Translations under genes and position numbers: made by a program | NCBI RefSeq assembly: GCF_037996765.1 | Contig: NZ_JBBNAD010000004.1 | Coordinates: 930,001 to 994,000, forward strand | Reading direction: 5' to 3' | Length of the DNA stretch: 64,000 bases | Source of the DNA: Bdellovibrio sp. GT3 | GTDB taxonomy: Bacteria > Bdellovibrionota > Bdellovibrionia > Bdellovibrionales > Bdellovibrionaceae | Shown here: one piece after another, positions 1 through 64,000 of the stretch | Layout of the letters: each line of letters starts with the position of its first letter | How positions within the stretch are numbered: the first letter of the stretch is position 1 | The notes under the pieces: generated by a model | What the model was told of the DNA's origin: nothing | Database searches by the model: none | The model's input: only the letters and a program-made list of their open reading frames with translations

Positions 1-9
1 TATAAGAGC

Positions 10-47
10 CCCCAGGATGCTATGAGTTAAACTTATAGCACCCGGGG
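10..47. other. Long imperfect hairpin downstream of the phospholipase-like gene
   Basis: A stem of CCCC (10-13) with GGGG (44-47) encloses a second stem, GCTATGAGTT with its near-complement ending ATAGC (19-39), using G-T pairs. It lies just past the stop codon of the minus-strand gene at 83-1306. It could act as a transcript end or stabilising hairpin, but no clear T-run follows it on the minus strand, so the terminator reading is weak. Confidence 0.3.
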
Positions 48-82
48 AGTCACGAACCAACGCAACAAAACGCTGCTGTTTG

Positions 83-1306
83 CTAGTTAACGTTGCTGAA
101 GGCTTCTAAATAAGGCGCTGGCAGGCGGCGCGTGAGTTCCGGGTTGGATTGGATATCTTTGCGCACGGCTTTTCTGAACTCAGCAAATATCTCCGGCATG
201 GCATTCAAGGAGCGTCCCAGGTCATGACGAACCACGTGTGTGGCTTTGACCAAAGGAATATCCCGGAAAAATGAATTCACGAAATCCATTTTGCTCATAT
301 GCTGGTATTCAGCTGAAAACTTCACGTGAAAAGGAATATCTGTGCTAAAGGGAACCAGCCAAGTGGCTGCGAAGATTCCTTTTGGCGCCTGTCCATAGAG
401 TGCAGCAAACAGAACCTCTTTAACGGATTCGCGAACAGCGTTTTCGGGTTGCAGTCGCACTGGGTCCAGCGGATTCGAATCGATATGGAGGTGTCCATCT
501 CCACGAGTCATCCAGATATGCCCATAAGAGTTGGCCACCGGAAGACCTATTTCGCGACCTGTGCGCAAGTCAATACTTTCATTGTCATGCAAAAGCATCG
601 TGACCAGGTCGCCGCGGTTCTTTTTTAGCAAACCTTTAAAATTCGCTTTTCCCCACATCGCCGTTTGCACACGTGGTACGCGCACATGTCCCGATGAAAA
701 GGCATCCGTCAGATAGTGATCGGCGAAAGCATTCAGAATCATAGCCTGTTGATACAGTTGCAGACTTTTTTGTGGGGCTGAGTCGCGAAGTTCAAAAGAC
801 TTCAATGCCTTGTCAATCGCCTCTTGGTGGTAGCGGACATAGTCTTTCATGTTGTACCAACCGAAGTGATTGTAGTTTTTCGTTACAACACCCAGATATT
901 TTGGCATCGAGAAAAATGTCGCAATACTGTTGCAGGTTTTTGGTTTGTTGCCGTGAATTTCGGCATGCGTGCATTTGATGACATGCTTGATGCCTTTGCG
1001 TTTGTCGGCATACAGCTCGCCGGGACCATTGTAAAAGTCAGCGGCCATAAGAATTTCGCCGTAAGCAAATTTGATTTTGCCATCACCACGCGGGATATTT
1101 GAAATCGGACAATCCGCTTTGCTGATTCCCAAATCACGACATGCATTCAGTGCACCGCTTTCACCCAGAGACAGATGCTCGCTGCCTGCCCACAAGATTT
1201 CAACGGTTTGATTTTCAGTGCTGTGATCATGAGCTTGTGCTGGCGGCACCAAAGCCGTCATAGAAGCGGAAAATACCAGAGCTGTCATCCAAAAGCCGAT
1301 TTTCAT
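83..1306 (-). CDS. Secreted phospholipase C/P1-nuclease-like protein
   Basis: 407-residue protein with a cleavable signal peptide (hydrophobic stretch from residue 5, ending near AQA-H at about 25), so it is exported. The middle carries the His/Asp-rich helical pattern of the zinc-dependent phospholipase C/S1-P1 nuclease fold: YNHFGWYNMKDYVRYHQEAI near residue 145, then NAFADHYLTDAFSSGHVRVP near 193. Both stretches supply His and Asp residues suited to metal binding. The ATG at 1306 is preceded by AGGTAGGAC. The family is inferred from these motifs only. The substrate (phospholipid or nucleic acid) cannot be told from sequence. In a predator it could be a secreted hydrolase. It appears monocistronic. 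Confidence 0.6.
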   Translation of the reverse strand: MKIGFWMTALVFSASMTALVPPAQAHDHSTENQTVEILWAGSEHLSLGESGALNACRDLGISKADCPISNIPRGDGKIKFAYGEILMAADFYNGPGELYADKRKGIKHVIKCTHAEIHGNKPKTCNSIATFFSMPKYLGVVTKNYNHFGWYNMKDYVRYHQEAIDKALKSFELRDSAPQKSLQLYQQAMILNAFADHYLTDAFSSGHVRVPRVQTAMWGKANFKGLLKKNRGDLVTMLLHDNESIDLRTGREIGLPVANSYGHIWMTRGDGHLHIDSNPLDPVRLQPENAVRESVKEVLFAALYGQAPKGIFAATWLVPFSTDIPFHVKFSAEYQHMSKMDFVNSFFRDIPLVKATHVVRHDLGRSLNAMPEIFAEFRKAVRKDIQSNPELTRRLPAPYLEAFSNVN

Positions 1307-1392
1307 AACGTCCTACCTTTTGAAAGATTCAGGTAGAAGATCGGCTTTTCAGAGGAGTGGATAAAATTTTGGGGTAAAAATTAGACTTAGAG

Positions 1393-2409
1393 CTAAAAGA
1401 CCTTCGAACAGCTCATCGGCATCATGCGCACCTTTTGTTCGACTACGCGCTTTAGGATGCGGGAGCCCAGTTCGTTCTCCATCAGTTCCGGATGAAACTG
1501 CAACAGCAGTCCACGGCCATTCTTGAATTCCGTGGCTTCGGTGACTCCGTCTGCCGCTGTGGCAGCCAATTCCAGCATTCCGCCAGGTTTGAATTGAACG
1601 GCCTGATGGTGCAGGGAGTTTACAAAAAGTTTATTCGAATCCACCGGCAAAAGGGACGCTAAGATTCCATGTGAAGTTTTTTTGACCTCGATGTCATGCC
1701 AGTCATCGCCATGAGGCAGCTCTGGTCCCACTTGAATGGGTACGTCCTGTATCATTTTGTAACCCAGGGCTACGGAGGAGATTTGTGATCCTCTACAAAC
1801 TCCCAATAAGAATCCGCGCTCGCTTGCAACATAATTCTTGATCAGCGAGATCTCGAATTGATCGCGAGTGGGGATGGTGTTGCGGGAGTGATAGTTTTCC
1901 TTTTTATAGAATGACGGATCCACGTCATCGCCACCCATGGCCACGAGCAGTGGAAACTGTGCAGAGATTTTCTCAAATAGAATTCTGGTCTCACTCAATG
2001 TCAGACCAAGATCCGCGCTGATAGGCAGTATGTAGGACTGGTGGCCGGCTCTGGAAAGAAGTTTCTTAAAATTATGAACCCGCGCTGAATCGGGACCGTA
2101 ATCCTTTGGAAGATTTGCGATTAACAAAGCACGGGTTTCGCGGTCACCCTTCAGGAGTTCAAATTTTCCTGTCGCGGTAGTGGGGCGCTGTCCTTTGAAC
2201 AGCTCCATCAGATCCGGTTTGTGCTCCAGGTTCTGTAGATATCTTTCAGCCGCAGCCTCGGGTGTTTCTCCGGATTTAACCGGTAAAATCAAAGGGGCTA
2301 TGGCCTGGGATCGGGGAATCCATTGATAGAGCTGAATGTCTGCTGCATGGCTAGCGGCAGAGCTTAGAATACCCCAAAAAATAATTAGAAAAAGTCGGAC
2401 GTTTTTCAT
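1393..2409 (-). CDS. Exported class-I glutamine amidotransferase-like (peptidase C26) protein
   Basis: About 338 residues from the ATG at 2409. A TTG 18 bases upstream is possible, but the 2409 start gives the cleaner signal peptide (MKNVRLFLIIFWG...SHA). The triad of class-I amidotransferase/gamma-glutamyl hydrolase proteins is visible: nucleophile Cys in GFLLGVCRGSQ and the His-Glu pair in LLLQFHPELM near the C-terminus, with an HHQAV segment before it. The domain matches gamma-glutamyl-GABA hydrolase (PuuD-like) proteins, which are normally cytoplasmic. An exported version suggests cleavage of gamma-glutamyl amides or peptides in the periplasm. The first 100 residues before the amidotransferase domain are unassigned. 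A perfect palindrome, GTCTCA-TTT-TGAGAC, lies 78 bases upstream of the ATG. Confidence 0.7.
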   Translation of the reverse strand: MKNVRLFLIIFWGILSSAASHAADIQLYQWIPRSQAIAPLILPVKSGETPEAAAERYLQNLEHKPDLMELFKGQRPTTATGKFELLKGDRETRALLIANLPKDYGPDSARVHNFKKLLSRAGHQSYILPISADLGLTLSETRILFEKISAQFPLLVAMGGDDVDPSFYKKENYHSRNTIPTRDQFEISLIKNYVASERGFLLGVCRGSQISSVALGYKMIQDVPIQVGPELPHGDDWHDIEVKKTSHGILASLLPVDSNKLFVNSLHHQAVQFKPGGMLELAATAADGVTEATEFKNGRGLLLQFHPELMENELGSRILKRVVEQKVRMMPMSCSKVF

Positions 2410-2487
2410 CACTTGCGTATGATTCAAATAAAGTACCAGATGGAGCGGGCTTCGGAATCAATAGAATTGAGATAAAGTCGGATGAGT

Positions 2488-2502
2488 GTCTCATTTTGAG
2501 AC
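2488..2502. promoter_or_regulatory. Perfect palindrome GTCTCA-TTT-TGAGAC, candidate operator
   Basis: A fully symmetrical 15-mer upstream of the minus-strand amidotransferase gene. The same 6-3-6 pattern recurs at 6274, 9678, 21580, 40719 and, degenerately, at 58381 and 48941, always between genes. The binding protein is unknown. Confidence 0.5.
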
Positions 2503-2532
2503 GATGGCGCAGAATCGTCGTTCACTGTAAAA

Positions 2533-2560
2533 AAAAGACCGGGTGCACTCCCGGTCTTTT
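2533..2560 (-). terminator. Intrinsic terminator of the small lipoprotein gene
   Basis: Stem AAAGACCGGG with CCCGGTCTTT around a short TGCACT loop. On the minus strand it is followed by a long T-run (the A-run at 2529-2536), just downstream of the stop at 2584. Confidence 0.85.
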
Positions 2561-2583
2561 GGAATCAATAAATTTAGAGATCG

Positions 2584-2769
2584 TTAGAACATACTTGGTT
2601 TTGCGCCATTCGATTTTTGCACGAACGGGTAATGCCAAGGCAAAGGTTTGCCGTTTTCCTCAACCACACTTGATGGTGTACGTGGCTCTTCCTGGACCGG
2701 AACATAAGCACATGCTCCCATACCCAACATTGCTAGTACTAGTGTCATCTTTGCTGTGAATTTCAACAT
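2584..2769 (-). CDS. Small lipoprotein, 61 residues
   Basis: The N-terminus MLKFTAKMTLVLAMLGMGAC is a lipoprotein signal with the lipobox LGMGAC (Cys near residue 20). The mature part is about 41 residues, rich in Pro, Glu and Asn, with no recognised domain. AAGGAG lies 8 bases before the ATG and a strong terminator follows, so it is a complete single-gene unit. Function is not recognised. Membrane anchoring is the only safe statement. Confidence 0.7.
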   Translation of the reverse strand: MLKFTAKMTLVLAMLGMGACAYVPVQEEPRTPSSVVEENGKPLPWHYPFVQKSNGAKPSMF

Positions 2770-2946
2770 ACTGAACTCCTTGGTGTGGGTTCCTTTTAGG
2801 AACCGATGACTACCTATCGGAGTATTTCAGGACTTAAGAAGTGCAAAAGGGGAAAAAATCAAACTTTCCGTGATTAGAAACACTATCGTCCCACTTGGAG
2901 ACAACAACCAGAAAAAGTATCGTGAAATCAGGCCAGGGAGGTTCTG

Positions 2947-3312
2947 ATGACAACGCTTGGATTGTACATTCATCTGGAAGCGAAGCCGGGGCGGGAATTT
3001 GAACTCGAAAACTTTCTAAGGGATGCATTGCCGTTTGTGCAAGAGGAGATGGGAACCACCGTGTGGTTCGCCTGCAGAATCGGGCCTTCAACATTTGCTA
3101 TCTTCGATGCTTTTGCTGACGAATATGCCCGTCGTGCGCATCTGGAAGGTAAAGTGGCGGCAGCATTGATCGCGCGGGCGCCGGATCTTCTGGCAAGACC
3201 TCCGATTGTGGAGCGACTGGATGTGCTGGCGGATAAAATCCCGGGTTCCATGACTTCCACAGAAGATCAGGATCTGGAGCGCCCAGACGCGGACTATCGC
3301 AGTCATCTGTGA
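2947..3312 (+). CDS. Antibiotic-biosynthesis-monooxygenase-like (ABM, dimeric alpha/beta barrel) protein
   Basis: 121 residues. The first ~95 have the ABM layout: a beta strand LGLYIHLEAKPGREFELENF, a helix, then TVWFACRIGPSTFAIFDAF and a second helix ending in LLARPPIVERLDVL. Small ABM proteins of this type (YgiN-like) are cytoplasmic homodimers, some acting on quinones. The C-terminal 25 residues are acidic and probably disordered. GGGAGG sits 6 bases ahead of the ATG. The substrate is unknown. It is not in an obvious operon. Confidence 0.65.
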   Translation: MTTLGLYIHLEAKPGREFELENFLRDALPFVQEEMGTTVWFACRIGPSTFAIFDAFADEYARRAHLEGKVAAALIARAPDLLARPPIVERLDVLADKIPGSMTSTEDQDLERPDADYRSHL

Positions 3313-3429
3313 CGTTATGGATGTGAGGTAATATGAAGATGCAACACTTTTCCTAGAGCGAAAGTCGGGAATTGAATCTCTGAACGCCGCTGCCAGCAAG
3401 GGTTTGGTAGTCTGTTGTAAAGAGGTTGC

Positions 3430-4260
3430 ATGAAAAGTATAGTATTTATATTTCTCGCAGGGATATTGGTTTGTTCGGGTTGCAGTCGTTTGGATATCGC
3501 ATATCGCTGGGCGGATACCTATATCGCGTCCAAGGTGGATGACTATTTCGATATCTCTTCGGAGCAAAGCAAGGCTCTTAAAAAAGACATTAAAAAAGAC
3601 CTGATTAGCATGAAAGAAACCCTGCTGCCCATCTGGATGGATCGTCTGAATAAGATCCAGCAGGATGTCGATGACGGCTCACTGAACGATAAAAAAGTCG
3701 CGGTGTACTTTGGCGATTTCTTTAAGGATGTCGACCAGATCAATTCACATTTTGCGACGACGGCGGTGGATTTTATCAGCTCCACGGATGCGAAACAAAT
3801 CGAGTACTTTAAAAAGTCTTTCTATAAAAAGAATCAAGAAGACCTGGAAAAATCCCAGGACTCGGCAAAGCTGGAAAAGAAGTATCGTGGTAAGTACGAA
3901 GACGTTTTTGAGATGTTTGTGGGTTCGCTGACGGATCAACAAAAACAGCTGATCGCTGATAATGTAAAAGCAGCACCCTATCCGGCAGAGCTTCGCGCGA
4001 AAAACAAGGCCTTCGTATTTAAAGAATTCATAGCACATCAAAACTCCAAAGAGGAGATGAAGGCCTTTGTTCAAGAGTACACAACTCAGACTGATAAATT
4101 TGATCTGCCCGAATACCGCGCAGCTTATCAGCAGTATCAAGATGGTCTGCAGACGCTGATCACACGGGTGATGACGAACCTGACTCCAAAACAGAAGATC
4201 GCTCTGAAAGAGAACATTCAGCAGAAATCCGAGCAACTAAGAACGATTTCAGCTCTTTAA
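3430..4260 (+). CDS. DUF6279-family lipoprotein
   Basis: 276 residues. The signal MKSIVFIFLAGILVCSGCS has a lipobox (CSGC, Cys near 18). The mature protein is helical and charged, beginning RLDIAYRWADTYIASKVDDYFDIS, with the run of Lys/Asp/Glu helices typical of the DUF6279 lipoproteins known from several proteobacteria. No catalytic motif is visible. It probably sits on the periplasmic face of a membrane. A good intrinsic terminator follows at once, so it is monocistronic. Confidence 0.65.
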   Translation: MKSIVFIFLAGILVCSGCSRLDIAYRWADTYIASKVDDYFDISSEQSKALKKDIKKDLISMKETLLPIWMDRLNKIQQDVDDGSLNDKKVAVYFGDFFKDVDQINSHFATTAVDFISSTDAKQIEYFKKSFYKKNQEDLEKSQDSAKLEKKYRGKYEDVFEMFVGSLTDQQKQLIADNVKAAPYPAELRAKNKAFVFKEFIAHQNSKEEMKAFVQEYTTQTDKFDLPEYRAAYQQYQDGLQTLITRVMTNLTPKQKIALKENIQQKSEQLRTISAL

Positions 4261-4284
4261 AATTCCAGCACCCAAATTGCAAAG

Positions 4285-4317
4285 TAAGCCAGTGAGTTAT
4301 TCTTACTGGCTTATTTT
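4285..4317 (+). terminator. Intrinsic terminator after the DUF6279 lipoprotein gene
   Basis: TAAGCCAGT pairs perfectly with ACTGGCTTA across an 11-base loop, followed by TTTTC. Confidence 0.8.
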
Positions 4318-4334
4318 CGTATAAGGGAGATCTT

Positions 4335-4688
4335 ATGAAAAAAATGGTGACAGCTTTTGGCATGATGATGATGGCTTTGACAGTTTCCGTTTCCCAGGCA
4401 GGCATGCTGACTCAGACGCAGGCCATGAGTAAAGAGCAGGCTAAAAACGTGGCCATCGTGCACGCCCGCGTGATTGGTGCGGAGGCAGACATCCAGGCGG
4501 CTTCACGTTTGGGTTATCTTCCGAAATACACGGTCTCTTACGTTTCTCAGCTAAGATATGACGGTGAGGCTGCGGGTAGCTATCAAGTAGTGGTGGATCG
4601 TGCAGAGATGTTCCGTGCGTGCAAAATCACGATCACTATGAATGATGTTACGGGCGCGCTGGAGAACAAGCAGGTTGCCTGCAGGTAG
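4335..4688 (+). CDS. Small exported protein of unknown function
   Basis: 117 residues. A signal peptide (MKKMVTAFGMMMMALTVSVSQA-G, cleavage near 22) is followed by a compact domain with two Cys (ACKITI and QVACR at the end) that could form a disulfide. GGGAG lies before the ATG. The region around QLRYDGEAAGSYQVVVD looks like beta strands. No family recognised. It stands alone behind the preceding terminator. Confidence 0.6.
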   Translation: MKKMVTAFGMMMMALTVSVSQAGMLTQTQAMSKEQAKNVAIVHARVIGAEADIQAASRLGYLPKYTVSYVSQLRYDGEAAGSYQVVVDRAEMFRACKITITMNDVTGALENKQVACR

Positions 4689-4712
4689 CGCTAAGAATCC
4701 GAATACAGTTCC

Positions 4713-4859
4713 TTATCGAGGATTTTGAATTTCAGGAGGCGTCGTTACCGGCGCCTTTTGTGCGTCTTGCCCCAAAATATAGCCTACAAAATATGCAGAA
4801 CAGCCTATTAGGGCCAAAATCATCCATTTTTTCGCGCGGCTCATCAAAATTGCTTTCAT
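4713..4859 (-). CDS. Small single-pass membrane protein, 48 residues
   Basis: Starting at the ATG at 4859, the product is a basic N-terminus (SRAKK), one membrane segment (WMILALIGCSAYFVGYIL) and a Pro/Thr-rich tail. A longer reading frame runs back through the tRNA on the opposite strand, but its extra part is only the antisense of the tRNA and is rejected. No strong ribosome binding site is visible, and an ATG at 4844 is an alternative start. Function unknown. Confidence 0.4.
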   Translation of the reverse strand: MKAILMSRAKKWMILALIGCSAYFVGYILGQDAQKAPVTTPPEIQNPR

Positions 4860-4921
4860 TTTTTTAGTTTTAGCCGTTGACAAGGGACAGTGGCAACTGT
4901 AATTTTGGCTTCTCTTCGAGC

Positions 4922-4997
4922 GCGGGAGTAGCTCAGTTGATAGAGCGATGCCTTGCCAAGGCATAGGTCGCGGGTTTGAGCCCCGTCTCCCGCTCCA
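4922..4997 (+). tRNA. tRNA-Gly, anticodon GCC
   Basis: A complete cloverleaf of 76 bases with encoded CCA: acceptor GCGGGAG/CTCCCGC, D stem GCTC/GAGC, anticodon stem ATGCC/GGCAT with loop TTGCCAA (anticodon GCC at 4955-4957), T stem GCGGG/CCCGT. The D loop reads AGTTGATA and the T loop TTTGAGC, so position 19 is A (usually G) and position 56 is T (usually C). The two changes restore a 19-56 pair. A terminator follows at 5037. Confidence 0.95.
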
Positions 4998-5036
4998 ATT
5001 TTTCTTCAAGAAAAATGGATCAGAAGAATCAAAACA

Positions 5037-5061
5037 ACCGAAGTTCATCTTCGGTTTTTTT
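5037..5061 (+). terminator. Terminator after tRNA-Gly
   Basis: ACCGAAG pairs with CTTCGGT over a 5-base loop and is followed by a T-run, 39 bases past the tRNA. Confidence 0.85.
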
Positions 5062-5099
5062 ATGCCCAAAATCTGGGCTACCCCAATAAAGTAACTTTT

Positions 5100-5840
5100 T
5101 TAGTAGACGTCTTTGAAGGCTAGAATCTCTTTGAACTTAGTTTCGTGATCATTTGGAAATCCACATCTTTCGGAAAAATCATCGGCGTCTTTGAATGTTC
5201 CAAACATTCGGTCCCACAAAGTGAGATCAGCATAGTTGTATTTGTGAACACCTAATTCATGATGAATAGAATGATGTTCGGGCCTTTGAATGATGTAACC
5301 AACCCACTTTGGCGTTCTAATGTTGGCGTGATAGAAGTATTCTCCGGTCGCCGCATAGAGTGCATACCAGGCGCCAGCCTCCGCACTTCCACCAAAAACG
5401 CAGTAAATGATAAATCCAATTAAAATTGAATCAGCCGCGATTTCTACTGGATGTTTGTAGAAAGAGGTTAGTACTTCGATTCTAGCCGGACTGTGATGTA
5501 GTTGATGGAAGATCAACCACCAGCCATTGGCATGGCGAAGTCGGTGCCACCAATAAAAAACAAAAGTTCCGATAAACCAAAAAAAGAATCCTTCCAAAGC
5601 GGGGGAGTTCCAGTTCCCAATAGGAAGTAATGTGTAGTCTCTAAAGAACTTATTCCAAGTAAGGCCAGCGAAACCTACCATGAGCAGTTGGACAAGATTG
5701 ATTAAAATCGCTCTGCCGTACCATCCTTTGGAATGAGGTAGTTTGCGGCCTGGCTTTACACGTTCCAAGGTGAAGAAGAAGACCGTAGAAATTATGAGCA
5801 AGACCGAAGGAAGTGCTTGAGACGTAATTGTGTTGTTCAT
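5100..5840 (-). CDS. Sterol desaturase/fatty acid hydroxylase-family membrane protein
   Basis: About 246 residues from the ATG at 5840. A GTG at 5864 would add 8 residues and neither start has a clear ribosome site. The family's di-iron histidine clusters are all present: WWHRLRH, FHQLHH and HHSIHH followed by HKYNYADLTLWDRMFGTF. Four or so membrane segments lie in the N-terminal half. These enzymes hydroxylate or desaturate lipid chains at the membrane and need O2. Substrate unknown. It is a single gene, divergent from the fragment at 5901. Its base composition looks AT-rich, like the cassette to its right. Confidence 0.8.
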   Translation of the reverse strand: MNNTITSQALPSVLLIISTVFFFTLERVKPGRKLPHSKGWYGRAILINLVQLLMVGFAGLTWNKFFRDYTLLPIGNWNSPALEGFFFWFIGTFVFYWWHRLRHANGWWLIFHQLHHSPARIEVLTSFYKHPVEIAADSILIGFIIYCVFGGSAEAGAWYALYAATGEYFYHANIRTPKWVGYIIQRPEHHSIHHELGVHKYNYADLTLWDRMFGTFKDADDFSERCGFPNDHETKFKEILAFKDVY

Positions 5841-5900
5841 ATACAAATTAAACCGAATAAACACCTTGGTGTATATAAGATTGTTGGATAGTATCGAATC

Positions 5901-6095
5901 ATGTCACAGAGTCTTGGTGGAATCATAGGTGTTAGTGCTGTTTTTCTCATGTCCTGTGCTTCAGTCACAACCAAAGCCACCTATGAGGGCATCGCCGCCC
6001 CCGAAGTTACCGATCAAATACCTAAGTGCGTGGTAAGAGTTGGAACCCTTATCTCCTTACGGAGTTTCAATAGATCGGGAAAGAATCTGGTCTGA
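5901..6095 (+). pseudogene. Truncated lipoprotein gene running into a repeat element
   Basis: The first ~43 codons encode a plausible lipoprotein start (VFLMSCAS, lipobox Cys near 19). From about 6035 the frame continues into sequence that has a second copy at 9548, and it stops within it. The C-terminal ~20 residues are therefore encoded by repeat DNA. I read this as the 5' remnant of a lipoprotein gene cut off when the repeat or cassette arrived. A short functional lipoprotein is possible but less likely. Confidence 0.45.
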
Positions 6096-6222
6096 CGGGG
6101 CTTTGGAAGAAGTGCCCCGGAACCCGCATTTCACCGGCATCGCATGGATGCGATCTCCGGAGCGTTAGCCCACAGGGCCGAGGGCAGGAGTCTGAGGCAT
6201 CACACACGAAGTGATCGGCAAC
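6046..6222 (+). repeat. Left copy of a structured repeat bracketing the 6.4-9.4 kb cassette
   Basis: Positions 6066-6129 match 9572-9635 at 54 of 64 positions by hand alignment. Weaker similarity extends to 6046 (CCCTT..CTCCT.ACGG). Both copies hold a GGGGC...GCCCC-type hairpin and end in CGAAGTGATCG-CAACA (left copy at 6207-6222). The left copy has about 75 extra bases, including the hairpin CATCGCATGGATGCGAT. Not a coding repeat. Confidence 0.7.
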
Positions 6223-6273
6223 AAGTTTGAAACCTAGATAAAATAATATTGAACGTTTTTACCAAATCAACTC

Positions 6274-6288
6274 GTCTCAGTGTGAGAC
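6274..6288. promoter_or_regulatory. Perfect palindrome GTCTCA-GTG-TGAGAC, candidate operator
   Basis: Symmetrical 15-mer 105 bases before the first gene of the cassette. It has the same 6-3-6 arrangement as the sites at 2488 and 9678. Confidence 0.5.
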
Positions 6289-6393
6289 AAATATCTTCGC
6301 AGAACAAATAAACAAAAAATAATATCTAATCATATTTAACTTTTGTGGAGTCGGCCGAAAAGCTGGGTGTCTAGTTGTACGTGGGCGGGGGAC

Positions 6394-7557
6394 ATGAAAT
6401 ACAAAATCATCATTCCGATTCTATTATTCTCCATTCCTTGGGTATTTAATGCTGCAACAGTCGCTGATGTGATCGTGCCTGCAAAAGCAATCACTGGTGG
6501 CTTTAGAGTTGATTTCACTGATCCAGCTCTGTGGCAAAACTATGTGAGAAGCCCAAATCCAAACTTAGCTAACTTAATCAATGCCAATTTCGGTGTTAGC
6601 ACATTACATGGCCTTGGAACTCTCATCGAATGTATGCCAAGGACAATCCGCGAAGGTAAAGTAAACCCTTTTAAGAGTTGTGCAGGTATTGGGGGGCAGA
6701 AGGGTGCTCGGTCACTTACAATTAGTGGAAAAAACTCAAATATATACGGAATTTCAGTTACGCTGGCCTCTCCTGCGGCAAACAATCCACATTTTACTGC
6801 GCCCTATAGCACAGGTTTTGGATTTAAAGTCTTCTACGACTACCAAACTGAAACCAACATCAATCAAAGACCGAAGTGTGTAACCAAGGGCGGTTTTCTG
6901 AGCATGCTTGACGACACCGTTGGTTCCGTGGAGGCCACTCCGGCAGCCAAACAGGTGATCACCTTGCAATGCACTCATCCGATCATTGTGTTTACATTCA
7001 AAGAGGAGGGGTATTACTTTCATGAACTAAGTCATCCTCAATTCAACGGATACTATGAGACTGAAAACGTTGGACCATTGATTCAATCAATTGATTTCGC
7101 GACCAAGAATCCATATTCCGTTTCACTCAAACTAAACACACTAAGTAGAGATAGTAAGTCAATAAAAGCTACCAACATTTTGGCTAATCCAGATGGCTAT
7201 ACCGTCAAGGTGCCTCTTGGCAGCTATTCCTCATTTGCACTTGTTGATTCCGCAACTGGATCGAGTCTTTCTGCTAAATACTCATATTCAACAGGGGCAG
7301 TGTTATCTCCGTCAATTTCAGCTGCGGATCGTATGTCGACCATGTTCGCAGACCGAGTTGCATTTTTGTTCGGAAGTTCGACTACAGCTGCTCAAACCCT
7401 GATTGCAGTGCATATGGGTCAACAAAAATTGCTCATTACCCCAGACGACTCTCGCTTTAGTCCTGTTACAGTAGTACTCAGTGTGGTGAAACCAGTGATT
7501 GCCGCAGATGAAGTGGATCCGAACTGCACATATGTCTACAATAAAATTTGTCTATGA
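6394..7557 (+). CDS. Exported protein of unknown function, first gene of a repeat-bracketed cassette
   Basis: 387 residues from the ATG at 6394, chosen because it opens a clear signal peptide (MKYKIIIPILLFSIPWVFNA) and follows GCGGGGGAC. The upstream TTG at 6343 would bury the signal. The mature protein is Ser/Thr/Asn-rich with several Cys and alternating beta-like stretches. I recognise no domain. Codon use and base composition are visibly more AT-rich than the housekeeping genes. The gene overlaps the next one by 26 bases in the +1 frame. It may be the N-terminal half of a frame-shifted larger protein, as the next frame has no signal peptide. Confidence 0.65.
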   Translation: MKYKIIIPILLFSIPWVFNAATVADVIVPAKAITGGFRVDFTDPALWQNYVRSPNPNLANLINANFGVSTLHGLGTLIECMPRTIREGKVNPFKSCAGIGGQKGARSLTISGKNSNIYGISVTLASPAANNPHFTAPYSTGFGFKVFYDYQTETNINQRPKCVTKGGFLSMLDDTVGSVEATPAAKQVITLQCTHPIIVFTFKEEGYYFHELSHPQFNGYYETENVGPLIQSIDFATKNPYSVSLKLNTLSRDSKSIKATNILANPDGYTVKVPLGSYSSFALVDSATGSSLSAKYSYSTGAVLSPSISAADRMSTMFADRVAFLFGSSTTAAQTLIAVHMGQQKLLITPDDSRFSPVTVVLSVVKPVIAADEVDPNCTYVYNKICL

Positions 7558-8422
7558 TCCTCAGTGGGCGTCATGCCATGAGCTGATTTATTCAGTGGCG
7601 CATAAAACGGGTATTCCGGTTCCAATGATTAAAGCCCAGATGGAGCAAGAAACCGGCTTCTCTTTTAAAAAGAAGGAAAAAAGTATTCTAAAAAAGGACT
7701 ATTACAGGTATGAGCCTGTTTTTGATCGTACTTACTTTTATGGAATGAGTTCCAGGGTTAATTATGCAGATGCATACACCAATGCGCCAGCTTATAAGCC
7801 TTGGCTCTACTTTTTAACCTCAAATAAAGTTTATACGAAGCTTTTGCATCTACGTTCAAAATATAAAGTTGGCATTGATGGTAAGTATGTCGCTGTCCCA
7901 GACAATTACGAAAAACGCACCAAAACCTACAGTCCATTACGTGCTTGGGATCTTGTTGATGCGGATATCAATCATCTGGGGGATTCTCAACGATGGTTCG
8001 ATACTAAAACTACTGATGCTGGAGTGGTTGTGTACACACCTGCTCCAACACTAGCAAATTTTAATTTTGTTGCTCAAACTACCGTTTCTGCTAGTTATGG
8101 AATGATGCAAGTGATGTACCCTACGGCGGTTGGTCAGGGATTCACAGTGAACGGCGTGGGGGATGATCCATGGAAGCTTTTTCGTCCAAGTGTTGGTCTT
8201 GAACTTGGTGCAAAACATATGCTGGCAAAGTATAAAGCTGCAAATACCTCGAGAAACACTAGTACAATGATATCTTTGGATTATTATATGACTAATCTGC
8301 GACTTGGATACGTTAGGTATAATGGATCACCCAAGAACGCCAGAGCAAGAGACTATGGGGTTAATGTTCTGAAGCGATCTGATCAGTACTTTACGGTGGA
8401 GAAAATCGTTTATGCAAGGTAA
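7532..8422 (+). CDS. Lytic-transglycosylase-like (lysozyme fold) protein without its own signal peptide
   Basis: 296 residues from the ATG at 7532 inside the end of the previous gene. The frame itself is open from 7499. Two hallmarks of the SLT/lysozyme-like fold are visible: TGIPVPMIKAQMEQETGF (~residue 22 on), with a Glu at the catalytic position, and ASYGMMQVMYPTAVGQGF (~residue 180), which resembles the GLMQLMPATA motif. The middle section between them is unusually long. No signal peptide is present, which is odd for a peptidoglycan enzyme. It either depends on fusion to the preceding exported frame (+1 shift within 7499-7557) or is exported another way. It overlaps the next gene by 11 bases. 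Confidence 0.7.
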   Translation: MSTIKFVYDPQWASCHELIYSVAHKTGIPVPMIKAQMEQETGFSFKKKEKSILKKDYYRYEPVFDRTYFYGMSSRVNYADAYTNAPAYKPWLYFLTSNKVYTKLLHLRSKYKVGIDGKYVAVPDNYEKRTKTYSPLRAWDLVDADINHLGDSQRWFDTKTTDAGVVVYTPAPTLANFNFVAQTTVSASYGMMQVMYPTAVGQGFTVNGVGDDPWKLFRPSVGLELGAKHMLAKYKAANTSRNTSTMISLDYYMTNLRLGYVRYNGSPKNARARDYGVNVLKRSDQYFTVEKIVYAR

Positions 8423-9443
8423 TCAAATAATTACTGTGGTTCTGACTTTGTTTGTCTTTGCTTGGTGTGAAGTGGGTGGCGGGCAAACTGCGGCTGACGC
8501 CAATCTTGTTAAAGCCAATATTCCGGCATCTTTTAAGTCGATGAAGGATTCAACCGGTGCTGTCGTTTCAGTTGGCAATGGAATTGGATATCAATTTGAA
8601 GTAGCTGAGTTTGATGGCGCTGGAAAAGGAAGGTTTTTGGTTGTCCTTTATAAAGGCGGTTTGGAAATTGGTAACAACCTTTGCGAGCTATCGGTAATAA
8701 AAGTTGTTGGGACTAAAGGCACGGTAATGCCCAAAGCGACGCTTAATTTCAGCGAAGAGTTAACTGGATGTGCTGAAATTGAATTGAAAGATATAGACGG
8801 AGATGGGCGAGTCGAGGTTCTCGTTAAGAACGCAAATTCTAAGGGTCAGTTCGATTCTCCACTTATTTTTAAGTGGAACGGTAAAAATCTTGTAGATCTC
8901 ACTCCGGTTGTAACTGAAGATGGAATGGCTCTCAGTGCTTTTCGCAATATGAGTATATCTGGCGGCAAAGAAGGGAAAAGTAGTCTTTTGATCGACAGTC
9001 CAATGGCGTCGAGTTTAGATCGGAATACGAGGGTACTTGCGGTTATAAATGGTAAAGTTACCCTTCTTGGGACCTATTCATTCTATAAATTGTATCCAAA
9101 AATTAAAACAATTGCAGAATTGCGAAGTGAAACACTTGCACTCCCTGCTGGGACATACAATCTCGAAATCAAAAATCGTTCCGCAGATCTCACAAAAGCT
9201 GTTCGCGCCCAGGTTCAGGTCGGAGCTAACATTGTCATTAAACCAAACGCAATGTGCGCAGGACCTGCTCCAAAGGGTTATAAGCCGCCCAATGATGGAG
9301 ACGGCAATGATGATAAAAACAAAGGCTGTGTTCCTCGTAAAAGTACCTATGTGACCATCATTCTTAAAGGGAATGAGGTTGTGAAGGTGACGGGGTATGG
9401 GGCTACCGGCTCCTATCTCGAAATCTCCCTCCTCAAGAAGTGA
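8412..9443 (+). CDS. Exported FG-GAP/VCBS-like protein
   Basis: 343 residues with an N-terminal hydrophobic export signal (ITVVLTLFVFAWCE). Residues ~115-135 contain IELKDIDGDGRVEVLVKN, the D-x-D-G-D-G calcium-binding loop of FG-GAP/VCBS repeats. A low-complexity Asp/Asn/Lys stretch (PPNDGDGNDDKNKGC) occurs near residue 295. Third gene of the cassette, start overlapping the previous stop. Probably extracytoplasmic and calcium-binding, with possible adhesion or partner binding for the transglycosylase-like protein (inference). Its stop codon lies in the left arm of a large inverted repeat. Confidence 0.65.
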   Translation: MQGNQIITVVLTLFVFAWCEVGGGQTAADANLVKANIPASFKSMKDSTGAVVSVGNGIGYQFEVAEFDGAGKGRFLVVLYKGGLEIGNNLCELSVIKVVGTKGTVMPKATLNFSEELTGCAEIELKDIDGDGRVEVLVKNANSKGQFDSPLIFKWNGKNLVDLTPVVTEDGMALSAFRNMSISGGKEGKSSLLIDSPMASSLDRNTRVLAVINGKVTLLGTYSFYKLYPKIKTIAELRSETLALPAGTYNLEIKNRSADLTKAVRAQVQVGANIVIKPNAMCAGPAPKGYKPPNDGDGNDDKNKGCVPRKSTYVTIILKGNEVVKVTGYGATGSYLEISLLKK

Positions 9444-9565
9444 GGAGCTATAAGGGCTCATCTGCTTCGTTGGATCAAAGCCACCGTCACTGCGACATAC
9501 TGACCAGTATGCCTCGCTTTGGCGGCTTCGCTCCGCCTCGCATCTGAGCCCTTCTAACTCCTCAC
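9440..9565. repeat. 126-bp palindromic element overlapping the stop codon of the preceding gene
   Basis: The 21-base arms 9440-9460 and 9545-9565 pair at 19 of 21 positions. Inside is a nested hairpin CATACT-GACC-AGTATG flanked by further complementary tracts (GCGA/TCGC and AAGCC/GGCTT), so the whole can fold as one long cruciform. An alternative short hairpin CTCCTCA/TGAGGAG (9429-9447) competes for the left arm. It has no T-run and no coding capacity. It abuts the right copy of the cassette repeat. Confidence 0.75.
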
Positions 9566-9661
9566 GGGATATTCAATACATCGGAAAAGAAAATGGTCTG
9601 AAGGGGCTCTGTAAGAGGTGTCCCGGAACCCGTATATCATCACGAAGTGATCGCCAACAGT
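9548..9661 (+). repeat. Right copy of the structured repeat bracketing the cassette
   Basis: Same orientation as the copy at 6046. The 64-base core at 9572-9635 matches the left copy at 54 positions. The internal hairpin is kept, with a G-T pair replacing one G-C. ATCACGAAGTGAT and CCAACAG close the element. Its first bases are also the right arm of the palindrome at 9440-9565. Confidence 0.7.
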
Positions 9662-9677
9662 TATCCCGCAACCCCGC

Positions 9678-9692
9678 GTCTCAAATTGATAC
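9678..9692. promoter_or_regulatory. Near-palindrome GTCTCA-AAT-TGATAC, candidate operator
   Basis: One mismatch from the symmetrical form. It lies 17 bases after the right repeat copy and 142 bases before the gene at 9835, so the order repeat - palindrome - exported gene seen at 6046-6394 recurs here. Confidence 0.4.
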
Positions 9693-9834
9693 TTTGGTGA
9701 CAGAAAACGCGATATTTTATCGTCGTTTACAGTTACCTACAGTTCATAGCTTTTTTATTGGTTTCCATCTGGTTTCGCGATGGTCATAGTTTTGCAATTT
9801 GAAACTCTGAATTGATTTAAAATCGGAGTATCAG

Positions 9835-10134
9835 ATGAGTAAGGTGTGGTGGTTTTTGGCAGCATTGTTCATTGTTAGCCACGGATATGCGGTGGATGAC
9901 TATTTTCCTTCAAGTGCAACAGATTCTTTCGGTTGTCGATTTGCGACCCCTGAAGTTGGTTCGGAAGTAATCCGGTATCATTGGGAAGGTGATTGCAGTG
10001 GTGGTTTCGCAAATGGATCTGGTCAAGTTCGATACTTCAAGGGCACTCCACAAGGTGGACGCGAACTAGTTTATATCATCAAAGGTGTCATGAAAAAGGG
10101 TAGATTTACGGGCAAAAAATTTGGCTCAAAATAG
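9835..10134 (+). CDS. Small exported protein with a MORN-like segment
   Basis: 99 residues. A signal peptide (VWWFLAALFIVSHGYA) is followed by ~78 residues containing two Cys. The stretch YHWEGDCSGGFANGSGQVRYF, then IKGVMKKGRFTGK, resembles the G-x-W-x-G-x-hydrophobic-x-G-x-G spacing of MORN repeats, but only loosely. GGAG precedes the ATG. It has no operon partner. Function unknown; surface or periplasmic location likely. Confidence 0.55.
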   Translation: MSKVWWFLAALFIVSHGYAVDDYFPSSATDSFGCRFATPEVGSEVIRYHWEGDCSGGFANGSGQVRYFKGTPQGGRELVYIIKGVMKKGRFTGKKFGSK

Positions 10135-10314
10135 TTCAGTTGCAACTATGGATTTTCAAACACAATACGCGGTTTTACGCGAGCTTCTGGCTGTTCTGTA
10201 AATACAACACCTGTCCTGAATAGATACGGGTGGCTGGTTTTTTATGGAGCGGCCATGAACGGGCGTATAATTTCAGTTGAGAGCCACAACTGGAATGAAC
10301 ACAAGGAGTGTTGT

Positions 10315-10854
10315 ATGAACAAAAGAATAATGGCTATTGCAGTTCTGTTGGCAGGAAGCATGCTGGGTGCGCAAGTAAACGCCAAACCATCCAGCGGGGT
10401 TATGTCCTCTTTGAATGTCTATTCATACTCGAAGGAAGTTAGTGATTCGCCAGGCGGGGACAGCAAGATGAGCACCCGAGTTTACGACATTAAAGTTGGT
10501 TATATAGGTGCAAGTGGTCTTTATCTGGGTGGGATGTACACCACGAGAAGTGATGAGTCAGGGTCCTCCACCACAGACGGAAATGCACTCGCTGCTTCGA
10601 TTGGGTACGTTGGCGAAGCAGGTGTTTATATCATGGGTCACTACATCGTTTCGGCAAAATTTGGGGACTACAAGGAAGGCACAGGCTTTAAAGCGGATTT
10701 GGGTTATCTATATATGGTGAACAATGTGGTGTTCGTCGGGGCAGAGCTCACTTACCGCAGTATCGATTACAAAAAGAATGATTCCATTCCAAACCTTGAT
10801 AGTCACAAGGTCTCTGAAACCTTCCCGATGTTGTCAGTGGGTGTGGTGTTCTAA
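10315..10854 (+). CDS. Small outer-membrane beta-barrel protein
   Basis: 179 residues from the ATG at 10315, chosen because AAGGAG lies 7 bases ahead and a signal peptide begins there (MNKRIMAIAVLLAGSMLGAQVNA). An upstream start at 10255 is not supported. The mature chain alternates Gly/aromatic/polar residues in 8 or so amphipathic strands (VYDIKVGYIGASGLYLGGMY, ...GLYL-, ...GVYIMGHY) and ends in a hydrophobic residue-Phe (VGVVF), as barrels do. No substrate can be inferred. It converges with the next gene, overlapping by 4 bases. Confidence 0.7.
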   Translation: MNKRIMAIAVLLAGSMLGAQVNAKPSSGVMSSLNVYSYSKEVSDSPGGDSKMSTRVYDIKVGYIGASGLYLGGMYTTRSDESGSSTTDGNALAASIGYVGEAGVYIMGHYIVSAKFGDYKEGTGFKADLGYLYMVNNVVFVGAELTYRSIDYKKNDSIPNLDSHKVSETFPMLSVGVVF

Positions 10855-11048
10855 GCGCGAACCTTTTTCAGAATATAAAATCCAAAGTACATGCTGTTAA
10901 ATAGAATCAGCGCAAGCAAGTCCTCAATCACAATGGGGGCTTGGCGTGTGATCAATAAAAAGATCAGGAATGAGTTGATCGCAACAACACCCACGGCAAT
11001 CAATGCCGTTCTTATCGTCAGGTGTTTTAGAATAAACTCAGTAGTCAC
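10851..11048 (-). CDS. Small two-helix membrane protein
   Basis: 65 residues with two membrane segments (ALIAVGVVAINSFLIFLLI and LLALILFNSMYFGFYIL) separated by a short loop, and a basic C-terminus (KKVRA). No family recognised. It ends overlapping the stop of the barrel gene on the other strand. Confidence 0.5.
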   Translation of the reverse strand: MTTEFILKHLTIRTALIAVGVVAINSFLIFLLITRQAPIVIEDLLALILFNSMYFGFYILKKVRA

Positions 11049-11102
11049 AAATCCGCCTTTAAATGCGTTAATGTGAAAAGCCTATAAATTGGTTTCGATT
11101 TA

Positions 11103-11223
11103 ATGGCACCTTATTCTCAAGAAATTATCAATACGATGAAGCAGGGCGGCTCGAAATAGGGGCCTAAAGCCGGACAAAGAAAGCTTTGTCCGGTACCGGT
11201 TTGGACAAAGTCTGGTCTGTCCA
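11103..11223 (+). ncRNA. Structured leader with two hairpins before the 11346 gene
   Basis: The 297 bases before the next gene hold a perfect 10-bp hairpin CCGGACAAAG-AAAG-CTTTGTCCGG (11170-11193), then a 6-bp hairpin TGGACA...TGTCCA (11202-11223). An 18-codon frame (11103-11159) ends just before them, without a good ribosome site. Neither hairpin has a T-run. It may be a 5' leader or small RNA. I looked for the c-di-GMP (GEMM) core and found only the fragment GGCCTAAA, which is not enough. Confidence 0.35.
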
Positions 11224-11345
11224 GGATTGTGAATATCGCCCTTTATTTAAAATTTACAAATGCCGCCAAAAAGTAGAAACACCATCTCGTTCGAAACGAT
11301 TTAAGTTTAAAAACAAAAACACTTATTACCTTAAAGGGGAATAAA

Positions 11346-11810
11346 ATGAAAAAATTCGTAGCAATGATCGCTCTATTGGCTGGTTCTACTGCAATGGCTC
11401 ACACTGCAGACACTTCTTGGGAAGTTCTTGAGAACGATCCAACAATCAAAATCGAAGCTGGCACTGTATTCATGGGTTCTGCAATTGACTACACTTTCGT
11501 GTGTGTTGATGGCGCTAACCTACGTACTAAAAAACCAGTAGCTCAATACGATGTTATCACTATCGGTAAAAACCAACGTAAAGAAATCTACAAAGGTTCT
11601 AAATACCTTTCTACTCCAATCAACTACACTCGCACTGCTTGGGAATGTGACTGGAACGTTAACGGTAAACACCGCACTTGCGCAGACAAAGTTGTTTCTG
11701 GCACTTACGCGTTGACTGTAACTGCTAAAGTTTCCAAAGTTCTTAACACTAAGAACGGTTACGAGAAATTCTTGTTCAACAAGCAATTGTCTGTTCCAAA
11801 CTGCCGTTAA
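11346..11810 (+). CDS. Small exported protein with strongly biased codons
   Basis: 154 residues. The signal peptide is MKKFVAMIALLAGSTAMA-H and the mature domain is a compact beta-rich chain with six Cys (FVCVD, WECDWNV, RTCAD, VPNCR) that could form disulfides. Codons are strikingly uniform (GCT, TCT, ACT, AAC, TAC, AAA), unlike its neighbours, which usually marks very high expression. AAAGGGG stands before the ATG. No family recognised. Location is periplasm or outside. Confidence 0.65.
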   Translation: MKKFVAMIALLAGSTAMAHTADTSWEVLENDPTIKIEAGTVFMGSAIDYTFVCVDGANLRTKKPVAQYDVITIGKNQRKEIYKGSKYLSTPINYTRTAWECDWNVNGKHRTCADKVVSGTYALTVTAKVSKVLNTKNGYEKFLFNKQLSVPNCR

Positions 11811-11920
11811 TTTGCAGTAGGAGCTAATTTGGGGTCTAACGCTAGGCCCCAAACTTGTTTGTCTCGTTGCATTGTACCCCTTCTTGCGATAGTGAAAGCC
11901 ATCAAAATTGAAGGGGATCA

Positions 11921-12709
11921 ATGGAGATTCAAAGCGCCGAACTTAAACCTGCTGTAAGCACAATACCGGATCAAGTATCCCAGGATATTGAAGCTTACTT
12001 GTTGCGTTTTAAGGACCCAAAAAAGGGTCTGAGCATGCTTGCGACGAAGTCCCGGATCCACGTAAAGACTCTGAATAGATTGCGAGAAAAAACTCACAAT
12101 CCCAATTACTCTACTCTTTACAAACTGTACTCCTGCTTGTTGGAAACCAGTGATTTACATCACTTGGTCGAAAAAACGCCTCCTTTGGTTCGCGAAAAGC
12201 TTGAGAAAACAGATCCTCAATTAAAGTCTTCGCCTCTTCATCGCTTCAGTTTTGATCTTGAAGCAGATTTGCAGAAAGATCCTTGTTTCACTGAACTTTA
12301 TGTTTTGTCTGAAACCCGCCCTTTCGACGCCAGTTTCGTTCAACAGAGATTCGGTTCTTATGGTCTTAGCGTGCTCGAACGCATGATTGACCTTAAGGTT
12401 CTCCGACCCCTCGGGAATGGACTTTATGGCCAAGGTGAGGTGAGAGCACCATTTTCATCCCAAACGATCAAATCAGTAGGGGTGAGACTCACAGAGCGAT
12501 ACTTAAAGCCGGAGAATTCCGACGTTAACTTCGCAAACTTTATGTCCTTGTACTTCGAAAATGTAAGCGAAGAGACATATCGTGAATGGATTTTGATTGA
12601 AGAGCGCGCATTCAAAGAACGCGTCGCACTTCTGGAAAAGCCGCAGGCAAAAGGGAATATCCCGGTATTTGCTTTTACGGCGATTGATACACTTTTGGAG
12701 ACTGAATAA
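11921..12709 (+). CDS. TIGR02147-like putative regulator with helix-turn-helix
   Basis: 262 residues, cytoplasmic. Residues ~35-75 (KKGLSMLATKSRIHVKTLNRL...STLYKLYSCLL) read as a helix-turn-helix of the XRE type. The C-terminal ~150 residues have the alpha-helical layout of TIGR02147/DUF4423 proteins, known from Fibrobacter and Bdellovibrio-type genomes: a 'second winged helix' stretch with VLERMIDLKVLRPLGNGLY, then a helical tail. AAGGGG precedes the ATG. Its stop TAA overlaps the ATG of a tiny exported peptide gene, implying translational coupling. The family assignment is by pattern only, and DNA binding is inferred. Confidence 0.55.
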   Translation: MEIQSAELKPAVSTIPDQVSQDIEAYLLRFKDPKKGLSMLATKSRIHVKTLNRLREKTHNPNYSTLYKLYSCLLETSDLHHLVEKTPPLVREKLEKTDPQLKSSPLHRFSFDLEADLQKDPCFTELYVLSETRPFDASFVQQRFGSYGLSVLERMIDLKVLRPLGNGLYGQGEVRAPFSSQTIKSVGVRLTERYLKPENSDVNFANFMSLYFENVSEETYREWILIEERAFKERVALLEKPQAKGNIPVFAFTAIDTLLETE

Positions 12710-12834
12710 TGAAACTGTTTATCGCACTACTTATTGCTTCTGTTTTAGTTGTTGGCGCAAGCCAAAGTGCATACGCTGGTGGCGGATCTTCCGGTGGTTC
12801 TGGCAACCAACCTCCCCACGGTACAGGTCGCTAG
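12709..12834 (+). CDS. 41-residue exported Gly-rich peptide, coupled to the regulator gene
   Basis: The ATG overlaps the regulator's stop (TAATG). The product has a clean signal peptide (MKLFIALLIASVLVVGASQ, cleavage after AYA near 23). The mature peptide is only about 18 residues, composed mainly of Gly, Ser, Pro, Gln and Asn, with single His and Arg near the end. A strong terminator follows 31 bases later, so regulator plus peptide form one complete unit. Function unknown. A secreted signal or a structural peptide are both possible. Confidence 0.65.
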   Translation: MKLFIALLIASVLVVGASQSAYAGGGSSGGSGNQPPHGTGR

Positions 12835-12865
12835 TCGATTCTGAAAAATTTTGATTTAAAAACTA

Positions 12866-12896
12866 AAAAACCCGGTACAGCAATGTACCGGGTTTT
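12866..12896. terminator. Bidirectional terminator between the peptide gene and the DASS transporter
   Basis: AAAAACCCGGTACA pairs perfectly with TGTACCGGGTTTTT over a GCAA loop. A- and T-runs on both sides serve both converging units. Confidence 0.9.
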
Positions 12897-12906
12897 TCTT
12901 TTTTGG

Positions 12907-14346
12907 CTAGTAGATGCCTAAGATCTTCCACCAAGCGGCGCCTAGGCCCATGAAAATCAGAAGGTAGACAACAGAGAAGATGAATCCGATTCTCCACCAG
13001 TCCTTCAATTCCACATAGCCGACACCGTACAAGATCGGAGCTGGTCCGTGCGCGTAGTGAGTCAGTACGCCGGAAAGTGAGCCCGTAAAGCCCAGCATCA
13101 ATGCCAAGAGCTTGCCTTCAATGCCGACCGCAATACCGACTGCCAACATGGCAGAGTACATGGCTGCCACGTGGGCCGTAGCACTGGCAAACAGGTAGCG
13201 CGTATAGAAGTAAACCAGGATCACCGCGGGGAATGCCCAATACCATGGCAAGTGACCCAGTTCGGATTTAACGATGGCGCTAAACCAGCTGACAAAGCCC
13301 AGTTGATTTAAGCCCTCTGCCATCATGACCAGGGCAGAGAACCAAACCATGGTGTCCCATGCGCCCTTTTCGCCTTTAACGTCTTCCCAAGTAAGGACTC
13401 CGCTTAGCAACAGGAATCCCAAACCAATCATCGCGCCCACAGTGGCATCAATTTTTAACTGTGGTCCAAAAATCCACATCACCAAAAGCATGACGAAGGC
13501 GACCACCATCAACCACTCGTTGCGAGTAACTGCTCCCAGATCTGTAAGCTTTTTCTTCGTGTCCTGCTGAACAGCTTTGGTGTCTTTAAGTTCCGGTGGA
13601 TAGATTTTAAATAGCAACCATGGCGTTAGAATCAAACACACAAGACCAGGAACGATGGCAGCCGTGGCCCAGCCTCCCCAGGAGATTTCCACTCCCAGGT
13701 CTTTTGCAAATTTTTGGCACATGGAGTTTGATGCCGTTCCGGTGATAAACATCGCAGCACCCAGCAAATTGGCATAATAAGAATTCAAAGTCAGATAAGC
13801 GCCCATTTTTCGGTGAGTTTTTGGGTCTGCTGGATCTGAGCCAAAACCCATGGAAATGGATTTCATAATGGGCATCAGAATACCGCCAGCACGAGCCGTA
13901 TTACTTGGTGTGGCCGGCGCCAGAACCAAGTCTGAAAAAGCCAGGCCATAGGCGATTCCCAATGGGGATCCACCCAGTTTGACGATAAACCAATAAGCGA
14001 TTCGTCTGCCCAGTCCTGTTTTGATGAATCCACGCGAAATAAAAAACGCGATGGTAATCATCCAAATGGTGCCATTGCCAAAACCACTTAAGGCCAGCTT
14101 AACTGATTGTGACATGTCGCCAGGCGCGCGCAGTTGCAGTGCTGCGACCAAGGCGATGGAAATCATCGAGATGCTTCCCATGGTGGCCGCCTTGATGACG
14201 ATTCCGAAAATCGCGGAAATAAATATTGCGAATAAATGCCAGGCATTTTCCTTTAATCCCTCGGGCGGGGGAGTTATCCAAAGAAGGACGCCAAGAATTA
14301 GTACGGCAATCCATGCTTTATAGTTCATTTCCTTTTCGTTGTTCAT
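12907..14346 (-). CDS. DASS-family sodium/dicarboxylate (2-oxoglutarate/malate or citrate type) symporter
   Basis: 479 residues from the ATG at 14346, supported by GAAAGGA 7 bases upstream. An ATG-like start at 14367 lacks this. About 12 membrane segments. Family signatures: two helix-hairpin SNT-type motifs, APATPSNTARAGGILMPI near 145-160 and FASATAHVAAMYSAM in the C-terminal half, which in DASS carriers hold Na+ and the carboxylate. It resembles YflS/SODiT1/CitT branches, which move dicarboxylates or tricarboxylates into the cytoplasm. Monocistronic between a shared terminator and its own upstream region. Substrate is uncertain. Confidence 0.85.
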   Translation of the reverse strand: MNNEKEMNYKAWIAVLILGVLLWITPPPEGLKENAWHLFAIFISAIFGIVIKAATMGSISMISIALVAALQLRAPGDMSQSVKLALSGFGNGTIWMITIAFFISRGFIKTGLGRRIAYWFIVKLGGSPLGIAYGLAFSDLVLAPATPSNTARAGGILMPIMKSISMGFGSDPADPKTHRKMGAYLTLNSYYANLLGAAMFITGTASNSMCQKFAKDLGVEISWGGWATAAIVPGLVCLILTPWLLFKIYPPELKDTKAVQQDTKKKLTDLGAVTRNEWLMVVAFVMLLVMWIFGPQLKIDATVGAMIGLGFLLLSGVLTWEDVKGEKGAWDTMVWFSALVMMAEGLNQLGFVSWFSAIVKSELGHLPWYWAFPAVILVYFYTRYLFASATAHVAAMYSAMLAVGIAVGIEGKLLALMLGFTGSLSGVLTHYAHGPAPILYGVGYVELKDWWRIGFIFSVVYLLIFMGLGAAWWKILGIY

Positions 14347-14489
14347 TTGAATCCTTTCAGTCGGCAAGTAAAAGGGTAGGGGTAAACCGATTCAGTGTAA
14401 AGAAGCTTTGGTTTGTTAATCTTTTTGAAATCAAAAAAATATTGTGAAGGCGTATTCAGTAGCTTGCGTTGGTAGGCAAGACAGGTATC

Positions 14490-14807
14490 ATGGCTGTAAT
14501 GCGAATCAGACAAGTTGGATTTTCCTCAAGACTCAAGGCTCATCGAAAACTTCTTACGTATGAAACTTTGAAATTCATCGTGGAGTATTTGCGAGATGGA
14601 AACGCACGTTTGGCGGCATTTCGCTCTGGCGTGCCAGAAAATTATGCCTCTAAACAAGGAGCCTGGCTTAAGAAACATCCCATTGTGTTGGCTGCGATGG
14701 AGTCCGAAGTGGACGAGCGGGACATGTTGCGTTTGCAAAAAGCAGTCGTGGAAATGGAACATCAGATGGACATTTGCAAAGACATTTTAGGTTTACAGGA
14801 TTTTTAA
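14490..14807 (+). CDS. Phage-terminase-small-subunit-like DNA-binding protein
   Basis: 105 residues from the ATG at 14490 (TTG at 14469 and ATG at 14499 are alternatives). Residues ~25-75, with TLKFIVEYLRDGNARLAAF and WLKKHPIVLAAMESE, follow the pattern of Terminase_2-type small subunits (Q-x-F-V-x-E-Y-L-x-D-x-N-A-x-x-A-A ... A..Q...LL..P.V...I), a helix-turn-helix fold. A C-terminal coiled region follows. There are no other phage genes nearby, and its stop overlaps the ATG of an outer-membrane protein gene. It may be a domesticated regulator. Function unproven. Confidence 0.45.
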   Translation: MAVMRIRQVGFSSRLKAHRKLLTYETLKFIVEYLRDGNARLAAFRSGVPENYASKQGAWLKKHPIVLAAMESEVDERDMLRLQKAVVEMEHQMDICKDILGLQDF

Positions 14808-15766
14808 TGAATAGAATTTATAAGTTAGTCTTGTCTCTGATCGTGGGTTTTCCTGTTGTTTCACAGGCGCAACTTTTTTCAGCCATGGCTCCGCCCAGCC
14901 GGCAAAAAGGCGTGCTTTCCTATTCCGGTTCGATTCAGCCTGAAACTAGTTTGGCGGATGGTAGTGAAAATGCCAGCATGAATCGTGGTACAGTTGTTGC
15001 GACAGTTCCGGTCTATAAAACTGATCAGGAGGCCTGGGCGGTGACAACGCTGGGGAATTGGATAGATCTTTACCCCGATCAAAACAACATTATGCCGGAT
15101 CTTTATCAGGTGGATGTGGGAGTGACCTACAGCCGTATGATTGATGAAAAGAAATATTGGGCGGCAAATGCGAATTTTGGTTCTGCCAGTGATAAGCCTT
15201 TTAAAGATCCCAGTGTGAATACGATTGGGGCGAATTTCTTTTATATCGATCCAGTGGATGAAACTGCCACTTGGATTTATCTGGTGAATTACTCGAACAA
15301 TCGCCCGATTTTAAATAACATCCCGATTCCGGGCTTTGCCTACATGTACACTCCGTCCAAAACGTTCCGCGGAACTTTCGGGGCTCCCTTTGCACAAATA
15401 TACTGGGAATTCGTCGATCAATGGTCGTTAAACTTTTTCACTTTGATTCCGTGGGTGATAAAAACGTCCGTGGACTATTCTATTGCGGGTCCGATGAAGG
15501 TTTCTTTGGGGCTCGATTTCTTTCAGTCGACTTACTATATTTTTGGTCGGGAAAATCGTCAGGATCGGTTGTTTTATGATGAGAAGCGCCTGTTCCTGGG
15601 CTTCAAGTCACCTCTTTCAAAAACCTTTATGTTTGAGGCCGAAGCTGGGTATTCCTTTGATCGCCGGTATTTCTCGGCCGAGAACTATGAGCCAAACCCA
15701 ACTAATGCGGTGGCCTTGGGCAGTAGTCCCTACGTTAAATTGAATTTAACGGCATTCATGTTTTGA
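14807..15766 (+). CDS. Outer-membrane beta-barrel-type protein, coupled to the terminase-like gene
   Basis: 319 residues from the ATG at 14807, overlapping the previous stop (TAATG). It begins with a signal peptide (NRIYKLVLSLIVGFPVVSQAQ). The mature chain has many alternating aromatic strands (TWIYLVNYSNNRP, FAQIYWEFVDQWSLNFFTLI, YSIAGPMKVSLGLDFFQSTYY) and ends in LTAFMF, the Phe-terminated strand of barrels. Probably 12-14 strands. Transport substrate not inferable. Confidence 0.65.
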   Translation: MNRIYKLVLSLIVGFPVVSQAQLFSAMAPPSRQKGVLSYSGSIQPETSLADGSENASMNRGTVVATVPVYKTDQEAWAVTTLGNWIDLYPDQNNIMPDLYQVDVGVTYSRMIDEKKYWAANANFGSASDKPFKDPSVNTIGANFFYIDPVDETATWIYLVNYSNNRPILNNIPIPGFAYMYTPSKTFRGTFGAPFAQIYWEFVDQWSLNFFTLIPWVIKTSVDYSIAGPMKVSLGLDFFQSTYYIFGRENRQDRLFYDEKRLFLGFKSPLSKTFMFEAEAGYSFDRRYFSAENYEPNPTNAVALGSSPYVKLNLTAFMF

Positions 15767-15772
15767 TTTGTT

Positions 15773-15922
15773 TTAGCGGATCGCTGGAAGAAAGCGAGAA
15801 ACGGAAGCATTAGCAAAAAACACCGGCTTCTGCGTTTTTGCAGAAGCGATTTTCAGGTAGCTGCTCAAAAGCAGCGCCAGGAAAATAAAGAACCAATTGC
15901 TTGGCGAAAGGTGTAAAAGCAT
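15773..15922 (-). CDS. 49-residue exported or membrane peptide downstream of pgsA
   Basis: A 50-codon frame starts 6 bases after the pgsA stop, with TAGGGA just before the ATG. The N-terminus is hydrophobic (WFFIFLALLLSSYL) and followed by IASAKT, which fits a signal peptide or single membrane anchor. The rest is short and basic. The tight spacing suggests it is translated from the pgsA transcript. Function unknown. Confidence 0.5.
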   Translation of the reverse strand: MLLHLSPSNWFFIFLALLLSSYLKIASAKTQKPVFFANASVSRFLPAIR

Positions 15923-15928
15923 ACGTCC

Positions 15929-16492
15929 CTAGGAGCTTTTTTTGCTCTTCAAGTAACCTACATAGTATTCGATACCGCTGGTTATACTCAAAATGACGCT
16001 AACCCACAAGACCGCGTAGCCAACTTTGTCCAAATAGGGGATATATTCGTCCACGTTTCCAATAATTACACAGGGAATGGCCACCATTTGCATAGCGGTC
16101 TTCCATTTTCCAGCTGGCTTCGCGTCAATTATGATTTGATCTGCCGCAGCAACGGAGCGGATGCCGCCGATAAAGTTGTCCCGGGCCAGGATAATGATCA
16201 CCATCCAGGCATCGATTTTACCCAAGGCCAGGAGCATCGCCAGGATGCTGGTGACTAAAATCTTGTCAGCTATGGGGTCCATGAATTTCCCGAAATTGCT
16301 GACAGCATTGTATTTGCGGGCGTAGTAGCCATCGAAATAGTCAGTGATGGATGCCAACATAAACAGCACAGCGGCGACGATATTCCAAGCAAGCTTGTCG
16401 GGCCACATTGCGCCCACCACCAATGGCACCATAAAAATGCGACTGACGGTGATTCTCATAGGAAGATTTTTTTGCCACTCAGTGACTGCCAT
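15929..16492 (-). CDS. pgsA: CDP-diacylglycerol--glycerol-3-phosphate 3-phosphatidyltransferase
   Basis: 187 residues, the usual size for PgsA. The CDP-alcohol phosphatidyltransferase signature D-x2-D-G-x2-A-R-x8-G-x3-D-x3-D is complete at residues ~47-72 (DYFDGYYAR ... GKFMDPIAD). Four to six membrane segments. It makes phosphatidylglycerol phosphate, the first committed step to PG and cardiolipin, in the inner membrane. It is first in a small minus-strand unit with the 49-residue peptide gene. Divergent from the thioesterase gene at 16554. Confidence 0.9.
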   Translation of the reverse strand: MAVTEWQKNLPMRITVSRIFMVPLVVGAMWPDKLAWNIVAAVLFMLASITDYFDGYYARKYNAVSNFGKFMDPIADKILVTSILAMLLALGKIDAWMVIIILARDNFIGGIRSVAAADQIIIDAKPAGKWKTAMQMVAIPCVIIGNVDEYIPYLDKVGYAVLWVSVILSITSGIEYYVGYLKSKKSS

Positions 16493-16553
16493 GCGTTCTC
16501 CGAAAAAAAATAATGCGTAGACTTAAACTAACAATTTAGTCTAGAAATAATCA

Positions 16554-16964
16554 ATGTTTATTCATCGTCACAAAGTGCAGTTTTACGAAACAGACCTCAT
16601 GGGAATTGTTCATCACAGCAATTACCTGCGTTTTTACGAAGAAGCGCGGGTTGCGTGGGCCATTGGCAAAGGTTTGATCGATTACCAAAAACCGGAATCT
16701 GCCAGTTACTTTGCGGTGTATGAAACACAGGTGAAACACTTGAAGCCCACGTTTTTCGGGGACGATCTGGAAATTGAAGTGCAGGCCCGGGTTGAGGGCA
16801 TGCGTTTGATTTTTCAGTACCGCATGCGAGGGCGTGGCGACAGCACGTGTTCGGTCGCACAAACTGTGCACGTGGCGTTGGGGAAAGATTTAAAACTTAT
16901 GAGATTACCGGCCGAAATCAGGGCCGCAGTGGAGAAAGAATCATGGACAGAAACCTGGCTTTAG
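16554..16964 (+). CDS. YbgC/FadM-type hotdog-fold acyl-CoA thioesterase
   Basis: 136 residues. The active-site region YETDLMGIVHHSNYLRFYEEAR (Asp and the HHxNY motif, residues ~11-32) is diagnostic of 4-hydroxybenzoyl-CoA/YbgC-type thioesterases. These hydrolyse acyl-CoA or acyl-ACP in the cytoplasm, and YbgC homologues associate with phospholipid synthesis. Its position divergent from pgsA is in keeping with that. The ATG has little ribosome site. The end overlaps the glpX start by 22 bases. Confidence 0.85.
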   Translation: MFIHRHKVQFYETDLMGIVHHSNYLRFYEEARVAWAIGKGLIDYQKPESASYFAVYETQVKHLKPTFFGDDLEIEVQARVEGMRLIFQYRMRGRGDSTCSVAQTVHVALGKDLKLMRLPAEIRAAVEKESWTETWL

Positions 16965-17908
16965 AATTTGTACGTGTAACCGAAGCAGCAGCACTTGAAT
17001 CCGCTCGTTGGATGGGTCGTGGCGATGAAAAAGCCGCGGATGCAGCAGCGGTGGATGCCATGAGAAAAGCTTTCGACGTTCTTCGTATGGACGGAACTGT
17101 GGTTATCGGTGAAGGTGAGCGTGATGAAGCTCCGATGCTTTATATCGGGGAAAAAGTCGGGACTAAAACAGACGATGCTCCGGCATTGGATATCGCTTTG
17201 GATCCATTGGAAGGCACGACGATCTGTGCAACAGGTGGACCTGGTTCCATCTCTGTGATCGCGGTCGCTGAAAAAGGTAAATTCCTGCACGCGCCAGATA
17301 CTTATATGGATAAAATTGCCTGTGGTCCCGGTGCCAAGGGTAAAATCGATATCGACAAAACTCCGACTGAAAATGTCATGGCTGTTGCCAAGGCTTTGGG
17401 TAAAGAAGTGAGCGACATGACTGTGGTGATTTTGAACCGCCCTCGTCATAAAGAGTTGATTGATGAAGTTCGTAAAACAGGTGCGCGTATTCAGCTGATC
17501 GGTGACGGCGACGTTTCTGCAGCTGTTTCTGCTGCATGGCCTGATTCTGGTATCGATTTGCTTATCGGTATCGGTGGAGCACCGGAAGGTGTGATCTCCG
17601 CAGCTGCAATGCAATGCCTGGGTGGGGACTTCCAAGGTCGTCTGAAATGGAGAAACGAGGAAGAGAAAACTCGTGCTTCTAAAATGGGTCTTAAAGATCT
17701 TGATAAGAAGTTTACCTGTGATGAACTTGCCAGCGGATCAGTTATGTTTGTGGCAACCGGAATCACAGATGGATCCTTGTTGAAGGGTGTTCGTTTCCTT
17801 CCAGACGGAAAAGCAAAAAGTCATTCGATCGTGATGCGTTCTCAGACGGGAACAATCCGTACAATCGAATCCTTCCACGATTTCACCTGGAAAAAGAGAA
17901 AATCCTAA
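16943..17908 (+). CDS. glpX: Class II fructose-1,6-bisphosphatase
   Basis: 321 residues from the ATG at 16943 (GGAGAAAG upstream), typical for GlpX. The opening MDRNLALEFVRVTEAAA, the metal/substrate loops GEGERDEAPMLYIGE (~55-70) and ALDPLEGTT (~85-95), and the ATGITDGSLLKGV block are all canonical. It removes the 1-phosphate of fructose-1,6-bisphosphate, the key gluconeogenic step, with Mg/Mn. Codons look well adapted. Overlap with the thioesterase gene suggests co-translation. Confidence 0.93.
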   Translation: MDRNLALEFVRVTEAAALESARWMGRGDEKAADAAAVDAMRKAFDVLRMDGTVVIGEGERDEAPMLYIGEKVGTKTDDAPALDIALDPLEGTTICATGGPGSISVIAVAEKGKFLHAPDTYMDKIACGPGAKGKIDIDKTPTENVMAVAKALGKEVSDMTVVILNRPRHKELIDEVRKTGARIQLIGDGDVSAAVSAAWPDSGIDLLIGIGGAPEGVISAAAMQCLGGDFQGRLKWRNEEEKTRASKMGLKDLDKKFTCDELASGSVMFVATGITDGSLLKGVRFLPDGKAKSHSIVMRSQTGTIRTIESFHDFTWKKRKS

Positions 17909-17911
17909 TCT

Positions 17912-18211
17912 ATGAGTGGCAAACTTTTTTGTTTCAGCTGCAAAAAAGAAATGTCTTTCAGTGGGCAGATCGGCCGTCGTGAGGAATGCCCTCACTGTCG
18001 TGCCGATGTCCATGTTTGTAAGAACTGTGATTTTTGGGATCCGAAAGTTTATAACGAATGCCGCGAAACTCAGGCGGATGTTGTGCGCGAAAAAGATCGC
18101 GCTAATTTCTGTGACTACTTCACTCCCAGAAAAGGCGGAGCGGGTCAGGAAGATCAGGCAGCCAAGTTAAAAGCCGCTGCAGAGGCCCTGTTTAACTTTA
18201 ACAAAAAGTAG
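17912..18211 (+). CDS. Small zinc-ribbon protein
   Basis: 99 residues. Three Cys pairs in the first 50 residues (FCFSCKKE, ECPHCRAD, VCKNCDFW), plus NECRE and NFCDYF, can hold two zinc ions. The C-terminus is an Ala/Lys-rich helix. Starts 4 bases after glpX, so it is co-transcribed. Such ribbons bind nucleic acid or protein partners. No specific role can be named. Confidence 0.65.
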   Translation: MSGKLFCFSCKKEMSFSGQIGRREECPHCRADVHVCKNCDFWDPKVYNECRETQADVVREKDRANFCDYFTPRKGGAGQEDQAAKLKAAAEALFNFNKK

Positions 18212-18366
18212 AGTGCAGGACGTTCGTGCCCGGAATTCCCGGTCCTTGGGGATTCTTTATAATGAATTCGAAATTTAAATTGCGTCTTCGGTCGGTGGCT
18301 ATGGGGCCCCTTTCTGGAGTATCATTTTTAATGTGACCTGTTTGGGAATTTCGAAGGAGGGCTCAA

Positions 18367-18684
18367 ATGCCTAACAAAGAAACGACTCCAAAAAACGGTG
18401 CAAGAACCAGTGGTAAAGCGGATTCCCCTCCACGGTTTTCCGAGGATACGCACAAACATCTATCTGGCGATACGCAGAAGCGTATACGGGCATCAGAAGA
18501 GCTGCCTGCCGAGGAAGGTGCAGAGATCCGGGAAGGCAAAAATGAGGTGACTCCAAAACTGGATCATGAAGTTAGAAGGGATTCAAAATACGCCACCAAT
18601 GCTGAATCTTTGCGTAACAGTGAAGTAAATCAGCCCAAAGGTGGTCATGAGAGTGGAAGAGATGGTAAAACTCGAACACATTAA
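18367..18684 (+). CDS. Small, very hydrophilic, probably disordered protein
   Basis: 105 residues dominated by Lys, Glu, Arg, Ser, Thr and Gly, with no hydrophobic core, signal or Cys. GAAGGAGGG lies 6 bases before the ATG, one of the strongest ribosome sites here, and a clear terminator follows. The pattern recalls stress-associated or DNA-associated hydrophilic proteins, but no family is recognised. Confidence 0.6.
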   Translation: MPNKETTPKNGARTSGKADSPPRFSEDTHKHLSGDTQKRIRASEELPAEEGAEIREGKNEVTPKLDHEVRRDSKYATNAESLRNSEVNQPKGGHESGRDGKTRTH

Positions 18685-18727
18685 TTTGTAAGTTGGAGTA
18701 AATATCAAACTCAGAAACTCGAGTAAG

Positions 18728-18757
18728 AATGCGCAACATACGTGTTGCGCATTTTTT
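18728..18757 (+). terminator. Intrinsic terminator after the hydrophilic-protein gene
   Basis: AATGCGCAACA pairs with TGTTGCGCATT over TACG, followed by a T-run. Confidence 0.9.
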
Positions 18758-18857
18758 ATTTGCGTACAAAGCGGACGGGCTGCAAAACTATAATATCTTC
18801 GCAATCATGGACTCCATAAGATGACTTCTTGTGACGCAGCTGATACCGTGAATTGAC

Positions 18858-20225
18858 ATGAAAACATTGAGCCCGGTGGTTGTCGATAATATCAATTTGG
18901 ATTTCTGCCGTCGTAGCAAAGCTGCGGCCGTAGGCTTTACCGTCGTGTTTGGCATCTTGTTGATTAAACCCATTGCAACCTCTCCGGAGTTTTCCCTTCT
19001 CCATCAATTGGCCGCAGGAATCGGATTTCTCTGCAGTCTGACGCGTTTGTTTTTCGCCATTAAAATCAGCCGTGGTGGATTTAAAATCATGTATCGCTGG
19101 GGTAAGATACACGCCGGTATCATCGTTGTAGCTACGACCTGTATGAGTGTTTTATGTTCTTTGGGTTTTTGGGATCCGCAAAACTCTGATTCAAAAATAT
19201 TTGTCACTTCGTTTATCGTCAGTGCCATTATGGCAGGTTCCGCCACTTCGCTGGCACTGAAACCACGCATCTCGTTTTATTTCCTTTTCATGGTTGGGAT
19301 TGTTCCCGGAATGCTTTTGGCATTTTCCAATCATCAAGGGGAGCTTCCTTACGGCATCTGGACGATTTTCGTTTTCACTTTCGTTGTGTATGTTTACGGA
19401 AACTCCCGCGAGTTTTTCCAAAGCATGGTGGCCAGGTATGAAACAGAAGAAGCACTGAATATTGAAAAACAGAATCTGACTTTCGCAATCCAGCAGTTGA
19501 AAAGCACCCAGGATGAATTGTTGAATCAAAAGTCCCGTGCTGAATATTCGGCAAAGCTGGCTTCATTGGGTGAGATGGCCGGGGGCATAGCCCACGAAAT
19601 CAACACACCTCTGAATGTGATATTACTCTCCGCTGAACAACAGATGGAGCTTATGGACGATTCGGAGATCAACAAACCGCTGATGAAAGAGTCGATTGAG
19701 AAAGTTCAGTCCACCACCAATCGTATTGCTGCCATTGTGCGCGGTCTTCGCACCTTTGCCCGGGATGGCGCCAAGGATCCTATTGAGCCGGTTCCGTTGC
19801 AGATGTTGATCGATAACACCTTGTCGCTATGCTATGAAAAATTCAAACTCAACAATGTGGATCTGCGTCTTCCACCAGTGACTGATCTGGTGTTGCATTG
19901 TCGACCGGTGCAAATATCACAGGTTCTTTTGAATTTATTGAATAATGCTTTTGAGGCGATTCGCGAACTTCCGGAAAAGTGGATTGCCATTGAAATTAAA
20001 GATCTTGGTGAAATCATTGAAATTCGTATTACTGACAGCGGCAGCGGAATTCCTGCTGAAATCCAAGCGGAAATCTTCAGACCCTTTTATACGACGAAAG
20101 AGATCGGTAAAGGGACGGGCCTGGGCCTTAGTATCTCAAGGGGTTTGATCGAAGCTCATCATGGGCAATTGTTTTTGGATACCAATCACCAGCAAACGAG
20201 TTTTGTGATTCATTTGCCAAAATAG
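18858..20225 (+). CDS. Membrane sensor histidine kinase
   Basis: 455 residues. About six membrane segments fill residues 20-190 without a large periplasmic domain, then comes a coiled coil (NIEKQNLTFAIQQLKSTQDEL). HisKA has the phospho-acceptor in GGIAHEINTPLNV (~245). HATPase_c has the N box LLNNAFEAI, G1 DSGSGIPAE and G2 GTGLGLSISRG. The N-terminus resembles 7TM/MASE-like sensors rather than a ligand-binding periplasmic fold. A lone receiver-domain gene converges on it and is a natural candidate partner (inference). Confidence 0.88.
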   Translation: MKTLSPVVVDNINLDFCRRSKAAAVGFTVVFGILLIKPIATSPEFSLLHQLAAGIGFLCSLTRLFFAIKISRGGFKIMYRWGKIHAGIIVVATTCMSVLCSLGFWDPQNSDSKIFVTSFIVSAIMAGSATSLALKPRISFYFLFMVGIVPGMLLAFSNHQGELPYGIWTIFVFTFVVYVYGNSREFFQSMVARYETEEALNIEKQNLTFAIQQLKSTQDELLNQKSRAEYSAKLASLGEMAGGIAHEINTPLNVILLSAEQQMELMDDSEINKPLMKESIEKVQSTTNRIAAIVRGLRTFARDGAKDPIEPVPLQMLIDNTLSLCYEKFKLNNVDLRLPPVTDLVLHCRPVQISQVLLNLLNNAFEAIRELPEKWIAIEIKDLGEIIEIRITDSGSGIPAEIQAEIFRPFYTTKEIGKGTGLGLSISRGLIEAHHGQLFLDTNHQQTSFVIHLPK

Positions 20226-20248
20226 TTTTGCAGGCCCAGCGTTTAAAG

Positions 20249-20611
20249 TTAATTAAGAGCGTGCTTAACCATATCCAAAAGTTCGGTCCGGTTGACGGGT
20301 TTTAATATAAAGCCCACGCAATTGGGATTTTTACGTAGTTCGTCCTCGTCGCCGCCAACATAGCCCGAGATAAACATGACGGGTGTCTTGGTTTCTGCTG
20401 TGGAGCTGATTCTTTTTAACAGTTCAAAGCCATCGCAAACGGGCATACGAATGTCACTGATGATTAAGTTCGGTTTCCAGGATTTGAGCTTCTCAAACCC
20501 AACGGAACCATTTTCCGCCAAGGCCACTTCGTAGTCCGCTTTGGTCAGGAAGTAAGAGATAAGGTCGCGCAGATCTTTTTCGTCATCAACGATGAGTATT
20601 TTTTGTTTCAC
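20249..20611 (-). CDS. Single-domain response regulator (CheY-like receiver)
   Basis: 120 residues from a GTG start with AAGGAG 10 bases upstream. Receiver domain only: the acidic pair is in LIVDDEKD, the phospho-Asp in LIISDIRMP (~53), Thr/Ser in TPVMFISGY and Lys in FILKPVNR. There is no output domain, so it acts by protein contact or in a phosphorelay. It converges with the histidine kinase gene with only 23 bases between the stops. Confidence 0.88.
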   Translation of the reverse strand: MKQKILIVDDEKDLRDLISYFLTKADYEVALAENGSVGFEKLKSWKPNLIISDIRMPVCDGFELLKRISSTAETKTPVMFISGYVGGDEDELRKNPNCVGFILKPVNRTELLDMVKHALN

Positions 20612-20773
20612 TGACTCTGGGCTCCTTAGGATACTTTGTATAAAATAATACTCGCAGATTTGTCCAGCTAAGTCCCAGAGATGAACCCAACATTAAGGCG
20701 ATGTAACATAAGTGTGTTTGGTGGTCTAGGCTAGCGTTGACTGTCTGTGAACTGAAAGTCACAGTGTTTGCAT

Positions 20774-21205
20774 ATGGCAAAAGCATCAACGACAGAAGTT
20801 TTCAACTGCACCCCAGAGCAATTCTTTAAAATCATTTCTGATTACGACAAATACCATGAGTTTTTAGCAGAAGTGAAACAATGCAAAGTCCTTAAAACCG
20901 AAGGCAATCGTAAATTGGTTGAATACAACGTTGCGGTTGTAAAAACCTTTAAATACTCCCTTTGGATGACAGAAACTGCTCCAAGCAGCATCACTTGGGA
21001 ATTCGCCTCTGGAGACATGTTTAAAACTTCAGTGGGTTCCTGGAAACTTCAGGATGAAGCTGGTAAAACACGCGCCACATATTCTGTGGAAGCGACTTTC
21101 AATATGTTTGTGCCAGGTCCTATTGCCAACGCCTTGGTCAGTGTAAATCTGCCAAACATGATGAGCTCTTATCATAAGCGAGTGAAACAGTTGTATGGCG
21201 TCTGA
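20774..21205 (+). CDS. START-like/polyketide cyclase-family (Coq10/RatA-like) protein
   Basis: 143 residues from the ATG at 20774. The opening TTEVFNCTPEQFFKIISDYDKYHEFLAEVKQC is the typical Coq10/cyclase start (strand, then helix with D-Y-x-x-Y-x-x-F). Strands and a long C-terminal helix (PNMMSSYHKRVKQLY) follow. The fold makes a hydrophobic pocket for lipids or quinones. RatA-like ribosome binding is another possibility. Overlaps the next gene by 11 bases. Confidence 0.65.
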   Translation: MAKASTTEVFNCTPEQFFKIISDYDKYHEFLAEVKQCKVLKTEGNRKLVEYNVAVVKTFKYSLWMTETAPSSITWEFASGDMFKTSVGSWKLQDEAGKTRATYSVEATFNMFVPGPIANALVSVNLPNMMSSYHKRVKQLYGV

Positions 21206-21569
21206 TTCCGGCTCCAAGAAAGATGACAAAGAATCTCCAGCGGACTTTAAAGGTCTTCTGGGTGACACGGTAAAAAAAGTTTTTACCGCGGGTGTCTCTG
21301 CCGCTTTTATGAGCGAAGAGGGGCTTAAATCTTATCTTTCTGAATTGAAGCTGCCGAAAGAGGCATTGAATCTGCTGATTCAAGGTGCAAACAAATCCAA
21401 AGATGAAATCACCCAGCGTGTGACCAAAGAGGTTGTGGGAATTATTCAGAAGATCGACTTTGTGAAGGAATTTTCCAAGTTCGCGGAAACGCATAAATTT
21501 AAAATCACTGCCGAGATCGATATCATTAAAAAAGACTCCGGCAAAAGTAAGCCCACTGACGAAGCCTAG
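21195..21569 (+). CDS. Unknown cytoplasmic helical protein coupled to the START-like gene
   Basis: 124 residues, starting inside the end of the previous gene. Ser/Asp/Lys-rich N-terminus, then amphipathic helices (LLGDTVKKVFTAGVSAAFM, ELKLPKEALNLLIQGANKSKDEI, KEVVGIIQKIDFVKEFSKF) and a basic tail. The layout superficially recalls phasin-type or membrane-peripheral helical proteins. No family is recognised. Confidence 0.5.
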   Translation: MASDSGSKKDDKESPADFKGLLGDTVKKVFTAGVSAAFMSEEGLKSYLSELKLPKEALNLLIQGANKSKDEITQRVTKEVVGIIQKIDFVKEFSKFAETHKFKITAEIDIIKKDSGKSKPTDEA

Positions 21570-21579
21570 ACCTAAATCC

Positions 21580-21594
21580 GTCTCAAGTTGAGAA
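21580..21594. promoter_or_regulatory. Near-palindrome GTCTCA-AGT-TGAGAA, candidate operator
   Basis: One mismatch from GTCTCA-N3-TGAGAC. It lies 22 bases before the ATG at 21617 and 10 bases after the previous stop, close enough to act on the leader or core promoter. Confidence 0.4.
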
Positions 21595-21616
21595 AAATCA
21601 GACCGATAAGAGTGTC

Positions 21617-21850
21617 ATGATGGAAACAGAAATCCTGACATTCATATCGGTTTTGCTTTTTTGTTTTTGCTGCCGCCAACTGATTCATTCAGTGGTTCAG
21701 CCGATTCCTCTTTTGGCTTCCGAAAGACCTTACGCACATCGCGCCATGCAACTTGGCAAGGGCTATAAAATTATGGCTTGGGCTTTGATGACTTCGGTCT
21801 TTATGGTCGGTACCGCTGTGTCATTTTATCAGGTGTTTACAACAATCTGA
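21617..21850 (+). CDS. Small membrane protein with two helices
   Basis: 77 residues. Segments ILTFISVLLFCFCCRQLIHSVV and IMAWALMTSVFMVGTAVSFY span the membrane around a short basic loop. No family is recognised. It sits between the candidate operator at 21580 and the aldehyde dehydrogenase gene 31 bases downstream, so may be co-transcribed with it. Confidence 0.5.
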   Translation: MMETEILTFISVLLFCFCCRQLIHSVVQPIPLLASERPYAHRAMQLGKGYKIMAWALMTSVFMVGTAVSFYQVFTTI

Positions 21851-21881
21851 TTCCTGTGTTTGACTGGGTGAGGAGGTGTTT

Positions 21882-23231
21882 GTGAGCTCCTTTTCCACTG
21901 TCAATCCTGCTACGGGTGAGCAATTAAAAAAATTCGAACACGTCACCTGGGATCAGGCCGAGCTGATGATCCTGGATGCAAAAAATGATTTCAACCAATG
22001 GCGCAAATTCAGTTTCCTGGAGCGCTCGAAAGTCCTTAACAATCTTGCCGCAAGTCTACGTAATCACAGTGACGATCTGGCATTGCAGATGCATTTGGAG
22101 ATGGGGAAGCTGATCCCGGAAGGAAAGGCCGAAGTTGAAAAATGCGCGGTCACCTGTGAGTACTATGCCAAAGAGGCGCCAGGGATGTTGCGCAATCAAA
22201 GCAGTGGTTCCCCCTATCAAAGTGCCGAAGTCAGTTTTCAACCCTTGGGTGTGATTTTTAGTATCATGCCGTGGAATTTTCCCTTGTGGCAGGTGATTCG
22301 CTTTGCAGCCCCGGCCTTGATGGCGGGGAATGTGATTATTTTAAAACACGCGGATTTAACCGCCGGGGTTTCAGAAAAGATCGGGCAGATTTTTAAAGAT
22401 CTGGTTCCGGGTCTGGTGCTGCTGCGCAATTGTCAGGCGGATCACTCCGTCGCAGAAAAAATTATCTCTCACCCTCTGGTTCGCGGTGTGACTTTCACCG
22501 GCAGCACTGAAGGGGGCCGTTCTGTGGCAACCACTGCTGCAAGGAATCTGAAAAAAATCGTGCTGGAGCTGGGAGGCAGTGATGCCTACATCGTTTTGGA
22601 TGATGCGGATGTTTCCTGGGCAGCGAAAACCTGCGCGAAAACGCGATTGCAAAACTGTGGACAAAGCTGTGTTGCTGGCAAACGCTTTATAGTCGTGGAA
22701 AAAAATCTGGCGGAGTTTTTAAACGCCATGGAGCACGAGATGAAAATTCTGCCCCTGGCTCCTTTGGCAAGTAAAAGATTTCAGGAAACCATCATCACCC
22801 AAGTTGAGAAACTTAAAAACTGGGGTGGTAAAGTGCTTATGGGGGGCACCGCACCTCAGGGGCCGGCGGCCTTTTATCCGGCGACCCTGGTGTTGTTTGA
22901 AAAAAACAATTCCGAGGTTCATCACGAAGAGGTCTTCGGGCCGGTGGCGCTGGTCTTTGTTGCGAAAGACGCTGCGGAAGCCATGGCGATCGCAAATGCC
23001 TCTCCGTTCGGTTTGGGCGGAGGCATCTTTACGAAGGATCTGCAAAAGGGCAAAGAGCTGATTGAAAAGGAAATGGAAGCGGGATTTGTGGTCGTGAATG
23101 ACTTCGTAAAATCTGACCCGCGCGTGCCTTTTGGTGGAGTCAAAGAATCCGGATATGGCCGGGAGTTGGGACATTTTGGAATTATGGAATTTGTTAACGT
23201 CAAGACGGTCGGAGTGGGAGCGGTTCAGTGA
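21882..23231 (+). CDS. NAD(P)-dependent aldehyde dehydrogenase, succinate-semialdehyde type
   Basis: 449 residues from the GTG at 21882, which has AGGAGG at a 5-base spacing. The GTG at 21876 overlaps that site. Catalytic Glu in LELGGSDAYIVLDDAD, catalytic Cys in NCGQSCVAGKRF (~265) and FGPVALVF/PFGGVKESGYGRE at the C-terminus place it in the ALDH superfamily. The ELGGSDAYI and NCGQSC wording fits the GabD/YneI short branch. It would oxidise succinate semialdehyde or a similar aldehyde to the acid. The stop overlaps the tilS start. Confidence 0.85.
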   Translation: MSSFSTVNPATGEQLKKFEHVTWDQAELMILDAKNDFNQWRKFSFLERSKVLNNLAASLRNHSDDLALQMHLEMGKLIPEGKAEVEKCAVTCEYYAKEAPGMLRNQSSGSPYQSAEVSFQPLGVIFSIMPWNFPLWQVIRFAAPALMAGNVIILKHADLTAGVSEKIGQIFKDLVPGLVLLRNCQADHSVAEKIISHPLVRGVTFTGSTEGGRSVATTAARNLKKIVLELGGSDAYIVLDDADVSWAAKTCAKTRLQNCGQSCVAGKRFIVVEKNLAEFLNAMEHEMKILPLAPLASKRFQETIITQVEKLKNWGGKVLMGGTAPQGPAAFYPATLVLFEKNNSEVHHEEVFGPVALVFVAKDAAEAMAIANASPFGLGGGIFTKDLQKGKELIEKEMEAGFVVVNDFVKSDPRVPFGGVKESGYGRELGHFGIMEFVNVKTVGVGAVQ

Positions 23232-24208
23232 AGCGATTGACCGCAAAGGTGCGTGCCAAGCAGGATTTGGATCATCAGGTTTGGAAGTTGATTAAGAAAT
23301 TTGAAATTCAGGATAAAAAAATTCTGGTGGCCTTGTCTGGTGGCGTGGACTCGGTGGCGTTGCTGACTGTTCTGTCAAAACTGCTGCCCGGCGCTCAGCT
23401 GGGAGCGTGTTATTTTCATCACGGTGACGACAATAACCAGGAGTATCGCAGCGACGCTTTGGAGTACTGTGAAAAGCTTTGTAAAAAGCTGAGCGTGTCT
23501 TTTTTTGCACTAAAATCAAAAGCTCTGGCAAAGTCAGAGGCCCAATATCGTGAACAGCGGTATGAGGCGCTGGCGCGTCTGCAGCGAGATGAAAACTTTG
23601 AGGTCCTTGCCACAGGACACCATGCCGACGACCTGCTGGAAACACGTTTGATGCGCATTGTGCGTGGGACAGGGGGCCAAGGTTTGGTTGCAATGTCCTA
23701 TTTCAGTGGCGGTGTCTTCAGGCCCTTTCTTGAGACGCCCAAGGTCGAGTTGCGAAAGTACCTGCGTGCTGAAAAAATACGCGCCTTTGAGGATCCCTCC
23801 AATAGACTGCTGGACCCATTTCGTAACTGGATTCGTGAAGACTGGTTGAAGTCCCTGGAGAAACGTCAAAAAGGGGCAGTGAAGAGTCTGGCAAGGTCCC
23901 TGGAGATCCTTGCTCAGGAGCTGCAATCCGTTGATCACAAGCCGGGAAGTGATTTGTTGGCCCTCAATGAGGCTTATAAGTCACAGAAAACGCAGGGGCT
24001 TTCACGGGCCTATTATCTAACGTTAACTCCTTTTGAACAAAGAAGACTTTTGGCTCAATACCTGTTTTCCCTCGGAAAACGAGATTTTTCACAATCTCAA
24101 CTTGAAGAAGTTCAAAAGCGCCTGGACAAATCGCAGAAAGTGATCAGCTTTAAGGTCAGCGGTTGTCAGTGGGAAATTAACGCAGAGCAAATCAAGGTCG
24201 AGTCCTGA
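23228..24208 (+). CDS. tilS: tRNA(Ile)-lysidine synthase
   Basis: 326 residues from GTG, overlapping the previous stop (GTGA). The PP-loop ATPase motif VALSGGVDSVALL (~35-47) and TGHHADDLLETRLMRI are diagnostic of TilS, which adds lysine to C34 of tRNA-Ile(CAU) so that it reads AUA. The C-terminal domain is shorter than in E. coli TilS (432 residues). Adjacent to ftsH, as in many bacteria. Confidence 0.88.
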   Translation: MKRLTAKVRAKQDLDHQVWKLIKKFEIQDKKILVALSGGVDSVALLTVLSKLLPGAQLGACYFHHGDDNNQEYRSDALEYCEKLCKKLSVSFFALKSKALAKSEAQYREQRYEALARLQRDENFEVLATGHHADDLLETRLMRIVRGTGGQGLVAMSYFSGGVFRPFLETPKVELRKYLRAEKIRAFEDPSNRLLDPFRNWIREDWLKSLEKRQKGAVKSLARSLEILAQELQSVDHKPGSDLLALNEAYKSQKTQGLSRAYYLTLTPFEQRRLLAQYLFSLGKRDFSQSQLEEVQKRLDKSQKVISFKVSGCQWEINAEQIKVES

Positions 24209-24313
24209 TTTCCCCTCTGAAAAACCTCTTAAAGTTGCTTTTATTAGCTCACAGCTTCTGTTAGTCTTAAATGGTTTCTATCTGGACGAGAGAAGTGAGC
24301 GAAAGGAATCGAA

Positions 24314-26266
24314 ATGCGATCTACTCAGAAAACGCTGGCTCTATGGTTTTTCCTAATCATCATGGCTGTGTTTCTATTTCAAGCCTATGAGAGCAAGCAT
24401 CAAAAACTAATTGGTGAATTCAATTACTCGAAATTCACCGAGGCGGTAAAAGCGAAGGAAGTCGCAACCGTTACATTCCGTCAGGAATCCAGTGAGATCC
24501 TGGGCGAAATGAAACCGGAGTTCGAGAAAAAGTACAACGGCCTTCATTTCCAAATCGTGGGTAACACCCAGGATGAGGGATTTAAATTTCTTGAAGCCAA
24601 CGGCATCACGCCAAACTACGAGCGTGCTGACAACGGTGGGTTCTTCCAATCATTCATCGTGAACTGGTTGCCATTGATTTTGATCGTGGCGATGTTCCTG
24701 TTCATCATGCGCCAGATTCAAGTCGGCGGTGGTAAGGCGATGTCCTTTGGTAAATCCCGTGCGCGTCTTTTGACGGAGCATAAGAACCGTGTGACTTTCA
24801 AAGAAGTTGCGGGTGTGGATGAGGCGAAAGACGATCTTCAGGAAATCGTAAGTTTCCTGAAGGATCCAAAAAAATACACAAAACTGGGTGGCCGTATTCC
24901 AAAGGGTGTTCTTTTGGTGGGTTCTCCGGGTACAGGTAAAACCTTGCTTGCGCGCGCGGTAGCGGGTGAAGCGGGTGTGCCGTTCTTTACAATTTCCGGT
25001 TCTGACTTCGTTGAGATGTTCGTGGGTGTGGGCGCTTCCCGTGTCCGTGACTTGTTTGAACAAGGTAAGAAAAATGCTCCGTGCTTGATCTTTATTGACG
25101 AGATCGATGCTGTAGGTCGCCATCGTGGTGCCGGCATGGGTGGTGGTCATGACGAGCGTGAGCAAACTCTGAATCAGCTTCTGGTTGAGATGGACGGTTT
25201 TGAATCCTCTGAAGGTGTGATCATGATCGCAGCGACGAATCGTCCTGACGTTCTGGATCCTGCACTTCTGCGCCCAGGTCGTTTCGACCGTCGCGTGGTT
25301 GTGAACAAACCAGATCTTAAAGGCCGTGAGCAAATCCTGGGCGTACATACTCGCAAGACTCCACTGGGTCCTGACGTGGATACTTCTAAAATCGCTCGTG
25401 GTACTCCGGGCTTCTCGGGTGCAGACCTTGAGAACCTGGTGAATGAGGCAGCCCTGGTGGCCGCTCGTTCTGACAAAAAGTATCTTGAGATGGAAGACTT
25501 TGAAAAAGCCAAAGACAAAGTGATCATGGGTTCTGAAAGAAAATCCATGGTGATTTCTGAGGAAGACAAGCGTGTGACTGCGTACCATGAAGCAGGCCAT
25601 ACACTGGTAAATAAAAAACTTCCAGGTTTGGATCCGATCCACAAAGTGACGATCATTCCTCGCGGCATGGCTTTGGGTGTGACTCAGACTCTTCCAGAAA
25701 AAGAATCTGTGTCGTTGTCCAAGTCCACAGCTGAAAACATGATCGCCTTCTTGTTCGGTGGTCGTGCAGCTGAAGAAGTGATCTTTAAAGATGTAACGAC
25801 AGGTGCGGGTAACGATATTGAACGCGCCACTTCCATCGCTCGCCGCATGGTGTGTGAATGGGGTATGTCGAAACTGGGTCCTTTGGCGTTTGAGAAATCA
25901 GGCGGGGAAGTGTTCCTGGGTATGCAATATGGACATCAAGGCCACAAAGAATACTCTGAAGCAAAAGCGGAAGAGATCGATGCGGAAGTTTCTAAAATCA
26001 TCAACACAGGTTACGCAATTGCGGTTCGTATCCTGACTGATAACAAGCAGGCTTTGGAATCTTTAACTCAAGCATTGCTTGAATACGAAACGATCGACGG
26101 TCACGAAGTGGACATGATGATCAATGGTGCTGCGGTTTCTGAAATTGAAAAATACAGAAATAACCGCCGCGATACGAACCTGGCTCTGGCAGAGGCCTCC
26201 GGGATCGGCAAGAAGGACGACTCGGGTTCTGATCCGGTCGGTAACACAGGGCCAGTGACTATATAG
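24314..26266 (+). CDS. ftsH: ATP-dependent membrane zinc metalloprotease FtsH
   Basis: 650 residues, standard size. TM1 at ~8-24, periplasmic segment, TM2 at ~115-135 ([16 protein letters not shown]). AAA domain with Walker A GSPGTGKT (~205), Walker [12 protein letters not shown], second region of homology [20 protein letters not shown]. Protease HEAGH (in YHEAGHTLV). It degrades membrane and short-lived cytoplasmic proteins as a hexamer. Codons are strongly adapted. An intrinsic terminator follows, but genes downstream continue in the same direction. Confidence 0.97.
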
Positions 26267-26278
26267 TGAAAATTTGGA

Positions 26279-26304
26279 AGCTCCGGGGAAACTCGGAGCT
26301 TTTT
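26279..26304 (+). terminator. Terminator after ftsH
   Basis: AGCTCCG pairs with CGGAGCT over an 8-base loop, followed by TTTT. Separates ftsH from cdaA at least partly. Confidence 0.7.
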
Positions 26305-26343
26305 GTGCTTTAACCCCATTACTTTTTTTGATTGGGCATCCGG

Positions 26344-27156
26344 ATGTTGCAGCAGTTTTTAGACAACCTGATCTTTATCGTTCAGCATTTGCGCGTGCAA
26401 GATGCGATCGACATGATTTTGGTGTGGATGGTTGTTTATCGAATTCTGGTTTTGATCAAACGCACAGGTACAATTCAAATGCTCTCAGGATTGGGAGTTC
26501 TGGCAATCGGGTACATCCTGAGTATCTGGCTTGAGTTGTTCACGTTTAACTGGATTCTTGAAAAGTTCTTCTCAAATTTGTTTGTGATCGTGGTGGTTCT
26601 GTTCCAGGCCGAGATTCGTCGAGCCCTGGCACACATCGGTTCCAACCCGTTCTTCTCAGACGCTTCCACAGTGCAGGAAACCCAGGTGATCGAGGAGATC
26701 GCCAAGGGTGTGATTCAAACTGCGCAAAAGGGCTTTGGTGCCCTTGTCGTGGTGGAGCGTGAGATCGTGATCGATTATCATATTGAATTCGGCACCGAAA
26801 TGGAATCCAAAGTCACTTCGGAGTTGCTGGTATCCATTTTCCACCCGGAAAGTCCTATGCATGATGGAGCAGTGCTGATTCGCAATGGTAAAATTCATTC
26901 TGCGGGCTGCTTTTTGCCTTTAAGCAAAAATCCGGTTTTGGATAAGAACTTGGGGACGCGTCACCGTGCCGCTATCGGGTTAACGGAAGAGACCGATGCC
27001 TTGGTGTTTGTGGTTTCTGAAGAAAATAAATCCATTGGTATCGTTCAAGGGGGGCACCTGAGTCCGAATGTGGAGCTGGGTGATATCCGTAAAGCGTTGT
27101 ACGAAACGTTTGGTCTTAAGTACAAAGCCTTCTCACAGCAAGGAGATCTGTCATGA
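26344..27156 (+). CDS. cdaA: Diadenylate cyclase (c-di-AMP synthase), CdaA type
   Basis: 270 residues from the ATG at 26344 (a TTG at 26332 is possible). Three N-terminal membrane helices, then the DAC (DisA_N) domain with both signature motifs: DGAVLIRNGKI (~175) and GTRHRAAIGLTEETDA (~205). It condenses two ATP to c-di-AMP at the inner membrane. Followed by its usual regulator gene and glmM, the conserved cdaA-cdaR-glmM cluster. No folP gene lies between ftsH and cdaA, unlike many relatives. Confidence 0.93.
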   Translation: MLQQFLDNLIFIVQHLRVQDAIDMILVWMVVYRILVLIKRTGTIQMLSGLGVLAIGYILSIWLELFTFNWILEKFFSNLFVIVVVLFQAEIRRALAHIGSNPFFSDASTVQETQVIEEIAKGVIQTAQKGFGALVVVEREIVIDYHIEFGTEMESKVTSELLVSIFHPESPMHDGAVLIRNGKIHSAGCFLPLSKNPVLDKNLGTRHRAAIGLTEETDALVFVVSEENKSIGIVQGGHLSPNVELGDIRKALYETFGLKYKAFSQQGDLS

Positions 27157-27575
27157 GACGTCGCTGGTCGGATGCTGTGACCGAAAATTTCAGTTACAAA
27201 GTGGTAGCCTTGTTTATATCCCTGATTCTGTGGTTGACCATTTTGGGGCGCCGGGATTTTGTATTAAGTAAAAACGTGGATATCGAACTCTCTACGGCTC
27301 CAGGAACCCATGTGGTAGCGCAGACTGCAGACCACATCAAGGTAAAGGTTTCAGGGCCACGGGCTGCTTTGAAGAAGTTTATGGAAAGCTCTTTGTCTCA
27401 GAATATCAATCTTGATATCTCTCATCGGGGCACAGGGGTCATTTATGTCGATATTCCGTTGAATAAGATCGATGTGCCACTAGGGGTGAAAATCCTGGGG
27501 GTTCGTCCTAATCAGATTCAAGCCGAAGTTTTGGAAATAAAGGACAGCGGAAATGACAAACAAAAAGGTCAGTAA
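27153..27575 (+). CDS. cdaR: YbbR-domain protein, CdaA regulator
   Basis: 140 residues, start overlapping the cdaA stop (ATGA). One N-terminal membrane helix (KVVALFISLILWLTILG) and one YbbR domain outside (DIELSTAPGTHVV...IKVKVSGPRAALKKF...). Firmicutes CdaR has several YbbR repeats; this one has a single copy. It probably modulates CdaA through the membrane. The 3' end overlaps glmM by 23 bases. Confidence 0.85.
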   Translation: MRRRWSDAVTENFSYKVVALFISLILWLTILGRRDFVLSKNVDIELSTAPGTHVVAQTADHIKVKVSGPRAALKKFMESSLSQNINLDISHRGTGVIYVDIPLNKIDVPLGVKILGVRPNQIQAEVLEIKDSGNDKQKGQ

Positions 27576-28953
27576 AGTGGAAAAGAAAACAGCAAAACTT
27601 TTTGGAACAGACGGTATTCGCGGGACTGCCAATCAGTACCCAATGACAGCGGATATGGTTGTAAAAATCGGTCAGGCGATCGGTCATATTCTTCAAAAGC
27701 AAAAATACAATGCACATCCGTCTCTGCGTAAAGTGGTTATCGGTAAGGACACGCGTCTTTCCGGTTACATGATTGAACAGGCTCTGGCGAGCGGTTTGAA
27801 CTCCATGGGTGTTCATGTGCAGCTGGTGGGACCACTTCCGACTCCAGGTATCGGTTACTTGACTCGCACAATGCGTGCGGTGGCGGGGATCGTGATTTCA
27901 GCTTCTCACAATCCGTTTCATGATAACGGGATCAAAGTGTTCGGAGCTGATGGATTTAAAATTTCAGAAGATATGGAGCGCGAAATCGAACGCCTGGTTT
28001 TGGAAGAGGATTTGAATGCTCTTCTGCCACCATCAAAAGAAATCGGTCGCACTCGTCGTATCGACGACTCCCAAGGTCGTTACATCGTTTATTGCAAAGG
28101 CACATTCCCCTTGGAATACACTTTGGATGGAATGCGTATCGTTCTGGATACTGCCAACGGTGCTTCCTATAAAGTCGCTCCGTCCATTTTCCAGGAGCTG
28201 GGAGCTGAAGTTATTCAAATGGGTGATGATCCCAATGGCACAAACATCAACGACAAAGTCGGTGCTTTGTATCCGCAAAAATTGGCGGAAGCTGTGGTTC
28301 AGTACCGCGCTGACGTGGGTATCAGTCTTGATGGTGATGCGGATCGCGTGATCATGGTGGACGAAAAAGGTGATATCGTAAACGGGGACCGTATTCTTGC
28401 AATCTGTGCTTTGCACATGAAAGAGCGTGGTCTTTTGAAAAAGAACACCTTGGTGGCAACACAAATGTCGAACTTCGGTCTGGAAAAAGCCATGAACGAT
28501 GCGGGCATCAACGTGGTTAAAGTCGGCGTTGGTGACAAGTACGTTGTCGAAGAGATGCGTAAAAATGGTTACAACCTGGGTGGCGAACAATCCGGCCATA
28601 TCATCTTCCTGGATCACACCACAACAGGTGACGGCTGTATCGCAGCCTTGGGTGTGTTGGCAGTTATGAAGCAAACCAATAAGCGTGTGAGTGAACTTGC
28701 GCGCGTGTTTGAAGACATGCCTCAAGTGTTGATCAATTGCCGCGTAAAACGTCGTCAAGAGCTTGATCAGCTTAAAGGCTACAACGAGTTGATTAAAGAT
28801 ATCGAAAGAAAATTGGCTGGCAACGGCCGCGTCTTTGTCCGCTTCTCAGGAACCGAACCAGTGATTCGTGTTTTGGTGGAAGGTAAGGATAAAGCCGAAA
28901 TTTCCCATTTTGCAGAAGAGATCGCGTCCTTCCTTGAGAAAGAACTTAGCTAA
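27553..28953 (+). CDS. glmM: Phosphoglucosamine mutase
   Basis: 466 residues. The N-terminal KLFGTDGIRGTANQYPMT, active-site phosphoserine loop GIVISASHNPFHDNGIKVFG (~115), metal loop SLDGDADRVIMVD and C-terminal FVRFSGTEPVIRVLVEG are all typical. Converts glucosamine-6-P to glucosamine-1-P for UDP-GlcNAc and hence peptidoglycan and LPS. In other bacteria GlmM contacts CdaA. The genes overlap here. Confidence 0.95.
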   Translation: MTNKKVSKVEKKTAKLFGTDGIRGTANQYPMTADMVVKIGQAIGHILQKQKYNAHPSLRKVVIGKDTRLSGYMIEQALASGLNSMGVHVQLVGPLPTPGIGYLTRTMRAVAGIVISASHNPFHDNGIKVFGADGFKISEDMEREIERLVLEEDLNALLPPSKEIGRTRRIDDSQGRYIVYCKGTFPLEYTLDGMRIVLDTANGASYKVAPSIFQELGAEVIQMGDDPNGTNINDKVGALYPQKLAEAVVQYRADVGISLDGDADRVIMVDEKGDIVNGDRILAICALHMKERGLLKKNTLVATQMSNFGLEKAMNDAGINVVKVGVGDKYVVEEMRKNGYNLGGEQSGHIIFLDHTTTGDGCIAALGVLAVMKQTNKRVSELARVFEDMPQVLINCRVKRRQELDQLKGYNELIKDIERKLAGNGRVFVRFSGTEPVIRVLVEGKDKAEISHFAEEIASFLEKELS

Positions 28954-29678
28954 TGAAACATAAAATTCGTTTGGGCGTGAATGTTGATCACGTCGCTACA
29001 CTTCGTCAGGTTCGTGGTGGCACTACGGCTTACCCGAACCTTCTGGATATGGTTAAAAAGTCCGTAAAGGGCGGCGCAGAGCAAATCACGATTCATTTGC
29101 GCGAAGACCGTCGTCACATTCAGTTGGAAGACGTAAAGCTCCTTTCCAAGGAGTGTCCGGTGATGCTGAATTTGGAAATGGCCGCGACTCCGCAGATGGT
29201 GGCTTATGCCAAAAAATACCGTCCGGACTGGGTGTGCTTTGTTCCTGAAAAGCGTGCGGAACTGACCACTGAAGGTGGATTGGACGTAAAAAAAGGTTTT
29301 AAAAAAATGGCTCCGATGGTTGAGAAGCTTCAACGCATGGGAATTGAAATCTCCATGTTTATCGAGCCTTCCATTGAACAAGTTGAAGCATCCTATGAAA
29401 TCGGCGCGGACGCGGTAGAGTTCCATACGGGAAAATGGGTTCACTTGTCGGGTTCCAAAAAAACCAAAGAATGGAATCGCCTGGTTGATGCTGCCGAGTG
29501 GGCAAATTACCTGGGGTTGAATGTGCATGCGGGCCACGGTCTGGATTATGCACACTCCAAGGAAATCAATAAGTTGCCATACCTGCAGGAAGTGAACATC
29601 GGACACTCTTTGGTTTGTTATGCGCTTGAATACGGAATGGAAGAGTCCGTTCGTAAAATGCGCAAAATCTTAAAGTAA
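28953..29678 (+). CDS. pdxJ: Pyridoxine 5'-phosphate synthase
   Basis: 241 residues, start overlapping the glmM stop (TAATG). The opening RLGVNVDHVATLRQVRG, TIHLREDRRHIQLEDV and C-terminal AGHGLDYAHSKEINKL...EVNIGHSLV are diagnostic of the PdxJ TIM barrel. It joins 1-deoxyxylulose-5-P and 3-amino-2-oxopropyl phosphate in vitamin B6 synthesis. Confidence 0.95.
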   Translation: MKHKIRLGVNVDHVATLRQVRGGTTAYPNLLDMVKKSVKGGAEQITIHLREDRRHIQLEDVKLLSKECPVMLNLEMAATPQMVAYAKKYRPDWVCFVPEKRAELTTEGGLDVKKGFKKMAPMVEKLQRMGIEISMFIEPSIEQVEASYEIGADAVEFHTGKWVHLSGSKKTKEWNRLVDAAEWANYLGLNVHAGHGLDYAHSKEINKLPYLQEVNIGHSLVCYALEYGMEESVRKMRKILK

Positions 29679-29684
29679 TTCTTT

Positions 29685-30134
29685 ATGTCCACGATTTTGA
29701 ATTCCCAAACCCACATCAAATCCACAACAGAACTTAAAGTGTTTTGGCAGGAGTTCCTGCCACACTTGAGTGATCGCTGTGTTTTGTTGTTAAGTGGGGA
29801 TGTCGGTGCTGGCAAGACAACGTCGGTGCAGGCCATCGCTGCTATTTTGGGAATGAAAGACGTGCAATCACCTTCGTTTGCGATCCATCTGCGCTATGAA
29901 AACGCCGAGGGCCGCGCTATGGATCACTTGGATTTGTACCGCCTGAACGATGACGACGATCTGGAGAGCTCCGGTTTTTGGGATCTGTTTGCTCCTAAAC
30001 AGGGATTGGTGGTGATCGAATGGGCTCAGCGTCTGGATTACGACTACCTGCCTTTGAACTGGCAACGGGTCGAAGTCAGTATCACCAAAGGTCCTAACGA
30101 ATCCGAGCGCATTATCAATTCACGCCTGCTCTAA
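29685..30134 (+). CDS. tsaE: tRNA threonylcarbamoyladenosine biosynthesis ATPase TsaE
   Basis: 149 residues. Walker A in LLLSGDVGAGKTTSVQ (~38-53), the SPSFAIHLRYE block and DLYRLNDDDDL...VVIEWAQRL (Walker B-like) are family hallmarks. Works with TsaB and TsaD in t6A37 formation. Last gene of the cdaA-glmM-pdxJ run. No terminator is visible after it. Confidence 0.9.
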   Translation: MSTILNSQTHIKSTTELKVFWQEFLPHLSDRCVLLLSGDVGAGKTTSVQAIAAILGMKDVQSPSFAIHLRYENAEGRAMDHLDLYRLNDDDDLESSGFWDLFAPKQGLVVIEWAQRLDYDYLPLNWQRVEVSITKGPNESERIINSRLL

Positions 30135-30251
30135 AGGTACGGACTTACTTCATCCCGTAATGGTGTCTCTGTATTTCTTCAGGCTCTTCCTGCTTTTTCT
30201 CTCGAACTTGCAGGGCGGAGTAAAATTGATTGTATCAGGAGGTAAAACTCT

Positions 30252-30386
30252 ATGAAGACCAACTCCCCTGAAAACCAATCTCCGCAAGACATTGCGTCGC
30301 CCAAGTCATCCATTAAGAATGCCCGGAAATTTGCCTGGAGGATATTCCTGCAGGCCGGGGAGATCGGTAAGGATTTTTTTAATTAA
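30252..30386 (+). CDS. 44-residue basic peptide gene with a strong ribosome site
   Basis: A 45-codon frame begins at the ATG at 30252, 9 bases after AGGAGGT. The product is hydrophilic at the start and amphipathic later (NARKFAWRIFLQAGEIGKDFF). The stop overlaps the convergent gene's end by 4 bases. No signal peptide and no known family. The Shine-Dalgarno quality is the main support. Confidence 0.5.
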   Translation: MKTNSPENQSPQDIASPKSSIKNARKFAWRIFLQAGEIGKDFFN

Positions 30387-31804
30387 GCGGCTTGCAGGCC
30401 TTTGGTGAACTCACTGGAGATCTTCTCTGCCAATGTCAGCGACGTTTTGTTGTAAGCGGATTTTTCCGCAAAGCCCATCAACATGCCGACCAGTTTTTCC
30501 TCCATCACAATCGGAGTGAGAGTGACGTGATCCGGGATGGCGCCCTGATTCCATTGCTCAAAGAATTTTTCATTCAATTCATTCAATGAAATGTAACCAT
30601 GGAAAGGCTTTTGAGTCGAAGCCACGATGTTAAAGATGCTTGGAGTTTTAAGCGGCACACGCAAGGACGTGTCTTTGATGTCCTGGAAGTTTTCATCCCA
30701 TGCAAAAGCCGTCACTTGGGATTCTTGTTCATCCAAAGTCAGAATCATGGATTTTGCAAAGTGCGCTTTCATTTCGGAAAGAGCACGTTTGATTTTATCC
30801 GGCAGCACATTGCTGTTTTTCTTTTTGATTTTCTCCAATGAAAAGTGGCTGCTGGCCACAGGATTCATTGTTGGTTTTGCCACACCCGTTGGGCGAGCCA
30901 CGATAGGTGCAATGGGTTTGTTACCAAAGCTGTCTTCGCTTAATTCAGGCAAATCATCCACCGGTGGCGGTGGAGGTGCTGATGAAGAAGGAATTTTAGC
31001 AGCAGGTGTTGCTTGTTTTTCCAAGACCGGTTCAACGCGCGCAAGGCTTGGACGAGCCTCCATCACCGTGTGCTCAAAAGTCTGTTGAATTTGTTCCTGG
31101 GAGGCATTTTTAGTGTTTAAAATTGCATCCACCGGAGTTTCTTCCGTCAGGGGAGCTGCGGGCTCACCATCAGCGGAAATGGATTGAAGCTTAACCACTG
31201 GAGTGTCAAAGAGACCTTCCAGTCCACCCATTTCCTCAGGGGAAGATTCAGAACCTTCTTCGGAAACTTCAATTTCCGGATTGGATTCCTCAGAGGAAGC
31301 CAGGTCGCCAAGATCATCAAAAGAAAAGCTGTCGCCGGATTTTTTCGCGGCTGGAGCTTTCAAAGAAACTTCAAAACCTTCCGGCATTTCGGATTCAGAT
31401 TTTGCCGGAGACTGCCAGGAGTTCCAGCAATTTTCCAACACATCATGGGGAGCAAGTACGAAAACAGCACCAGGATTTAAAGGGAAATCCTGTGGCGGTT
31501 GCAGACATGCCACTACAAGAATGCCATCCCACTCCGCCACAGGCAGACACTCCGCCGTCCAGGAGTAATGCGTCGCCCACTTAGCTAACATTTCTTTGCG
31601 AGGAGGAGTTTCTGTAAAAAATCTTGCCTGAAGCCGAGGAAGTTTATAATGAGCCATCGCCCAAGGAAAATATTCGTCGGGTTGGATGTGGTTTTCCTTC
31701 AAGGCATACCCCAAAAGGCTCAATGGCGAACCAGCGGCCGCGTGAGAATCGGTAAGTCCTTGAAGTTTATGTTTAAAATGCTCAAACCATTCTAAAGTGC
31801 TCAT
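30383..31804 (-). CDS. Unknown cytoplasmic protein with MshEN-like N-terminus and GAF-like C-terminus
   Basis: 473 residues from the ATG at 31804. A longer frame to 31945 adds unconvincing sequence. The N-terminus (SLLGYALKENHIQPDEYFPWAM..., then TAECLPVAEWDGILVVACLQPP) resembles the MshEN/T2SSE_N module that in some ATPases binds c-di-GMP. The middle 180 residues are acidic and Pro/Ser/Glu-rich, hence disordered. The C-terminal ~140 residues (IKRALSEMKAHFAKSMILTLDEQESQVTAFAWDE...) look like a GAF-type sensor fold. Divergent from the cysteine desulfurase gene. Role unknown; signalling is an inference. Confidence 0.5.
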   Translation of the reverse strand: MSTLEWFEHFKHKLQGLTDSHAAAGSPLSLLGYALKENHIQPDEYFPWAMAHYKLPRLQARFFTETPPRKEMLAKWATHYSWTAECLPVAEWDGILVVACLQPPQDFPLNPGAVFVLAPHDVLENCWNSWQSPAKSESEMPEGFEVSLKAPAAKKSGDSFSFDDLGDLASSEESNPEIEVSEEGSESSPEEMGGLEGLFDTPVVKLQSISADGEPAAPLTEETPVDAILNTKNASQEQIQQTFEHTVMEARPSLARVEPVLEKQATPAAKIPSSSAPPPPPVDDLPELSEDSFGNKPIAPIVARPTGVAKPTMNPVASSHFSLEKIKKKNSNVLPDKIKRALSEMKAHFAKSMILTLDEQESQVTAFAWDENFQDIKDTSLRVPLKTPSIFNIVASTQKPFHGYISLNELNEKFFEQWNQGAIPDHVTLTPIVMEEKLVGMLMGFAEKSAYNKTSLTLAEKISSEFTKGLQAA

Positions 31805-31947
31805 TGTCTTGTTTATCGGCTTTTCCCAATGAAAACCTGAGTCTAGGTCTAGGAGGGCTGAATTTTTTGCAGCATTGCTTACTGAATAGGCGCTAAAAAT
31901 ATAGAGGTTTTCAATACTTAGCAAATGTGGTAGTCTCCCGCCCAATT

Positions 31948-33153
31948 ATGCTTCAGACCAAAGTTCTTCACTATTTCGACCACAATGCGACCACTCCGGT
32001 GTGCGCAGAAGTGATTGCGGCGCTGCCTGAATTTGCAGCAGCCGGTGGCAATCCCAGCTCCATCCATTGGGGCGGAAGACAGCCTAAGAACTTAATCCGC
32101 GATGCGCGTAAAGCAATTTCAGAGGCCTTGCATATTTCCCCGCTGGAAATCATTTTCACCAGTGGTGGCAGTGAAGCGAACAACACTGTGATCAAAGGAC
32201 TTTTTGATTACTATCACACAGCCCAGTTCCTGGCGCCGGAACAACGCCGTCGCACTCACTTCATGTGTTCTGCGGTGGAGCACCCAAGCATCATGAAAAC
32301 CATGGCTCACCTGGAAGCTTTGGGTGCACGTGTAAGTTACATCCCGGTCAGTCGTGAAGGCGTGATCGATCTGAAGTTTTATGCAGAACACTTAAGTGAA
32401 GAAACTGCTTTGGTTTCTGTGATGTTTGCCAACAACGAAACCGGTACATTGTTTCCGATCAAGCAGATGGCCGAGATGGCTCACGCCAAAGGCGCTCTTT
32501 TTCACACGGATGCAGTTCAGGGATTTGGTAAAGCACCATTGAATTTTAAAGAGTTGAATGTCGATTTTGCGTCGATCTCAGGGCACAAGTTCTACTCTAT
32601 CAAAGGCTCCGGCGTGCTTTATATGAAAAAAGGCATGTTTGTCAGTCCGTTGATTCACGGGGGTGGTCAGGAACGTCATCGTCGTGGTGGCACTGAGAAC
32701 ACTTTGGGTATTGCTTGTCTGGGGTTGATGGCACAACGTGCGCCACTGGTTCAGGATAAAGCGTTCGAAGTAAGTAAATTGCGCGATCACATGGAAGCTA
32801 GAATCTTAAACGAGATTTCTGATGTGACGATCACAGCCGTTGAGACTCCTCGCCTGGGTAATACCAGTTCTTTGGTTATCAAAGATGCGGATGGTGAGAC
32901 GATGCTGATGTCCTTGGATATCAAGGGTTATGCAGTCAGTACTGGAGCGGCGTGCTCCAGCGGGAACCCGGAGCCAAGTCCGGTGTTGTTGGCGATGGGA
33001 CTAAGTCGTCAAGAGGCGCAAAACAGTTTGCGTGTAAGTCTTGGTTGGGACACGACTTTGGAAGAAGTCGATGGATTTGTTGAAGCATTAAAAGCGGTCG
33101 TGACTCGTTTGCGATCCATTGAGCATGAAGAGGGAGAGACATATCATGTCTAA
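31948..33153 (+). CDS. Cysteine desulfurase, NifS/IscS family
   Basis: 401 residues from the ATG at 31948. The PLP fold is clear: [10 protein letters not shown] start, [12 protein letters not shown], the PLP-Lys in [16 protein letters not shown] (~200) and the mobile Cys loop [14 protein letters not shown] (~335). Takes sulfur from cysteine as persulfide. The mnmA gene begins inside its 3' end, so it most likely supplies sulfur for tRNA 2-thiouridine. It may serve Fe-S assembly too. Confidence 0.92.
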
Positions 33154-34228
33154 GGGAAGAGTTCTTGTTGCTATGAGCGGAGGCGTGGACAGTTCAGCCG
33201 CGGCTGCGCTGTTAGTGGAACAGGGCTATGAAGTTATTGGGGCAACGATGCAAGTCTGGGACTACTCGACTTGCGATATCGAAGAGGGCAACGGCACTTG
33301 CTGTTCCTCCATCGACGTTGATGATGCCCGTTCTGTGGCGGACCGTCTGGGGATTCCGTTTTACGTTTTGAACTGCGAGGCGAAGTTCCGCGCAGCGGTT
33401 ATTGATCCTTTCTTGAAAGCATACTTGGAAGGCCAGACGCCACTTCCATGTGTGAACTGCAATACCTATTTGAAATTTGATCATCTGGTTAAAAAGATGA
33501 AAGAGCTTGAGTGTGATTACCTGGCAACAGGTCATTACGCAAAAATCGTAACCGATGAAAACGGCAAGTCCGCGATTCATACTTCGACGGATGATTGGAA
33601 AGACCAAACGTACTTCCTGTTCACGATTGATCCGGAACTGGTTCCAAAACTTTTGTTCCCGATTGGTGACATGAAGAAACCTCAAGTGCGTGAGTACTCT
33701 GAGAAAATGGGATTGGTCACAGCTAAGAAAAAAGACTCGCAAGGTATTTGTTTTGTGGGTGGCATTGGTTATCAAAACTTTATCAAAGGCCAAGTTCCAA
33801 AAGCAGTTTTGGATTCTAAAAAAGGTCTGTTGAAACGTTATCCAGATGGCACGGTGATGGCTAAGCATGAAGGTATTCATAACTACACTTACGGTCAAAG
33901 TAAGGGTCTGGGTATGGATCATCATGAAAAGCTGTTCGTGATCAAAATCGATTCATCTGACAACACGGTATGGGTGGGTGACGAGAAGTACTTGTTTGCT
34001 CATGAAGTGGATGTCGTGGATCCTCACATGCTGGGTGATCTGCAAGACGGTGAGCTGATGAATGTGAAAATCCGTTATCAGCACAAGGGCTCTCCGGCCT
34101 TGGTTTATAAAACCGACAAAGGATTCAAGCTTAAATTCCAGGAACCGCAGCGTGCAGTGACTCCGGGTCAGGCAGCGGTGTTTTATCGCGAGCGCGAACT
34201 TGTAGGGGGCGGATGGATCACTCTCTAA
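33146..34228 (+). CDS. mnmA: tRNA-specific 2-thiouridylase MnmA
   Basis: 360 residues from the ATG at 33146 (AGGGAGAG upstream). PP-loop [18 protein letters not shown], first catalytic Cys in [14 protein letters not shown] (~103), second in [15 protein letters not shown] (~200). Thiolates U34 of tRNA-Lys, -Glu and -Gln. Overlaps both the desulfurase upstream and mtaB downstream. Confidence 0.95.
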
Positions 34229-35556
34229 AGTATCAGGTTCATACGTTTGGTTGTAAGGTGAACACTTACGACGCGGGTTTGATTCAAAAGAATCTGAACT
34301 CCAATGGTTTTGCGCCGGTGATTCGCGGTGAAAAAGACGCGCGCATTCACGTGCTGAATACGTGCGCGGTGACTGCAGAGGCGACGAAAGAAGCTGTTCG
34401 CTACATTCGTCGTTTGAAGGTTAAAGATCCATTTTGCACGATCGTGGTGACGGGTTGTGCGGCTCAGGTGGATACGGGTTCGTTCTCGAATCTTCCGGGT
34501 GCTGATTTGGTTGTGGCAAACTCCCATAAAGGTAATTTGCCAGAGCTTTTAAATAAGCACTTCAAAGGCGAGCTGACCGAGAAGGTCTTCAAGTCCAATA
34601 TCTTCAAAAAAGAAGACCTGGAAATGGGTGGTGGAATTGAAAAACACCACACGCGCACGTTCCTGAAAATTCAGGATGGCTGTAACAGCTTCTGCACTTA
34701 CTGCATTATTCCTTATGCTCGCGGTAAATCGCGTTCAATTTCGATTGCGAATCTGGTTCAGCGTATCAATGATCTTTACGCGGAAGGTTCCCGCGAAGTC
34801 GTGCTGACCGGTGTGCATATCGGCGACTACGAAGACGAGATCAATGGCAAGACCATGGTGATGGAAGACCTGATCGAAAATCTTTTGGTCAGAACTAAAA
34901 TGCCGCGTTTCCGTTTGTCCTCTTTGGAGCCGGTGGAAGTGTCAGAGCGCTTGTTGGATCTTTATTCTGATTCACGCCTTTGCCCGCATTTCCATATGAG
35001 CATTCAAAGTGCGAACACCGACGTGCTTCATCACATGAAGCGCAAATACACTCAGGACGATGTTCGTAAATCTTTGCTTGCGATTGAAAAACGCGTTCCA
35101 AACTCCTTTGTGGGGATGGACGTGATCACGGGTTTCCCAACAGAAACCAAAGAGCAGTTTGAAGACACAGCCAAGTGCTTGTCTGAGCTTCCTTGGACGA
35201 AGTTGCACGTTTTCCCATACAGTGAGCGCCAGGGCACCAGAGCTGCGGCTATGGACGTTTCCGTTTACCCGCACGTACGTGCGGAGCGTGCAGCGGTTTT
35301 ACGTGAACTTAGCATTGCCCGTTACACGGAGCAGGCGAATCGCCAGATTGGAACCACAAAAAGGGTTCTGGTTTTGAAAAATGCCGCAAAAGGTGGTCAG
35401 GGTCTAAGTCATGACTACTGGCCAGTGGATATCGCAGGGGCGGAAAGCTTCCTTGCTCACTGGGCGGGTCAGGAAGTCGAAGTTAAAATCACAGGCTATG
35501 ATCATTCCAATAAATCTCACATGGAAGGTCATTTGATCGGTGAGGTGTTGTCATGA
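34213..35556 (+). CDS. mtaB: tRNA t6A37 methylthiotransferase, MtaB type radical SAM enzyme
   Basis: 447 residues. UPF0004 N-terminal domain with [13 protein letters not shown] and further Cys (LNTCAVT, TGCAAQ) for one cluster. Radical SAM CxxxCxxC in [17 protein letters not shown] (~157). TRAM-like C-terminus. The N-terminal wording GCKVNxYDA fits MtaB rather than MiaB, adding a methylthio group to t6A37. TsaE upstream makes part of its substrate modification. Confidence 0.88.
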
Positions 35557-36242
35557 ATTCACTAGAACAACGCCTGGGGTATAAGTTTAAGAATATGTCC
35601 TTGCTGGCCCGTGCACTGACGCACAAAAGCTATGCAAATGAATTAAAGAATCACACCGAGCACAACGAGAAATTGGAATTTCTGGGGGATGCTGTTCTGG
35701 ATTTGGTCGTCGGGGAGTTTTTGTACGAAAAATACCCGCAGGACAATGAAGGAGGCCTTTCCAAGAAACGTGCTTCCATTGTGAACGAAGAGGTTTTGTT
35801 TGAACTCGCTCGCGATATGGAGCTGAACAAAATTCTTCAACTGGGTAAAGGGGAGGCGCAAACCGGTGGCGCATTAAAACCCCGCTTGCTGGCCTCTTCG
35901 TTGGAAGCGGTGGTCGGGGCGATTTACCTGGATGGCGGCTTCGCCGCGGCTCAAACATTCATCCGCAAGGAGTTCTTGCCACTTTGTGACAAGACCTGCG
36001 CGAATGAGGATTTTGAGCGGGATTATAAAACCCGTCTGCAGGAGCTGGTGCAAAAGGCGATGAAAGAAACGCCCAAGTACGAAGTGCTCTCTGAAGAAGG
36101 TCCACCCCATGATCGACAGTTCGTGGTGTGCGTGAAAGTTAAAGAAGAAATCTGGTCCAAGGGGCGCGGACGCAGTAAAAAAAATGCCGAGCAAGATGCG
36201 GCGAAAAGCGCTTTAGATGCAAAGTTTAAGGAGACGAATTAG
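35553..36242 (+). CDS. rnc: Ribonuclease III
   Basis: 229 residues, overlapping the mtaB stop. Signature HNEKLEFLGDAVLDL (~37-51) with catalytic Glu/Asp, second acidic set in SSLEAVVGAIYLDGGF, and a C-terminal dsRNA-binding domain (DYKTRLQELVQKAMKETPKY...KKNAEQDAAKSALD). Cleaves double-stranded RNA, including rRNA precursors. Next to era as in many bacteria. Confidence 0.95.
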   Translation: MNSLEQRLGYKFKNMSLLARALTHKSYANELKNHTEHNEKLEFLGDAVLDLVVGEFLYEKYPQDNEGGLSKKRASIVNEEVLFELARDMELNKILQLGKGEAQTGGALKPRLLASSLEAVVGAIYLDGGFAAAQTFIRKEFLPLCDKTCANEDFERDYKTRLQELVQKAMKETPKYEVLSEEGPPHDRQFVVCVKVKEEIWSKGRGRSKKNAEQDAAKSALDAKFKETN

Positions 36243-36244
36243 TT

Positions 36245-37153
36245 ATGAGTTATAAAGCAGGGTTCTTGGGATTAATCGGGCAGCCAAATGCCGGGAAGAG
36301 CACATTGATGAACTTCCTTGTCGATGAAAAGGTGTCGATCGTATCTGCCAAGCCGCAGACCACTCGTCGTCGTATTTTGGGTATGTGGACCAGCGAAGCT
36401 GGTCAGGTCGTGTTTGTTGATGCTCCGGGTTTGATTAAAGCCGAAAAAGGTTTGAATGCATTCCTGGCAAAAGAAGCGGAAGAGGTTATCAGAAATTCGG
36501 ATGCTCTTCTTGCGGTGGTCAGTGTTGATGAAGCAAAAGCGGATGATGCTGAAAAGATCATCAATCTTGTTGCTGCAGCTAAAAAGCCTTGGATTGGTGT
36601 GGTTACCAAAACTGACATCGAAGACAAAGCACATCGTGTTTTAATTCTAAAAAAGATGATCGAGGAAAAAGGTGGCAAAGCCATTTCTGTTTCCGCAAAA
36701 ACTTACAAAGGCGATCTTGAAGAGCGCGAAGCGATTCTGATTGAGTGTCTGGATATTTTGCCAGCATCTCCGGCACCTTTGTATGATTCCGAGATTTTCA
36801 CCAACGAAAACGTTCGTGATATGGCTTGTGAAATCATTCGTGAAAGATGTTTCGAAAACCTTCATCAGGAAGTTCCGTACCAAATCGCGGTGCGTATCAT
36901 AAAATTTGATGAGACTGGAACTTTGCCAAAAATCTACGCTGAGATCCTGGTCGGACGCGAAAGCCAAAAAGCGATCGTTATCGGCAAGGGCGCTACCGTT
37001 ATCAAACAAATCGGTATGGAAGCTCGCAAAGAAATTGAAAAATTGATGGACCAAAAAGTTTTCCTGGATTTGAAAGTTCAGGCGAAACCAGAGTGGTTTG
37101 ATAACAAGCGCATCATGAAGGAGTTGGGTTATGTCAATGAATCAGAAGACTGA
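36245..37153 (+). CDS. era: GTPase Era
   Basis: 302 residues. G1 GQPNAGKST, G2 region KPQTTRRRILG, G3 DAPGL, G4 TKTD, G5 SVSAKT, then a C-terminal KH domain (VIGKGATVIKQIGMEARKEIEKLM). Binds 16S rRNA 3' end in 30S assembly. Starts 2 bases after rnc and overlaps der by 23 bases. Confidence 0.95.
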   Translation: MSYKAGFLGLIGQPNAGKSTLMNFLVDEKVSIVSAKPQTTRRRILGMWTSEAGQVVFVDAPGLIKAEKGLNAFLAKEAEEVIRNSDALLAVVSVDEAKADDAEKIINLVAAAKKPWIGVVTKTDIEDKAHRVLILKKMIEEKGGKAISVSAKTYKGDLEEREAILIECLDILPASPAPLYDSEIFTNENVRDMACEIIRERCFENLHQEVPYQIAVRIIKFDETGTLPKIYAEILVGRESQKAIVIGKGATVIKQIGMEARKEIEKLMDQKVFLDLKVQAKPEWFDNKRIMKELGYVNESED

Positions 37154-38480
37154 GTTTGCCCCGAAGGTGGCGATTATCGGTCGTCCCAACGTCGGTAAAT
37201 CCACTTTATTTAATATTATTACTGAATCACGTAAGGCTGTGGTTAAAAACCAGGCCGGCGTTACTCGCGATATCATGATTGAACCCGTGGATATCTGGGG
37301 TAAGCAATTCGATTTGATCGACACTGGCGGTATTACTGAAGCCGGTGACTTGTTTTCCAAATTGATCAAAGAGCAGGTTTCTGAATTCCTGCACTCTGTG
37401 GATTACATCATTGCGGTGATGGATGGTCGTGCTGGTTTGATTCCAGAGGATCGCGACATCATCCGCGTGGCCAAGCAAACAGGGAAACCATTCTTGTTGG
37501 TTATCAACAAGGTGGACAGTGCTCAAGATGAAGAAATGGCGAAAACGGATTTCTATGAATTCGGTGTCGACATCGTTTCTGCTGCTTTTGAGCAGCGTCG
37601 TGGTATCGGTCAGATCCTTGAGTGGGTTGTTGATCAAATTCCGGAACAGGAATTTACTTACGACAAGGGCATGAAGATCGCGATCGTTGGTAAACCGAAC
37701 GTTGGCAAGAGCTCCATCTGTAATCGTATCCTGGGTGTGAACCGCATGTTGGTTTCTGACGTTGCGGGCACGACTATCGATGCGGTAGATTCACCATTCG
37801 TTTATAACGATAAGAACTACACTTTGGTGGACACAGCGGGTTTGCGTAAATCCCGTCGTCGTGAAGAGGATCTTGAGATCATCTCTGCGTTTAAATCCCA
37901 AGAGTCTATCCGTCGTGCTGATTTGATTTTGTTGATGGTTGACGGGACGCAAGGTCCCACAGATCAGGACGCGCGTATTATGCAATCCATTCTGGAAGAC
38001 CATAAGGGCGTGATCGTCGTTGCCAATAAATCAGATATCGGTGGTGCTGAAATCCCTGAATACCGCAAAACATTCCGTGAGCAATGTGAACGCGTATTCC
38101 ATTTCTTCACTGACGTGAATATTGTATTTACCAGTGCGAAATCAGGTCAGGGTATCGATGACTTGTTTGAGATGATCGAGAAGGTCTCCGAACAAATTAA
38201 CTTCCGTATCCCAACTCGCGAGATGAATGATTTCTTCTTCGAGACGATCCGTAAGACTCCGGCTCCGGTTTGGGGAACGACGAACGTGAAGTTCTATTAC
38301 GTCACTCAAACTTACCAAAGACCTCCGGCATTTATCGCATTTGCGAATCATCCGGATGGCGTGACAAATTCATATCGCCGCTTCTTGATTAAACATATCA
38401 AAGAGAAATGGGATCTTCACGGATTGCCAATTCGTATCTTCTGTATGAAATCCCGCCGTGGTGCGAACATCGAGGAATAA
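37131..38480 (+). CDS. der: Double-domain GTPase Der (EngA)
   Basis: 449 residues. Two G domains, each with Walker A: GRPNVGKST (~17) and GKPNVGKSS (~187). DTGG and DTAG G3 motifs, NKVD and NKSD G4 motifs, and a KH-like C-terminus. Needed for 50S subunit maturation. Its stop overlaps the symporter ATG. Confidence 0.95.
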   Translation: MSMNQKTEFAPKVAIIGRPNVGKSTLFNIITESRKAVVKNQAGVTRDIMIEPVDIWGKQFDLIDTGGITEAGDLFSKLIKEQVSEFLHSVDYIIAVMDGRAGLIPEDRDIIRVAKQTGKPFLLVINKVDSAQDEEMAKTDFYEFGVDIVSAAFEQRRGIGQILEWVVDQIPEQEFTYDKGMKIAIVGKPNVGKSSICNRILGVNRMLVSDVAGTTIDAVDSPFVYNDKNYTLVDTAGLRKSRRREEDLEIISAFKSQESIRRADLILLMVDGTQGPTDQDARIMQSILEDHKGVIVVANKSDIGGAEIPEYRKTFREQCERVFHFFTDVNIVFTSAKSGQGIDDLFEMIEKVSEQINFRIPTREMNDFFFETIRKTPAPVWGTTNVKFYYVTQTYQRPPAFIAFANHPDGVTNSYRRFLIKHIKEKWDLHGLPIRIFCMKSRRGANIEE

Positions 38481-39847
38481 TGCTTAAGCGCGGCTCGTGG
38501 AGAACACGTTTTGGATTTTACCTTTTGGCTGTGGGCTCTGCCTGCGGCCTGGGTAATCTGTGGCGTTTTCCCTACGTGGTTGGCGAAAATGGAGGCGGTG
38601 CCTTCATTTTGCTTTATGTGTTTTTGTCCCTGGCGGTCGGAGCACCCATGTTGATTGCGGAATTGATGCTGGGTAAAAACACCCGCCGTTCCGTACTTGT
38701 GGCAACTGATATGATGGGGCAAAAGACCAATCGGATCTTCCGCTGGGTCGGGCGCATGGCCGTGATCGTCAGTGTTATTGTGTTCTCCTATTATGCGGTG
38801 ATCAGTGGCTGGGTTTTGCATTTCATAACTCAGTTTTTCGTATCCTTGTTTCTGGATACGGAAGGCGCCACCAATAAAACCAATCTGGCAGCGTTGATGT
38901 CCAATGGCTGGTTGCAGGTGATGTTGGCTAGCGCCCATATTTTGATCACGGTTGTCGTGGTTTTAAAGGGCGTGCAAGAGGGACTGGAAAAGTGGATCAG
39001 CTATATGATGCCACTGTTTGCAGTTCTGGTTGCGGTGTTGCTGTTCAAATCATTCTCTTTGCCATCAACACCTGAAGTGATGCGCTTCCTGTTTTATCCG
39101 GACTTTTCAAAGCTTACTTTGTCTTCTTTGGGACATGCCATGGGGCACGTGTTTTTCACATTGTCCGTGGGTTTTGGAACGATGGTGACGTTTGGTTCAT
39201 ATCTTCGTGAGGAAGACCATGTACCAACGGCAGGCTTTCGTGTTGCCCTGGTGGACACAGTGATTTCATTGTTGGCCGTGGTGATGATCTTCCCAGTGGC
39301 GTTTCAGGCCTCCAATGTCCCTTTGACAGATCCTGCATTGATGTTTGAAGTACTGCCCAGATACCTTTTGGGTATTCCAGGCGGGACGCTGTTTGGATTG
39401 GTATTCTTTGTTTGTCTTTATCTGGCGGCCCTGAATGCCAGTATTGGTTTGTTGGAAGTTGTGGTTTCCAACGTGGTCGATCGTTATAAAAAAATCGAAC
39501 GTACCAAAGCGACTTGGTTTTCCGGGGCGGCAGCCTTGACCTTGGCGATCTTGCCGGCACTGTCCAGTTCAGTCTTAAATACAGTTCGTATTTCCGGGCA
39601 CTCGTTGATTGAGTCGTTGGATTCCCTGTTGATCAATTGGCTATTGCCATTGGTGGCGCTGGGTATCCTGATCGTGTTTTATCGGGGCACGTCCGCGAAA
39701 GAAAAAGAAATCAGTTTTATCGACCGCGATAAATTCGTCAGTTATTCGATGTATTCACATTGGATTATGATTTTGAAGTGGGTGGCACCCGCAGTGATAG
39801 TAATTGGTTATACACTGCAGGTCATTGCCTGGTTCCAGGAACTCTAA
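38480..39847 (+). CDS. Sodium:neurotransmitter symporter family (NSS/LeuT-like) transporter
   Basis: 455 residues from the ATG at 38480 (TAATG overlap with der). TM1 carries the NSS signature GSACGLGNLWRFPYVVGENG (Na+ and substrate site), with Gly-rich unwound segments and about 11 membrane helices. Prokaryotic NSS proteins import amino acids such as Leu, Trp or Tyr with sodium. For a predator digesting prey protein, amino-acid uptake would fit (inference). Confidence 0.88.
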   Translation: MLKRGSWRTRFGFYLLAVGSACGLGNLWRFPYVVGENGGGAFILLYVFLSLAVGAPMLIAELMLGKNTRRSVLVATDMMGQKTNRIFRWVGRMAVIVSVIVFSYYAVISGWVLHFITQFFVSLFLDTEGATNKTNLAALMSNGWLQVMLASAHILITVVVVLKGVQEGLEKWISYMMPLFAVLVAVLLFKSFSLPSTPEVMRFLFYPDFSKLTLSSLGHAMGHVFFTLSVGFGTMVTFGSYLREEDHVPTAGFRVALVDTVISLLAVVMIFPVAFQASNVPLTDPALMFEVLPRYLLGIPGGTLFGLVFFVCLYLAALNASIGLLEVVVSNVVDRYKKIERTKATWFSGAAALTLAILPALSSSVLNTVRISGHSLIESLDSLLINWLLPLVALGILIVFYRGTSAKEKEISFIDRDKFVSYSMYSHWIMILKWVAPAVIVIGYTLQVIAWFQEL

Positions 39848-40636
39848 TTAGAAATTCATTCCCAGAATAAATAAGAAGTCATAGAAGTCACCGGAAAGAT
39901 TTTTTTCCAGTTTGTACGAGCTATCCACGATGGTTTTGCTTTCGTCAGAGAAGTTCACATAGTGGTAAGCGGCTTGCAAACCCAGATAGGCTTTTTTGCG
40001 CATCAACGGAATTTCCACACCGGCGCCGATATCAAATCCCATTGTTGAGTCACGGCTGTAGGAATCGATGCCGGAAATCGTGTAGGTGCGATAGAACTGT
40101 CCAAAACCGCCCAGAAGGTAAGGATTTAAATCTGCCAAACCTCGGGTTACGTTTTGCGTGTTCATATAATATTTCAAGTCAAAGTTGATCGAAGTGATCG
40201 ATACATTTCCTGTATATGTGGGACCGGGATTGCCGCCGCCGTCTAGGGTGCCAAATTTGACTGCATGGTCGCCAGTTTGAAAACCCAGGGTCATCGCCAG
40301 ACTCAGGTCAAAAAAGTAGCTTAGATACAAGCCAAATGAAGGCGCCGCAGAATACTGATCAGCGAAGTTGCCGGTAAAACCGCGATAGCCACCAGCAAGA
40401 CCCACAGTCAGAAAGCGCCCGTTGCGGAAAAAGTTAACGTCAGCTTCCTCATCAGAATCTTCATCGAATTCAGAATAGTCAGAGAATGGGTCAAAGGCCT
40501 CATCCGGATCGGATTGAGCAATCAAAAGATGTTTTTGATCTGAGCTTTGAGCTTGGGCATTGGAAGTCAAAGACAACCCTGCCACAAGCAATAATGCCAG
40601 AAGGCCAGAATGTAGAATATTTCCGGTGGTTTTCAC
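39848..40636 (-). CDS. Outer-membrane beta-barrel protein with acidic N-terminal linker
   Basis: 262 residues. Signal peptide (LLALLLVAGLSLTSNAQA-Q), then a 35-residue acidic linker (DPDEAFDPFSDYSEFDEDSD), then a barrel-like domain of alternating strands (GRFLTVGLAGGYRGFTG, ...FGLYLSYFFDLSLAMTLGF, ...NFDLKYYMN) ending FLFILGMNF. Eight to ten strands are likely. A GTCTCA-type near-palindrome lies 82 bases upstream. Role unknown. Confidence 0.65.
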   Translation of the reverse strand: MKTTGNILHSGLLALLLVAGLSLTSNAQAQSSDQKHLLIAQSDPDEAFDPFSDYSEFDEDSDEEADVNFFRNGRFLTVGLAGGYRGFTGNFADQYSAAPSFGLYLSYFFDLSLAMTLGFQTGDHAVKFGTLDGGGNPGPTYTGNVSITSINFDLKYYMNTQNVTRGLADLNPYLLGGFGQFYRTYTISGIDSYSRDSTMGFDIGAGVEIPLMRKKAYLGLQAAYHYVNFSDESKTIVDSSYKLEKNLSGDFYDFLFILGMNF

Positions 40637-40718
40637 AGTTCCCCCTGATTGTATTATCGAGTGAAACTGTCAAAAACTTCAGGGAAAATTAGCAAATTGA
40701 CCCAATGAGTGTACCAGT

Positions 40719-40733
40719 GTCTCAAAGTGAAAC
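40719..40733. promoter_or_regulatory. Near-palindrome GTCTCA-AAG-TGAAAC, candidate operator
   Basis: One mismatch from the 6-3-6 palindrome. Located between the barrel gene start (40636) and the end of the peroxidase gene, so most likely acting on the barrel gene. Confidence 0.4.
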
Positions 40734-40744
40734 ACGGGGTATGT

Positions 40745-41329
40745 CTAGAGCGGTTCAGCCAGTGCTTTTTCGATGGCTTCCACGACTTTGTCAGAGGAAG
40801 GTTTGGTAATCGAAGTCCAGCGTTCAATAACCTGACCCTTGCGATTCACCAGGAATTTTTCAAAATTCCAGCTCACATCCTTAAAAATCAAACCGGGTTT
40901 TTGCTCCGTCAGGAATTGATAAACAGGTTGCTTGTCCTTGCCAGTGACCGGTGCCTTATCAAAAAATGGAAACGTACAACCGTACTCTTTCTTGGCAAAA
41001 GATTGAACCTCGGTGTTGTCTCCCTTTTCCTGTTTAAAATCATTGGAAGGAAAGGCCAATACAACAAATCCACGATCCGCATATTTTTTGTAAAGCGTCT
41101 CAAGATCCTTCAGTTGCGGAGTAAAACCACACTGCGAAGCCGTATTCACCACCAAAACAACTTTTCCACGATAACTGGAAAAATGAATCTTCTTCCCAGA
41201 AATATCATTCGCCGAAAGCTCATAAAAACTCTGCAGCTTAACCTCAGAAGATGACTTTTCTTCAGCGTACCCTAACGAAGAAACAAAAAGAGCGACCAAA
41301 ACAAAACCCATTCCAAGATGTCTAAGCAT
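40745..41329 (-). CDS. Exported glutathione peroxidase-family thiol peroxidase
   Basis: 194 residues from the ATG at 41329, supported by GGGAGC 5 bases upstream. Longer starts are not supported. Signal peptide (GMGFVLVALFVSSLGYA), then the GPx fold with the peroxidatic Cys in VVNTASQCGFTPQ, the AFPSNDFKQ motif and WNFEKFLVNRKG. A Cys codon, not Sec, is used. Such Cys-GPx enzymes usually work with thioredoxin. Here it would act in the periplasm against peroxides. Confidence 0.88.
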   Translation of the reverse strand: MLRHLGMGFVLVALFVSSLGYAEEKSSSEVKLQSFYELSANDISGKKIHFSSYRGKVVLVVNTASQCGFTPQLKDLETLYKKYADRGFVVLAFPSNDFKQEKGDNTEVQSFAKKEYGCTFPFFDKAPVTGKDKQPVYQFLTEQKPGLIFKDVSWNFEKFLVNRKGQVIERWTSITKPSSDKVVEAIEKALAEPL

Positions 41330-41433
41330 ATTCAGCTCCCGCATACCCCCAAGGCTAAGTCCGAAGACCCCGAAAAACAACTCCAATGAAGCACCCTCCA
41401 ACTTGAAAGTGCCTCAAAAACCAGCACTTAGTA

Positions 41434-41565
41434 GGCGAAAGAACCAAAGAGCAGACTGTGCAGCGACCTCCGTGGGCGCATGGATGCGCGAACCCGCCTG
41501 CAAGGCGGGCCACGGTGAGCCCGGATGGCGTGTCGCGGAACAGTCTGCTCTTTGGTTCTTTCGCC
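41434..41565. repeat. 132-bp multi-branched palindromic element
   Basis: Arms 41434-41459 and 41540-41565 are perfect 26-base inverted repeats (beginning GGCGAAAGAACC). Inside, GCGAC/GTCGC and CCGTGG/CCACGG form further stems, enclosing two hairpins, GCGCAT/ATGCGC and CCCGCC-TGCAA-GGCGGG. It fills most of the 354-bp gap before the gene at 41684. No T-run and no coding capacity. It looks like a folded mobile or structural element rather than a terminator. Confidence 0.85.
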
Positions 41566-41683
41566 GCAACCCCGTGCTTGTTAGCGAAGCCCATTTTCAA
41601 ATGGCGCGGTGCGAATCTTTGACTTGGGAGCTTGATGAATTTCTAATTAATTTGAATATCTTAGCTAGGTTTTGGGGTGTTAG

Positions 41684-42985
41684 ATGGAACTGCGCAGTCC
41701 CATAGTTATTGTTTCGGCATTTGGCAGAGGTCATTGGCTGGCTGCGGCCCTTTCACGCGAGGGCATCAAGACGACGCTTCTTGATGTTTCCTCCAAACTT
41801 GGTGTGTGGCCTTCTGAAGATTTGGAAGGACCATTTGGTTTTTTCCGAAACGAACGTATCAATGAATCCCAAATGGAAAGACTGTATTCCGATGATTCCT
41901 TCGAAGAGTTGCACAATGGTTTTACCATCTGGCTTCCTGAAGGACCGTTAGAGTGCAAGGGGCCTTTGACTAAATTCAAAGTTGATAAGTCATTTCTCAG
42001 CCCACAAGTGAAAGAAGTTCTGCTGTCAACTGCCAATGAGAAACTGCAAAGATCCATCAGCCGCAACGTCTCCTCATTCAATTTTGATCAAAGCTGGCTT
42101 TTGCATTTTGCGCATCAGTTGGCGGGAACAACCTTTAAGCCGAATGCTTTGGCGGCGACAGAGGGTGAAGCACTGCCGTTGTTTTCTTCGTTCCTTGTTC
42201 GTCAGGCCACGCGTGATGGTTTGGAAAAATCATTTGCGTGGTTGCGTGACAAAGGTGTGGATGTCATCAAGCCGCAAAAAATTGTCGATGCCTCTTTTGG
42301 GCCCGGCAAGACCGTCACGGGTTTGGAGATCGCTGGTGAGAATCAGGGTTTGCTAAAACTTGAGCAAGTGGTGTGGATGCTTTCCAGTGAAGAAACTTAT
42401 TTCTTAAATGAACGTCTGGGGAAATATTTTTTCACAGAGGGTCCTCTGGAGTCCGAGTGGTGCTGGGTGCGTTACCGGGTCTCATTGCAGTCCTGCACAG
42501 AACGGGACTCTTTGCCGTTGCATACAGTTTTACTGGATGACGTAAATTCACCGTGGACACACGAGAATATGATGGTCCTGCAAAGAACCTCCTCCGCAGA
42601 GCAGTTCGATGTGTGGATGCGAATCCCCACGGTTCAGCGTTTCAATAAGGAATATCTGACCAATCGCAGTTTGCGTATGAAAGAGATTCTTTTGCGAAGA
42701 ATGTCTTTGGCGCAACCGGAAGTTTTAAGTTTCCCGCAGGAATATTATTATACCTACGCCCAACTTGGTGCTCCACGTTTCCCGGTTTTTTCTGCAAAAC
42801 AGAACTCACGCCGCGGAAGAGTGGCCTATGGGAATCTTCATCTTGATGGACCTGAAGTCTGGCCTCATTTCGCCTGGACGGCAATATTCTCCCGTTCTGA
42901 GTTGTCTTTGATGCATATCCAGAACTGGTGGAAAGAAAAACTGCTTAAAGAACAAAAAGAAAGACGAAAGGAAGCCGGTCAGTGA
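41684..42985 (+). CDS. Unknown protein with Rossmann-like dinucleotide-binding N-terminus
   Basis: 433 residues. The start IVIVSAFGRGHWLAAALSRE followed by TTLLDVS has the strand-glycine loop-helix-strand pattern of FAD/NAD(P)-binding proteins, with a variant GxGxxA-type loop. The rest matches nothing I know. The stop overlaps the purB start, so it belongs to the downstream unit. An oxidoreductase or flavoprotein role is only a guess. No signal peptide. Confidence 0.5.
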   Translation: MELRSPIVIVSAFGRGHWLAAALSREGIKTTLLDVSSKLGVWPSEDLEGPFGFFRNERINESQMERLYSDDSFEELHNGFTIWLPEGPLECKGPLTKFKVDKSFLSPQVKEVLLSTANEKLQRSISRNVSSFNFDQSWLLHFAHQLAGTTFKPNALAATEGEALPLFSSFLVRQATRDGLEKSFAWLRDKGVDVIKPQKIVDASFGPGKTVTGLEIAGENQGLLKLEQVVWMLSSEETYFLNERLGKYFFTEGPLESEWCWVRYRVSLQSCTERDSLPLHTVLLDDVNSPWTHENMMVLQRTSSAEQFDVWMRIPTVQRFNKEYLTNRSLRMKEILLRRMSLAQPEVLSFPQEYYYTYAQLGAPRFPVFSAKQNSRRGRVAYGNLHLDGPEVWPHFAWTAIFSRSELSLMHIQNWWKEKLLKEQKERRKEAGQ

Positions 42986-44274
42986 TCGATAGATATACTC
43001 GCCCTGAAATGGGCCTTATTTGGGATGCAGATCAAAGATTTGGCAAGATGATGCAGGTTGAAGTGACCGTGGCGCAAGTGCAGGCGCAGTTGGGGTTGAT
43101 TCCCAAAGTGGCGGCTAAGGCGATCACACAAAAAGCGCGCTTCAATGTAAAACGCATCAATGAAATTGAAAAAGAAACCAAGCACGACGTGATTGCCTTT
43201 GTCAGTAACGTTGCGGAAAATGTGGGTCCTCATGGAAAGTATGTCCACTTTGGGATGACTTCTTCGGATGTGTTGGACACCGCTTTCAGCTTGCAGGTTC
43301 GCGAGGCCGGACAGGTTCTGATGGCTTCTTTAAGCCGTTTGGAAAAATCCTTGTACCAGCTGGTGGTAAAACATGCGGAAACGTTGTGCGCAGGGCGCAC
43401 TCACGGCATGTTTGCTGAACCCACGACTTTTGGTTTTAAAATGGCGGGATTTCTGACCGAGCTTCGTCGCAACAAAAAGCGTGTCAAAGAAGCTCTGGAT
43501 AACATGAACATCTGCAAATTGAGCGGGGCTGTCGGAACCTATTCCAGTCAGTCGCCAAAGGTTGAAGCCTTGGTGGCTCGTAAGTTGAAATTGAAACCGG
43601 AACCCATCGCGACTCAGGTCATTCCCCGTGATCGTCATGCGGAAATGATTCTGGCTTTGGCAATGGTGGGTACAGGACTTGAAAGATTGGCTGTGGAGCT
43701 TCGTCATTTGCAGCGCAGTGATGTGGGGGAAGTGACAGAAGGTTTCACCAAAGGACAAAAAGGTTCTTCAGCGATGCCGCACAAGAAAAACCCCATCAGT
43801 GCGGAAAACATCACAGGTCTTTCGCGTTTGTTGCGTGGTTATGCGGTTTCTTCCATGGAGAACGTGGCGTTATGGCATGAGCGTGACATCAGTCATTCGT
43901 CAGTGGAGCGCGTGGTGTTTCCGGATGCTTTCATTGTTGCAGACTATGCTGTGCACCGTATGAGCGTCTTGCTGGATGGTTTGGAAGTTAATAAAAAACG
44001 CATGCTCGACAACATCGAAAGCTCGCAAGGGCAATTGTACAGCTCTCATGTTTTGTTGGCCCTGGTGGCTAAAGGCATGCGCCGTGAAGATGCCTATGTG
44101 TTGGTGCAGCGTCTTTGTCATTCCCTGGGTTTCGGTGAGCACTTGAAGGACAAGTTGATTACCAATGACGAAGCCCGCGAGTTGTTGAAGCCAAAGGAGA
44201 TCGAAGAGATCTTCACTGGCAAGAAGCATAAGAAGTCCATCAAAGATATCGTGAAAAGAGTGAAAGCAAAATGA
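42982..44274 (+). CDS. purB: Adenylosuccinate lyase
   Basis: 430 residues. The fumarase/aspartase superfamily signature appears as KGSSAMPHKKNPISAENI (~257-275), with HFGMTSSDVLDT (~90) and AGRTHGMFAEPTTFG also typical of the PurB long-bacterial form. Cleaves SAICAR and adenylosuccinate in purine synthesis. Coupled on both sides by overlaps. Confidence 0.94.
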   Translation: MIDRYTRPEMGLIWDADQRFGKMMQVEVTVAQVQAQLGLIPKVAAKAITQKARFNVKRINEIEKETKHDVIAFVSNVAENVGPHGKYVHFGMTSSDVLDTAFSLQVREAGQVLMASLSRLEKSLYQLVVKHAETLCAGRTHGMFAEPTTFGFKMAGFLTELRRNKKRVKEALDNMNICKLSGAVGTYSSQSPKVEALVARKLKLKPEPIATQVIPRDRHAEMILALAMVGTGLERLAVELRHLQRSDVGEVTEGFTKGQKGSSAMPHKKNPISAENITGLSRLLRGYAVSSMENVALWHERDISHSSVERVVFPDAFIVADYAVHRMSVLLDGLEVNKKRMLDNIESSQGQLYSSHVLLALVAKGMRREDAYVLVQRLCHSLGFGEHLKDKLITNDEARELLKPKEIEEIFTGKKHKKSIKDIVKRVKAK

Positions 44275-45203
44275 CACGTTGGAATTTTATTCAAGAAGGT
44301 GACATTATCGACGTGGTGGCTCCGGGGTATCCGGTGCAACTTCCTGAAGTGGATGGTGCTCGTGATTTTCTACTGCGCTGGAAACTGCAGCCGCGCATTC
44401 CCAAGAATATTATTAAACCCCATTTTCTTCATGCCCACGAAGATGAAATGCGTTTTGCGTTTTTGAAGTCGGCGATTGAATCCAAGGATTCCCGGGTGAT
44501 TTGGTGTTTGCGTGGCGGTTACGGCAGCAACCGTTTGTTGCCGATGCTGGCAAAACTTAAAAAGCCCAAAGAGGCAAAGTTGTTGATTGGTATCAGTGAT
44601 ATTACTTCCCTTCACACTTTTCTGATTCAAGAGTGGGGCTGGAGTACGCTGCATGCGCCATTGTTGGATCGCCTGGGGCGTGGTTTGGTTTCCCCTAAGC
44701 ACGAAAAAGAATTGCATAAAATTCTTTTCGGCCAGGAAAAGAACATTGAGTTCAAAAAACTGAAGCCGTTGAATGATCAGGCACGTAACATAAAACTTCT
44801 AAAATCCCGCATTGTCGGTGGCAATCTTTCCGTGTTGCAAACCACTTTGGGAACTCCTTGGCAAATTGATGCCAGAAATTCCCTGTTGTTTTTGGAAGAT
44901 GCGGGAGAGCGTGGCTACCGCATTGATAAAATGCTTGAGCATATGCGCCAGGCAGGGGCGTTGAAGCAATGCCGTGGTTTGATCCTGGGGGATTTTATCG
45001 GCGGTAAAGAGCCGGGAACGGATTCAGATAATTTTAAAAAGGTATTTAAACGTTGGTCGGAAGATCTTGATATCCCTGTGTTCCAGGGGTTGGAAGCCGG
45101 CCACGATGTTGTTCAGAGACCAGTTCCTTTCAACACTTCATGCGTTTTGCAACAGCAAAGCGGCAAGGTGCTGCTCTCAATTGATACAGGAGGAAAAGTA
45201 TAA
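44271..45203 (+). CDS. ldcA: LD-carboxypeptidase, peptidase family S66 (LdcA-like)
   Basis: 310 residues, cytoplasmic (no signal). VIWCLRGGYGSNRLLPML (~75) holds the nucleophile Ser, and GGNLSVLQTTLGTPWQ and LFLEDAGERGYRIDKM continue the S66 pattern. It removes the terminal D-Ala from tetrapeptides of murein, a recycling step. The downstream serine hydrolase and mpl genes fit that pathway. Confidence 0.88.
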   Translation: MTRWNFIQEGDIIDVVAPGYPVQLPEVDGARDFLLRWKLQPRIPKNIIKPHFLHAHEDEMRFAFLKSAIESKDSRVIWCLRGGYGSNRLLPMLAKLKKPKEAKLLIGISDITSLHTFLIQEWGWSTLHAPLLDRLGRGLVSPKHEKELHKILFGQEKNIEFKKLKPLNDQARNIKLLKSRIVGGNLSVLQTTLGTPWQIDARNSLLFLEDAGERGYRIDKMLEHMRQAGALKQCRGLILGDFIGGKEPGTDSDNFKKVFKRWSEDLDIPVFQGLEAGHDVVQRPVPFNTSCVLQQQSGKVLLSIDTGGKV

Positions 45204-46264
45204 TGAAATTTTCAGTTCTGGAAAAGAATCTGATCGCTAAACTTGAAGATCGAATTCGTGACACCACTCCCGGTGTAATGGTGCGCGCGTATCAGGGCGG
45301 TCGAATTATTTGTGACGTGGCTGTGGGGAATACCTATGCGTACTACGATTTGGCGAGTGTGACGAAGGTCATTTTCACTCAGCAAGCGATGATGTATGCA
45401 TTTGAATTGGGTAAGTGGAATTTTGATAGCAAGGTTGTGGATTTTCTTCCGTGGTTTCAATCTCCGGATACAAAGATCACCGAGCTTTTGACTCATAGTT
45501 CGGGACTTCCTTGGTGGATGCCTTTCTATCAGGAAATCAATATGAATCAGTCTTTGGATAAGCGTCGCGAACAGCTGCGTGAGATTATCAAAGGTCTGAA
45601 AATTGAAAAATCAGAAACGGCTGTATATTCCGATGTCGGCTTTATGGTTTTGGGCTTTATCCTTGAAGTTATTTTTGAAAAACCTCTTTACGATGTCTGG
45701 GTGGATATTAAGAATAAATTCTACGCTGGTACGACGTTGGAGTTTCACCCGAATAACGTTTCCACAACCCGCCCTTCTTTGTTCGCACCTACTGAGGAAT
45801 GCCCGGTTCGTAAGAAATTGGTTCAGGGAGAGGTTCATGATTTGAATTGCTGGTCTTTGGGTGGGGTCTCCACTCATGCGGGACTCTTTGGTAGCATTGA
45901 TGATCTTGGCTGGTACTCGCTTCATTTGCGTTCTCAGCTTTTGGGGATTGCTCGCTATAGCATTCGCCAGAAAACGGCCCAACTGTTTGCAAAGCGCGCT
46001 TTGCCTGAGGGTAAGGGTGACTGGGCCATGGGTTACATGATGCCGACGCCGGGATCCGCAAGTTGCGGCAGTTATTTCTCTTTGGATTCCATTGGGCATA
46101 CCGGATTCACCGGAACTTCTATTTGGTATGATCCAAAATTGGATATGAGTGTGAACGTCCTGTCGAACCGGGTTTTGTATGGCTCTGACAACAAGGCCTT
46201 TGCAAAATTGCGTTCGGAGATTCACAATTGGATTGTAGAAAATTATCGCCGTAGCGGAGTCTAA
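45203..46264 (+). CDS. Serine beta-lactamase-like hydrolase (class C/esterase type)
   Basis: 353 residues without a signal peptide. S-x-x-K in LASVTKVIFTQQ (~55), Y-S-D in AVYSDVGFMVLG (~142) and the third motif HTG in IGHTGFTGTS (~290) are in place. This family includes penicillin-binding proteins, esterases and D-aminopeptidases. Lacking an export signal and lying between ldcA and mpl, it may act on recycled muropeptides in the cytoplasm (inference). Confidence 0.82.
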   Translation: MKFSVLEKNLIAKLEDRIRDTTPGVMVRAYQGGRIICDVAVGNTYAYYDLASVTKVIFTQQAMMYAFELGKWNFDSKVVDFLPWFQSPDTKITELLTHSSGLPWWMPFYQEINMNQSLDKRREQLREIIKGLKIEKSETAVYSDVGFMVLGFILEVIFEKPLYDVWVDIKNKFYAGTTLEFHPNNVSTTRPSLFAPTEECPVRKKLVQGEVHDLNCWSLGGVSTHAGLFGSIDDLGWYSLHLRSQLLGIARYSIRQKTAQLFAKRALPEGKGDWAMGYMMPTPGSASCGSYFSLDSIGHTGFTGTSIWYDPKLDMSVNVLSNRVLYGSDNKAFAKLRSEIHNWIVENYRRSGV

Positions 46265-46277
46265 GGCAGGAGAGAAA

Positions 46278-47687
46278 ATGGATTTGAAACCTGGTAGTCA
46301 CATTCACTTGATGGGCATTTGCGGTACTGCGATGGCCTCTATGGCCGGTCTTTTGAAAGACCGTGGATTCAAAATTACAGGCAGTGATTCGAATCCGTAT
46401 CCTCCAATGTCCACGCAGTTGGAAAGTTTGGGGATCACAATTCAAAAAGGATACAAAGCCGAGAACCTTCACCCGAAGCCTGATTTCGTTATTGTTGGGA
46501 ACGTGATTTCCGCAAACAACGAAGAGGCTCAGGAGCTGGTAAAGCTGGGCGTGCCGTACACGTCTTTGCCTAAAGCGATGGGTGAGTTCATCATCGAAAA
46601 TCGCGAAAGCATCGTGATCTCCGGAACCCATGGAAAAACCACAACGACGTCGATGATGTCGTGGGTTGCGGAAAATGCCGGTAAGAAACCGGGATTTTTG
46701 ATTGGTGGTATTCCAAAAAATTTCTCGCAAAGTTTTAAGAATCCCGAAGGCAACTTGTTCGTGATTGAAGGCGATGAATACGACACCGCTTTCTTTGATA
46801 AAGTTCCTAAGTTTGTTCATTACAAACCAAAGCACGTGGTCCTGACTTCTGTGGAGTTCGATCACGCGGATATTTATAAAGATCTTCAGGCTGTGAAAGA
46901 CTCTTTCGCCAAGCTTATGCATTTGATTCCGAAAGACGGGACTCTGCTTGCCTGTGCTGAAGATGCGAATGTGATGGAGTTGCGCAAACTTTGCAAAGCG
47001 ACAAATTCATTCACTTATGGATTCCACGCTGACGCTGATTTTAAAGCCAAAGTGTTATTCCAAAATGAAAAAGGCGTGGGCTTTGAAGTTCACCATAAAG
47101 GTGAAATTCTGGGACCCTACAACATGCAGATCACAGGTGACTACAACATTCTGAATGCCACTGCTGTGGTTGCGATGTCAAAGTGCCTGGGCTTTTCAGA
47201 GAACAGAATCCAGATTGCCTTGGAATCTTTTGATGGTGTTAAACGTCGTCAGGAAATCCTGGGGGAGCCGAATGGCATCCTGGTGATCGAGGATTTTGCC
47301 CATCATCCAACGGCGGTTCGTGAGACCGTGAAGGGGATTCAGAAAAAATATCCAGGTCGTAAAGTCTTCTCGGTTTTTGAACCTAGAAGTGCAACGTCCC
47401 GTCGTAAAGTATTTCAAAAAGACTACGTCGAGGCCTTTAAAGGCTCCCACGAGGTCATGCTTGCCAAAGCCTTTGATCAATCCAAGATTGATGAAGAGAA
47501 CCGCTTTTCGTCTCATGAATTGGTAAGTGACTTGAAAACTTCAGGCGTCACTGCAGAGGATTTCGATTCCGCTGATCAGATTGTGAGTGCATTAAAGTCC
47601 CGCGCCCACCGCGGCGATGTGATTTTGATCATGTCCAATGGGGGATTTGATGGGATCTATACCAAGCTGATGAAGACCTTGGAGTAA
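46278..47687 (+). CDS. mpl: UDP-MurNAc:L-Ala-gamma-D-Glu-meso-DAP ligase
   Basis: 469 residues. Mur-ligase fold: HLMGICGTAMASMAGLLKDRGF at the start (Mpl/MurC Rossmann), ATP loop SGTHGKTTTTSMMSW (~115), GDEYDTAFFDKVPKF, which is distinctive for Mpl over MurC, and FEPRSATSRRKVFQ near the C-terminus. It attaches recycled tripeptide directly to UDP-MurNAc. Last gene of the recycling unit. A strong terminator follows. Confidence 0.92.
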   Translation: MDLKPGSHIHLMGICGTAMASMAGLLKDRGFKITGSDSNPYPPMSTQLESLGITIQKGYKAENLHPKPDFVIVGNVISANNEEAQELVKLGVPYTSLPKAMGEFIIENRESIVISGTHGKTTTTSMMSWVAENAGKKPGFLIGGIPKNFSQSFKNPEGNLFVIEGDEYDTAFFDKVPKFVHYKPKHVVLTSVEFDHADIYKDLQAVKDSFAKLMHLIPKDGTLLACAEDANVMELRKLCKATNSFTYGFHADADFKAKVLFQNEKGVGFEVHHKGEILGPYNMQITGDYNILNATAVVAMSKCLGFSENRIQIALESFDGVKRRQEILGEPNGILVIEDFAHHPTAVRETVKGIQKKYPGRKVFSVFEPRSATSRRKVFQKDYVEAFKGSHEVMLAKAFDQSKIDEENRFSSHELVSDLKTSGVTAEDFDSADQIVSALKSRAHRGDVILIMSNGGFDGIYTKLMKTLE

Positions 47688-47700
47688 ATTTTGATTATAA

Positions 47701-47728
47701 AAAAAAGCCCGGGAGACCGGGCTTTTTT
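47701..47728. terminator. Bidirectional terminator between mpl and the TPR regulator gene
   Basis: AAAAAAGCCCGG pairs with CCGGGCTTTTTT over GAGA, serving the two converging genes. Confidence 0.92.
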
Positions 47729-47732
47729 GTTT

Positions 47733-48830
47733 CTATAATCCAGTGAATTTTATCGTCACGTTGGATGGCAGGAAGTAACCTTTGCGATCGCGCATGATAA
47801 AGACTGAAGTGTTGGGATCCGGTTCCAACAAAGTTCTAAGGCGTTTGATTGAAACGTAAATCAGATTGTCATGAACTTCAGGATTGTAGGCGTATCCCCA
47901 GACCTTCTCGATCAGATATGATTTTGAAAAGCGGTCGCCCGGATTATTTGCAAATAAATTCAGAAGATCAAACAGGATATGCTGATTTTTGAAATCCACA
48001 TCTCCTTGAGTGCGGCTTTTCACTTTGAAAGCCATAGTGTCGATGGTGAGATCCGCAGAGTCCGCTTTATTGTGGTCTTTGATGAACTGACTCTTAACCT
48101 TTTGCAAGCGGTGAGGGGTGTCGCCGTCAATACCCTTCATTGCCAGAGATTTGTAAACGACAGCCTCACTGTGTTTCCCCAGCGCCTCATAAACCGAGGC
48201 CATGTGCACCAGAATGTACACATTCAAATAGTGCAAGGAGTACATCTGTGCTTTTTCGTAAGCTTTCCAAATGGCTTCCAGCGCGTCGTCGGCGCGTTTT
48301 TGACTTAGGAAAATATGACTTTTTAAAATCAGACAGCCTGTGTGGATTTCATCCAGCTTCAACTCTTTGGTCAGCAGCAGGGATTTGTCCAGGTACTTCA
48401 GGGCTTCAAGAGCATCTTGATTCATGGAAACCATCGCCAGCTCCTGAAGCAGTCGCGAAACTGTTTCCAAGTCCTGGTTTTGTGTGCACTCTTCCAGGGC
48501 TGTTAAAAAATATTCCTTGGCAGAAGCAAAATTTCCGACGGACATCTGCCATAGACCGATTACATGCAAAATACGCCCGTGTGTTTCTGTATTGGCCGGA
48601 TCTTTTTCGTAGGCAAAGAGTTTTCTAAAGTAGGAATTATATTGGTCCAGTGTGCCCATTTCCGAGCTGGCCTGGATGAGATAACGAATTCCCACCAACC
48701 AGCTTTGTAAATCTCCAATGGCATCGGCCTCTGAGCATATCAGCTCAGAGTTTTCACATACCTGCGGGTAGTGACCACGCTGGTAGTTTAGTTTTGCCAA
48801 ATTTAGATTTGCGGAGATTTCACTAAACAT
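47733..48830 (-). CDS. TPR-repeat protein with C-terminal OmpR-type winged helix
   Basis: 365 residues. Residues ~1-250 are TPR-like helical pairs (YFLTALEECTQNQDLETVSRLLQELAMVS, ALEAIWKAYEKAQ). The last ~95 residues form a Trans_reg_C winged helix (FDLLNLFANNPGDRFSKSYLIEKVWGYAY...DNLIYVSIKRLRTLLE). No receiver domain. Domain order TPR-wHTH is the reverse of the SARP/BTAD type. Probably a transcription factor controlled by a protein or peptide bound to the TPRs. Divergent from the MCP gene, which it could regulate. Confidence 0.7.
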   Translation of the reverse strand: MFSEISANLNLAKLNYQRGHYPQVCENSELICSEADAIGDLQSWLVGIRYLIQASSEMGTLDQYNSYFRKLFAYEKDPANTETHGRILHVIGLWQMSVGNFASAKEYFLTALEECTQNQDLETVSRLLQELAMVSMNQDALEALKYLDKSLLLTKELKLDEIHTGCLILKSHIFLSQKRADDALEAIWKAYEKAQMYSLHYLNVYILVHMASVYEALGKHSEAVVYKSLAMKGIDGDTPHRLQKVKSQFIKDHNKADSADLTIDTMAFKVKSRTQGDVDFKNQHILFDLLNLFANNPGDRFSKSYLIEKVWGYAYNPEVHDNLIYVSIKRLRTLLEPDPNTSVFIMRDRKGYFLPSNVTIKFTGL

Positions 48831-48940
48831 AGCGAAAGGTAATAGAGCCAGGTTCGGATTACGTCAAGATCTTACAGAAAGTGAAATCGGAAATCATTCC
48901 ATTTTATGCGTTACATAAAACCGAACATTCAGGACCGGTT

Positions 48941-48955
48941 TTCTCAAATTGGGAC
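48941..48955. promoter_or_regulatory. Degenerate TTCTCA-AAT-TGGGAC site
   Basis: Two mismatches from GTCTCA-N3-TGAGAC, in the divergent region between the TPR regulator and the MCP gene. Listed only because of its spacing and position. Confidence 0.2.
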
Positions 48956-48971
48956 AGAAAATAATCAGATT

Positions 48972-48998
48972 TAATTCCTCACTCTAAATATCCGATAA
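48972..48998 (+). promoter_or_regulatory. Sigma-28 (FliA)-like promoter of the chemoreceptor gene
   Basis: TCCGATAA at 48991-48998 matches 7 of 8 bases of the sigma-28 -10 consensus GCCGATAA. TAATTCCT at 48972, 11 bases upstream, is a weaker match to TAAAGTTT. It lies 26 bases before the MCP ATG. Chemotaxis genes are classic sigma-28 targets. Confidence 0.5.
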
Positions 48999-49024
48999 AT
49001 GGACGTATTTAAAATGGAGAGAGA

Positions 49025-50701
49025 ATGAAACAAGGTTCATGGTTTAAAGGTATCAAGGGTAAGTTGTTAGTGGCTGCACTTTGGCCTCCGGTGGGATTCG
49101 CAGTGCTGGGTTTTGTGGCATTTATGGGAGTGAGCTCTCTGAGTGGGATGTTGAACAAATCGTACACTGAAATGATTCCGAATGTGGAATCCCTGGGGCA
49201 AATCGAAGGAGGGCGCGCTCGCATCGGACAGTATCTTTGGGGCGCCTTGGCGAATCTTAACTTTGAGAAAAGACGCGATATCTATATCGAAAAGCTGGGA
49301 CAGGCTCTGCAGGAGTATAAAGATTCAATTGCAAAGTATGAATCAGCTCCGTTTATGCCAGGTGAGGGCGATGTCTATCAACCTATGAAGGTCGGGCATG
49401 CAGCTTATGTTGCGAATGTCGAGGAGTTCATTAAGACACTGAAGTCTCCGACTCCTGAGAATTACGAGAAAGTTCGTGCCGCAGCGGCGGAAGGTACCTA
49501 CCAAGCACAGTCGGTGCTAATCAAGAATACGACTTCAAAACTGAATAAAATGTATTCGGATGCGGTCGTTGCGAATAACCAATTTCAAAGAGCCGAGACT
49601 GAAAAAATCTTTAAATGGGTTGTTGGAATCGGTGTGCTTTGTGGACTGGGGGTTTTTGCGGGTCTGATGTTTATTGCATCTCGCTTAAGTAAAAATGTTT
49701 CTGAGGTTGTGCATCAGCTTTCAGACTCCTGCGGGCAAGTGAACTCGGCGATCACTCAGTTGACGGAAGCAGGGCAGGGTTTGTCGCAGTCTTCGACGAC
49801 GTCGGCGGCTTCGCTTGAAGAAACTGTGGCGGCTCTGGAGGAAATGAGTTCCATGGTTTCCATGAATTCAGACAATGCGAAGCAAGCGGCGAGTTTGTCG
49901 CAGGCTTCACGTTCGGCGGCAGAGGATGGGGAGCAAGAGATGCAAAAACTTGTGACCTCGATGCATGGGATTTCCCAGTCTTCCAGAAAAATTGAAGAGA
50001 TCATCAACGTCATTGACGATATCGCCTTCCAGACGAATCTGTTGGCATTGAATGCCGCGGTGGAAGCAGCCCGTGCTGGAGAGCAGGGGAAAGGATTTGC
50101 GGTTGTGGCGGAGGCGGTTCGCGGCCTGGCTCAGCGCTCGGCAGTGGCGGCTAAAGACATCAACGGTCTGATCAAGGACTCGGTGAATCAGGTTGAGGAC
50201 GGATCGAAGATCGCTGACAAAGCGGGTGAGGTATTAAAAACGATCGTGAACTCGATTAAAAAGGTTTCCGATCTGAACAATGAAATCGCAGCGGCAAGTT
50301 CAGAACAAACAACGGGAATTCAACAAATCAGCAAAGCGATGAATCAGCTGGATCAAAGCGCTCAGGCAAATGCAGCGTCTTCAGAGGAAATTGCAGCCAC
50401 GTCAGAAGAAATGTCATCCCAATCCAAACAGATGTACTCCGTGGTGATGGTGTTGTCAGACGTAGTCATTGGCGGGAAGACGGCTAATGCCGACGGAAAT
50501 GAAGCTCCAGCGGTGGTGGCTGCTGCGCCGAAAGCAGAGAAAAAAACCACTCCGGCGAAAGTGGTTGCGAAGGTTCTGCCAATGAAGCCAGTGCAAAAAG
50601 CTGCTTCAAAAAAGGCAAACCATTCAGCAGAAGTAAAAGCCTCTGAAGTGATTCCCTTCGACGACGACACAAGAAAAGTAGGCTCCACCGACGGCTTCTA
50701 A
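49025..50701 (+). CDS. Methyl-accepting chemotaxis protein
   Basis: 558 residues. TM1 near 17-38, a ~150-residue periplasmic four-helix-bundle-like sensor, TM2 near 198-218, then the cytoplasmic coiled coil. The tip sequence DIAFQTNLLALNAAVEAARAG and GFAVVAEAVRGLAQRSA are the conserved MCP signalling core. The C-terminal ~70 residues are Ala/Lys/Pro-rich, and no NWETF-type CheR tether is visible. Ligand unknown. Preceded by a sigma-28-like promoter. Confidence 0.95.
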   Translation: MKQGSWFKGIKGKLLVAALWPPVGFAVLGFVAFMGVSSLSGMLNKSYTEMIPNVESLGQIEGGRARIGQYLWGALANLNFEKRRDIYIEKLGQALQEYKDSIAKYESAPFMPGEGDVYQPMKVGHAAYVANVEEFIKTLKSPTPENYEKVRAAAAEGTYQAQSVLIKNTTSKLNKMYSDAVVANNQFQRAETEKIFKWVVGIGVLCGLGVFAGLMFIASRLSKNVSEVVHQLSDSCGQVNSAITQLTEAGQGLSQSSTTSAASLEETVAALEEMSSMVSMNSDNAKQAASLSQASRSAAEDGEQEMQKLVTSMHGISQSSRKIEEIINVIDDIAFQTNLLALNAAVEAARAGEQGKGFAVVAEAVRGLAQRSAVAAKDINGLIKDSVNQVEDGSKIADKAGEVLKTIVNSIKKVSDLNNEIAAASSEQTTGIQQISKAMNQLDQSAQANAASSEEIAATSEEMSSQSKQMYSVVMVLSDVVIGGKTANADGNEAPAVVAAAPKAEKKTTPAKVVAKVLPMKPVQKAASKKANHSAEVKASEVIPFDDDTRKVGSTDGF

Positions 50702-50749
50702 AACGCCTAAAAGGCGCCTGCCGGTTTTTGGCAAATCAACGAGTTAAAT

Positions 50750-51391
50750 TTAGTAAAGCTCAGTCGCAAGACTGGGCTTTTTCTTATTTATCCGGACCTT
50801 TTTCGGAAGTATAAATATTCTTCTTTTAAGGGCTCTTTCCATTAAAACCTTGTCTGTGGGATCAACCGACTGGTTAACCCATTTCAAAGTAAAGGAATGG
50901 GATTCATTAAGTATTTCGTCAGCAAGAATAGGGAAGTGCAATCTTCCTCTTCCAAGTTTCAAATTTAACGTGGAATAAGGATAGCTCTCGGCGCGGTCAC
51001 AAAGCCTGGCTTCAACTGGATTTCGATAAACATACTTATAGACATTGGTTAAGTAGTGATTTTCATCGATTAAAGTGGGGTGAAAACGACGTCCCCAAAG
51101 TTGGTTTTCAATGTTTGCCTTCGAGTTAATACAACGGCTTGTATGACTCATAAGATAATTCATTGCCTCACTAAGATTTCCTTTTGGCGCACGAATAATG
51201 AGATGGAAGTGATTGTTCATCAGAACAAACGAAATGATCTCAATACTGTATGCATGTGAAATAAAGAATAAGTAGTCTTCGAAAATCGACCACACCTCCG
51301 GCATGGGAATTGGGAAGTAGTCGCGATTCCGGCAGCGGCCGGTGATGTGGAATGGGAGGTCTGTTGAGATTTGGCGATATAATCTGGGCAT
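50750..51391 (-). CDS. REP-associated tyrosine transposase (RAYT, IS200-like Y1 fold)
   Basis: 213 residues. The HUH motif is in VLMNNHFHLIIRAP (~60-72) and the Y1 region is YLTNVYKYVYRNPVEARLC (~115-130). The opening LPFHITGRCRNRDYF is typical of RAYTs. These single-copy transposases are domesticated and nick REP palindromes. No IS200-type ends are apparent around it. It converges on the MCP gene, whose terminator lies inside its coding end. Candidate target palindromes occur elsewhere in the window. Confidence 0.88.
   Translation of the reverse strand: MPRLYRQISTDLPFHITGRCRNRDYFPIPMPEVWSIFEDYLFFISHAYSIEIISFVLMNNHFHLIIRAPKGNLSEAMNYLMSHTSRCINSKANIENQLWGRRFHPTLIDENHYLTNVYKYVYRNPVEARLCDRAESYPYSTLNLKLGRGRLHFPILADEILNESHSFTLKWVNQSVDPTDKVLMERALKRRIFILPKKVRINKKKPSLATELY
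50756..50782 (+). terminator. Terminator of the MCP gene, inside the RAYT 3' coding end
   Basis: AAGCTCAGTC pairs with GACTGGGCTT over GCAA (one G-T pair), followed by a T-run on the plus strand. Confidence 0.75.
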
Positions 51392-51585
51392 ACTTAGATG
51401 GGAAGCAAAAATGAGTGCAGGGTGGGAGTGTGGAGCAATGCAAGGTAAAAGTGAATGTCTGGAATTCGGATGTTTGGCTTTTGGTGGGAAAGGCGGGAAC
51501 CGGCTGGCGCCTTTTGGATGGGCGGTGCGTTAATTTGGATTTTCGGAGTGAAACGGGGGTGGGTCGTGCGGTAGGGTTTTCGCCT

Positions 51586-54111
51586 ATGTCAGCGAATCTT
51601 ACACCACTAATGAAGCAGTACTGGGACATTAAATCTGTTCACCAGGATAAAGTTCTCCTTTTCCGTATGGGCGACTTTTTTGAGATGTTCTTTGATGATG
51701 CGGTTAAAGCGGCTCCGGTATTGGGGATTGCTCTTACGCAAAGAAATAAAAAATCAGCCGACGAAACTCCGATGTGCGGTATGCCTCACCATTCTGTGGC
51801 GGGCCCCATCAACAAACTTCTTGCACACGGTTTTAAAGTTGCGATTTGTGATCAACTTGAGGATCCAAAAACAGCCAAGGGCATCGTTAAGCGTGGGGTG
51901 ACTCGTGTTTTAACTCCTGGAATGGTTTACGACTCTGATACATTGGATGGCACGAAGCCACACTACCTGGTGAGCGTGGATCAAGACTCGATCAGCTTCC
52001 TTGATTCAACAACGGGTGAAGCCTTCTACTTTAAATCAAAAAACTCTCAAGAACTTTTGCGCTTTGTTCAGCTTTTGCCGGTGGCAGAAATTGTTATCGC
52101 AAAGGAGCATCAGGCACTGTTGGCAGGTTTAGAGCACATTTTGATCTCTCATCATGAAGAATTGATGGAGACTGAAAATGAGCTGCTGAAAAACGGCGCG
52201 CCGGCATCGGCTGCTCGTTTGTTAAGTTATGTTCGCCAATTGTCAGGGGAGGAGTCCTTAAAAACTCTTTCTCCATTTGTGGAAAGAGATCTTGAGCACC
52301 GTTTGGAAATTTCCAGCACGACGTTGCGTCACTTGGAAGTTTTCTCAACCTACAAAGGCGAAGGTCTTGGTAGCTTGTTTCATGCGATCAATCGCACTCA
52401 AACTTCAGCGGGCAGTCGTATGCTGCGCCAATGGTTAAGTTTCCCTCTTCGTGACATTAAAGCTATCGAAAATCGTTTGAACTCGGTCGAGTTCTGGCGC
52501 ACCCACATGCTTGAATTGAAACGTGCCCGTCAAATCCTTGGGCAAATGGGTGATATCGAACGCCGTTTGGGAAAAATCTCACAACCTCAGTGTAACGGTC
52601 GTGATTTGCTGGCTCTCGCTGGCAGTGTTCACGCAGGTATCAGTGCTCTTGAGGTTTTCGTTCAAGCCAGTGGCTCGACGGCAAATTTCGATAACCTGCG
52701 CAATCTTGCGTATAAAATTGAAAGAACTTTGGTCGAAGATCCACCTTTGACAACGAAGCAAGGTTACTTGATTCGTACCGGTGTGACTGCTGAACTTGAT
52801 GAATTGATCGAGCTTTCCACCAATGCGCAGGCCATGGTCGCGCGCATGGAAGCGGAAGAAAAAGAAAAAACCGGCATCACAAGTCTGAAGATCCGTTACA
52901 ATAACGTTTTTGGTTATTACATCGAGATCACTAATACTCACAAAGACAAGGTGCCAGCGACTTATCAGCGCAAGCAAACTTTGACCAATGCGGAACGCTA
53001 CTGCACTGATGAGTTGGTTGAGCTGGAAAGAAAAGTTCTTTCAGCGAACACCAAACGTGCAGATCTTGAGTTTGAGTTTTTCGAAGCGCTTCGTAAAGAC
53101 ATCCTGACTCAATGCCCGGCGCTTTTGACTTTGGCGCATGAATGCAGCGAGATGGACGTGATCTCAAGTCTGGCGTGGCTAAGTCTTGAAGAGAAATACG
53201 CACGCCCGCAATTTACAGAAAACGGGTCCTTACAGCTAAAAGCCAGCCGCCATCCGGTGGTCGAGCAAACTGTAAAAACAAATTTCGTAGCAAATGACAT
53301 CGAACTTCACCCGCACTCGTGCTTGTTGTTAACCGGACCGAATATGGCCGGTAAATCGACATTGATGAGACAAGTGGCTTTGAATGCCATCATGGCACAA
53401 ATGGGTTCCTTCGTTCCGGCTGATGAAGCAAAACTTCCAATCTTTGATGCGATCTTCACGCGTATCGGGGCCAGTGACCAGTTGTCTGAAGGTCTTTCAA
53501 CTTTCATGGTTGAGATGACCGAGACTTCGGCGATGTTGAAAAATGCCACACAGAATTCTTTGGTAATTCTGGATGAGGTGGGTCGTGGTACCAGCACATT
53601 CGATGGAATGTGCTTGGCGCAATCCATCCTTGAGCATTTGTTGAGCGAAGTGAAGGCGTTAACATTCTTTGCAACTCACTATCACGAATTGACGTCCTTG
53701 GATCAAAGTTATGGTCAGATCACCAACTCCCACATGACTGTGGCTGAACGTAACGGCGAAATCCGGTTCCTTCATACTTTGGTGAAAGGTCCAGCTTTGA
53801 AATCCTATGGTGTTCAGGTGGCAGAGCTTGCTGGCTTGCCAGCGACAGTCACCAAGCGTGCTAAAAGCCTTTTGCGTGAGATTGAATCCAAACGTGTTCA
53901 AGCCAGCAGTCAGCTTTCACTTCTGGACCATGTTGAAGAAACACTTGAAGCAGCTTCACACGGCTCCGTGGAAGTTCCAGTGGTTCCTGAAGGTGTGAAA
54001 TCTTTGATGGCGGAATTGCAAAAGTATCCATTGTTGCAATCAAGCCCTCTTGAAGTGATGAGCCAGGTTGCCAAGTGGAAAGAAATCGCTGAAAACACCA
54101 GCTTGCAATAG
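51586..54111 (+). CDS. mutS: DNA mismatch repair protein MutS
   Basis: 841 residues from the ATG at 51586. The frame is open to 51415, but the extension is unlike MutS. Mismatch-reading F-x-E is in FRMGDFFEMF (~27-36), connector and lever domains follow, then the ATPase with Walker A GPNMAGKST (~585), Walker B SLVILDEVGRGTST and the HTH end (VQVAELAGLPATVTKRAK). Recognises mismatches as a dimer. Confidence 0.96.
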   Translation: MSANLTPLMKQYWDIKSVHQDKVLLFRMGDFFEMFFDDAVKAAPVLGIALTQRNKKSADETPMCGMPHHSVAGPINKLLAHGFKVAICDQLEDPKTAKGIVKRGVTRVLTPGMVYDSDTLDGTKPHYLVSVDQDSISFLDSTTGEAFYFKSKNSQELLRFVQLLPVAEIVIAKEHQALLAGLEHILISHHEELMETENELLKNGAPASAARLLSYVRQLSGEESLKTLSPFVERDLEHRLEISSTTLRHLEVFSTYKGEGLGSLFHAINRTQTSAGSRMLRQWLSFPLRDIKAIENRLNSVEFWRTHMLELKRARQILGQMGDIERRLGKISQPQCNGRDLLALAGSVHAGISALEVFVQASGSTANFDNLRNLAYKIERTLVEDPPLTTKQGYLIRTGVTAELDELIELSTNAQAMVARMEAEEKEKTGITSLKIRYNNVFGYYIEITNTHKDKVPATYQRKQTLTNAERYCTDELVELERKVLSANTKRADLEFEFFEALRKDILTQCPALLTLAHECSEMDVISSLAWLSLEEKYARPQFTENGSLQLKASRHPVVEQTVKTNFVANDIELHPHSCLLLTGPNMAGKSTLMRQVALNAIMAQMGSFVPADEAKLPIFDAIFTRIGASDQLSEGLSTFMVEMTETSAMLKNATQNSLVILDEVGRGTSTFDGMCLAQSILEHLLSEVKALTFFATHYHELTSLDQSYGQITNSHMTVAERNGEIRFLHTLVKGPALKSYGVQVAELAGLPATVTKRAKSLLREIESKRVQASSQLSLLDHVEETLEAASHGSVEVPVVPEGVKSLMAELQKYPLLQSSPLEVMSQVAKWKEIAENTSLQ

Positions 54112-54138
54112 GTCCGGAATTGGCTGATCATTTTAGGT

Positions 54139-56454
54139 ATGGCAGCCAAGACGTTTCTCTCCAGTGAACAGCTGGTTCAAGCTCAGGAAATTCTAAATCC
54201 ACCTTTAATGACACCTGATGGAGATGTCCGTCAGGTGTTTTGTTTTTTCAGCCAGAATTTTTCAATGTGGCTCGGGGCCAAGCTCGAAGAAACTTTAAAA
54301 GCCAATCCCTCCTGGCGCGATACACATCCTATTATGCTGGGTTCCTGGGCGCGGGGTGAATTAAGTCCAAAATCAGATATCGATATTTTATTCTGTGGCG
54401 ACGAAGATAAAGTCCGTGAATTCACCACTCAGTTGCAGGAACAGGGGTTAAAACTTCGTTACCGCATGCCTGCCAATCCGGAAGATTGGACTGAGGGAGT
54501 GGAAGCATTTGATGTATTGGCTCTTTTGAAAGCCAAGCCAATGACTCCTGAGGGTGCCCGCAAACTTTTTGAACAGCAAAAAAGAATCTGGTCCAGAAAA
54601 AACATGTACCGTAAGGGCCTGTTGAAAGCAGTCAAAGAAGAACGCAAAGCCCGCGAAATCAGATTTGATTCCATCACGAACTATCTGGAGCCTAATATTA
54701 AATACGGAGCCGGTGGTTTGCGCGATCTGGAGCAGGGGTTGCAAATTTACGAACTGTTCGCGGAGCGCTTCACAAATCCCGGCCATGCCCTGAATGTTTT
54801 AAACTACTATCGGGATTATTTGCTGAGCTTAAGGCAAAAGCTTCACCTTGAAGGTCATGGCGATATCCTTTCCAGTTCCGTGCAGTTTGACCTGGGTAAG
54901 TGGATGGGATTTAAATCCCATAAGGATTTCATGCGCAGTCTGCAGCGCGGGTTGTCCCGTGTGAATTTCTATTCAGACTGGATCATCGCGGTTGCTGATG
55001 CACCAGAGGAAGTTCTAAAGAAAATTGAACGTTCAGAATTCTATAAACCCGGTGACTTGTTTTCAGCACTTGAAAGAAACTCCAGTGTTTTGATGCAAAA
55101 GAAAGTGCGCGAGGGGTTGGATAATCTTATTCCGGTGACGCAGCTTAAGAAGCTGGGAAAGCTTCGCGGTCAGGAATTGAACAATGTTCTTGATGTGAAG
55201 GCAAAAGACGAATTCATATTCAGTGTTTTTCGCTCACGTTTGATTGATCGTCTGGTGCCCGAAATCACCCGCCTGGTGGGGTATGTTCAGCATGATCAAT
55301 ATCATCGCTACACCGCGGACTCGCATATTTTGCAAGCTTGCCGCGAGATCAAGCGTGTCTATGCCAAACCCAAAGAGCTGGGACCTTTGCAACAGATTGC
55401 AAAAGAGCTGACCAGTTATGACTGGCAGATTTTGACCTGGACGTGCATGTATCACGATCTAGCCAAGGGGCTTGATAGTGGAGACCATGCAGAGGTCGGA
55501 ACTGATATCGTGGTGCGGGATTTCAAAACCTTTGGCTTTACAAAAAAAATGACCGACGACGTGAAGTGGATGGTGAAAAATCATTTGGAACTGTCGCAGG
55601 CCGCATTCCGCAAAAACTCCAAGGACCCGCGCGTATGGCAGGAGCTGCACGATAAGGGTGTCGAGAAAAGCGCACTGAAGCGTCTTGCGATCTTTACAGC
55701 GGTTGATATTCGCGCCACCAATCCCGAAGCCTGGAATGAGTGGAAGGGGCGCCTGCTGGCGGAGCTTGTGGAAAATCTGGAAAGTAAAAGAGCACAGGAT
55801 TACTTTACCTTCCGCACGCTTAAAGCAGAAAAACATCTGCATATTTCCGAAGAGATCTACGAGGAGCTGGGGCCGGTTCTGGTGGACAGCCTTTCCATGA
55901 AAGATCTTGTTGAGGATTTAAAAAAAGCAGAGGACTCGGCAGAATCTTTGCCTCCTAAAATTATTCAGACAAAGCGGGGTGAAATCTGGATTCGCCTGCA
56001 CCAGAAGCGCGATCGCAAGGGTGTTCTTGCGGATTACGTGGGGCAATTTTATTCGTTGGGATTGGGGATTCGTCATGCCTCCATTCATACTTTGCCCAAA
56101 GTTGGGGTGTATGACTGGTTTCAAATTACTTCACAGAAGAATCTAAAAACTTTGGAGCAACTTCTAAAAAGCTCCCAGCTGAAAGATAAAGAAATTCCCG
56201 CAGTGAAATTTGACAGCATTCAGATTATGAGTGCCCACGACAAGGAATGGGTGATCAGTTTCCGTGGACCAGATCAGGCGGGGTTGCTTGCGGCAGCGGC
56301 GAAAGCTTTGAGTGAATTGAACGTCAGTATTAAATCCGCTCGCGTGCACACGTGGGGCCGTCAGGTGGATGATATTTTTATTTTAAAAGCCCAGGGTGAA
56401 CCAAAGGAGCTGCTGCGCTCTCTTCATGAGAAATTCAATCTCCCGCAGGAGTGA
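54139..56454 (+). CDS. glnD: Bifunctional uridylyltransferase/uridylyl-removing enzyme GlnD
   Basis: 771 residues, somewhat shorter than E. coli GlnD (890). Nucleotidyltransferase domain: LGSWARGELSPKSDIDILF (~65-85; G-S and D-x-D). GlnD_PII_UTase linker with YGAGGLRDLEQGLQ. HD domain: SHILQACREIKRV and CMYHDLAKGLD. Two C-terminal ACT regions, the last being VISFRGPDQAGLLAAAAKAL. It modifies PII protein in response to glutamine. Starts 28 bases after mutS. Confidence 0.9.
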   Translation: MAAKTFLSSEQLVQAQEILNPPLMTPDGDVRQVFCFFSQNFSMWLGAKLEETLKANPSWRDTHPIMLGSWARGELSPKSDIDILFCGDEDKVREFTTQLQEQGLKLRYRMPANPEDWTEGVEAFDVLALLKAKPMTPEGARKLFEQQKRIWSRKNMYRKGLLKAVKEERKAREIRFDSITNYLEPNIKYGAGGLRDLEQGLQIYELFAERFTNPGHALNVLNYYRDYLLSLRQKLHLEGHGDILSSSVQFDLGKWMGFKSHKDFMRSLQRGLSRVNFYSDWIIAVADAPEEVLKKIERSEFYKPGDLFSALERNSSVLMQKKVREGLDNLIPVTQLKKLGKLRGQELNNVLDVKAKDEFIFSVFRSRLIDRLVPEITRLVGYVQHDQYHRYTADSHILQACREIKRVYAKPKELGPLQQIAKELTSYDWQILTWTCMYHDLAKGLDSGDHAEVGTDIVVRDFKTFGFTKKMTDDVKWMVKNHLELSQAAFRKNSKDPRVWQELHDKGVEKSALKRLAIFTAVDIRATNPEAWNEWKGRLLAELVENLESKRAQDYFTFRTLKAEKHLHISEEIYEELGPVLVDSLSMKDLVEDLKKAEDSAESLPPKIIQTKRGEIWIRLHQKRDRKGVLADYVGQFYSLGLGIRHASIHTLPKVGVYDWFQITSQKNLKTLEQLLKSSQLKDKEIPAVKFDSIQIMSAHDKEWVISFRGPDQAGLLAAAAKALSELNVSIKSARVHTWGRQVDDIFILKAQGEPKELLRSLHEKFNLPQE

Positions 56455-57663
56455 TTAACTGACTGCGGGCTTGGAGTTTCGTCCCAGCCAGAACGCCAAT
56501 AGAGCAACAAGAGTTCCTACGCTGAGCACGATGCAGACGCCATGCCATTGCCCTGCATTCCATGCATAGGATCCCAGAAGCGATCCCAGTGCTCCGCCCA
56601 TAAAATAAGAAAACATGTAAACAGTATTTAAACGACTGCGAGCATCTGCGCGAAGTGCAAAGACCCGGGTTTGATTTCCAATATGAGCTGCCTGAATACC
56701 AAAGTCCAAAATGAATATGCCGATAATAAGGCCGATCAAACTTGCGCCGGATCCCCAAAGAATCAGTACTGAAAGAGCCAGAACACCAAGTCCGATCGCA
56801 ACACCTGTGCGTGCTCCTTTTTTATCTGATACCCGGCCGACAACGGGAGCAGCCATGGCTCCAGCGGCTCCTAATAAACCAAACAAGCCCACTTCCTTGG
56901 CGCCCATCCCAAAATGCGGAGAAGACAGCAGAAAGATCAATGTGGCCCAGATAGAACTAAAAACACCGAAAATCATAGCCCCCACGACAGCGGACTCGCG
57001 CAGGATGGGTTCTTCCTTAATCAGTTTACCGATGGATTTGATCAATCCTGCGTAAGATCCCGTGTAGGTGACCTCACTGGCAGGTAAAATGAAGTACAAT
57101 CCAGCAGCGAGGATCACCATTAAAACGGCAGCGAAATAAAAGACCACGCGCCAGCCGAAAAGATCACCAATAAAACCTGCCAGTGTTCGTGAGCACAGAA
57201 TGCCGATCAGCAGCCCGCTCATAATAATGCCAATAACTTTTCCGCGGTTTTCATTGCTGGCGAGGTGGGCGGCAAAAGGGATGATCAACTGTGGGACCAT
57301 CGTAAATAGTCCAATCAACAAACTTGCGATCACCATGACCCATAAACTGTGGGCCGTCGCCGCCAGAATCAATGCCGCTGTCACCGCAAGGGACGTGATG
57401 ACGATAAGCTTGCGTCGCTCAAACATGTCGCCCAGGGGAACCAGAAATAGCATCCCCAAGGCGTAGCCAACTTGGGTGAGTGTCGGAATGATGCCGACCT
57501 CTTTGACTGTGACGCCGAAGTCTTTTTGCAACTCTGCCAGCAAGGGTTGGTTGTAGTAAAGATTCGCAACGCTTAAGCCTGTGGCGATGGCCATGATCCA
57601 GACGGTGGTTGCAGACAGTTTGTTTTGAGATGTTGAATCAGACATAGGTGCAAGCTCGCTCAT
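56455..57663 (-). CDS. Major facilitator superfamily transporter
   Basis: 402 residues (an internal ATG at 57645 is an alternative start). Twelve membrane segments, the loop motif PLGDMFERRKLIV between TM2 and TM3 (motif A) and VGRVSDKKGARTG as its repeat in the second half. Resembles drug/metabolite exporters of the YgaY/Bcr type. Substrate not inferable. Its stop abuts the glnD stop. A terminator-like hairpin lies only 8 bases before the first ATG, so the gene either has a promoter within or past that hairpin or depends on read-through. Confidence 0.85.
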   Translation of the reverse strand: MSELAPMSDSTSQNKLSATTVWIMAIATGLSVANLYYNQPLLAELQKDFGVTVKEVGIIPTLTQVGYALGMLFLVPLGDMFERRKLIVITSLAVTAALILAATAHSLWVMVIASLLIGLFTMVPQLIIPFAAHLASNENRGKVIGIIMSGLLIGILCSRTLAGFIGDLFGWRVVFYFAAVLMVILAAGLYFILPASEVTYTGSYAGLIKSIGKLIKEEPILRESAVVGAMIFGVFSSIWATLIFLLSSPHFGMGAKEVGLFGLLGAAGAMAAPVVGRVSDKKGARTGVAIGLGVLALSVLILWGSGASLIGLIIGIFILDFGIQAAHIGNQTRVFALRADARSRLNTVYMFSYFMGGALGSLLGSYAWNAGQWHGVCIVLSVGTLVALLAFWLGRNSKPAVS

Positions 57664-57670
57664 GAAGGGA

Positions 57671-57701
57671 AAAGTAAAACACCCACTTTTTGGGTGGGTG
57701 T
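57671..57701 (-). terminator. Terminator of the small gene at 57712-57906, just before the MFS gene
   Basis: On the minus strand ACACCCAC pairs with GTGGGTGT over a short A-rich loop and is followed by TTTTACTTTT. Confidence 0.75.
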
Positions 57702-57711
57702 CTTTAAGTGA

Positions 57712-57906
57712 CTAGTTCGATTTTTTCTTAGGGGCGCCAGTGATCCCTGTGTGGTTGCGCCAGTTGTATGTTGGGTCAGTTTTGGTTCTGTTGTGCCAAG
57801 CTTCCCATTTCTTTTTAGGGAGCTTGTGGGATACATTTCCTTTTTCGTCGAAGATATCTGGATCTTTGCCAACTAGAAATTCAAGTACGGATTTCATGAT
57901 ACCCAT
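57712..57906 (-). CDS. Small soluble protein of unknown function
   Basis: 64 residues, with AAGGAG 8 bases before the ATG. Polar, containing KDPDIFDEKGNVSHKLPKKKWEAWHNRTKTDPTYNW; Trp- and Lys-rich, with no signal or Cys. The sequence is orderly and followed by a terminator, which supports it over an overlapping frame at 57660-57872. No family is recognised. Confidence 0.6.
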   Translation of the reverse strand: MGIMKSVLEFLVGKDPDIFDEKGNVSHKLPKKKWEAWHNRTKTDPTYNWRNHTGITGAPKKKSN

Positions 57907-57995
57907 GTGCGCTGCTCCTTAAAATAATACAGGAGCCAGTATAAAACAGGATCTCCCATGGGGGAATAGGAAATCCTGCTGATTAATGCATTGTA

Positions 57996-58259
57996 TTAAG
58001 AGCGTGGATTTGCACAAACGTCGATGATATCCAGACCGCGTTCTTCAGAAACTTTACCTGCGCCTTTGTAGTGGTTAAAGCATTGTTGTGCAGCCACACG
58101 GTAGGCGTCTTCATAGCTTTGAGCTTGTTTTTTGATCTCGAAGGATTGTCCAGAAAGCTTGTATTTAAACGTATATTCCTTTTGGACTGCATCTTTAGAG
58201 ATCCAGGCAAAAGAGCTGCAAGAGTAAGCTAGTACGAAGATAGTTAAAAGTGCTTTCAT
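57996..58259 (-). CDS. Small exported protein
   Basis: 87 residues. Signal peptide MKALLTIFVLAYSCSSFA-W, mature ~69 residues with two Cys (AAQQCFNHYKG and IDVCANP) that could pair. Contains an FKYKLSGQSFEIKKQAQSYEDAYRVA stretch, predicted strand then helix. Function unknown. Monocistronic. Confidence 0.6.
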   Translation of the reverse strand: MKALLTIFVLAYSCSSFAWISKDAVQKEYTFKYKLSGQSFEIKKQAQSYEDAYRVAAQQCFNHYKGAGKVSEERGLDIIDVCANPRS

Positions 58260-58380
58260 AAATCCCCCTTGAGATTCGTTATTGTCTTGTTACTGATAGG
58301 TAAAGCACGGGGCGTGCCAGAGGATTGCGCATATAGCCTAAAAATACCTTGGTAAGTATCTGAAATCCCTGATCTAATTG

Positions 58381-58395
58381 GTCTCAATTTGAACC
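58381..58395. promoter_or_regulatory. Degenerate GTCTCA-ATT-TGAACC site
   Basis: The left half is exact and the right half has two mismatches. It lies 84 bases before the secreted phosphatase-like gene. Confidence 0.25.
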
Positions 58396-58479
58396 ATGCC
58401 GGGACCCTGTTCAGAAGTGAGACGGGTGACGTGAATGGTGCAACCCATGTTAACGGACTAGACAGGGAGATCGCGGCTT

Positions 58480-59283
58480 ATGAGAAGCTTTTGGAAGCAG
58501 TTATTTGTAGCTGTTGTATTGGTATTTACGGGTACAGCGGCCTCGGCCCAAACTATCGTGATTACTGACATTGATGATACGGTTCGTCCCCAGTACGTGC
58601 AGGACCTCTCGGATTCTGCCAAGTACGTATTCGACAAAGACAGCCTGTTTTTGGGAATGAGTGAACTTTTGAATGTGGTCGCCAAGGACGCCGAGGCTCG
58701 GGTATTTTATGTGACCCGTGCACCGGAATGGTTGTTGGGAAATACCCACCGGGAGTCTTTGGCCAGAGGTCGATTTCCAGGGGGAGTTTATTTCCCGCGC
58801 ACGGTGCATTCCAAGGATAAGCACAAATACAAGGTCATAGAGGAGATCATCGACAAGACCCGTCCTGCTGACGTGATCATGCTGGGGGACAATGGCGAGG
58901 CGGATCCTGGCGTCTATAACACCATGTCGATGATGTATCCTGGGGTCCGCTTTCATCAATACATCCGCAACGCCTATAACACCCCTAAGTACGGTGGTGA
59001 GGGAACTTCGCTTTACCTGGGACAGCAGTTTTTCGTGACTCCCATTGAGGTCGCTTTGGATCTGCAAAGACGGGGTTTTTTGAAAAATTCTTCAGTCCGG
59101 TCTTTAGTTGATTCCTTGGTACCCCGAATTGTGGCAGAAAAGGGGAAACCCAAGCGAGGCGTGATGGCATTTCCCTACTTTGTGACATGCCGGGATTTTT
59201 ACTGGTCATGGGATCAGGAAATTTCTGTTTACCCTTCGCTTTTGGATCTTAAAGCGAAGATTGAAAAACGCTGCAATAATTAA
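58480..59283 (+). CDS. Secreted App1/DUF2183-like (HAD-type phosphatidate phosphatase) protein
   Basis: 267 residues. Signal peptide (LFVAVVLVFTGTAASA-Q), then the HAD-like nucleophile motif VITDIDDTVRP (D-x-D-D-T, ~28-38), Thr in FYVTRAPEWL and acidic motif IMLGDNGEADPGVY. These are the features of the App1 family, which in yeast dephosphorylates phosphatidic acid. Export suggests action on periplasmic or prey lipids (inference). Its stop overlaps the next ATG. Confidence 0.75.
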   Translation: MRSFWKQLFVAVVLVFTGTAASAQTIVITDIDDTVRPQYVQDLSDSAKYVFDKDSLFLGMSELLNVVAKDAEARVFYVTRAPEWLLGNTHRESLARGRFPGGVYFPRTVHSKDKHKYKVIEEIIDKTRPADVIMLGDNGEADPGVYNTMSMMYPGVRFHQYIRNAYNTPKYGGEGTSLYLGQQFFVTPIEVALDLQRRGFLKNSSVRSLVDSLVPRIVAEKGKPKRGVMAFPYFVTCRDFYWSWDQEISVYPSLLDLKAKIEKRCNN

Positions 59284-60095
59284 TGATTTTAAAGTACCAG
59301 TTACCGCAAGTTTACCAAAACCTTCTGCCTCGTGAAATCCTGCAGTTCGAACCCCAGGAAACGAAGGCGACTTGCGATACTTGTGCAATGTCACGACCTC
59401 GCGAAAAGGGCACGATCCACTATCGCGAGGATTTGAAGTGCTGCACTTTTCATCCGTTCATTCCTAACTTCATGGTAGGAGCGTTGTTCAACGATCCTAA
59501 TGCCACTGAAGCTCATCGTATCTTCCGCGCTAAAATGGCCAATCGTGAATACGCTTTGCCAATTGGAATGGTAGCACCCGTAAAATTCCAGGTCGCCTTC
59601 AATAACCGTGAAGAGGGCGATTTTGGTCAGCGCGAAGACTGGCTGTGCCCGTACTACAACAAAGAAAAATCAAACTGCAACGTGTGGAGAAACCGCGGCG
59701 TTGTGTGCACGACGTTCTTCTGTAAAAGCTCTTACGGCGATCGTGGTATTGAATTCTGGGATCACCTGAATAATTACCTTTGGTATGTCGAGCTGGCGCT
59801 TTTGGAAGAAGCCCTGGTGATGCTTGATTTTTCACCACGTCAAACAATGCAGTTATTGGATTATCACAACCGCACGGACGGCACAGCGGCTGAGAAAAAG
59901 TCCTGGAGCATGGACGAAAAGAAGCACAAAGAGCTTTGGAATGGCTATCACGAGGATCAGGAAGGTTTTTACAAAAAATGCTTTGAGATCGTGTCAAACT
60001 TGGATAAAAAAGCCTTCCACGAAATGATCGGGGAGCAAGGTCAATCCTTAGAGGAGACTTTGTTTGAGATCATCCCAACGTTGAAAGTGATTTAA
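59283..60095 (+). CDS. Cysteine-rich protein next to sufE
   Basis: 270 residues, cytoplasmic. Cys cluster: CDTCAM (~31-34), KCCTFHPF (~56), LCPYYNKEKSNCNVW (~122-131) and VCTTFFC (~138-144), nine or so Cys in all, followed by a helical C-terminal half. The spacing suits a Zn site or Fe-S cluster, reminiscent of YkgJ-type proteins but not a clear match. Translation is coupled to the phosphatase gene before it (TAATG) and sufE begins 1 base after it. Role in metal or cluster handling is inference. Confidence 0.6.
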   Translation: MILKYQLPQVYQNLLPREILQFEPQETKATCDTCAMSRPREKGTIHYREDLKCCTFHPFIPNFMVGALFNDPNATEAHRIFRAKMANREYALPIGMVAPVKFQVAFNNREEGDFGQREDWLCPYYNKEKSNCNVWRNRGVVCTTFFCKSSYGDRGIEFWDHLNNYLWYVELALLEEALVMLDFSPRQTMQLLDYHNRTDGTAAEKKSWSMDEKKHKELWNGYHEDQEGFYKKCFEIVSNLDKKAFHEMIGEQGQSLEETLFEIIPTLKVI

Positions 60096-60096
60096 G

Positions 60097-60534
60097 ATGT
60101 CTACAATCCAGGAACGCCAAGCAAAAATCATCTCTGACTTTTCTGCCTTTACGGATTGGGAAGACCGCTATAAAAAAATCATCGAAATGGGCAAGTCACT
60201 TCCTGCAATGCCTGAAGAATTCAAAACAGAGCAAAACATCGTAAAGGGCTGTCAGTCTCAAGTGTGGCTGCATGCTGCGATGACTGAAGACGGCAAGATG
60301 AACCTGGTTGGTGATAGCGACGCATTGATCGTTAAGGGTCTTGTGGCGCTGTTGTTGAAGGTCTACTCGGGCGCAACGCCTAATGAAGTTTTGATGACAC
60401 CTCCGGAGTTTTTACGAGCTTTGGGTTTCGAAGGCAATCTTTCTCCAAGTCGTGCGAATGGTCTGCATTCCATGTTAAAGCAAATCAAGCTTTACGCGAC
60501 AGCGTTTGATTACATGTTGAAATTAAAAAAGTAG
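60097..60534 (+). CDS. sufE: SufE-family sulfur acceptor protein
   Basis: 145 residues, the usual length. FKTEQNIVKGCQSQVWLHA (~45-63) carries the active Cys that takes persulfide from SufS. The DALIVKGLVALLLKVYSG and RANGLHSMLKQIK blocks are conserved. Works in Fe-S cluster assembly. No sufBCDS genes are in the window. The cysteine desulfurase at 31948 is the only candidate donor seen here. Confidence 0.9.
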   Translation: MSTIQERQAKIISDFSAFTDWEDRYKKIIEMGKSLPAMPEEFKTEQNIVKGCQSQVWLHAAMTEDGKMNLVGDSDALIVKGLVALLLKVYSGATPNEVLMTPPEFLRALGFEGNLSPSRANGLHSMLKQIKLYATAFDYMLKLKK

Positions 60535-60571
60535 TTTGCAGTCTGATTTTTAATCGTAAATATTGCGCGTT

Positions 60572-60606
60572 CTTCATTTCCACATCCGATTCGGATGCGG
60601 CAGCGC
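60572..60606 (+). repeat. REP-like stem-loop repeat, left of the ABC module
   Basis: 35 bases: hairpin CATCCG-ATT-CGGATG followed by the tail CGGCAGCGC. A second copy in the same orientation is at 62974-63008, with 28 identical positions and a compensating T-A to C-G change in the stem. The remaining ~165 bases up to 60769 hold no gene that I can support. Confidence 0.7.
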
Positions 60607-60769
60607 AGTGGGAATGGCGAACACTATTCCATTCAATCCGACAAACTTTCTTCTGAACACGGTGAATTCGACGGTGAGTTCTATGCGCACAAATGTTCTA
60701 TTTTTGGTTATTGAAAATGGCCCAAATTGATTCATTTAAATGCGACCATGTTTATCCGATAAGTTCGTG

Positions 60770-61615
60770 ATGAAAACTGGATTTGAACTAGTGTCTTTAT
60801 CTGTAAAATATCCGTTTCAAAAGGTCTGGGCATTGAAGGACGTGAGTCTAACGATTTCACCCGGAACTTTTACCGTTGTACTTGGTGCAAATGGAAGTGG
60901 AAAATCTACTCTTATTAAGTGTCTCGCTGGCTCACAGCGGTGGACCCAAGGAACTTTGAGTTTGGACGGACGATCAAGGGCAGTCGACAATACGAATTTC
61001 AATGCACAACAGATATTGGTATCTGAAGATATCATTCTACCAGACTTCACAATAGCAAGATTGGTGCATACCTATCAAAAAATCTGGACCGATTTTGATC
61101 AATCAACTTTCGAGAGAATTATGAAATACAGTAATCTTGCGAGAGATAAAACTCCTAAAGAATTATCACGGGGTCAGAGAGTTTTATTACAGTTTGGGTT
61201 AGCCTTAGGAACTCAGGTTCCGATCATACTGGTGGATGAGGTGACTGCGACATTGGATCCTTTTGTGAGGAGAAAAGTAGTCGAGGAGTTAGATCAACAC
61301 GCAAGACGTTCCGGTACTGTTGTGATGGCTACCAATATTGCATCTGAGACCCAGCACGTAAACTCACAATTAGTTTTGATAAACAATGGAATAGTATTTA
61401 AGACAGGTGAGCATCATCAAATCAGGCAGCAATTCGTTAAAAAATATTTTGAAAATTCAAAAGTAGATAATATGAACCCACTTTGGGTCGAAGTGAGTAG
61501 AGATGATGAAGGAATTTTTGCGGTAACGGAGCGCGAATCTAAGGAGGGTGGAGATTCTGCTCTAGTAACGCTCGAGGAGATGTTCACCTACCTTGTTGAA
61601 AAGGCAAAGAGATGA
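60770..61615 (+). CDS. ABC transporter ATP-binding protein
   Basis: 281 residues from the ATG at 60770. Walker A GANGSGKST (~38), signature ELSRGQRV (~130), Walker B IILVDEVTATLDP (~155). The switch position, usually His, reads VVMATNIAS, i.e. Asn, which may weaken ATP hydrolysis or alter coupling. The C-terminal ~60 residues extend past the ABC domain. Resembles export ATPases of the CcmA/YxlF group. Visibly AT-rich. The stop overlaps the permease gene. Confidence 0.88.
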   Translation: MKTGFELVSLSVKYPFQKVWALKDVSLTISPGTFTVVLGANGSGKSTLIKCLAGSQRWTQGTLSLDGRSRAVDNTNFNAQQILVSEDIILPDFTIARLVHTYQKIWTDFDQSTFERIMKYSNLARDKTPKELSRGQRVLLQFGLALGTQVPIILVDEVTATLDPFVRRKVVEELDQHARRSGTVVMATNIASETQHVNSQLVLINNGIVFKTGEHHQIRQQFVKKYFENSKVDNMNPLWVEVSRDDEGIFAVTERESKEGGDSALVTLEEMFTYLVEKAKR

Positions 61616-62937
61616 TTTATTTCATTTTTCAACGAATGAAAAACGTCTGGCTCGCTATGTTGATAGTAGTTGGTCTTTCGCACGCTGTGCATTCAATCTC
61701 AACTGCGTTTGATGTTTTTGGAGTCATCGGTGTGATGATTTGCATTTCAGTGAGCTCGCCAACTAATTGGCTGCTAGTCTTGCCGTATTCGCGTAGAAAG
61801 ATTATGGGATGGTTTGCACTGGACTCGTTGGTTGCGACGCTTTCAGCGGTTCTTTTTTCAGCACTTATTGCAATTCCATTTAATCTTTTCCCGGTTGATA
61901 AAGAGTGGGATGACTCCTGGCCTCAGTATTTTACGTGGGGAAGTGTTTTCTTATTTTGCGGACTGGCGCGATTTAGCTTGCCTATTAAGCACCAAGGTCC
62001 ATTGAACTATTCTAATATCCTCAGAAAGCGTCTAATTTGGGTAAGTTCGATTGTAGGAATTGGGGGAGTGTTGCTCTTTTACTTTGGCAAGCAGCCGTTG
62101 TTCTGGCTCACCTTGTCTTTGTTGTTTGTAATCGTTGTCCCATTGATAAGTTATCAAGGGCTTGTTCCTCCTTCATTTTCGTTAAAGCGGTTTCGTAATC
62201 GGACTGCTGGCGTTTTTATTAGTTTATTGATTGCGATTGGATGTTACGGACTTTGGATGATTTACATTTCGCCTGTGAATAAATATAGTGAATTGGTCTT
62301 GGGGATGATGGGAGATTTACGCGTTCCAATTTCGGAGCCAAGAGCGTTGGAGTTACTTAAACACCCGAGTGTGGGTGAATCCAAATATTCACTTTATCTG
62401 AATGAAAGTTTCGGATCTGGGCTAACACTTGTTGATGTTAAAGCAAAGGCAGAAAAGTGTAACCATGCGGATTGTTTTGCTCTAGCTACAGTGATGTCGC
62501 GTTCTTTCAAGGAAGGAGATAGACTTGAAATTTTTGCGGCTATTCTAGGACGATGTGGACTTAAACAAAGCCCATCAACATATGTTTACTGTAATACTAA
62601 AATCGAAGAGAAATACGTTGATGAGTTGTTTAATGTACTTGCCAAATCATCTGCCATAGAGGCCTGGTTGCAATCGGACAACGTTAATAAAAGGTTCGCG
62701 GCACTTCGATGTCTGGAGTCCATTGGTGCCAGCATAATTCAAATGAAAGAGATCGATTCGATCATTGAAAAATATAATGATATTTCCTCTTTTGAAGCAA
62801 ATAGACTGATTTCCTTTCATCAACCACGGAAGTTAATTTTTCAAGCTAAGTGCAAAATCGATAAAACAGATCTCCTTTGTGCAGAAAAGGCCGATTTTTG
62901 GATATCAACAAAAGATTCAAAAGACCATCGCGACTAG
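61612..62937 (+). CDS. ABC transporter permease with a soluble C-terminal half
   Basis: 441 residues. About seven membrane helices in residues 1-225 (VWLAMLIVVGLSHAVHS, VIGVMICISVSS, ...VFISLLIAIGCYGLWMIY), then ~215 residues of non-membrane sequence with several Cys and helix-rich blocks (ALELLKHP, IEAWLQSDNVNKRFAALRCLESIG), which loosely recall HEAT-type repeats. Partner of the preceding ATPase (ATGA overlap). Substrate unknown. AT-rich relative to neighbours and bracketed by the 35-nt repeats. Confidence 0.7.
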   Translation: MIYFIFQRMKNVWLAMLIVVGLSHAVHSISTAFDVFGVIGVMICISVSSPTNWLLVLPYSRRKIMGWFALDSLVATLSAVLFSALIAIPFNLFPVDKEWDDSWPQYFTWGSVFLFCGLARFSLPIKHQGPLNYSNILRKRLIWVSSIVGIGGVLLFYFGKQPLFWLTLSLLFVIVVPLISYQGLVPPSFSLKRFRNRTAGVFISLLIAIGCYGLWMIYISPVNKYSELVLGMMGDLRVPISEPRALELLKHPSVGESKYSLYLNESFGSGLTLVDVKAKAEKCNHADCFALATVMSRSFKEGDRLEIFAAILGRCGLKQSPSTYVYCNTKIEEKYVDELFNVLAKSSAIEAWLQSDNVNKRFAALRCLESIGASIIQMKEIDSIIEKYNDISSFEANRLISFHQPRKLIFQAKCKIDKTDLLCAEKADFWISTKDSKDHRD

Positions 62938-62973
62938 ATATTTGTTTGTAAACTGCCCAATTCATTGCAGATA

Positions 62974-63008
62974 CATCATTTCTGCACCCGCTACGGGTGC
63001 GGCAGCGC
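62974..63008 (+). repeat. REP-like stem-loop repeat, right of the ABC module
   Basis: Hairpin GCACCCG-CTA-CGGGTGC followed by GGCAGCGC. Same orientation as the copy at 60572-60606. A further pairing GCGG...CCGC with the bases up to 63035 enlarges the structure. Confidence 0.7.
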
Positions 63009-63047
63009 GCATTGTTTGTGCACCGCAAATATTCAGAAAATGCTTCC

Positions 63048-63317
63048 CTATTTCATTTTACAGTCTTCAACGTCTTTCGCGCTGACAGTAACTCCCTCGA
63101 CTGATTTACCTGCCATCAACGGATCCACACAGTCTTTCCAGAGTTTCTTTTTGGCGTTACGATCGCCGCCGACGAAGCCCGCAGCTTCGCAAGCTGATTT
63201 TACTTTCTGACAAGGTCCGGTTTTGCCACCGTGTCCTTGGCCGCCACCAAATCCTCCGGGATTTGCGTTCGCAGTCACAGTTCCAAACAATGCAAGAGTG
63301 ATGAGTAGTGTTTTCAT
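63048..63317 (-). CDS. Small exported Gly-rich, Cys-containing protein
   Basis: 89 residues. Signal peptide MKTLLITLALFGTVTANA, then a Gly/His-rich stretch (GGFGGGQGHGGKTG), then a small helical domain with four Cys (GPCQKVKSACEAAGF, KDCVDPL, VEDCKMK), probably two disulfides. GAGGAAAT precedes the ATG. Function unknown. The spaced Cys resemble small periplasmic repeat proteins. Confidence 0.65.
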   Translation of the reverse strand: MKTLLITLALFGTVTANANPGGFGGGQGHGGKTGPCQKVKSACEAAGFVGGDRNAKKKLWKDCVDPLMAGKSVEGVTVSAKDVEDCKMK

Positions 63318-63332
63318 ATTTCCTCTGAAATT

Positions 63333-63363
63333 AAAAAGGCAATCCGAAGTGGATTGCCTTTTT
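63333..63363 (-). terminator. Terminator of the yebC-family gene
   Basis: AAAAAGGCAATCC pairs with GGATTGCCTTTTT over GAAGT. It lies downstream of the yebC stop at 63401 on the minus strand. Confidence 0.85.
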
Positions 63364-63400
63364 GTTGATTGCTAGACAGTCGAACCAAAGGTTCGCCCCA

Positions 63401-64000
63401 CTATACAGTAGCGTGAACTCTGTGAGTGTCGTCCATGTCGTCAAGGTAGTTCAGGAATTCTTCAACGTCTTTTCTTTGGGCGTCGTTAAGTTCCGTGATG
63501 TTTTTAGCTTTGTAAGACAATTCTGATTTAGTGACTTTCCAACCGCGCTTGATCAAAGCATCACGAACAGAATCAAGATCTGTAGAGCCCGTGTAGAACT
63601 CGTAAGAGCCTTCGTCTTCGCCAGGGCCTACTTCGTTGGCGCCTGCTTCGATAGCTTCTTCATCTGGATCGAATGTTCCAGGTTTAGTGCCTTCCAAAAG
63701 ACCCACGTGTTCAAACATCCAAGCAACGGAACCAGTCTCACCCATATTGCCTTCATGAGATTTGAAAGCGTGGCGCATGTCTGGAGCTGTTCTGTGTTTG
63801 TTGTCTGTTTGGCATTCTACGATCACGCCGACGCCATGAGGGCCGTAGCCTTCGTACATCAACTCTTCGATGATCTTGCCGTCATCAAGAAGGCCTGCGC
63901 CTTTTTTGATCGCACGATCGATTGTATCATTCGGGCAGGATACTTTTTTAGCAGCATCGATTGCCAGACGAAGACGAGCGTTGGCTGCCGGATCTGGGCC
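63401..64000 (-). CDS. yebC: YebC/PmpR/TACO1-family protein, 5' part outside the window
   Basis: The frame is open to the window edge, giving the C-terminal 199 residues of a protein usually ~245 long. It begins GPDPAANARLRLAIDAAKKV, then NDTIDRAIKKGAG, ELMYEGYGPHGVGVIVE and AWMFEHVGLLEG, all YebC hallmarks. The family acts as DNA-binding regulators or, in recent work, as a translation factor for proline-rich stalls. The apparent start at 63862 is internal. Confidence 0.92.
   Translation of the reverse strand, partial: GPDPAANARLRLAIDAAKKVSCPNDTIDRAIKKGAGLLDDGKIIEELMYEGYGPHGVGVIVECQTDNKHRTAPDMRHAFKSHEGNMGETGSVAWMFEHVGLLEGTKPGTFDPDEEAIEAGANEVGPGEDEGSYEFYTGSTDLDSVRDALIKRGWKVTKSELSYKAKNITELNDAQRKDVEEFLNYLDDMDDTHRVHATV

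Follow-up and report, generated by a model that had tools for sequence, protein, structure and literature searches.

An operon for exported proteins in Bdellovibrio sp. GT3 lies between two similar structured repeats, and the question is whether it represents a cassette that has been moved as a unit, and by which kind of system, or an ordinary operon that happens to lie between dispersed sequences. The window analysed here is a stretch of 64,000 nucleotides (contig NZ_JBBNAD010000004.1, positions 930,001 to 994,000), and positions given without a locus name refer to it. The two same-orientation copies that the sequence-only reading had placed around the operon are present as a direct repeat of 73 nt (6061-6133 and 9567-9639; 82% identity, ungapped), accompanied by a second matching block of 19 nt (6205-6223 and 9641-9659; 95%). 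Upstream, the homology extends to about 6043 in the left copy and about 9545 in the right copy (alignment -28..62, 94 aligned columns). Even with up to 3 mismatches allowed, a 30-nt core of the repeat matches a single site of the window (chance expectation 0.00). The genome search that had been proposed as a check, made with blastn and covariance models, gave only these two copies in 3.58 Mb, both flanking one operon.

The interval between the repeats is moderately AT-rich, as had been read from its composition. Its GC content of 42.4% falls within the lowest 1.8% of same-size stretches of the window (mean 46.4%), and ORF1, ORF2 and ORF3 rank 6, 2 and 3 of 46 in GC3. No transposase was found between the repeats. 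The lipoprotein gene starting at 5901 is indeed cut off at the left repeat, at about 6043 (Table 1). Since no intact homologue of it was found in the genus, this gene may be old cassette cargo, and the fragment is probably the remnant of a preceding cassette.

Table 1. Features of the repeat-bracketed locus in the window
Feature	Position	Strand	Description	Basis
Lipoprotein gene, 5' part	5901..6043	+	Cut at the start of the left repeat	Sequence
H remnant	6044..6071	+	Left composite: spacer and last (3') part of hairpin H	Alignment of the two window copies (winL/winR)
Left structured element	6072..6223	+	ATCG box, hairpin 1 (6096-6119), GAACCCG box, expanded hairpin 2, ATCGGCAAC box	
ORF1	6394..7557	+	N-terminal part of the split, secreted transglycosylase-like gene	Collinearity with the G025 protein
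ORF2	7538..8422	+	C-terminal SLT-like part of the split gene, in another frame, open from 7499	
ORF3	8412..9443	+	Exported FG-GAP-like protein, partner gene	Conserved gene order in G009 and G025
Hairpin H of the right composite	9440..9565	+	Begins at the ORF3 stop codon	Inverted repeat
Right structured element	9578..9659	+	ATCG box, GTCTGA, hairpin 1, GAACCCG, short hairpin 2, ATCGCCAAC box	

What had been read as three genes proved to be two, one of them split. ORF1 and ORF2 are collinear with one protein of 679 aa encoded in a single intact frame in the relative G025 (L152:586-2625, minus strand), and both match one open frame in another relative, G009. The ORF3 homologue is located directly downstream of the ORF1/ORF2 homologue in both of these genomes. 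Because ORF1 and ORF2 align to single frames and the ORF3 homologue comes next in the relatives, we treat the operon as a two-gene unit. The frame changes within the overlap 7499-7557 and may reflect a real mutation, a programmed frameshift or a sequencing error. Relatives of ORF1/ORF2 occur in only 3 of the 66 genomes of the family, and no close relatives of ORF2 were found in GTDB r220 and IMG/VR. The peptidoglycan-related job that had been suggested for the operon is plausible. An ORF2 homologue matches the SLT domain with E 1.3e-7 and the G009 homologue scores 31.6 bits, above the curated Pfam cut-off, but ORF2 of the window itself reaches only E 0.002, below that cut-off. The G009 homologue of ORF3 matches FG-GAP_3 (E 1e-6). 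As judged from these domain matches, the first gene likely encodes a peptidoglycan enzyme that is secreted, and the second an exported partner that may serve, for instance, as its inhibitor or anchor.

A motif search in the loci of relatives revealed a similar arrangement in two further species of the genus. A covariance model built from 11 copies (R1; 35.2 bits for the left and 50.5 bits for the right window element) matched 26 copies in 3 of the 66 genomes of the family, namely G000 with 2, G014 with 9 and G025 with 15 copies. The model R2, built from 28 copies (52.7 and 53.0 bits, respectively), added one copy in G015, so that the repeat family comprises about 30 copies in 4 of the 24 genomes of the genus, G015 having a single weak one. 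This weaker copy, in a fourth species (L126:2389-2470, minus strand), is situated about 9 kb from a coupling-protein gene. The phylum was searched with R2, 10 candidates of each genome being scored. Two R2 matches outside the genus (L128 and L129) were set aside as chance hits, being AT-rich, with 30 and 26.7 bits, and one of them clearly located within a coding gene. No match came from exact-pattern scans of IMG/VR and GTDB r220 contigs, from which near relatives may be left out, and plasmid and phage collections contained no copies of the family.

The consensus of the element consists of an ATCG.AAAC box, a short spacer, GTCTGA, hairpin 1, GAACCCG, hairpin 2 and a ATCGNCAAC box. Hairpin 2 ranges from 20 to about 200 nt across the family, and the left window copy is longer than the right one because its hairpin 2 has expanded by about 70 nt. 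In an alignment that was fitted to the model, and hence leans towards it, 91% of the cells are paired and both sides have changed in 18 of 20 pairs. The cells changed on both sides number 124, compared with 39.5 in shuffles, none of the 500 shuffles being as high, and sliding the partners destroys the signal; the first MAFFT alignment of 11 copies gave the same result. Rfam 15 has no match to the element at gathering or relaxed thresholds, returning only tRNA and one chance match. The element, with its two hairpins, is a previously uncatalogued structure with strong covariation.

This element is usually part of a composite of about 230-260 nt, formed by a terminator-like hairpin of about 100 nt (H), a spacer and then the element of 80-110 nt. 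Pairwise comparison of 30 copies with their flanks shows that the homology usually runs from about -155 to +106. H usually starts near the stop codon of the upstream gene, and it overlaps the ORF3 stop in the window; H-like hairpins also stand alone elsewhere in the genus. The right window composite is complete (about 9436-9662; fold z -3.35 for the region 9436-9664), and its H has homologous counterparts in other composites. The left one is missing most of H and keeps only the last 28 nt or so before the element. One G025 copy has a hairpin 2 formed by an inverted repeat of about 200 nt, and the left window copy is half of that form. All three copies with an expanded hairpin 2 are without a full H (6044-6223 in the window, L077:8424-8678 and L119 about 10610-10850). 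The hairpin-2 insert of the left copy (6134-6215) also resembles a palindrome dispersed in the genus outside composites (L004:1501-1540, L005:1501-1564 and L050).

The genes around the composites bear on the main rival to a cassette function. According to this rival, the element is a cis-acting RNA or transcription-insulating module on conjugative elements that isolates adjacent genes, either as a terminator hairpin with a structured RNA or as an antitermination or processing signal, and recombination is a by-product of similarity. As such a module would have it, the element comes right after a terminator-like hairpin, and in 20 of 27 copies it shares the orientation of the upstream gene. The conserved unpaired boxes and the GTCTGA/GAAC motifs next to hairpin 1 resemble folded RNA, and the strong covariation fits RNA as well as single-stranded DNA. 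However, a leader function is argued against by the downstream gene, which is convergent in 8 of 25 copies, with its stop codon mostly 3-61 nt away (7 of the 8). The missing Rfam match also speaks against the module, as does the one copy in which hairpin 2 reaches about 200 nt with the boxes kept. We consider it rather unlikely that an RNA module of this kind accounts for the element.

Most copies of the family form arrays in integrative/conjugative elements, one in G025 and two related ones in G014. The G025 element is about 65 kb long and resides at a tRNA-Met gene, the tRNA-Met 3' end occurring on both sides of the array. It encodes a tyrosine integrase, two Replic_Relax proteins, a coupling protein and a TraG-type ATPase, and thus combines the integrase, the tRNA att duplication and the mobilisation and transfer genes that characterise integrative/conjugative elements. 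In G025 and on contigs 1 and 11 of G014, the first composite is found just downstream of the type IV coupling-protein gene, and all copies of the G025 array have one orientation (+). The cargo between the G025 composites contains genes for Rhs, a nuclease, a PD-T4-6-like kinase and a PD-Lambda-1-like protein, which suggests that it includes defence genes. Pfam detected no dedicated recombinase among the 56 ORFs of the G025 element beyond its own tyrosine integrase. Features shared with other integrative/conjugative elements are the tRNA-borne position, the tyrosine integrase, Replic_Relax, the coupling protein and the TraG/VirB4-type ATPase, and cargo that varies between copies. What differs is that a folded composite recurs within the cargo and divides it up; to our knowledge, such a subdividing repeat is not known from other elements of this type. 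The window copy, in contrast, lies outside any such element. There is no coupling-protein homologue in its own genome and no second tRNA-Gly 3' end in the window, and the tRNA-Gly gene was rejected as an att site on the latter ground.

The position of the arrays also recalls Frpo elements, which the family resembles in being repeated, on the same strand, foldable and near mobilisation genes. A single-strand promoter or leading-region element of this sort would be active when single-stranded DNA enters the recipient; the G025 copies share one orientation, the first ones follow mobilisation genes, and the transferred strand could fold into the hairpins. Unlike Frpo elements, those described here are not consistently upstream of co-oriented genes. 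The convergent downstream genes (8 of 25 copies) and the lack of a common promoter spacing downstream, as judged by eye, make this explanation very improbable, and we rejected it because the gene orientations do not fit. An oriT or MOBP nick site was likewise discarded, the ATCCTG motif being missing from both window copies.

Integron attC sites provide another comparison, as the cassettes of the G025 array are similarly bounded by same-orientation structured sites. attC sites are defined by a same-strand pair of motifs, RYYYAAC close to one end and GTTRRRY close to the other, and have a variable terminal hairpin. None of 28 copies carries both motifs on one strand. Moreover, attC forms a single long imperfect hairpin with paired ends, whereas the present element has two separate hairpins and unpaired ends, end-to-end pairing being inconsistent between copies. 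The core sites of attC are inverted, but here direct ATCGNNAAC boxes are found at the ends. Membership of attC was thus rejected on both sequence motif and fold. The arrays further differ from those of integrons in their mixed gene orientation and in that no integron integrase was identified, the recombinase matches coming from the general Phage_integrase model only. Orphan clusters of cassettes devoid of an integrase (CALINs) do exist among integrons (PMC9024848, PMC8618304).

Evidence for exchange at the composites comes from the relatives. On contig 11 of G014 a single composite connects two segments, Y and X, whereas contig 1 has cassette Z between them, with a composite on either side of Z. 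The Y segments match at about 93% as far as the outer arm of H, and the X segments are 99-100% identical from 1-10 nt after the element. The composites between Y and X differ, and those of the filled copy cannot simply be derived from the single one on contig 11. The similarity between two cassettes of G014 (79%) ends 4-5 nt past the element, after which they are unrelated. In G025, the copy at L077:8424 is a chimera, equal to copy 1 on the left of the hairpin-1 loop and to copy 3 on its right, and its stem no longer pairs because the halves come from different neighbours. In these events, the breakpoints lie either at the ends of composites or in the loop of hairpin 1, a pattern compatible with homologous recombination or a dedicated recombinase. 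The comparison for an empty site that had been proposed succeeded in part, with a filled/empty pair in G014 but no clean empty site at the window locus. In G022, two neighbouring genes of the window locus are present and the cassette is missing, but the DNA between the two genes is different, and the barrel and hydroxylase loci of the relatives were insufficiently syntenic to define an empty site there.

A fatty-acid-hydroxylase gene adjoins both the cassette (5100-5864) and a truncated mobilisation end in G014 (L039 6811-7590), the two being 74% identical. G022 has a homologue of 80-81% identity, with no composites. The hydroxylase surroundings are possibly a shared integration neighbourhood.

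The G014 pair also bears on another explanation, namely that an ordinary accessory operon lies by chance between two dispersed palindromic repeats (REP/MITE-like) with no cassette function. This genome has just two copies, single relatives of H and of the hairpin-2 insert are found at other places in the genus, and an 82-nt copy is repeated with 97% identity and sharp ends at two unrelated G025 sites, like a small insertion element. Such a coincidence is nevertheless quite improbable, given that the copies are concentrated at cassette borders of conjugative elements, that the filled/empty pair breaks at composite ends and that both copies in this genome flank one operon. The 82-nt copies are devoid of H (L118:9428-9509 and L120:141-222), and their match begins and ends at the element borders, as if the element were able to move alone.

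We consider it probable that the operon and its two repeats are a mini-array orphaned from a gene-cassette system that integrative/conjugative elements carry in the genus. Points that weigh against this reading are the lack of a dedicated recombinase among the 56 ORFs of the G025 element, of a coupling-protein homologue in the genome of the window and of a clean empty site at the window locus, the parentage of the G014 composites, and the confinement of the family to four genomes. The breakpoints support the composites as marks of exchangeable cassette borders. Each cassette would comprise one or a few genes, usually closed by H, and the composites would act as same-orientation, interchangeable borders where gain, loss and exchange of cassettes take place, either through RecA-type recombination of one repeat with another or through a recombinase that works on the folded element. 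We infer that the window locus derives from a conjugative or integrative element. Deletions would strand orphan mini-arrays such as this one, and the left window composite may have lost most of its H along with the 3' part of the lipoprotein gene. The suggestion that the operon is a transferred unit has thus gained indirect backing from the ties of the family to conjugative elements, the occurrence of ORF1/ORF2 relatives in only 3 of 66 genomes and the G014 pair, but not from an empty site in the window. No composites were found near the G009 and G025 copies of the gene pair.

We further infer that the folded element itself is what recombines. A stronger version, in which the predators' conjugative elements carry a structure-guided system of cassette recombination, distinct from integrons, whose recombinase takes the folded element as its substrate and moves cassettes including defence-like genes and cell-wall enzymes, seems unlikely to us. 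If the composites are exchange sites, they would provide a second route, besides integrons, to shuffleable cassette arrays in bacteria. These arrays would sit on conjugative elements of Bdellovibrio-like predators, and their cargo includes genes resembling anti-phage kinases and PD-Lambda-1. Even if the exchange is ordinary homologous recombination, the covariance model is ready for finding the element elsewhere. In the G025 array, the proteins resembling PD-Lambda-1 (E 4e-87) and the PD-T4-6 kinases are encoded at L078:12646-13704 and L078:2289-3845.
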